From a virus: 23,142 nucleotides of DNA. Position numbers and translations under genes: made by a program. The notes under the pieces were generated by a model that was not told the DNA's origin, searched no databases, and worked only from the letters and a program-made list of their open reading frames with translations. The DNA is taken from positions 1-23,142 of IMG/VR virus record IMGVR_UViG_3300044621_001157; one strand, written 5' to 3'. Shown here in pieces: positions 1 to 23,142 of the stretch (the first letter of the stretch is position 1; every line of letters begins with the position of its first letter).

Positions 1-1
1 C

Positions 2-421
2 GTGATCGACCAGCCGGTGCGCGACGATCATCGTGAGCGTTTCCCGCGGCAATGGTTGTATTTCCAGATGCACCAGAACGAGAACGCTGCGGCGCAGATC
101 GGCACCCCGCTATCGCAATGGCAGAAGGACGCTCCTGATGAAATTAACCGCGACCAGATCGCGGAATTGAGCATTCTCAAGTTTTTAACGGTTGAGCAGC
201 TTGCCCTGGCATCAGATGGCCAGTTGCAGCGCATCGGCATGGGTGGCGTCGGCTTGCGTGAGCGAGCGCGCCAATACTTGAACCGCAAAAACCGTGTTGA
301 GAGTAACGCGGAGCTTGAAGATACCAAGCGCCAGTTGGCTGAATTGCAGGCGCAGATGGCGTCCCTGGTGGCGGATAAGCCGAAAAGAGGGCGCCCGCCG
401 AAAGAATTAACGGAGGCATAG
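2..421 (+). CDS. conserved phage structural-region protein, 5' truncated
   Basis: The reading frame is open to the left edge and the GTG at position 2 is probably internal. The visible part has a motif reading LTVEQLA followed by a helical stretch (residues ~62-96), then a predicted coiled coil (~100-124), and ends in a Lys/Arg/Pro segment (KRGRPPK, residues 128-134) resembling an AT-hook. From memory, proteins with a GTPL..W motif and a TVEQLA motif often sit between capsid and adaptor genes of environmental podoviruses, usually with an N-terminal extension absent here. The role is unknown; a DNA-contacting or head-associated role is an inference from the basic tail. It ends just before the next gene, whose Shine-Dalgarno (GGAGG, 412-416) lies inside this gene's 3' end. 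Confidence 0.75.
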   Translation: MIDQPVRDDHRERFPRQWLYFQMHQNENAAAQIGTPLSQWQKDAPDEINRDQIAELSILKFLTVEQLALASDGQLQRIGMGGVGLRERARQYLNRKNRVESNAELEDTKRQLAELQAQMASLVADKPKRGRPPKELTEA

Positions 422-422
422 T

Positions 423-1334
423 ATGGGCAGCACGATGGTTCAACTCATCACCGAGTGTACGCAAGAACTCGGTATCCCGACCCCCTCCACGGTCGCGGGC
501 AACAACAGCCAGGACGTTGTGCAGTTGTTGGCCCTGATGAACGCCTGCGGGTATGAGTTGCTCCGTCGTGCTGATTGGCGAGAGCTGACGCGCCCTTACA
601 CCTTTTACACCGAAGCGACGACCGCGACGGGAAATTGGGTCAACGGTGTCGCTACGATCACCGGGCTTGCCTCTACGGCGGGGCTAGACACGACCTATCA
701 GGTGCAAGGGGTCGGCATTCCGAACGCCACTTACATCACCTCTGTCGGTGCTACGAGCGTCACGCTGAACTATCAGGTCACGGAGACGGTTGTTGGCGGC
801 CAAGTCATCTTTCAAAAGGTGAAGTACGCGCTGCCGGCAGACTACAGCTCGTCGGTCAACCGCACCCATTGGGACAAGAGCAAGCGATGGGAAATGCTCG
901 GCCCCGAATCGCCACAGCAATGGCAATGGCTGCTCTCGGGATACATCAGCACCGGCCCGCGAATTCGCTGGCGCCTGCTCGGTCAGTACTTCCAGATTTG
1001 GCCAGGCATGAACGGCGGTGAACTGCTCGGCTTTGAGTATCGCAGTAGAGCCTGGGCATACGCGCCTGACGGCACCCCGCAAAACAGCCTCACGAACGAC
1101 AACGATACTTGTATCTACCCTGATCGCCTGATGGTATTGGGTACAAAGCTCAAGTATTTTGAGGCCAAGGGTTTTGATACCACGGCGCTGTACCGCGATT
1201 ATCTGATGGAGTTTGAGACGGCTGTGGCGCAAGACACCGCTGCCGCCAACCTCTCGTTTGCACCGCGACCGGGTACGGTGTTGATCGGCTACGACAACAT
1301 CCCCGATAGCGGCTACGGCACGGACAGCCAATAA
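423..1334 (+). CDS. head-tail adaptor-like virion protein
   Basis: This 303-residue protein starts at ATG 423, six bases after GGAGG. The N-terminal part (residues ~1-60) is helical, with a LLALMNACGYELLRRADWREL stretch typical of podoviral head-tail joining proteins. Residues ~68-135 form a Gly/Thr/Val-rich, probably beta-rich insertion with the pattern V.G.GIP..T.I..V...SVTL. The C-terminal part (~145-303) contains aromatic stretches and another helical segment. Placement immediately upstream of a stabilisation/tail protein matches the P22 gp4-gp10 order. The stop and the next start overlap as TAATG, suggesting translational coupling. The adaptor assignment comes from gene order and general architecture, not from a diagnostic motif; a tail tubular protein A analogue is the alternative. 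Confidence 0.7.
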   Translation: MGSTMVQLITECTQELGIPTPSTVAGNNSQDVVQLLALMNACGYELLRRADWRELTRPYTFYTEATTATGNWVNGVATITGLASTAGLDTTYQVQGVGIPNATYITSVGATSVTLNYQVTETVVGGQVIFQKVKYALPADYSSSVNRTHWDKSKRWEMLGPESPQQWQWLLSGYISTGPRIRWRLLGQYFQIWPGMNGGELLGFEYRSRAWAYAPDGTPQNSLTNDNDTCIYPDRLMVLGTKLKYFEAKGFDTTALYRDYLMEFETAVAQDTAAANLSFAPRPGTVLIGYDNIPDSGYGTDSQ

Positions 1335-2911
1335 TGGCGTCTCCCGTTCGCAGACGGCTAATCCAGCGCACCACCAACAACGTGGCGTCATTACCGGCGC
1401 CTGTCGGTGGCTGGAACGCCCGCGACTCGCTCGCCAACATGGCGCCGACCGATGCGGTAACGCTTGATAACCTATTTCCAGGCGTTTCTAGCGTGTCGCT
1501 GCGCGGTGGCTATGCAAAACACGCCACCGGCATGACGGGCCAGGTAGAAAGCCTGCTCGTTTATAACGCCGGCACAAACGATAAAATGTATGCCGTCGTT
1601 GGCGGCAATATTTTTGAGGTCACCACGGCGGGAGCGGTAGGCGCGGCCAAGGTTACGGGCCTGTCAAACAGCCGCTGGGAATTTACCAACATCACAACGT
1701 CGGGCGGCGGATATTTGTATACCGCCAACGGTGTTGACAAGCCGCTGCTGTTTGACGGCGCTACTTGGACGCCGATTGACGGCGCATCCACGCCAGCCAT
1801 TACAGGCGTGACCACGACGAGTTTGATACAGCCGACGCTGTTCAAAAACCGTATGTGGTTCATCCAAAAGGACACGCTCAAGGCGTGGTATTTGCCAACC
1901 GCCTCGGTAGGCGGTGTGGCGAACGTCCTTGATCTGTCATCGGTTGCACACTTGGGTGGAACGCTTATTGCGATGGCGTCATGGACGATTGACGCAGGTT
2001 ATGGCGTTGACGACAACCTCGTTTTCATCACCGATCAGGGCGAGGTGATTGTTTATCGCGGCACCGATCCCTCAAGCGCCTCTACCTGGGCGTTGATTGG
2101 TGTTTGGATCATTGGCTCTCCTATTTCTCGCCGTTGTGTGCAGAAATATGGCGGCGATTTGCTGATTTTGACGCTTGACGGTTTGATTCCGTTTGCATCG
2201 GCGCTGCAATCTTCGCGGTTAGACCCGCAAGTGGCGCTATCAGACAAGATCCAAGGCGCATTTGCAGCCGCGGCACGAACGTACAAGTCCAGTTTTGGTT
2301 GGGCATTGCTATACAACCCGCTGAATAACGCCCTCATTGTCAATGTGCCGGTTAGCACGGGCAACCAAGAGCAATTTGTGATGAACAACATCACAAAAGC
2401 CTGGTGTCGATTTACGGGATGGGCGGCAAACTGCTTTGCATTGCTCAACGATAAACCGTATTTCGGCGGTAACGGCTATGTTGCCGAGGCTTGGACGACA
2501 GGAACTGGCACAACCGGCTTCAATGATGATGGAGTGGCCATCAACACCCGCGCGTTGCAGGCGTTTAATTACTTTGAGACGCGAGGCGTCATCAAGTATT
2601 TCACCCGCGCTCGCCCGACGCTATATAGCAACGGTCAGCCGACCATCAACATCGGCATGAACGTGGATTTCCAGACCAACGCCGACCTTGGCGCGCTGTC
2701 GTTCGTGGCAACGCAATACGGTCTATGGGATGTCGGGCTGTGGAATCAGTCGGTGTGGGGTGCTGACCTGATCATTACAAACAATTTCGTAGGTATCCAA
2801 GGCATCGGTTACTGCGGCGGATTGGTTTTCAACAGCGCCAGCAAGAACGTCTCCTTGGAATGGGCATCAACGGACGTTGTGTATCAACTCGGATGGGCTG
2901 GCGCATCGTAA
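1334..2911 (+). CDS. tail tube/packaged-DNA stabilisation-like protein
   Basis: The 525-residue product begins with a PVGGWNARDSLANM motif (residues ~22-35) followed by DAVTLDNLFPG. That N-terminal signature recurs in phage tail/stabilisation proteins such as P22 gp10-like and tail tubular B-like proteins. The rest is rich in Gly, Thr, Trp and Tyr with repeated short beta-type stretches (for example VYNAGTNDKMYAVVGG), consistent with a beta-propeller or beta-sandwich virion protein. P22 gp10 is about 470 residues, so the size is comparable. The gene starts inside the TAATG overlap with the adaptor gene and its 3' end overlaps the acetyltransferase start by 19 bases. The likely role is closing the portal channel below the adaptor. 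Family membership is inferred from motif memory and position. Confidence 0.72.
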   Translation: MASPVRRRLIQRTTNNVASLPAPVGGWNARDSLANMAPTDAVTLDNLFPGVSSVSLRGGYAKHATGMTGQVESLLVYNAGTNDKMYAVVGGNIFEVTTAGAVGAAKVTGLSNSRWEFTNITTSGGGYLYTANGVDKPLLFDGATWTPIDGASTPAITGVTTTSLIQPTLFKNRMWFIQKDTLKAWYLPTASVGGVANVLDLSSVAHLGGTLIAMASWTIDAGYGVDDNLVFITDQGEVIVYRGTDPSSASTWALIGVWIIGSPISRRCVQKYGGDLLILTLDGLIPFASALQSSRLDPQVALSDKIQGAFAAAARTYKSSFGWALLYNPLNNALIVNVPVSTGNQEQFVMNNITKAWCRFTGWAANCFALLNDKPYFGGNGYVAEAWTTGTGTTGFNDDGVAINTRALQAFNYFETRGVIKYFTRARPTLYSNGQPTINIGMNVDFQTNADLGALSFVATQYGLWDVGLWNQSVWGADLIITNNFVGIQGIGYCGGLVFNSASKNVSLEWASTDVVYQLGWAGAS

Positions 2912-3333
2912 ACGGCCCCCATGTGGGCCATTGGGTCATGTCGCGCACGGACGGCGGCTATCACGCCGACCGTTCTGTCGCCATTGGCCTTGAGAAAGAC
3001 GGTGAGCTGGTCGCCGGTACGGTTTATGAGATGTGGAACGGCAGATCGGTCGTTTGTCACATCACTTGGGATCAGATTACCCCGGCATACCTCGCCGCGG
3101 TATATGACTATCCCTATAACGTCGCAAATGTTGATAAGATCATAGGGCCAATCAGCAGCAAGCATACCCGCGCGCTCAAATTGGTCACGAAAATGGGGTT
3201 TTCAGAGGAAGCGCGGATTAAAAACGCCGCACCCGATGGAGACATTGTTTTTATGACGCAGACACCAGACAAGTGTCGCTATTTGGAGCCTCGGTATGGG
3301 CAAAAAATCACCGGCGCCACCGCCAGCACCTGA
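2893..3333 (+). CDS. GNAT-family N-acetyltransferase
   Basis: The product resembles RimJ/RimL-type GNAT acetyltransferases carried by many phages. Features include a strand with AIGLEKDGELVAGTVYEMWNG, a central DYPYN segment, and the KIIGPISSKHTRALKLVTKMGF region. In GNAT proteins that last region, N/T-x-RA followed by a GF, forms part of the acetyl-CoA pocket. It is followed by an APDGDIVFMTQ strand. These enzymes transfer an acetyl group from acetyl-CoA to an amine; the substrate is unknown. I chose the ATG at 2893 (146 residues) because homologues usually begin with a short stretch resembling WRIVNG; an in-frame ATG at 2860 would add 11 residues. The gene overlaps both neighbours (19 bases upstream, 38 downstream), so it is transcribed with the virion genes. 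Confidence 0.8.
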   Translation: MGWRIVNGPHVGHWVMSRTDGGYHADRSVAIGLEKDGELVAGTVYEMWNGRSVVCHITWDQITPAYLAAVYDYPYNVANVDKIIGPISSKHTRALKLVTKMGFSEEARIKNAAPDGDIVFMTQTPDKCRYLEPRYGQKITGATAST

Positions 3334-5782
3334 TTACGCCGCGTTAGCGCGGCAGCAAGGAGCCGAAAACTTGGCAGCAGCCAAGCAGACGGCCTATATG
3401 TCTAATCCCAACATCTACGGCCCTACCGGGTCGCAGACGGTGACTTGGCAAAAAACGCCGACAGTAGACAAAGACGCCTACAACAAGGCGATGGAAGCCT
3501 ACCAGCAGCGGCTGTTCTCTAATCCCGAAATGGCAGGTGAAGCGCCGGACGAAGCAGCGTTTACCACGTTTATTGAGCAGCCGACCATTACGCAAAAACT
3601 GACCGATCTAGGTCAGATGGCGTTTGAGCAAGAGCAAGCTGCTGATTACTGGTTAAATTTAGCAGCCAAAAACGCTGCGTATGGCATTAAAGATCTATCG
3701 GTTGCGAGGCCATTTGATACGGGCAGCTTGCCCAACATTGATTACACCATTGGCTATGCAGGGCCGCAGCAACGTGAGCTTGCACCGCCGTCTGAATCCG
3801 TTGGATATATTCAACCAGGTGAGGCTACTGGCGGCATTGCAGGCGCACCGACAGCCGCTTACGCGCCGACCGGCCAGTACGGCATGGAACGGTTGCCAGA
3901 TCAGGTTGGGCCGGGGCAGATGGCGCAAGCCAATGTTGCCGTGCAGGGCGCGCAGTTGCCTGCACAGGCCGAGATGTATGGCTTGGCGCGTGGTGGCCCT
4001 GCCGCACCGCAGTTGCAGGGCGCAGACCTTTCGGGTGTAAACCAAGTTTCGCAATTACCGTTTTTTGCCGGAATGTTTGGTCTAGCCGGCGCAGGCCCGC
4101 AAGGGCTGAATCTGCAAGGGCTTGACCTGTCAGGTTTAGGCGGTGTGGCCGGTGGCCCGCAACAAGGCCAGTTTGGTTACGCGCAGCAGTTTGTCCAAGG
4201 GCCAGAACTACAACGCGAAATTGACATCGGCAACCTGCCGCAAGGGCCGGTCAACGCGGGCATGACGGCGCAGCAAGCGATCCTGTCCCGCCTGTCGCCG
4301 CAGCTGCAAGGTGAGCGCCAATCGCTGCAAACGCAACTCATCAACCAAGGTCTGCGACCGGGTGGCGAGGCATATAACTCTGCAATGCAAGCGCAAATGC
4401 AGAAGGAAAACGACCTTCTGTTGCAAGCCGCCGCGCAGGGCATCAGCCTTGACCAAGCAGCGCGTCAGCAGGCGTTTAACGAACAGCAATCCCGCGCGAT
4501 GTTCGCCAACCAATCCGCCCTATCGGGCTTTGGTGCAGGCATGGAGCAAGCCGGCCTGTATAACACCGGATTGGGGCAAAACCTCCAGCAATCGCTCGCC
4601 ACACAAGCCGCGCAAAACCAAGCCCAACAGCAGGCATTCCAGCAGCGTCTGCAAGCGGGTGAGTTTGGCCGCGAGGCGCAACTAGCGTCGTTTGGCACCC
4701 AACAGCAAGCGCAGCAGGCTGCTAATCAGGCCATTGGTCAGAACTTTGACCAAGCCCTTGCGGCACAGCAGGCGCAAAATCAGGCGCAACAACAGGCATA
4801 TCAGCAAGCACTCGGCACAGGTCAATTCAACCGAGAAGCGTTGATGGCGCAATTTGGCATGGGGCAGCAGGCTCAAGAACTGCAAAACCAAGCCATCGGC
4901 CAAAATTACGAGCGCCAGATCGCCGCCAATCAGGCTGCCAACCAGGCGTTGCAGCAAATTTTTGGTCAAAGCGTCAACGTGCAAGAGTTGCAGAACGCTG
5001 CCGCAGGGCAGAACTTTCAGCAGCAACTCGCCGCTCAACAAGCCAACCTTGCCCGTCAGGCTCAACAGGTCGGTCAGTCGCAAGAAGCCGCGCAGTTCTA
5101 CAACCAAGCGCAGCAACAAGCGATGCAGCAAGAGCTGGCGCGTCAGGCAGCGCAAAACCAAGCGCAAGCGCAACGATTCAATCAACTTATGGCGCAACAA
5201 GAGCAGCGTAATGCCGCCATTGGCCAAGGGTTTGACATCGGAGCGCAACGGGCTGCATTCCAGAACGCCGCGCAGCAACAAGCCTTCCAGCAAGGCATCG
5301 CGCAACAGCAGTTCCGCAATACGGCCATCCAACAAGCTCTCGCGCAACAGGCAGCGATACGCTCAATGCCGATCAATGAGATCAGCGCCTTGTTGTCAGG
5401 TGGTCAGGTGGCTCTGCCGCAATTCCAAGGCTACCAAGGCGTCACCGTCGCTCCCGCGCCGATCTTCCAGGGCGGCCAGGCTCAAGACGCAGCAGCGATG
5501 CAGCGTTATGGCATTGCGGCAAACCAGGCGGCAGCCAACGCAGGCGGTTTGTTCAACTTGGCAGGTTCGCTCGGCAGCGCGGCCATCATGGCTTCCGATC
5601 GCCGTTTGAAGTCCAACATCGTGCGTTTAGGTACGCACCCGCTTGGCATCGGAATTTACGCCTACGACATTTTCGGCGAGCGTCAGCTTGGCGTGATGGC
5701 CGACGAAGTGGAGCAGGTCAAGCCGGAGGCGGTACTAACGCACTCGAGCGGCTTCAAGATGGTCAACTACGGGGCGCTCTGA
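3296..5782 (+). CDS. Gln/Ala-rich virion protein with C-terminal S74 chaperone
   Basis: The 828-residue product starts with a Pro-rich KKSPAPPPAPDYAALARQQ segment shared by many podoviral internal or tail proteins. Residues ~1-330 are Gly/Pro/Gln-rich. Residues ~330-690 are extremely rich in Gln, Ala and Asn and probably form long helices. Two tandem 54-residue repeats begin at residues 440 and 494. The C terminus carries a short peptidase S74 intramolecular chaperone: Ser767 and Lys772 (S-D-R-R-L-K) have the five-residue spacing of the self-cleaving Ser/Lys dyad, followed by GVMADEVE and VNYGAL. Self-release of the last ~61 residues is expected from the family. The position before ejection-like genes suggests an internal or tail-associated virion protein. 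A tail-fibre role is possible because S74 domains are commonest there. Confidence 0.8.
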   Translation: MGKKSPAPPPAPDYAALARQQGAENLAAAKQTAYMSNPNIYGPTGSQTVTWQKTPTVDKDAYNKAMEAYQQRLFSNPEMAGEAPDEAAFTTFIEQPTITQKLTDLGQMAFEQEQAADYWLNLAAKNAAYGIKDLSVARPFDTGSLPNIDYTIGYAGPQQRELAPPSESVGYIQPGEATGGIAGAPTAAYAPTGQYGMERLPDQVGPGQMAQANVAVQGAQLPAQAEMYGLARGGPAAPQLQGADLSGVNQVSQLPFFAGMFGLAGAGPQGLNLQGLDLSGLGGVAGGPQQGQFGYAQQFVQGPELQREIDIGNLPQGPVNAGMTAQQAILSRLSPQLQGERQSLQTQLINQGLRPGGEAYNSAMQAQMQKENDLLLQAAAQGISLDQAARQQAFNEQQSRAMFANQSALSGFGAGMEQAGLYNTGLGQNLQQSLATQAAQNQAQQQAFQQRLQAGEFGREAQLASFGTQQQAQQAANQAIGQNFDQALAAQQAQNQAQQQAYQQALGTGQFNREALMAQFGMGQQAQELQNQAIGQNYERQIAANQAANQALQQIFGQSVNVQELQNAAAGQNFQQQLAAQQANLARQAQQVGQSQEAAQFYNQAQQQAMQQELARQAAQNQAQAQRFNQLMAQQEQRNAAIGQGFDIGAQRAAFQNAAQQQAFQQGIAQQQFRNTAIQQALAQQAAIRSMPINEISALLSGGQVALPQFQGYQGVTVAPAPIFQGGQAQDAAAMQRYGIAANQAAANAGGLFNLAGSLGSAAIMASDRRLKSNIVRLGTHPLGIGIYAYDIFGERQLGVMADEVEQVKPEAVLTHSSGFKMVNYGAL
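4613..4936 (+). repeat. two tandem 162-bp (54-residue) coding repeats
   Basis: Inside the Gln/Ala-rich gene, residues 440-493 and 494-547 are two consecutive copies of the same 54-residue unit. Both begin QNQAQQQA, contain a G-E/Q-F-x-REA block about 15 residues in, and carry NQAIGQN near the end. The DNA copies have diverged at many codons, so the duplication is not recent. Further degenerate copies of the Q-N-Q-A pattern lie on both sides. Confidence 0.75.
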
Positions 5783-5783
5783 T

Positions 5784-6044
5784 ATGCCGTACTTCAAAAC
5801 ATACAAAGATCGCACCGACGCACAGAAGCTCGCGCAGATGTTGGCGATGCAGGAGGCCAACCAGGCGGTCAACACCGATTACGCAGCGATTCCATCAATG
5901 GCAACGCCGTCAGCATCGGTTGACCCGCAGGATCTGCTGAAAATGCGCGAAATGATGAACCGACAAACGGCGCGAAACGCGCAAAACGTCGGAAAACGCA
6001 CATATAGCACTACCACGCCATTCAACACAGGCGGTTTAGCATGA
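5784..6044 (+). CDS. small hypothetical virion-block protein (86 aa)
   Basis: I do not recognise a family. The start ATG follows the previous stop by one base, and the stop overlaps the next start as ATGA, so the frame is well placed in the operon. The sequence is hydrophilic with no membrane segment. Residues 15-26 contain KLAQMLAMQEAN, nearly identical to QLAQMLAAQERN in the next protein. The C-terminal third is Asn/Arg/Thr-rich. It may be a minor virion or assembly protein; this is inferred only from position. Confidence 0.65.
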   Translation: MPYFKTYKDRTDAQKLAQMLAMQEANQAVNTDYAAIPSMATPSASVDPQDLLKMREMMNRQTARNAQNVGKRTYSTTTPFNTGGLA

Positions 6045-6448
6045 ACGGATACTCACCCGATCGCAGGCCGCAGCAGCTTGCACAGATGCTGGCAGCGCAG
6101 GAGCGCAATACGTCCCTTGGCGCGCCGCCGGGGCAGCGTGATATGGCCATGCGCCAAGTGCCTGGCCTGGCTTTCTCACAGCCGACGCCCAACGCAGCGC
6201 CAGGTGTGCCGCCGCAGGCGATGAACTTCAACGGCCCCATGACGTCACCGCAGCCGGGTATGCCTACCGGACGCCCGCAGATGGGCATGAGCAGGCCGCA
6301 AATGGGGATGCCTCGAGCGGGTGGCTTGATGGGGCGTTCGCCGCAGGTGGGCGGCATGGGATCTCGACCGCGTATGCCCTCGTCGCCGGGTTTGACGACC
6401 CCGCAGGGAGGCGGCTACCGAGGAGATTTTGACTATGGCCAAGATTAG
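6041..6448 (+). CDS. Pro/Gly/Met/Arg-rich small protein (135 aa)
   Basis: The gene starts in an ATGA overlap with the upstream gene and its 3' end overlaps the next gene by 14 bases. The N-terminal segment has QLAQMLAAQERN (residues 12-23), shared with the upstream gene product. From residue ~60 the protein is low complexity, with repeated RPQMGM units and many Gly-Met-Pro-Arg steps, and it is probably disordered. No catalytic motif is visible. Position between the Gln-rich protein and the ejection-like proteins suggests a virion accessory role; the family is not recognised. Confidence 0.65.
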   Translation: MNGYSPDRRPQQLAQMLAAQERNTSLGAPPGQRDMAMRQVPGLAFSQPTPNAAPGVPPQAMNFNGPMTSPQPGMPTGRPQMGMSRPQMGMPRAGGLMGRSPQVGGMGSRPRMPSSPGLTTPQGGGYRGDFDYGQD

Positions 6449-7718
6449 TCCTGTATTTCGCGCTCCGTCGCCGTATGAGGAGGAAATGCTGCGGGCGCAG
6501 CGTCAGCAGCAACTAGCCGAAGTCCTCCGCCAACAGGCTTTTATGCAGGAGCCGGAGTCGCCGACCTACCAAGGGTTTCGTGCGATGCCGACGCCGACAA
6601 ATGCCCTGGCGCGCATCCTGTCGGCCTATACGTCCAAGAAGATTGGAGAGAAGGCAGAGGAAGCCGAGCGCAAGGCCCGTGAAGCCGATGTGGCCGAGTT
6701 TGAGGCGTTGCGCCGCGATCTTGGCCCGCAGACCCAAGTCACCGGCCCCGATATGTTTGGCGATCCGATGGAAATGGCTGGCAAGTACACGCCGCCTGTC
6801 ACCCAGACGGTGATGCCGACGTTCCAAGATCAAGAAACGCGGCTGATGGAGGCCATGTCAAGCGGCAGCCCTCGAGCGCAGCGTTACGCGCAGCTCATGC
6901 TGTCGCGTCAGCCGAACGTCAGTATTGAGGCGTTGATGGAAGCCTCGCCAGAAACCCGCGAGAAATATCGAATAACTCGAGATCCGTTCGTCCTGGCCAA
7001 GCCGCCAAAGGCCGGGGATCTGCCGAGCGAAGTTGAAACGTATCAATATTATGTTGCCGATCAAAAGCGATTGGATAAGCCGGTCAAGTCGTTTGAAGAT
7101 TGGCGACTGACCAAGCCGCCTAGCACCGTTGTGCAGAATTTGTTGCCAGGCGAAAAGACCGCAAACAAGTATTCAGACGAGCTTGCAGGATTGCTCGCCA
7201 AGCAAGATTCAGACGCGATTGCCGCTGGCGACAACGCCATCGGACAAATTGAATCGTCATTCCGAGTACGCAATCTGTTAAAGCAAAACCCCATCACGGG
7301 AACAGGCGCGCCGGCACGTTTGGCGTTGGAAAAAGCACTTGTTACCGCAGGCTTTTCAAAAGGCGACAGAGCAACTGTCACCGAAAACCTGTCTGCCGAG
7401 CTTGCCAAGACGACGTTGGCTGCGGTTCGCACAAGCGGCCTTGGATCTGGTCAAGGATTTACCGACAAGGATCGCCAATTCTTGGAGCGCGCTGCCGCAG
7501 GTCAAATTGACCTGACGCCGGAAAACTTGCGTTATCTCGCCGAGCTGAACGAAAAGGCGGGCAGAGCTAACATTGCTGTGAGCAATCGAGTTCGCGCTCG
7601 AGTAAGACAGCTGCCGCAATTCAAAGGCTTGCCAGGAATGCTACCCGACATCGTTGCCCCGCCCGCTTACGGCAGTCAGTTGCCGGAAGGCGCGGAACTT
7701 GACCAGCCGAGACGGTAA
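6435..7718 (+). CDS. ejection/internal virion-like protein
   Basis: The start is placed at ATG 6435 because AGGAG ends about nine bases upstream; the in-frame TTG at 6429 is too close to that site. The 427-residue product opens with a helical QRQQQLAEVLRQQ segment and then PTPTNALARILSAYTSKKI, a pattern I associate with podoviral internal or ejection proteins. Residues ~60-90 are Lys/Glu/Ala-rich and probably coiled coil. The middle is mixed helical, and the last ~110 residues contain GFTDKDRQFLERAAAGQIDLT. That segment resembles the helical C-terminal region of phage DNA-transfer proteins. By gene order it parallels the P22 gp7/gp20/gp16 group that is ejected into the host envelope. The assignment is inferred from architecture and neighbours. 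Confidence 0.65.
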   Translation: MAKISPVFRAPSPYEEEMLRAQRQQQLAEVLRQQAFMQEPESPTYQGFRAMPTPTNALARILSAYTSKKIGEKAEEAERKAREADVAEFEALRRDLGPQTQVTGPDMFGDPMEMAGKYTPPVTQTVMPTFQDQETRLMEAMSSGSPRAQRYAQLMLSRQPNVSIEALMEASPETREKYRITRDPFVLAKPPKAGDLPSEVETYQYYVADQKRLDKPVKSFEDWRLTKPPSTVVQNLLPGEKTANKYSDELAGLLAKQDSDAIAAGDNAIGQIESSFRVRNLLKQNPITGTGAPARLALEKALVTAGFSKGDRATVTENLSAELAKTTLAAVRTSGLGSGQGFTDKDRQFLERAAAGQIDLTPENLRYLAELNEKAGRANIAVSNRVRARVRQLPQFKGLPGMLPDIVAPPAYGSQLPEGAELDQPRR

Positions 7719-7729
7719 GCGAGGACGCT

Positions 7730-9829
7730 ATGGCATACCAAGAAGGGCAAACAGCGACCAACAAAAAGACCGGGCAGCGTTACGTTTTTCGTAATGGCGA
7801 ATGGGAAGAATTAGGCCCGTCACCGACTGACGCTCGCGTTATGGGCGCGCAGATGCCTGCCTCGGCTCAAGGTGCGCTGACGTTTGGGCAAGGCGCAACC
7901 TTCAATATGCTCGACGAATTGGCTGGTGCCGCGGCGCTTGGCCAACTCGGGCAGTCATACGCAATGGGCGGCACTCCAACCGCGCCAACCCGCGCGGATT
8001 ACACCGCACCGCGTGACATCATTCGCGGCGGTACTGCGGCATTCGCCGAAACCAATCCAAAAACTGCGCTTGGCCTTGAGATGGCAGGCAGCCTGGCCAC
8101 GTTGCCGTTCAGCATGGGCGGATCTGTCGCCCCGCTTGGTGCAGGCGTTGTCTCCCGCGGCGGTCGTTACGTTGCCCCGATCGCAGGCCAAAGCGCACTT
8201 GGTGCGGCAGGCGCCAGCGAAGCCGAAACGACGCCCGAACTTGCCAAAGATATTCTGTATGGAACCGGCGCAGGCGTCGCTATGGGTGGCGTAACCGGCC
8301 TTGGCATCAAAGGCGCTGGTGCGGTCACGCGAAGCATGGTGCCGTCTATGCAGCGTGAATTTGAGCTGCAAGCCCCTCGAGAGCGTCTAGCACAGCTTTT
8401 GCAGCGTGATGCGTATGCGCGCATTCCGCCTGACACGCTCGCCAAGCAAGAGCGTATTGCAGAACTGCAACGTCAACTAAAAGTCATCCCTGGCCCATCG
8501 CTAATAAAAGCGCGGATGCAGGAAGAACTGAACGCGCTAACGAGCGGCGTAGAAGCCGACCCGACGCAGGTGGCTGCTGCTCGCTTGCAACGTCCTCGAG
8601 GCGGTGGCCTCGGGCCGGAGGCGCCGATTGCCGCAACGGGATCTGCCACTCGCGCAGAACTCGCATTGCTGCGTAACGAGCCTGGCTCAACGCAAGGCAT
8701 GATCGAAAGATCAACGCGCCCGCTCGTCAACAAGCGTGGCGATCGTCTGCAAGCCGCATCAGATGAGCTTTTGGACGCGCAGGGTGTGCCGTTCCGAGCG
8801 ACGTTAAAGCAATACAATGAGCAAGCCAAGGCAAAAGCAGCGCCATTTTACGCGCAGCTTGAAAACTATGACGTAACCGTTGACGCAGAGCTTGCCGCGC
8901 TCCTCAATCGCGCAAAAAAGACGTTCTCGGAAGCCGAGGAGCTGGCGCTGGTTGAAGGTATGCCCGAGAAACTAAATCTCGGCGATTTACGACCTGGCGA
9001 TCGTGTTCCGTTCAACGTATTGGACACGCTAAAACGCACTCTTTACGACATTGAAGATGGCGCAAAGGGTGAATTCGGTAAGCCAACGCAAAAAAGCCGC
9101 GGATATACCAATTTGCGACGCGATTTGACGGACAAGCTCGACAATGTTGCGCCAAAAGATAACCAAGGCCGCAGCGTTTACCGTCTCGCGCGTGAGAATT
9201 TTGGCAGCGAAACACAAATGGCGACCGCAATGGAGCGTGGCCGCAAGGTTATGTCCGAGGATGTCGAGGAATTAGCTGAAATCATTGACGACTTGGAACC
9301 GGCGCAGCTCAATGCGTTTCGTCTTGGCGCTGCCCAGGCTTTACGCGACCAAGCCGCTACGCCTGGCGGCCAAACTAAACTAATGAATCTGCAAAAATCA
9401 CCAGGAATGCAAAAACGTTTGCGCCTGGTGTTTGGCAACGATTTCCGCAAGTTCCAAGCAACGGTATTACGTGAGGCGGAGCTGCAAAAAACCGCTCGAG
9501 CAGGCGAAGGATCACAAAGTTATTCGCTATTTGCAGGCAAGGAAGATCAAAACAAGCTTGCGCAAGCCTTGCAAGCCGCACAAATGCTGCAAGGCGACAT
9601 GATTGCTGGTGCAGCAGCGATTGCGGCCAAGGATACGGGCAAGAAACTGAACGAACGTCAGCGTCAACAGCTGGCAGAATTGTTGTTGTTACGCGGTCAG
9701 CCCGCGCAAGATGAACTACGAAACGTGCGCCTGTATCTTGAGCGTCGCGCAGCGGCGCAGAAACGCGCACAGGAAGCATCGGGGCGTATCGGCGCATTTG
9801 GCGCTGGATATGGCGCTGGCCAAGAATAG
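7730..9829 (+). CDS. ejection/DNA-transfer-like virion protein (699 aa)
   Basis: The start ATG is preceded by GAGG five bases upstream. The N terminus carries a short TGQRYVFRNGEWEEL block, a small module I recall at the start of several podoviral ejection proteins. Residues ~105-205 are rich in Gly and Ala with GxxxG-type spacing (for example GTGAGVAMGGVTGLG), suggesting a membrane-inserting segment as expected for proteins that cross the host envelope. The remainder, about 490 residues, is mostly charged helices, with Arg/Gln/Glu-rich regions and an Arg-rich tail ending in a Gly/Ala stretch. It sits directly before the tail fibre and after another ejection-like gene. No enzymatic motif was seen. 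Functional assignment is by analogy to P22 gp16/gp20 and T7-type internal proteins. Confidence 0.65.
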   Translation: MAYQEGQTATNKKTGQRYVFRNGEWEELGPSPTDARVMGAQMPASAQGALTFGQGATFNMLDELAGAAALGQLGQSYAMGGTPTAPTRADYTAPRDIIRGGTAAFAETNPKTALGLEMAGSLATLPFSMGGSVAPLGAGVVSRGGRYVAPIAGQSALGAAGASEAETTPELAKDILYGTGAGVAMGGVTGLGIKGAGAVTRSMVPSMQREFELQAPRERLAQLLQRDAYARIPPDTLAKQERIAELQRQLKVIPGPSLIKARMQEELNALTSGVEADPTQVAAARLQRPRGGGLGPEAPIAATGSATRAELALLRNEPGSTQGMIERSTRPLVNKRGDRLQAASDELLDAQGVPFRATLKQYNEQAKAKAAPFYAQLENYDVTVDAELAALLNRAKKTFSEAEELALVEGMPEKLNLGDLRPGDRVPFNVLDTLKRTLYDIEDGAKGEFGKPTQKSRGYTNLRRDLTDKLDNVAPKDNQGRSVYRLARENFGSETQMATAMERGRKVMSEDVEELAEIIDDLEPAQLNAFRLGAAQALRDQAATPGGQTKLMNLQKSPGMQKRLRLVFGNDFRKFQATVLREAELQKTARAGEGSQSYSLFAGKEDQNKLAQALQAAQMLQGDMIAGAAAIAAKDTGKKLNERQRQQLAELLLLRGQPAQDELRNVRLYLERRAAAQKRAQEASGRIGAFGAGYGAGQE

Positions 9830-9839
9830 GAGCAAGTAA

Positions 9840-12800
9840 ATGAGCTTTAACGGTTCCGGCACATTTCTCATCAACTCAACGGGTCAGCCCGTTGTTGCCA
9901 ACACCGTCATTTCGGCGACGGTTTTCAACGCCCTGACGGCAGACCTTGCCTCGGGCTTAACGAACTGCATCACCAAGGACGGTCAGTCCACGCCCACGGC
10001 CAACATCCCGATGGGCAGCAACAAGATCACCGGCCTTGCCAACGGTACGCTGATCGGGGATGCCGCCAACCTCGGGCAAGTGCAGTCCACCGTCGCCAAG
10101 CTCATCTCTATCACCGGCACAGATACCGTTGTCGGCACGATGTCGCCCACCCTGACCGCCTACGCTGCGGGTCAGTTGTTCTATTTCATCGCCTCGGGTG
10201 CCAACACGGGCGCGGTGACGCTGAACGTGGACGGCTTGGGCGCAAAGGCCATCACCCGCGACGGCAGCACGGCGCTGGCCGCTGGCGACATCAACTCGGG
10301 CGAGATTGTCGTTGTGATTTACGACGGCACCCGCTTCCAGATGATCAATGCCGCCAACTCGTTTGGCAACACGACGATCAACGGCACCCTGACGGTCACG
10401 GGCAACACCGGCCTGCAAGCCAATGTGTCGGTCACCTCGGCGCTATCAGTCGGCGGCACGTTTGCCGTCACGGGCGCTGCAACGCTCGGTAGCACCCTCG
10501 CGGTTACGGGCAAGTCAGACCTACCCACCGTCTCTACCGCCTCCGCAAACGCGGCTGTAGCGGTTATAACGGATTTGAGTGCAGCCGGTGCGTCCATCAC
10601 CTCGGCCAACGTCGGCACAGCGGTTGTCACCACGGGTACTGTCACCAATTTGACGGCAACGAGCGCCTCGGTCGCCTCCGTCAATGCGGGTGTCGCTTTG
10701 TTGACGACCGCTACCGTCACGAATTTGACGGCAACCGGCGCATCTATCGCCTCGGCTAACCTTGGCAATGCCGTTATCTCGGCGCTGACCCTGACGGGCG
10801 TATCGGTTGCCTCGGCCAACGTGGGCGTGGCGAACATCACCGACCTTCGCGCTGTCGGCGCATCGGTTACGTCGGCCAACCTTGGAACGGCTGTTGTCAC
10901 CAACGGCACCGTCACCAATCTGACCGCCACTAGCGCCTCGGTTGCCTCGGTCAACGCTGCGGTGGCTCTCGTCACGACGGGAACGGTCACGAACCTGACC
11001 AGTACCGCCGCCTCGGTAGCCTCTGCGAACGTCGGCACGGCTGTCATTACAACGCTGACCGCCACGGGTGCGTCTATCGCCTCGGCCAATGCGGGTAACG
11101 TACAGGCCACCATCGCCTCGGTCGGCTCGGCTAACCTTGGCACGGCGGTCATCACGACCGGAACGCTGACGAACCTTACGGCCACCTCGGCATCGGTCGC
11201 ATCAGTCAACGCTGGTGTGGCACTTGTCACCACAGGCACGGTCACGAACCTGACGAGTACGGCAGCCTCTATTGCCTCGGCCAACATCGGCGTGGCAGCT
11301 ATCGGCTCGTTGTCGTTTACCGGCGCGTCTATTGCCTCGCTAAACGCGGGTGTTGCCAATATCACCGATTTGCGTGTGGCGGGAGCGTCTGTCACCTCGG
11401 CCAACCTTGGTACAGCGGTCATCACCACCGGCAACCTCACGTTCTCCAGCACCGCCCAGCGCATTACGGGCGACTTTAGCAACGCGACGTTAAGCAATCG
11501 CTTGGCGTTTCAAACCAGCACTACTAACGGAAATACAATCGTTGGCGCATTTCCAAATGGAACCGGAAGTAATGCAAGGTTGCAAGCATTTTCAACGAGC
11601 GATCCTACTAACGCCTCAACCATAAGTTTTGAGGCAAACGGCGCAATATCTCAATCCGCAATTACAGCCGACAAAACAGGCACCGGCACCTACCTCCCGC
11701 TGACCTTCTACACCGGAGGCAGCGAGAGGATGCGGCTAGATACAGCCGGTCAGTTGGGCCTTGGTGTAGTGCCTAGCGCATGGGCAAGCGGCAATCGTTT
11801 TATAGATATTAACAACTCGGCTTCTTTTGGCGCGTTTGGCGGCACAGACTCCATGATGCTTGCCAATGCGTATTGGAACGGAAGCAATTGGGTTCGCAAA
11901 AACGCTAACAACGCTTTCCGCATGGTTATGGAGTCTACGAGCGGCACCCCGTCGTGGACTTTCCAATACGCCGCAAACAGCACCGCTGGCAGCACGATTT
12001 CGTGGTCGGAAGCGATGCGTATTGATACCTCCGGCAACGTCGGGATCGGCGGGACGGCGGGTACAAATACTAAAACTCAAATATCAGGAAGTTTCCCGGT
12101 TGCAAGCGGAAACGCTAACTCAAATGGTTTAACAAACAATTTGGAAGTGCCAAGCGCAATTACTGGCAGCGCGCACTATTTCCGTTGTGTTCCATCAATC
12201 GCTGCGTCTACCGCCACCTCAAATGTGCTTGGGTTTTGGGCGCAAAATGCGACTTTGGGCGCAGGGGCTTCATTAACTAATCAATATGGATTTGTTGTAG
12301 ACCCGCTTACAAGTGGCACCAACAACTACGGCTTCTACTCCGACATCGCCTCTGGCTCTAACCGCTGGAACTTCTATGCAGCGGGGACGGCGCAGAATTA
12401 TTTTGCTGGTGATACGGGCGTTGGTCGCGCACCTGTCAGCACGGTAAGGCTTACTGTACGCGGCCCGGGCACAACAAGCGGTGGCTATAGCATCATTTGT
12501 TACAACTCAAGTGATGCCGTTGAGTTTTATGCTAGAGATGACGGTCTTATTAGCACTGGAGCACTTGCAAATTCTCCATACAATTTTACGACTGGCTCTG
12601 CGGCTAATATGTATGTGGATTCTAATGGCTTGCTTTATCGCTCAACCTCATCGCTTCGTTACAAATCTGATGTTGCAAACGCCACGCATGGCCTTGCTGA
12701 TGTGCTTAAACTTCGCAGCGTAACGTACAAGGCCAAAAACAGCGGCGACACCGTATTCGGCGGATTGATTGCTGAAGAAGTGCATGACGCTGGTTTGACC

Positions 12801-12923
12801 GAGTTTGTGGCTTACGACAAGGAAGGCCGACCGGATGCTATCCACTACGGAAACATGGTGGCTTTGCTCGTCAAGGCTGTGCAAGAACTGACAGCGCGTG
12901 TCGCTGAACTGGAGGCTAAATAA
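9840..12923 (+). CDS. tail fibre with S74 intramolecular chaperone
   Basis: The ATG at 9840 has AGGAG seven bases upstream. Residues ~1-170 form a conserved virion-attachment type region (NIPMGSNKITGLANGT followed by a beta-rich domain). Residues ~234-534 are about 14 short repeats of the type ASVASANVGVANIT, expected to form an elongated trimeric beta fibre. Residues ~545-935 contain repeated fibre motifs (ERMRLDTAGQLGLG, AMRIDTSGNVGIG) typical of phage receptor-binding shafts. The C-terminal ~90 residues are a peptidase S74 chaperone with Ser937 and Lys942 at the correct spacing, GGLIAEEVHDAG, and a terminal coiled coil. The chaperone trimerises the fibre and is then autocleaved. Base composition appears to drop near 11.5, 12.1 and 12.5 kb, suggesting mosaic exchange in the receptor-binding part. 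Confidence 0.9.
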   Translation: MSFNGSGTFLINSTGQPVVANTVISATVFNALTADLASGLTNCITKDGQSTPTANIPMGSNKITGLANGTLIGDAANLGQVQSTVAKLISITGTDTVVGTMSPTLTAYAAGQLFYFIASGANTGAVTLNVDGLGAKAITRDGSTALAAGDINSGEIVVVIYDGTRFQMINAANSFGNTTINGTLTVTGNTGLQANVSVTSALSVGGTFAVTGAATLGSTLAVTGKSDLPTVSTASANAAVAVITDLSAAGASITSANVGTAVVTTGTVTNLTATSASVASVNAGVALLTTATVTNLTATGASIASANLGNAVISALTLTGVSVASANVGVANITDLRAVGASVTSANLGTAVVTNGTVTNLTATSASVASVNAAVALVTTGTVTNLTSTAASVASANVGTAVITTLTATGASIASANAGNVQATIASVGSANLGTAVITTGTLTNLTATSASVASVNAGVALVTTGTVTNLTSTAASIASANIGVAAIGSLSFTGASIASLNAGVANITDLRVAGASVTSANLGTAVITTGNLTFSSTAQRITGDFSNATLSNRLAFQTSTTNGNTIVGAFPNGTGSNARLQAFSTSDPTNASTISFEANGAISQSAITADKTGTGTYLPLTFYTGGSERMRLDTAGQLGLGVVPSAWASGNRFIDINNSASFGAFGGTDSMMLANAYWNGSNWVRKNANNAFRMVMESTSGTPSWTFQYAANSTAGSTISWSEAMRIDTSGNVGIGGTAGTNTKTQISGSFPVASGNANSNGLTNNLEVPSAITGSAHYFRCVPSIAASTATSNVLGFWAQNATLGAGASLTNQYGFVVDPLTSGTNNYGFYSDIASGSNRWNFYAAGTAQNYFAGDTGVGRAPVSTVRLTVRGPGTTSGGYSIICYNSSDAVEFYARDDGLISTGALANSPYNFTTGSAANMYVDSNGLLYRSTSSLRYKSDVANATHGLADVLKLRSVTYKAKNSGDTVFGGLIAEEVHDAGLTEFVAYDKEGRPDAIHYGNMVALLVKAVQELTARVAELEAK
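10540..11440 (+). repeat. array of ~14 short repeats in the tail fibre
   Basis: The segment encodes about 14 units of roughly 17-25 residues built on the pattern ASxASxNxGxAxxT, often linked by TNLTATS or TDLRAVG. Pairs of neighbouring units recur in the same order (AVVTTGTV, TNLTATSASVASVNAG, VALVTTGTV, TNLTSTAAS), so whole blocks as well as single units have been duplicated. One unit, near 11110-11150, lacks its linker and looks like an internal deletion. Synonymous differences between copies are frequent. Confidence 0.85.
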
Positions 12924-13238
12924 ATGGCTACTTGGAAAATTGAAAGCATGATCGTCAAGCCGCAAGACGGCTCGCACACCGACGTTGTGGTAACTGCGGC
13001 ATGGCGTTGCTCTGCCAGCGATGGCGACAAGACGGCATCCAACTACGGCAGCATGGGCTTTGCCTCACCGGGCGATCATTTCGTGGCGTATCCCGACCTA
13101 ACCGAAGCCGATGTGTTGGGCTGGGTGTGGGCAAACGGCGTGGATAAGGCCGAGGTTGAGGCAAACGTGGCGCGTGAGTTGGATATGCTCGTTAACCCGC
13201 CGACCGTCGCCAAGCCGCTACCGTGGAGCGCAGAATGA
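12924..13238 (+). CDS. small conserved protein following the tail fibre (DUF7936-like)
   Basis: The ATG directly follows the fibre stop codon. The 104-residue product has an N-terminal strand MATWKIESM, a YGSMGF turn, a DLTEADVLGWVW segment and ends in PWSAE. I recall small phage proteins with this layout (a YxxxGF turn, L-T-E-x-x-V-L-G-W and a terminal P-W) next to tail fibre genes, grouped as DUF7936; the number is from memory. Function is unknown. Position suggests a fibre-associated protein or chaperone, but this is inference. The stop overlaps the next start as ATGA. Confidence 0.75.
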   Translation: MATWKIESMIVKPQDGSHTDVVVTAAWRCSASDGDKTASNYGSMGFASPGDHFVAYPDLTEADVLGWVWANGVDKAEVEANVARELDMLVNPPTVAKPLPWSAE

Positions 13239-13387
13239 TTAAGTTGGAACTATCCGTTGAGGAAGTGAACGCCATCCTGCAAGTGCTGGGACAACTTCCA
13301 ACGAGCAGCGGCGCATGGCCGTTGCTTTTGAAGGTGAAGGAACAGGCCGAGTTGCAAGTGCCGAAGGTAGAGGAAACGAAGCAATGA
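13235..13387 (+). CDS. 50-aa small phage protein
   Basis: The frame starts in an ATGA overlap with the upstream gene and ends in an ATGA overlap with the downstream gene, which strongly supports it despite its size. The product is amphipathic, with an ELSVEEVNAILQVLGQLP helix, a short SSGAWPLL turn and a second Lys/Glu/Gln-rich helix. I recall similar ~50-residue phage proteins with this L-P-x-x-x-G-x-W-P-L arrangement between fibre and lysis genes; none has a known function. No membrane segment or catalytic residues are apparent. Confidence 0.7.
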   Translation: MIKLELSVEEVNAILQVLGQLPTSSGAWPLLLKVKEQAELQVPKVEETKQ

Positions 13388-13578
13388 CGACGGTGCAAGA
13401 GCTAGAAACAACCGTGACGAGCCACATTGACGTTTGCACGGTGCGTTACGAAGCGATCCATGCGCGACTGAAGCGCCTTGAACAGCTTATGTTGAAGGTA
13501 GGCGGCACGATTATCCTCATCCTCCTTGGCGCACTCGGCAGCATGGGGATGTTGCTCTTGCAGGCGTTGCAGCAATGA
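13384..13578 (+). CDS. XhlA-like small membrane protein (lysis cassette)
   Basis: The start is taken at 13384 because it forms an ATGA overlap with the previous gene; a longer in-frame start at 13315 would overlap it far more. The 64-residue product has an N-terminal charged coiled-coil region (residues ~5-38) and one C-terminal hydrophobic segment (~41-60, GGTIILILLGALGSMG). This is the architecture of XhlA-type haemolysin/holin-accessory proteins: cytoplasmic coiled coil, single C-terminal membrane anchor. It is the first membrane gene of the cassette leading to the lysozyme. The assignment is by architecture and position only. Confidence 0.65.
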   Translation: MTTVQELETTVTSHIDVCTVRYEAIHARLKRLEQLMLKVGGTIILILLGALGSMGMLLLQALQQ

Positions 13579-13988
13579 CCGAGCCCACCGACATCCAACT
13601 GCTCAAGGTACAGATACAGGCCGAATTGCAACGCCTTGAGGCGCACAGCAGCGCCAAGGATGTCGCGGGTAAGGCTATCGGCAAGGACGGCCTTAAATAC
13701 ATCACAGCCATTGTGGTGATTGGTGTGTTATCTAGCCTTGCGCTGGATAGCGACAAGATCGCCGCTGTGATGGGGTTACTTGGTGCCTCGCTGACGGCGC
13801 TTATCTCCATGCTTGCCAGCATCGCAGGCACGGTGGAGAAGGAAGAAAAGCCCGAGTTTGAGGTCATTAAGGAGCTCATCGCCAAACTAGACCGTTTGGA
13901 TCGCAAAGAGCAGCCCATGCGGGTTGATGTTGAGGGCGATCATGTGACCGTCACCAAGGGCGATGACGTAGTGAGGGCAAGCAAATGA
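13575..13988 (+). CDS. two-TM membrane protein of the lysis cassette
   Basis: The 137-residue product starts in an ATGA overlap and ends in another. It has a short charged N terminus, two hydrophobic segments (residues ~41-57 and ~62-85), and a charged C-terminal domain of about 50 residues that ends in a Val/Asp-rich stretch. Two-TM topology with a hydrophilic tail fits a class II-like holin or a holin partner. There is no sequence signature that settles whether this or the next gene is the main holin. Confidence 0.65.
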   Translation: MTEPTDIQLLKVQIQAELQRLEAHSSAKDVAGKAIGKDGLKYITAIVVIGVLSSLALDSDKIAAVMGLLGASLTALISMLASIAGTVEKEEKPEFEVIKELIAKLDRLDRKEQPMRVDVEGDHVTVTKGDDVVRASK

Positions 13989-14470
13989 TGACGATGGTTA
14001 GCACGTTCCTGTCGTTCCTCGCGGGCGGTTTACCCAAGATCCTGCAAATCTTTCAAGACCGGCAGGACAAGAAGCATGAGCTTGCCCTTGTCGCCGCCCA
14101 AAAGGAGCGTGAATTAGCCCTTGCAGAGCGGGGGTTTATCGCGCAGGCACGGGTTGAGGAAATCAAACTAGAGCAGGTGCAGGTGCAAACGGCTGCCGAG
14201 GAACGTCAGGCGCTGTATAGCCACGACGTTGAGATCGGCAAAGGCGCATCCCAATGGATGATTAACCTTCGCGCCTCTGTGCGCCCGGTTGTGACCTACA
14301 TCTTTGTGCTGGAGCTGGTCGCGCTGAACATCGCGGGCGTTTGGTATGCCTACACCACCGGCATCCCGTTTGCGATCGCTATGGAAAACGTATTTAGCGA
14401 CGACGAGATGCTGATTTTAAGCAGCATTATCGCTTTCTGGTTTGGTACGCAGGCTTTCGGTAAAAAGTGA
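13985..14470 (+). CDS. 3-TM holin-like protein (GTA_holin_3TM type)
   Basis: The 161-residue product has an N-terminal hydrophobic/amphipathic segment, a long Glu/Gln/Ala-rich helix (residues ~25-75), then a GASQWMINLRASVRP block followed by hydrophobic segments at ~101-121 and ~142-156, ending WFGTQAFGKK. The W-x-x-x-x-RASVRP block before the membrane hairpin and the FWFG end match my memory of the 3-TM holins found in gene transfer agents and phages. It lies immediately before the lysozyme with a GTGA overlap. Its role would be to form the inner-membrane hole that releases the endolysin. Confidence 0.75.
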   Translation: MMTMVSTFLSFLAGGLPKILQIFQDRQDKKHELALVAAQKERELALAERGFIAQARVEEIKLEQVQVQTAAEERQALYSHDVEIGKGASQWMINLRASVRPVVTYIFVLELVALNIAGVWYAYTTGIPFAIAMENVFSDDEMLILSSIIAFWFGTQAFGKK

Positions 14471-14970
14471 AGGTCAGCCCTGCCGCGATCCGCATGATTA
14501 AACATCATGAGGGCGTAAGGATGCGCCCTTATCGGTGTCCGGCCCTGCTATGGACGGTCGGGGTCGGCCACGTTATAGACCCTTCACACGCAGCGGTGAA
14601 ATATGAGGAACGGCGCACCTTACCGATACCCGAGGGCTGGGATCGCAGCCTCTCTATGGGAGAAGTGGACGCTATCCTTGCTCAAGACCTTGGCAGGTTT
14701 GAGCGCGGCGTGGCCCGACTTTGCCCTGCTGCTGTTGGTCATCAAGGCCGGTTTGACGCATTGGTGAGTTTTGCCTTCAACGTTGGCCTTGGCAACCTGC
14801 AACGCTCTAGCCTACGCATGAAAACCAACCGCGGCGAGTTTGACGAAGCCGCTGACGAGTTTATGAAGTGGACGAAGGCAGGCGGGCGTGTGCTGCCTGG
14901 CCTGGTCAAGCGACGCCAGGATGAGCGAGCCCTATATATGGCTGACGGGCTAGGACTCGAACCTAGATAA
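14467..14970 (+). CDS. phage lysozyme, GH24 endolysin
   Basis: The GTG start overlaps the holin stop as GTGA. The product cleaves the glycan strands of peptidoglycan. Glu15 lies in HHEGVR, followed after eight residues by Cys24 and after five more by Thr30 in TVGVGH. The usual catalytic triad of T4-type lysozymes is Glu-8-Asp-5-Thr; here Asp is replaced by Cys, a known variant in phage endolysins. RFDALVSFAFNVG and GLVKRRQDERALY are further GH24 blocks. Length (167) is normal and there is no N-terminal signal or SAR segment, so release should depend on a holin. The last ten codons and the stop lie antisense within the tRNA gene on the other strand. Confidence 0.92.
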   Translation: MKVSPAAIRMIKHHEGVRMRPYRCPALLWTVGVGHVIDPSHAAVKYEERRTLPIPEGWDRSLSMGEVDAILAQDLGRFERGVARLCPAAVGHQGRFDALVSFAFNVGLGNLQRSSLRMKTNRGEFDEAADEFMKWTKAGGRVLPGLVKRRQDERALYMADGLGLEPR

Positions 14971-15012
14971 CAGGGATCAAAACCCTGTGTCCTGCCATTA
15001 GACGACCCGTCA
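14939..15012 (-). tRNA. tRNA-Gln (anticodon UUG)
   Basis: On the minus strand the 74-nt sequence folds into a full cloverleaf. It has a 7-bp acceptor stem TGACGGG/CCCGTCA, a D arm GTCT/GGAC with loop AATGGCA, and an anticodon stem CAGGG/CCCTG with loop TTTTGAT (anticodon TTG). The variable loop is 4 nt, the T stem CTAGG/CCTAG has loop TTCGAGT, and an encoded GCCA end is present. All stems are paired, with one U-G pair in the D stem. The first three bases (TGA, 15012-15010) are also the stop codon of the upstream minus-strand gene. The 3' 32 bases are antisense to the lysozyme 3' end. It should be processed from the end of the leftward operon transcript. Confidence 0.93.
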
Positions 15013-15213
15013 ACGGCTCAACAAGTATTCAATCTCGTTACGCAGCGTTTTAATCTCTAACTCCAGCAGCGTGGCTTCATCGTGTAGCCCCATGCGCCGC
15101 ATCGCTACAAACGCATTAGCAAGCCTGTCGCCCTGTTTCTGACCGTACCCCCAAGGGATGCGTTCCATCTCCTCTTTCCACGCCCCCGGCGGGCTTATAT
15201 CGTCTTTCACCAT
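15010..15213 (-). CDS. 67-aa hypothetical protein, last gene of leftward operon
   Basis: I place the start at ATG 15213 because GGAGGG lies eight bases upstream; a longer frame to 15267 lacks this support. The product is hydrophilic: PPGAWKEEMERIPWGYG, then a helical QGDRLANAFVAMRR and a Leu/Glu-rich C-terminal helix (ATLLELEIKTLRNEIEYLL) that could form a coiled coil. No family is recognised. It overlaps the upstream 37-codon gene by seven bases. Its stop codon TGA is exactly the first three nucleotides of the tRNA-Gln gene, so RNase P processing of the tRNA would cut immediately upstream of or at this stop. Confidence 0.65.
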   Translation of the reverse strand: MVKDDISPPGAWKEEMERIPWGYGQKQGDRLANAFVAMRRMGLHDEATLLELEIKTLRNEIEYLLSR

Positions 15214-15320
15214 ATATCCCGCCCTCCGCGTGAGCAGCGCCAGTTTGGATATGGCACAGAGCGCCATTCTCGGTCACGGTTAGCCTTGAGTTTACGCCAT
15301 AGGTCAATAAGCCATCTCAT
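15207..15320 (-). CDS. 37-aa basic Trp-rich peptide
   Basis: This short frame is supported by an ATGA overlap with the upstream gene (15320-15317) and by GGAGG at 15332-15328, seven bases before the ATG. The product begins RWLIDLWRKLKANRDREW and contains PYPNWRCSRGGRD, so it has four or more Trp and many Arg/Lys residues. The N terminus could be an amphipathic helix. I recall similar tiny phage peptides but no function. It overlaps the next gene by seven bases. Confidence 0.55.
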   Translation of the reverse strand: MRWLIDLWRKLKANRDREWRSVPYPNWRCSRGGRDIW

Positions 15321-15868
15321 GGCAAAGCCTCCACGCTGTAGTTGCTTGAGGGTGACTTCCAGCCTCGAGGGACTTCCCCTCGAATATGCGACGGATCTAC
15401 CCACAACAAGCGATTGTTCGGGTATGCGATCCATTGGCCAGAATCTAACGCGATGATGTGATGGTCTTTGCTCTGGTCGGGGATCTCTGACCATCCACCG
15501 TTGGCCCAGAACACCGAAAACTGGTACACGCCAGGACGCTGGACGCCATCGCGCCCGATCGCCTTCACGCGGTGGTTACGCAGGAACTGCATTTCGCGCA
15601 CTTCGCAGAGCCGGCTGAAGCTGTCCCACCACACGCAGACGTTAAGCGGCAGCGGGTCGCAGGGCTTGGAGCAGATCGCGTGTATGGGCATCCTGGCCCA
15701 CATAGCACCACACTCAAGCATGACGCTGAACATGGGGACGCGCATTGGCTCGGCTCTGAAGCCTAGGACGGTGGCCAGCGTGAAATCGCCGTGGCCCTGC
15801 TCTTGGTCATATAGGAATTCGTTTCGGACGTAAGCCGTGACATACGGCGTATCTACCATAAAGCTCAT
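15317..15868 (-). CDS. conserved phage hypothetical protein (183 aa)
   Basis: The gene begins with an ATGA overlap with the DUF1364 gene and ends with an ATGA overlap with the 37-codon gene. The product starts MSFMVDTPYVTAYVRNEFLYD and includes the blocks MLECGAMWARMPIHAICSKP, CVWWDSFSR, EMQFLRNHRVKA and NNRLLWVDPS. Proteins with this block order recur in environmental tailed phages in early-gene clusters, but I know of no function. It contains several Cys and Trp residues, is soluble and lacks an obvious catalytic motif. Context with recombination and nuclease genes suggests an early role. Confidence 0.75.
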   Translation of the reverse strand: MSFMVDTPYVTAYVRNEFLYDQEQGHGDFTLATVLGFRAEPMRVPMFSVMLECGAMWARMPIHAICSKPCDPLPLNVCVWWDSFSRLCEVREMQFLRNHRVKAIGRDGVQRPGVYQFSVFWANGGWSEIPDQSKDHHIIALDSGQWIAYPNNRLLWVDPSHIRGEVPRGWKSPSSNYSVEALP

Positions 15869-16152
15869 ATCAGCCCCTCTTTCTCAAGTTGTACGATGGT
15901 GCGCGCCATTCCGTCGTAATGAGCCAGGCGCAGCTCATCGCGTGTCATGCCGCTCTTGTGCGTCCTGCCGTCCACCTCGTCATGGCAGCTAGAACAGCAC
16001 CAGGCTCCAAGGAGATCCGGCGATTTCATGCCAATACCGCTAACCCCTACAAGACGTATGTGAGCAAGCACGGTGCTGGCGCTATTAAAGTTGCACACCC
16101 CAGGGATGCGAACCGTGCAGCCGCGGTCTTTGGCTTGTTTGCGTAGCGTCAT
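15865..16152 (-). CDS. DUF1364/YbcO-type putative nuclease
   Basis: The 95-residue product matches the DUF1364 pattern: CTVRIPGVCNFNSASTVLAHIR near the N terminus, SPDLLGAWCCSSCHDEVDGR in the middle, and a C-terminal LRLAHYDGMARTIVQLEKEGLI helix. The Cys and His residues (C-x4-C-like pair, H31, C-C-x-x-C-H) are arranged as in the HNH-like YbcO fold from prophage DLP12. YbcO is annotated as a putative DNA nuclease acting among phage recombination genes. Length is typical. The start overlaps the upstream PD-(D/E)XK-like gene as ATGA, and GGAG lies a few bases upstream of the start. Confidence 0.85.
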   Translation of the reverse strand: MTLRKQAKDRGCTVRIPGVCNFNSASTVLAHIRLVGVSGIGMKSPDLLGAWCCSSCHDEVDGRTHKSGMTRDELRLAHYDGMARTIVQLEKEGLI

Positions 16153-16712
16153 AACAGCTCCGTTGCGTAGTTATGCCAGCTGGCTACCAATTCCGGCCAG
16201 TTGGCGAAATCCTGATTAAGTTGTCGGTTCTCAATCTCAAACGTATCGGCTTTTAGCTTGAACGACGAGCCATCGCTACGCTCTCGAACCGTGTCTTTGT
16301 GGTACACCGCGGCGCGGTATAGGAACGATTCCTTGGTGATCCACCCGCAGAACGTCAGCTCGCTGTTAGTTTTGTTGAAGCTCAAAAACAGGTACGCATC
16401 ACAGTTGAATTTAATCTGTGATCGCAACAGGTTGTTGACGTAACTCGGTTTTGGCTCGCTAGTGCGGCCCATCGTCTTAACGTCAAACCGCATTTCAAAA
16501 GCCTCAAAGTCCACGCCACCATCAAACCCGGTGTCATGCTCCATCAGAGGCTTGCACAGCGCCAGGTTGACCATGTTTTGACCGATAACCCCAACAAGCT
16601 GCTGTTCGGCGTTGCCATCGCTCCCATCGTTGCGGTGTCCCATCTTGATTTTCCTGGTAAACCGCCAGCTTTCATCAATAACAAATCGCGGCACGATGAT
16701 GGAGAAGGGCAT
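16149..16712 (-). CDS. PD-(D/E)XK nuclease-like protein
   Basis: The 187-residue product has a helix with GNAEQQLVGVIGQNMVNLAL, then GFDGGVDFEAFEMRFDVKTMGR. The acidic Asp64/Asp68 followed by Asp77-Val-Lys79 resembles the active site of the PD-(D/E)XK restriction-endonuclease fold. A conserved-looking block PSYVNNLLRSQIKFNCDAYLFLSFNK and CGWITKESFLYRA follow, common in phage proteins of this type as I recall them. It may cut DNA or act as a resolvase-like nuclease; the DNA target is unknown. TGAGGAT lies just upstream of the ATG at 16712. The stop overlaps the DUF1364 start. Fold assignment is by motif spacing and needs a profile search. Confidence 0.65.
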   Translation of the reverse strand: MPFSIIVPRFVIDESWRFTRKIKMGHRNDGSDGNAEQQLVGVIGQNMVNLALCKPLMEHDTGFDGGVDFEAFEMRFDVKTMGRTSEPKPSYVNNLLRSQIKFNCDAYLFLSFNKTNSELTFCGWITKESFLYRAAVYHKDTVRERSDGSSFKLKADTFEIENRQLNQDFANWPELVASWHNYATELL

Positions 16713-16714
16713 TG

Positions 16715-17128
16715 TTAATCCTCAACGTGAATCGGCTCGGGTAACGGGCCAATTCCCATCTCAATGCACTTGTTCTCGATGCCGTACAGGTACTCGGTGA
16801 ATTCTTGCTTGGTCATGCGGGATGTTCGTTTTAAGGGCCGCAGACGCTTTCTGCCAAACCCTTCTATCGTCTCCCACCCCCAGATTTCACCCAAGAAAAA
16901 GTCGTGTAGATCGTCTCGAGTGAAGCCTCTTAAGCTCTCGCCCGCCGCCTCCATGATCATGGGATAGACCACCCCAAAGAGATACCGCGACTGCTGATTG
17001 GTTTTCGGTTTTTTCCACTCGGTTACTTCAATTGACCACACACGGGCAGGGTCTAACCCTTGCGTCATGCGCGTTACGGCAACCGCTATTTGCTCTGGCG
17101 TCGTGCCTTTAGGAAATATGCGCTTCAT
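16715..17128 (-). CDS. ninB: NinB-like recombination mediator
   Basis: The start is placed at ATG 17128, which forms an ATGA overlap with the PP-loop gene; this gives 137 residues, close to NinB/Orf length (~146). Diagnostic stretches are WKKPKTNQQSRYLFGVVYPMI (the NinB-type S/N-x-x-Q-N-x-x-L/Y core), FLGEIWGW and KRTSRMTKQEFTEYLYGIENKCIEMGI. Lambda Orf (NinB) binds ssDNA and SSB and replaces RecFOR in phage recombination. Here it lies downstream of ERF and an SSB-like gene, a consistent recombination set. A three-base gap separates it from the next gene. Confidence 0.75.
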   Translation of the reverse strand: MKRIFPKGTTPEQIAVAVTRMTQGLDPARVWSIEVTEWKKPKTNQQSRYLFGVVYPMIMEAAGESLRGFTRDDLHDFFLGEIWGWETIEGFGRKRLRPLKRTSRMTKQEFTEYLYGIENKCIEMGIGPLPEPIHVED

Positions 17129-17913
17129 ACTCCGCACATCCCTTCGCATTCATTGTTAAACATATCCACCTGCCCGTGGTCTGCCGCTGTGGATAAGTCA
17201 ACTTGGTCAAGCGGAACGCAGGATCGGTGCATGAACTGTTGCCCGCGCATCCCCGGTTGCTGGCGTATCGCGGCGTCCACCTCTAGCGCGTCTGCCCATG
17301 CCTCTGTGTCGGCCTTAATTGCCCGCCATTCGTGATCGCTGTGAAACGGACAGCCAATGCAACTGGACTTTGGCGGTAGCGGGTAACCTTTGCGTTCCAT
17401 CCACGCCAAACAATCCGACCGGCTCATGCTTTTCTCAATAAGCGGCCAGCGGTGACGCTTCCACGCCTCTTTAGCCGGTTTCATTCGTAACGCTTCGTCG
17501 GTGCTAATGCCAATCAACATTTCGCACAACACCCCTTTTGCGCGTTGCCCCGGCTTTAAGTCAAGCAACTCGCGTGTTTTGCGGGTCAATGGTTGAATTT
17601 TGTATTCCATCGTACATTGCCGCCGACCCATAGCCCGATCCCCGCTCGGCATGATTATGTGCCACGGCACAGCAGCAACCCGTATGCCCTGCTGTTTGTT
17701 AAGGATGTCTTGCCGCAAGTTACCGTGCTGCACTCGGTACACCGGAAACGGCAGTTGCTTTTCTAACCAATCCAACCACTCGTACACCTTGCGCGGTTCC
17801 CAGCCCGTGTTGGCAAAAATGGCAGCTTCCACAGGTTCTATTTCGCCATGTGCAATCATCAACGCCAATGTTGAGGACTGAACCCCCGCGCCAAGTGATA
17901 AAAAGCGTTTCAC
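17125..17913 (-). CDS. PP-loop ATPase, PAPS-reductase family
   Basis: The 262-residue product begins with SLGAGVQSSTLALM (residues 6-19), a PP-loop that binds ATP and adenylates or activates a substrate in the adenine nucleotide alpha-hydrolase superfamily. Cysteines at 100 (RRQC), 185 and 188 (CIGC), and 256 and 260 (CEGMC) could bind a metal or Fe-S cluster, as in thiolation enzymes, or form disulfides. Phages often carry such PAPS-reductase-like genes and the substrate is generally unknown; sulfate reduction, base or tRNA thiolation and DNA modification are all possible. The GTG start overlaps the glycosyltransferase stop (GTGA, 17913-17910) and the stop overlaps NinB's start (ATGA). Confidence 0.82.
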   Translation of the reverse strand: MKRFLSLGAGVQSSTLALMIAHGEIEPVEAAIFANTGWEPRKVYEWLDWLEKQLPFPVYRVQHGNLRQDILNKQQGIRVAAVPWHIIMPSGDRAMGRRQCTMEYKIQPLTRKTRELLDLKPGQRAKGVLCEMLIGISTDEALRMKPAKEAWKRHRWPLIEKSMSRSDCLAWMERKGYPLPPKSSCIGCPFHSDHEWRAIKADTEAWADALEVDAAIRQQPGMRGQQFMHRSCVPLDQVDLSTAADHGQVDMFNNECEGMCGV

Positions 17914-18596
17914 CGGCTCGCCTCAAGCCATTCGCGGCCATACTCGACATCTTGCCAATCCTTGAACCACGGGCCACCGCGGGTGAAATGCACGGCGAGC
18001 GGGTTCGGGCATTGGTCGCGGGTATGCCAGCCCTCAAGATAGTTCCAGCTAATCGGCAGCTCACCTATCACATCGTCGGTCAGCCACTCAAAACGGTGCA
18101 GATACATTCCCGATCGACGGTTCACCACCTCGGGCGTCAGAGCCTTGACTTGCTCATGCCCGCAGTTGATAAACATAAAGCTCGACCAGTTTTTACGGGG
18201 GTAGAGAGTTTGTACCTGACCATCCATCTTCATGGTTTCGGTAGGCCGATAATCGTGTTTTACAAGAAAGGCCGCCTTGGCTCCGTCGACGTAATCCAAT
18301 ACCCCGGCGATGTCGCCGCGGAACAAGAAATCACAGTCAACGAAAACGGCCCACCCGTTGTATCCGGCGAGATACGGCGTCAGGAACCGCGTAAAACTAA
18401 ACTCGGTAGACGAGAACGGATCAAACTCCCGCCAGTAAAGGTTATGTTCCCGAAGCTCTGACTGTTTGATCGGCTGAATGTCCACCGGGATGGAGGCGTG
18501 ACGCAAGATTGACTTGCGACACACCTGATAGGCGATGTCCTCGCGGCTATCCCACCCGATAAACACCCGCAGGTCAGAAAGGGGTGTCCAGGTCAT
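17910..18596 (-). CDS. GT8-like glycosyltransferase
   Basis: The start is taken at ATG 18596 (228 residues), preceded by a GGGGA site; a longer frame would run deep into the upstream gene. VFIGWDSRED near the N terminus, FTRFLTPYLAGYNGWAVFVD and the DCD triad (87-89) match the nucleotide-sugar and metal-binding DxD of GT-A fold family 8 enzymes. LAVHFTRGGPW near the C terminus resembles the GT8 H-x-x-G-x-x-x-W block. The enzyme would transfer a sugar from a nucleotide sugar; LPS, a protein or modified DNA could be the acceptor. It shares a GTGA overlap with the PP-loop gene, suggesting linked expression and possibly linked function. Confidence 0.75.
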   Translation of the reverse strand: MTWTPLSDLRVFIGWDSREDIAYQVCRKSILRHASIPVDIQPIKQSELREHNLYWREFDPFSSTEFSFTRFLTPYLAGYNGWAVFVDCDFLFRGDIAGVLDYVDGAKAAFLVKHDYRPTETMKMDGQVQTLYPRKNWSSFMFINCGHEQVKALTPEVVNRRSGMYLHRFEWLTDDVIGELPISWNYLEGWHTRDQCPNPLAVHFTRGGPWFKDWQDVEYGREWLEASR

Positions 18597-18861
18597 CCCA
18601 ATTCCCCTCGTTGATTTCTGGCTTCTTGGTGGCCTGGCGCTGCGGCTCACCACCGCGGGAGAGCTTGCCCTCGCCCTTTGGCTCAAACTTCAAGCTCATG
18701 TACCGATCACCGCTTTTCTGGCTCGTCTTGATCCACGCGGAGATGTTGAAATCTACGTTGTCGATCACGCATGAGCCGCGGTAGTCGGGGCGCTTGGGGT
18801 TGTCACCTTTGGCGTTATTCTTGAACAGGACGCCTTTTTGGTTCGGGTCATAATCAGGCAC
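18574..18861 (-). CDS. small SSB-like protein beside ERF
   Basis: The 95-residue product starts at GTG 18861 with AAGGAG seven bases upstream. It has KGVLFKNNAKGDNPKRPDYRGSC followed by FNISAWIKTSQKSGDRYMSLKFEP, resembling short phage/DUF736-like proteins with an OB-type strand order. It ends in a Gln/Lys/Arg-rich linker and an acidic tip DDLDTPF. That tip resembles the C-terminal DDDIPF tail by which bacterial SSB recruits partners. Position directly after the ERF annealing protein supports a single-stranded-DNA-binding role. The OB fold is an inference; the acidic tip is seen directly. It overlaps ERF by eight bases. Confidence 0.6.
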   Translation of the reverse strand: MPDYDPNQKGVLFKNNAKGDNPKRPDYRGSCVIDNVDFNISAWIKTSQKSGDRYMSLKFEPKGEGKLSRGGEPQRQATKKPEINEGNWDDLDTPF

Positions 18862-19549
18862 GGTTTTGCTCCTTGGCTATTTGAATGTATTTCTTGATGG
18901 CAGACCGTTCCTTGGCCGTCATGGCGTCGGCGACGGCGATATACAGGTCGTGGTCGGAATTGACGCGCTCATGGACGGCCAGCACCGCCAGGGCGATGTC
19001 TTTCTCCTCTGCGTCCAGGTCAAATGCCGCGCGAAACTCCTTCACAAGCTCGTCACGGCGCGCTGGGTCAAATTCTTTGCCTAGATCGCCTCGAGGATCA
19101 TTCGTAAAGGCGGGTTTGGCAGCCACTTCATGCGTCTGGGCGTCGGCGTCGTTATCGCCCTCGGTCGGGATGCAGAACGCTTGAAAGGCGGCGTACTTGT
19201 AAGCCGCAGACATGGCCTTATTGCTGGCCTTGTCGCCCGAGTCCATCGCCTCACCGATTGTGACCACGGTGTGCTTGCTGGCATCCTCGGCGGCTACAAA
19301 ATCAAACTCTACAGTCAGCGTGACGTAAAACAACGCCGTGCCTGCTCGGTTCTGACGTTCGATAACTTGCCGATCCTTGACGCGCGGCAGGATGCAAAGG
19401 CCGTGCTTTGACAGCAGCGGCGACAGCGCACCATAAACCTGGTCAATACCGCGAAAAGCATAACCCTGCGAATGATTTTTGCTTTCTTTACTGATTCCGA
19501 TTTTGGACAGCTCGGCGGTAACCGCCGCAATCTTTTCATATACCTTCAT
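18854..19549 (-). CDS. erf: ERF-family single-strand annealing protein
   Basis: The 231-residue product matches ERF recombinases: SQGYAFRGIDQVYGALSPLLSKHGLCILP near the N terminus, a central TLTVEFDFVAAEDASKHTVV pair of strands, and GEAMDSGDKASNKAMSAAYKYAAFQAFCIPTEGDNDAD. The last is the ERF G-x-x-x-D-x-x-D-K-A-x-x-x-A-x-T/S-Y-A-x-(K/R) block. The C-terminal ~80 residues are a separate charged helical region. ERF proteins anneal complementary ssDNA in phage recombination and genome circularisation. AAAGGAG lies seven bases upstream of the ATG, and the gene overlaps the preceding 43-codon gene by 14 bases. Confidence 0.88.
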   Translation of the reverse strand: MKVYEKIAAVTAELSKIGISKESKNHSQGYAFRGIDQVYGALSPLLSKHGLCILPRVKDRQVIERQNRAGTALFYVTLTVEFDFVAAEDASKHTVVTIGEAMDSGDKASNKAMSAAYKYAAFQAFCIPTEGDNDADAQTHEVAAKPAFTNDPRGDLGKEFDPARRDELVKEFRAAFDLDAEEKDIALAVLAVHERVNSDHDLYIAVADAMTAKERSAIKKYIQIAKEQNRA

Positions 19550-19667
19550 CGTTGTTCTCCTTTAGCTCGTCTATTGCCTTGTTGCAGGCTTCAATACGTT
19601 CTTCTTCCTCACGCTGTTGCATCTCGAGATCCTGTTGATGCCACCAGGTCATATCGTCATCGTCCAT
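19536..19667 (-). CDS. 43-aa acidic coiled-coil peptide
   Basis: The start is set at ATG 19667 because AGGAG lies about ten bases upstream. The product opens with DDDDMTWWHQQDLEM and continues as a Glu-rich helix (QQREEEERIEACNKAIDELKEN shortened here to its character). No family is recognised. Frame support comes from its overlap with the 41-codon gene upstream (11 bases) and ERF downstream (14 bases). A DNA mimic or partner of the recombination proteins is possible only because of its charge and place. Confidence 0.5.
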   Translation of the reverse strand: MDDDDMTWWHQQDLEMQQREEEERIEACNKAIDELKENNDEGI

Positions 19668-19782
19668 GAGCTGCGCGCTCCTCTTGTGGGGTGCAGCCGC
19701 CGTCACCACAAGGGTCGTTAATGGCGGCAAGTGCAAACAAAATGATCAGACCGATAAATTGCGGCCAGGGTGAGCGGCTCAT
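19657..19782 (-). CDS. 41-aa single-TM peptide
   Basis: This short frame starts in an ATGA overlap (19782-19779) with the upstream gene. The product has a short polar N terminus, one hydrophobic segment (FIGLIILFALAAI, residues 9-21) and a polar tail with two Cys residues in a D-P-C-G-D-G-G-C setting. A small membrane protein, or one with a signal peptide, is likely. No typical lipobox is visible. Nothing indicates its role; early membrane peptides in phages can affect host exclusion or lysis, but this is speculation. Confidence 0.5.
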   Translation of the reverse strand: MSRSPWPQFIGLIILFALAAINDPCGDGGCTPQEERAAHGR

Positions 19783-20057
19783 CGTCCGTCATCCCACGGG
19801 CCGTTCTGCTCGGCATCGCGTGTGGCAATTTCCTCAAACTCAAAAATGGCATCTGCGCCAAGGTCGCAGATGTCTAACTTGATGTCGTGGTTGAGCGATG
19901 CGGCAACCTTGTCGTTGTCAAGGAAAATGCCGATCAGGTCGGCAGCCTCAAGGATGATGCCGCCATCTAGGTCTTGGGTGTACTCCACGCGCACCTCAAA
20001 CTTGTTGCCGAGGGCGTAGAACGTACCGAAACCGTGGAATGTGTCTTTGCGTGGCAT
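19779..20057 (-). CDS. 92-aa hypothetical, first gene of leftward operon
   Basis: The start is taken at ATG 20057 with AGGAG eight bases upstream; an upstream in-frame ATG at 20090 would leave almost no leader from the predicted promoter. The product is acidic: PRKDTFHGFGTFYALGNKFEVRVEYTQDL, then ILEAADLIGIFLDNDKVAASLNHDIKLDI and an EFEEIA segment, ending NGPWDDGR. It looks like a small beta/alpha protein without a catalytic motif. It is not a helix-turn-helix protein, so the leftward side of the switch does not begin with a second repressor. No family is recognised. Confidence 0.65.
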   Translation of the reverse strand: MPRKDTFHGFGTFYALGNKFEVRVEYTQDLDGGIILEAADLIGIFLDNDKVAASLNHDIKLDICDLGADAIFEFEEIATRDAEQNGPWDDGR

Positions 20058-20098
20058 ATCTATTGCTCCTGTCTGTGGTTTGTCAATCAACGAGGCAT

Positions 20099-20127
20099 AG
20101 GATAGTTACCTTGACAGGCCATGTCAA
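20099..20127 (-). promoter_or_regulatory. leftward sigma70-type promoter
   Basis: On the minus strand a perfect -35 TTGACA (20127-20122), a 17-bp spacer and TATCCT (20104-20099) form a sigma70-type promoter. The expected start near 20092 gives a leader of about 35 nt before the ATG at 20057, with AGGAG well placed. It should drive the whole 13-gene leftward operon and tRNA. Its -35 is the right arm of the operator palindrome. Confidence 0.8.
20111..20127. promoter_or_regulatory. palindromic operator TTGACA-5-TGTCAA
   Basis: The 17-bp element has perfect 6-bp arms TTGACA and TGTCAA around GGCCA. Each arm is the -35 box of one of the two divergent promoters. A dimeric helix-turn-helix protein, most simply the adjacent Cro-like protein, could bind here and block both promoters. 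This is the only perfect copy I found; one half-site-like copy lies at 21859-21872. Confidence 0.65.
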
Positions 20128-20139
20128 CCCCCCTATCCT
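20111..20139 (+). promoter_or_regulatory. rightward sigma70-type promoter
   Basis: On the plus strand TTGACA (20111-20116), a 17-bp spacer and TATCCT (20134-20139) mirror the leftward promoter exactly. The expected start, about seven bases after the -10, falls at 20145-20148, on or next to the ATG of the Cro-like gene. No Shine-Dalgarno is visible, so this message should be leaderless or nearly so. Confidence 0.8.
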
Positions 20140-20147
20140 TTCATCCC

Positions 20148-20309
20148 ATGAAACCGCAACAACTGATCAAGCAATACGGCTCCCAATACGCTGTTGCCAA
20201 GGCTTTCGGGGTTACTCGAGCAGCGGTACAGCAATGGGTCAAGGCAGGCAAAGTCCCTGACGCGAGACGTTGGCAGTACGAGGCGGGCAAAGTCGCCCGT
20301 CCCCGTTAA
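20148..20309 (+). CDS. Cro-like helix-turn-helix regulator
   Basis: The 53-residue product has QLIKQYGSQYAVAKAFGVTRAAVQQWVKAGKVP, a clear helix-turn-helix of the lambda Cro/YdaS type, followed by ARRWQYEAGK. This layout matches small Cro repressors that bind palindromic operators as dimers. I chose ATG 20148 because the predicted promoter would start transcription at or just before it; an in-frame ATG at 20121 lies inside the operator, upstream of the start point. The stop overlaps the methyltransferase start as TAATG. It probably represses its own promoter and the divergent one. No CI-type repressor is visible in the window. Confidence 0.88.
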   Translation: MKPQQLIKQYGSQYAVAKAFGVTRAAVQQWVKAGKVPDARRWQYEAGKVARPR

Positions 20310-21619
20310 TGCGTTACGGAAGCGTTTGCAGCGGCGTAGAGGCGGCTACCGTGGCGTGGCATCCGTTGGGATGGCAAGCCGCGTGGTACAGCGAGATAGA
20401 GCCTTTCCCGTCTGCCGTACTTAAACACCATTACCCCACCGTCCCCAATTATGGGGATATGACCCAATACGAGGCATGGCCTGATGAACCAATCAACCTT
20501 CTTGTGGGAGGAACCCCTTGCCAATCCTTCAGCGTCGCAGGACTGCGAAAAGGACTGGCAGACCCGCGTGGCAACCTCATGCTTACCTACGGTGCAATTG
20601 CTAAACGCTATCGCCCCGAGTGGTTGGTATGGGAGAACGTCCCCGGTGTCTTGTCGTCTAACGCAGGACGGGACTTTGGAACCTTCCTTGGAATGTTGGC
20701 AGAACTCGGGTATGGGTTCGCATACCGGGTTCTTGACGCTCAATACTTCGGAGTGGCCCAGCGCCGCCGTCGTGTGTTCGTTGTCGGACACCTTGGAAAC
20801 TGGCAACGTGCCGCAGCGGTTCTTTTTGAGCGCCACAGCCTGCAGGGGCATCCTGCGCCGAGCCGAGAAAAGGGGCAGGGAACTGCCGCCCACGTTGAGG
20901 GAGGCGTTGAATTGTGTGGCGCACTTTGCGCCAGAGACTACAAAGACCCTGGCACAGACGGAATAAACCGCAATTCAGCCAAAATGGTGCCAGTTGCAAT
21001 TCAAGCGACAATTATCGGTCGTGATGAAAATTCTGGCCCAAACGGAGTGGGTGCAGATACGTCTGGGGCAATGTTTACGTTAACAAAAACCGATGTTCAT
21101 GGCGTAGCACAACCAATGGCTTTTCCTTGGCAATCAGCTCTTGACCCTATAGGGAAGCCAGAAAACCTTTCTGGCACGTTAATCAAAAATCAGACAATGG
21201 CGGTTGCTCAACCGATCCCATATGACTTTTTCCAAATTACTTCCCCTGTGAACCGTCAATCACGGGAATCAGGCGATCCGTGCCACACCCTTGCGCGTGA
21301 CAACGCCGCACACGCCACCATTGTTCAGCCGACAGCATCAGCAGAAACGGCAGGCACATTACGAGCAAATGCTGGCAGCGGTTTTCGCAGCAATGGGACG
21401 CCGGTAGAAGGCGTGGCAATTCAAGCAATGCAAGTGCGCCGCCTCACACCCATTGAGTGCGAACGCCTACAAGGTTTCCCAGACGGTTACACCAACATTC
21501 CTTGGCGTAACAAGGCAGAGTCACCTGACGGCTCACGCTACAAGGCAATGGGCAATAGTATGGCTGTGCCGGTGATGCGTTGGATCGGTGAGCGTATTGC
21601 TGCGGTAGAGGCGTTATGA
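20309..21619 (+). CDS. DNA (cytosine-5) methyltransferase
   Basis: The start is ATG 20309, overlapping the Cro-like stop (TAATG). The 436-residue product transfers a methyl group from SAM to cytosine C5. Motif I is SVCSGVEAATVAW (residues 5-17), motif IV PCQS with catalytic Cys71, motif VI ENV (109-111), and motif VIII QRRRR (151-155). Motif IX is RRLTPIECERLQGFPDGYT near residue 380 and motif X contains GNSMAVPV. Between motifs VIII and IX about 200 residues hold the target-recognition region, longer than in a minimal Dcm, with repeated blocks such as GALCARDYKDPG and AGTLRANAGSGFRSNG common in phage enzymes. No restriction partner is adjacent, so it is a solitary enzyme, probably for anti-restriction. 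Confidence 0.93.
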   Translation: MRYGSVCSGVEAATVAWHPLGWQAAWYSEIEPFPSAVLKHHYPTVPNYGDMTQYEAWPDEPINLLVGGTPCQSFSVAGLRKGLADPRGNLMLTYGAIAKRYRPEWLVWENVPGVLSSNAGRDFGTFLGMLAELGYGFAYRVLDAQYFGVAQRRRRVFVVGHLGNWQRAAAVLFERHSLQGHPAPSREKGQGTAAHVEGGVELCGALCARDYKDPGTDGINRNSAKMVPVAIQATIIGRDENSGPNGVGADTSGAMFTLTKTDVHGVAQPMAFPWQSALDPIGKPENLSGTLIKNQTMAVAQPIPYDFFQITSPVNRQSRESGDPCHTLARDNAAHATIVQPTASAETAGTLRANAGSGFRSNGTPVEGVAIQAMQVRRLTPIECERLQGFPDGYTNIPWRNKAESPDGSRYKAMGNSMAVPVMRWIGERIAAVEAL

Positions 21620-22017
21620 GCCGCACCGCCTATCACCGTGCCTATTATTGGTCGCGTATAAGCGAGCGCCGTGCGTCTGCAAGGGCTTCACGGCGTAAGG
21701 CAAGGGAGAGGGCAGCGGTCATTAAGATCGTCTGTCAGGCCGTAGATGACGCTAGAAACGAAAAACCCCCGGTTAGCGGGGGCTTGACGCGGCAGGGGGG
21801 CTGCCTTACGCTAGATTTGCGGATTAAGCGTGATGGAAGTGTGACTGACTGTCCTAGTCATGTCAACCACCCCACCACGCCCAACAGCTCGGGTACTCTG
21901 GTCGGGGAAACAACGCACAGAGCCACCTTAAACCTAAATCGGGGCAGCCAGCCTTTAGGTGCGCGGCGTATTGTCGGGAAGCGCAAATGGCAACCGGAGC
22001 AATCCGGTGAAAAGTAG
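21616..22017 (+). CDS. doubtful basic ORF after the methyltransferase (133 aa)
   Basis: The frame begins in an ATGA overlap with the methyltransferase stop. The first ~45 residues are strongly basic (SERRASARASRRKARERA) and look like a genuine small protein. The rest crosses a terminator-like hairpin at 21766-21782 (encoding PPVSGG), a candidate promoter and a candidate structured RNA. It reads like translated non-coding sequence, rich in Thr, Ser, Pro and Asn without clear structure. Either only the N-terminal part was once a gene or the RNA features overlap a coding region. No family is recognised. Confidence 0.4.
   Translation: MSRTAYHRAYYWSRISERRASARASRRKARERAAVIKIVCQAVDDARNEKPPVSGGLTRQGGCLTLDLRIKRDGSVTDCPSHVNHPTTPNSSGTLVGETTHRATLNLNRGSQPLGARRIVGKRKWQPEQSGEK
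21761..21782 (-). terminator. rho-independent terminator-like hairpin, best on minus strand
   Basis: CCCCCG (21766-21771) pairs with CGGGGG (21777-21782) around a 5-nt loop. On the minus strand the stem is followed by TTTTTCGTTTC (from AAAAA at 21761-21765), a good intrinsic terminator. On the plus strand only two T residues follow, so it would be weak. It would stop leftward transcription coming from the right edge before it runs into the methyltransferase. Confidence 0.7.
21784..21812 (+). promoter_or_regulatory. candidate sigma70-type promoter for the 22-kb genes
   Basis: TTGACG (21784-21789), a 17-bp spacer and TACGCT (21807-21812) fit a moderate sigma70-type promoter directly after the terminator hairpin. 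The spacer contains an inverted repeat GGCAG/CTGCC, a possible operator. The expected start near 21819 would give a leader of about 320 nt before the gene at 22141. The -10 is poor (T, A and final T match). Confidence 0.45.
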
Positions 22018-22035
22018 CCGACAGCAGGGTGGCTC
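21920..22035 (+). ncRNA. candidate structured leader RNA (three-way junction)
   Basis: Four mutually compatible helices can be drawn by eye. P1 is a 10-bp stem with one G-U pair, 21920-21929 with 22026-22035. P2 is ACCTAAA (21932-21938) with TTTAGGT (21954-21960). P3 is TGTCGG (21972-21977) with CCGACA (22018-22023), plus a flanking U-G. P4 is ACCGGA (21993-21998) with TCCGGT (22003-22008) closed by a GCAA (GNRA) loop. P4 sits inside P3; P2 and P3 sit inside P1. A purine-rich internal loop separates P3 and P4. It matches no riboswitch or ribozyme class I can recall. Such folds can arise by chance, so this is a candidate only. Confidence 0.35.
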
Positions 22036-22037
22036 CG

Positions 22038-22112
22038 TCAGTCATCTAATCTCTGCACGATCCACGTTAGGCGTACTCCGTCTCAACCGTGCAGAGTTCA
22101 CCATCAGTCATC
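22038..22112. repeat. inverted repeat flanked by direct repeats
   Basis: CTCTGCACG (22051-22059) and CGTGCAGAG (22088-22096) form perfect 9-bp arms around a 28-nt loop. TCAGTCATC occurs as direct copies outside the arms at 22038-22046 and 22104-22112. The element lies directly upstream of the gene at 22141 and downstream of the candidate structured RNA. It could be an operator, an RNA hairpin in the leader, or part of a replication origin; nothing in the sequence decides among these. Confidence 0.6.
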
Positions 22113-22140
22113 AGTTCTAAACCATAGAGAGGTTATGTAT

Positions 22141-22467
22141 ATGGGTGATTTACACCAGTATTTTCCGACTAAAACTAAATCAGAAGAACCTAAACCTAGT
22201 CACAACCTAGAACATCACATCCACCGTAATGCCGCGGTGTGGAATGAACTCGTACAACAATCCCCGCTGAACCGTTTACGCTTCTACGACGCCCAACTTG
22301 CTCGAGGCATTGAGGTTAATAAAGACCGAGTGGCCGAACTGATCCGTGAGGTTGGCCCGGCTGCTGTGCTGTCGGATCGAGATGTCATTGGCCTGGTGCG
22401 CCAGTTGTGGGGTGAACGAGCTGTGGAGAGACTGCGTGAACGTGCCGGCATTAAAACGGGGAAATAG
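22141..22467 (+). CDS. hypothetical protein (108 aa)
   Basis: I chose ATG 22141 because GAGAGG (22127-22132) lies eight bases upstream; the in-frame ATG at 22135 is only two bases from it. The product has a polar N terminus (GDLHQYFPTKTKSEEPKPS), a segment HHIHRNAAVWNELVQQSPLNRLRFYDAQLARG, and a C-terminal helical half (VAELIREVGPAAVLSDRDVIGLVRQLWG then ERAVERLRERAG). It looks soluble and helical. No family is recognised. Position before a VRR-NUC nuclease suggests an early or replication role. Confidence 0.65.
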   Translation: MGDLHQYFPTKTKSEEPKPSHNLEHHIHRNAAVWNELVQQSPLNRLRFYDAQLARGIEVNKDRVAELIREVGPAAVLSDRDVIGLVRQLWGERAVERLRERAGIKTGK

Positions 22468-22470
22468 GAC

Positions 22471-22518
22471 ATGGTGGATTATCTGGCTGGGTCGCTGCAT
22501 CAACGAGGCTCGAGATGA
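22471..22518 (+). CDS. 15-codon mini-ORF coupling two genes
   Basis: ATG 22471 opens a 15-residue frame (VDYLAGSLHQRGSR) that ends in an ATGA overlap with the VRR-NUC gene start at 22515. GGGG lies upstream of its ATG. It may serve as a translational-coupling leader, or be chance; it fills the only gap between the two genes. Confidence 0.25.
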   Translation: MVDYLAGSLHQRGSR

Positions 22519-22835
22519 GATACCGAGCCAGGAGAGACGCGAACGATGGAGTCATTGGCCAGGCGCTGTCCCTAGCCGGGTTCGACGTCCTAGACTTCGC
22601 CTCAAACGGCGGCGTACCCGATCGGCTCGTCGTCAGGTTGCTGCCGGACGGAACGCCTTGGGTGTGCTGGGTCGAAATCAAAGTCGAAAAAGGAAAGCTA
22701 CGCCCGAGCCAGGAGCGATTCCGGCAAGTGTTTGAACCCCGCGGGGAGTTTTACGTTGCTCGAGATCCCGAGGCTACGGTGCGCGAGTTGATGGAGCGAT
22801 ACCTGGCTGCAATTAAGCCGGAGCAGCTCCGTTGA
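22515..22835 (+). CDS. VRR-NUC domain nuclease
   Basis: The ATG has GAGG six bases upstream. The 106-residue product is a stand-alone VRR-NUC (PD-(D/E)XK) nuclease. GVPD (residues 33-36) gives the PD, WVEIK gives Glu54-x-Lys56, and KGKLRPSQERFRQVF with Gln66 is the characteristic following helix. A small strand (FYVARDPEAT) and terminal helix complete the fold. Size is typical of phage copies, which are proposed to act as structure-specific nucleases in replication or recombination. Its 3' end overlaps the convergent minus-strand gene by 23 bases. Confidence 0.88.
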   Translation: MRYRARRDANDGVIGQALSLAGFDVLDFASNGGVPDRLVVRLLPDGTPWVCWVEIKVEKGKLRPSQERFRQVFEPRGEFYVARDPEATVRELMERYLAAIKPEQLR

Positions 22836-23142
22836 GCATTAAAGCCTTACGGGCGCCCTTGTAATGGACAATGGCAGGGTCAGGGTGTTGCTCGAGAAAC
22901 TCCGGCAGGCAGGCATAGTACGATTCTGGGAGGTGTTGCACAGGGACACGCTTGGCGTACTCCCGCAGCACTTCCTGGTCGCCGTACCACACGCGAAACT
23001 TATCCGGCAGGACGTTATACATCTCGGCAAGGTCAGCCCACACGCCCCAATCAGCCGTAATCGTGCAGCAGCCGACGTAAGGGTAGATCTCATCGAGGGT
23101 CTTGCCGGTGTATTCGCTAAAGTCCTGGCCGCGCTGCTGCGG
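22813..23142 (-). CDS. glycosyltransferase-like protein, C-terminal part
   Basis: The minus-strand frame is open from its stop at 22813 to the right edge, so the N terminus is missing; the GTG at 23043 is probably internal. Reading back from the edge the visible residues include FSEYTGKTLDEIYPYVG, TITADWGVWADLAEMYN, and FRVWYGDQEVLREYA. The W-Y-G-D-Q step and the final VHYKGARKALML resemble the D-Q and H-(F/Y)-x-G-x-x-K blocks at the end of GT8-like enzymes. If so, it is the second glycosyltransferase of the window. The assignment rests on two short motifs and is uncertain. Confidence 0.5.
   Translation of the reverse strand, partial: PQQRGQDFSEYTGKTLDEIYPYVGCCTITADWGVWADLAEMYNVLPDKFRVWYGDQEVLREYAKRVPVQHLPESYYACLPEFLEQHPDPAIVHYKGARKALMLNGAAPA

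What the first reader, a model, noticed from the sequence alone, without database searches (positions are those of the whole stretch)
20099..20139. Symmetric switch: two mutually exclusive promoters built on one palindrome
The 41-bp segment is a near mirror image: AGGATA, 6 bp, TTGACA, 5 bp, TGTCAA, 6 bp, TATCCT. Read on either strand it gives TTGACA, 17 bp, TATCCT. The arms of the central palindrome are themselves the two -35 boxes, so polymerase cannot occupy both promoters, and a dimer on the palindrome would block both. Unlike lambda-type switches there are no separate operators and no visible second repressor; the leftward operon starts with a non-HTH gene. The identical -10 boxes mean any bias must come from initiation, translation or another factor. 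This may be a minimal early-gene switch of an unusual kind.
Basis: partly seen in the sequence, partly recalled or inferred. Interest (0 to 1): 0.82.

Follow-up and report, generated by a model that had tools for sequence, protein, structure and literature searches.

The report
Mirrored early promoters of lytic phages
One 41-base mirror-image stretch carries both early promoters of a family of probably lytic phages, overlapping so that only one can be read at a time; a small Cro-type repressor, probably translated from an mRNA with no leader, most likely sits on two operators inside the stretch and shuts both promoters off together.

Summary
It is not chance. The mirror layout occurs in 55 of 62 related sequences (window included), and the two hexamer pairs are the best conserved bases between the genes. 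In complete or near-complete ~35.5 kb relatives this site is the only strong sigma70-like promoter pair, or nearly so. Left operon: recombination genes. Right operon: cro, then a methyltransferase or an O-like replication gene. The central palindrome is probably not the repressor site: its spacing varies 4-6 bp under nearly identical Cro proteins, while both outer 6-bp gaps keep their length. A sister clade, and the measured PY54 and phiKO2 operators, point to two 16-bp sites, 20100-20115 and 20123-20138; each would cover one promoter's -10 and the other's -35. Binding and transcription starts are untested. I rate it a new variant of a known kind.

The parts
20099..20139 (.). 41-bp mirror element: two interleaved, oppositely directed sigma70-type promoters
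   Evidence: mirror in 55 of 62 related sequences
20111..20139 (+). right early promoter P_R: TTGACA-17-TATCCT, predicted +1 at or next to A20148
   Evidence: -10 always 6-8 nt before the cro ATG in relatives
20099..20127 (-). left early promoter P_L: TTGACA-17-TATCCT, predicted +1 at G20091 (start of conserved GTTGA)
   Evidence: GTTGA 6-7 nt after the -10 in 37 of 37 distinct relatives
20100..20115 (.). candidate Cro operator O_L, GGATAG-TTAC-CTTGAC (covers P_L -10 and most of P_R -35)
   Evidence: inferred: same register as the 16-bp palindromes of the sister clade; best match in the region to the PY54 operator, 9/12
20123..20138 (.). candidate Cro operator O_R, GTCAAC-CCCC-CTATCC (covers P_R -10 and most of P_L -35)
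   Evidence: inferred: second best match, 8/12
20148..20309 (+). cro: 53-aa P22_Cro-family repressor, predicted leaderless mRNA
   Evidence: PF14549, 42.7 bits, cut-off 30.2; no Shine-Dalgarno in 37 of 37 distinct upstream regions
19779..20057 (-). first gene of the left operon, 92 aa, no family match; SD AGGAG; differs between relatives
18854..19549 (-). ERF-type ssDNA annealing protein of the left operon
20309..21619 (+). C5 cytosine DNA methyltransferase, second gene of the right operon

Best explanation
This is the single early control region of a probably strictly lytic phage. Lambda's PL and PR appear fused into one interleaved pair of sigma70 promoters. On entry, host RNA polymerase can bind in either orientation but not both at once, because each promoter's -35 lies inside the other's -35/-10 span (17-bp overlap, predicted starts 57 bp apart), so polymerases share out left (recombination operon) and right (cro, DNA methyltransferase or replication initiator) transcription. 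The right mRNA starts at the cro AUG itself (leaderless); the left mRNA has a ~34-nt leader with a ribosome site. Cro then most likely binds two 16-bp operators, O_L (20100-20115) and O_R (20123-20138), 23 bp apart centre to centre. Each would cover the -10 of one promoter and the -35 of the other, so Cro on either should shut off both operons. Shown by sequence and comparison: the layout, its conservation, the leaderless geometry, gene content, and lack of detectable CI and integrase in the records searched. Inferred: transcription starts, polymerase exclusion, Cro binding and joint repression.
For: Exact mirror pair. Present in 55 of 62 related sequences, spacers always equal on both sides, 17/17 or 18/18. 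In 42 distinct sequences the four hexamers match the window at 94-99.6% of bases against 66% at the centre, 42% in the cro discriminator and 67% at third codon positions of cro. The pair are the only promoters of >=10/12 in the window and in 4 of 7 longer relatives (G002, G003, G005, G006); G001 and G007 have one more each; G004, of the shifted clade, keeps only the left one plus an unrelated match. No integrase, S24 repressor or serine recombinase in 16-17 records; the only HTH_3 matches listed are weak (13 of 16 records, all below the family cut-off) and, where compared, lie at cro. Operons: ERF, SSB, RecE-like exonuclease, NinB left; cro, MTase or O-like initiator right. Leaderless geometry in all relatives, no SD in 37/37; leaderless cro mRNA was mapped in PY54 of the same Cro class (PMC4488713). 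Operators: sister clade with another recognition helix has GTTTAG-N4-CTAAAC on each -10 (5-6/6 palindromic on the left, 4-5/6 on the right) in the same register; the measured PY54 and phiKO2 Cro sites are 16 bp, 6-N4-6 (PMC4488713, PMC4997575); in every N5 and N6 relative scanned O_L ranks first (tied in some) and O_R first or second (tied in some) as PY54-like sites. Centre length changed at least 3 times while outer gaps stayed 6 bp.
Against: No transcript, footprint or binding data. O_L and O_R are poor palindromes in the window's own clade (3/6 and 2/6 mirrored pairs), and their likeness to the PY54 site is partly built in, because that site resembles -10 and -35 hexamers; the p values of about 0.01-0.04 do not allow for this and are not significant in L046, L048 and L343. 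PY54 and phiKO2 Cro do not repress their own promoter. In the 4-bp-centre clade the right promoter has moved 9 bp, so the mirror is not indispensable. The 53-aa Cro is shorter than the dimeric N15 Cro and may dimerise weakly. Host sigma factor and host are unknown, and the window is a fragment of about 23 of 35.5 kb.
Confidence: 0.58

Rival explanations
1. One reading: one Cro dimer binds the central palindrome TTGACA-N5-TGTCAA, covering both -35 boxes at once.
For: The arms are almost invariant (98-99.6% of bases). The 4-bp-centre clade keeps TTTACA-N4-TGTCAA although its right promoter no longer uses the left arm. The only member lacking the left arm in the first set, L049, also has a changed recognition helix.
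Against: The spacing between arms is 4, 5 or 6 bp under nearly identical Cro proteins (L041 and L032 differ only at the C-terminal end), which a rigid dimer would not be expected to tolerate. Two divergent consensus -35 boxes make this palindrome without any operator. The sister clade has its palindromes on the -10s, not between the -35s.
Confidence: 0.2
2. A plain bidirectional promoter with no Cro operator inside it: the mirror serves only to share polymerase between two operons, and Cro acts elsewhere or on the host.
For: The same mirror layout occurs in unrelated phages without a Cro gene next to it, for example before T4-like gene 43 and gene 32 and between phi29-like gene 16 and a holin gene. 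PY54 Cro does not repress its own promoter (PMC4488713).
Against: The cro gene lies at the element in every relative, and the outer gaps are constant in length, which promoters alone do not need. The sister clade has clear 16-bp palindromes whose inner halves are in no promoter hexamer.
Confidence: 0.17
3. A bistable two-way switch: whichever promoter fires first keeps the other off, giving alternative infection programmes.
For: Overlapping divergent promoters make RNA polymerase itself a switch in plasmid pLS20 (PMC4207663).
Against: Both operons hold genes needed together in lytic growth; no second repressor or lysogeny gene was found; tested bidirectional promoters show little competition at basal strength (PMC12825309).
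Confidence: 0.05

Closest known systems
Telomere phages PY54, phiKO2 and N15: cI/cB - cro region
   Same: P22_Cro-type all-helical Cro next to divergent promoters; 16-bp 6-N4-6 operator (GTATAGCTGGCTATAC); leaderless cro mRNA mapped in PY54; the start contexts CCCCATGAAACC (N15) and CCCATGAAACC (window) are alike.
   Different: Those phages are temperate, with CI/CB to the left and an operator that represses only the repressor gene; here recombination genes lie to the left and no CI was found.
Phage lambda PL and PR with Cro
   Same: Left operon of recombination genes, right operon starting with cro and leading to a methyltransferase or replication gene; Cro as likely brake on both early operons.
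   Different: Lambda's PL and PR lie kilobases apart with three operators each (own knowledge); here they overlap by 17 bp with two candidate operators in all.
pLS20 Pc/Pr overlapping divergent promoters (PMC4207663)
   Same: Opposite promoters that one polymerase at a time can bind; regulator operator overlapping both.
   Different: Unequal promoters and DNA looping there; near-perfect mirror promoters here.
Bidirectional promoters of Warman and Grainger (PMC12825309)
   Same: Sequence symmetry drives divergent transcription with steric exclusion.
   Different: Theirs share a -10 element and starts are typically 10-23 bp apart; here the -35 boxes are nested in each other's spacers and the predicted starts are 57 bp apart.
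Pseudoalteromonas phages PHS21 and AL
   Same: Related Cro gene divergent from another operon (with an exonuclease gene in PHS21), overlapping predicted promoters and no CI annotated alongside.
   Different: Promoters nested in another geometry, not mirror-identical; not leaderless by position in PHS21.

Membership tests
P22_Cro / all-helical Cro (PF14549) | Profile match over the curated cut-off | tested here: met
   42.7 bits, cut-off 30.2; best solved relatives N15 Cro 2hin and P22 Cro 1rzs
P22_Cro / all-helical Cro (PF14549) | Binds a palindromic operator in its own intergenic region | not testable with these tools
   candidates only: O_L and O_R
N15/PY54-type Cro module | 16-bp operator of format 6-N4-6 | tested here: inconclusive
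   clear in the sister clade, weakly palindromic in the window's clade
N15/PY54-type Cro module | Leaderless cro mRNA | tested here: inconclusive
   geometry fits in all relatives (-10 6-8 nt before ATG, no SD); no transcript mapped
Lambda-type lysis/lysogeny switch | CI-type repressor divergent from cro | tested here: not met
   left gene has no HTH match; no S24 repressor, and no HTH_3 match over the cut-off, in the records searched
Lambda-type lysis/lysogeny switch | Integrase or other means of lysogeny | tested here: not met
   two records with 127-bp terminal repeats included
Bidirectional promoter sensu Warman/Grainger | Shared -10 element or starts about 10-23 bp apart | tested here: not met
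   predicted starts 57 bp apart; overlap is of -35 and spacer
Overlapping divergent promoters (pLS20 type) | Promoter spans physically overlap | tested here: met
   20111-20139 and 20127-20099 share 17 bp

The most novel reading that the evidence does not exclude
A fused PL/PR element in which each of two Cro operators covers the -10 of one promoter and the -35 of the other, so that one bound dimer silences a whole phage early programme in both directions; with a leaderless cro and no lysogeny genes, this would be about the smallest lambda-type early control known, perhaps derived from ordinary back-to-back promoters as still seen in the sister clade.
Probability: 0.4. Interest if true: 0.6.

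Novelty: new variant of a known kind. Interest (0 to 1): 0.47.

Why it matters
It gives a natural, well-conserved test case for how two polymerases share one site and how one repressor can silence both, without the extra parts of lambda. The clades with 4-, 5- and 6-bp centres and the sister clade with separate promoters form a ready series of natural mutants. It also suggests what Cro is for in phages that cannot make lysogens.

Tried and rejected
Central palindrome as the sole operator: weakened by centre lengths 4-6 bp. Prophage copies in bacterial genomes: only four weak, distant matches in Holophagaceae bins, so no host could be named. Whole-phage relatives among isolates: no DNA match for the tail gene tried and only remote tail-protein matches. 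ERF matches are spread over many phage groups and gave no close relative. Looking for 16-bp palindromes of 6-N4-6 format within the window's own clade found none that stood clear of chance as an operator common to all members. A mirror layout at L254 with a 9-bp centre served as control and was not pursued. Structure prediction was not run: a monomer model would not settle where Cro binds.

Full report
Observation. The 41 bases 20099-20139 read AGGATA-GTTACC-TTGACA-GGCCA-TGTCAA-CCCCCC-TATCCT, and both strands give TTGACA-17-TATCCT. A consensus scan of 17000-23142 finds exactly these two promoters. In Markov versions of the window the layout never appears (0 of 200). A scan of viral contigs finds it in 66 contigs with a 5-bp centre and 12 with a 6-bp centre, against one with a 9-bp centre, which would not make promoters.

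Surroundings. To the right, ATG 20148 starts a 53-aa protein of the P22_Cro family, followed by a C5 DNA methyltransferase; to the left lie a 92-aa protein without relatives, an ERF annealing protein, an SSB-like protein and NinB. The window is a fragment. Related records of 35-36 kb, two of them with 127-bp terminal repeats, were fetched; one of these (G003) shows a recombination operon on one side (ERF, RecE-like exonuclease, NinB) and cro followed by an O-like replication initiator, then packaging and structural genes, on the other. Searches of 16-17 related records found no tyrosine or serine integrase and no S24-type repressor. An HTH_3 search gave one weak match, below the family cut-off, in 13 of the 16 records; those I compared lie at the cro gene. 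The genome set of 84,980 bacterial and archaeal species holds only four weak matches to the Cro. All this fits a lytic phage, though absence from fragments is not proof.

Conservation. Sixty-four viral loci encode relatives of this Cro. Of the 62 sequences with enough upstream DNA (window included), 55 carry the mirror pair, with equal spacers on both sides, 17/17 or 18/18. Among 42 distinct sequences the four hexamers match the window at 94-99.6%, the centre at 66%, the cro discriminator at 42% and third codon positions of cro at 67%. L046-L048 carry TATCAT in both -10 boxes where most carry TATCCT; L063 carries it on the right only. The first gene of the left operon differs among relatives while the promoter element stays. 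In the window and in four of seven longer relatives (G002, G003, G005, G006) the pair are the only promoters scoring 10/12 or more; G001 and G007 have one more each; G004, from the clade whose right promoter has moved, keeps only the left one and one unrelated match.

Asymmetry. The right -10 ends 6-8 nt before the cro ATG in every relative, and none of 37 distinct upstream regions has a Shine-Dalgarno, so cro is probably leaderless. Leaderless cro mRNA was mapped by RACE in PY54, a phage with the same class of Cro (PMC4488713). The left transcript should start at the G of a conserved GTTGA, 6-7 nt after its -10 in 37 of 37, and has a leader of about 34 nt with AGGAG.

Where Cro binds. Against that, the centre is 4, 5 or 6 bp long in phages whose Cro proteins are nearly the same; on a cro tree the length changed at least three times, while the two outer 6-bp gaps never changed length where both -10s are in place. 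A wider search brought in a sister clade with another recognition helix (VTKGAVS; L049, L345-L348). There the promoters are ordinary back-to-back ones and two 16-bp sites GTTTAG-N4-CTAAAC are plain, one on each -10 (5-6 of 6 pairs on the left, 4-5 on the right). The inner halves of these sites belong to no promoter hexamer. The format, six bases, four, six, is that of the measured Cro operators of PY54 (GTATAGCTGGCTATAC; PMC4488713) and phiKO2 (TTATAGCTGGCTATAA; PMC4997575). In the same register the window has GGATAG-TTAC-CTTGAC (20100-20115) and GTCAAC-CCCC-CTATCC (20123-20138). Scored against the PY54 site, O_L ranks first (tied in some) and O_R first or second (tied in some) in all 17 window-clade sequences with a 5- or 6-bp centre that were scanned. 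Caveats: they are weak palindromes, and the PY54 site itself resembles promoter hexamers, so the shuffle p values flatter the match. If right, each operator covers the -10 of one promoter and the -35 of the other, so one dimer would silence both, and a rigid operator explains the constant outer gaps.

Mechanism. Most likely host polymerase fires left or right from this one place at the start of infection, one at a time because the spans share 17 bp; Cro accumulates and shuts both early operons. Precedents: polymerase exclusion at overlapping divergent promoters in pLS20 (PMC4207663), and bidirectional promoters, where competition matters only when one direction is strong (PMC12825309). Nothing here calls for two stable states.

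Comparison. It works like lambda PL and PR under Cro, fused into one element. By sequence the protein is a P22_Cro-family member nearest the N15 class. It fails the test for a lambda-type lysogeny switch. Mirror promoters as such are not unique: unrelated T4-like and phi29-like contigs show the same layout without a cro (these gene names are read from the protein sequences, not from a family search). The cultured phages PHS21 and AL have a related cro facing another operon with overlapping predicted promoters of another geometry. I rate it a new variant of a known kind.

Noticed in passing
L187 7400-7440, L216 10517-10557, L106 1381-1421, L193 8472-8512: The same mirror promoter layout occurs in unrelated phages: between gp46 and gp43 (DNA polymerase) and before gp32 of T4-like marine phages, where the reverse promoter would give antisense RNA into the upstream gene, and between a phi29-like gene 16 and a holin gene.
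   Followed up: partly
20087-20091 and relatives: The predicted left transcript begins with GUUGA in all 37 distinct relatives, often GUUGACA followed by CAAC just before the ribosome site; a third TTGACA copy whose role is unexplained.
   Followed up: partly
L271 1444-1477: Pseudoalteromonas phage PHS21 has a related cro facing a recombination operon, with predicted promoters nested so that the -35 of one lies against the -10 of the other.
   Followed up: partly
19779-20057: The first gene of the left operon is swapped for unrelated genes in relatives while the promoter element and leader stay the same.
   Followed up: partly
L057-L062, upstream of cro: In the 4-bp-centre clade the right promoter has moved 9 bp and uses TTGTCA; a single TTGTCAA then serves as -35 for both directions.
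   Followed up: partly
9840-12923: Tail-fibre-like protein with many degenerate repeats of the type TSASVASVNAGVALVTTGTVTNLT.
   Followed up: no
15317-15868: The homologue of this protein in relative G003 matches a PHROG annotated as ferredoxin (phrog_3704).
   Followed up: no
1334-2911: Strong match to phrog_5107, labelled amidase, among tail genes; the label looks doubtful.
   Followed up: no
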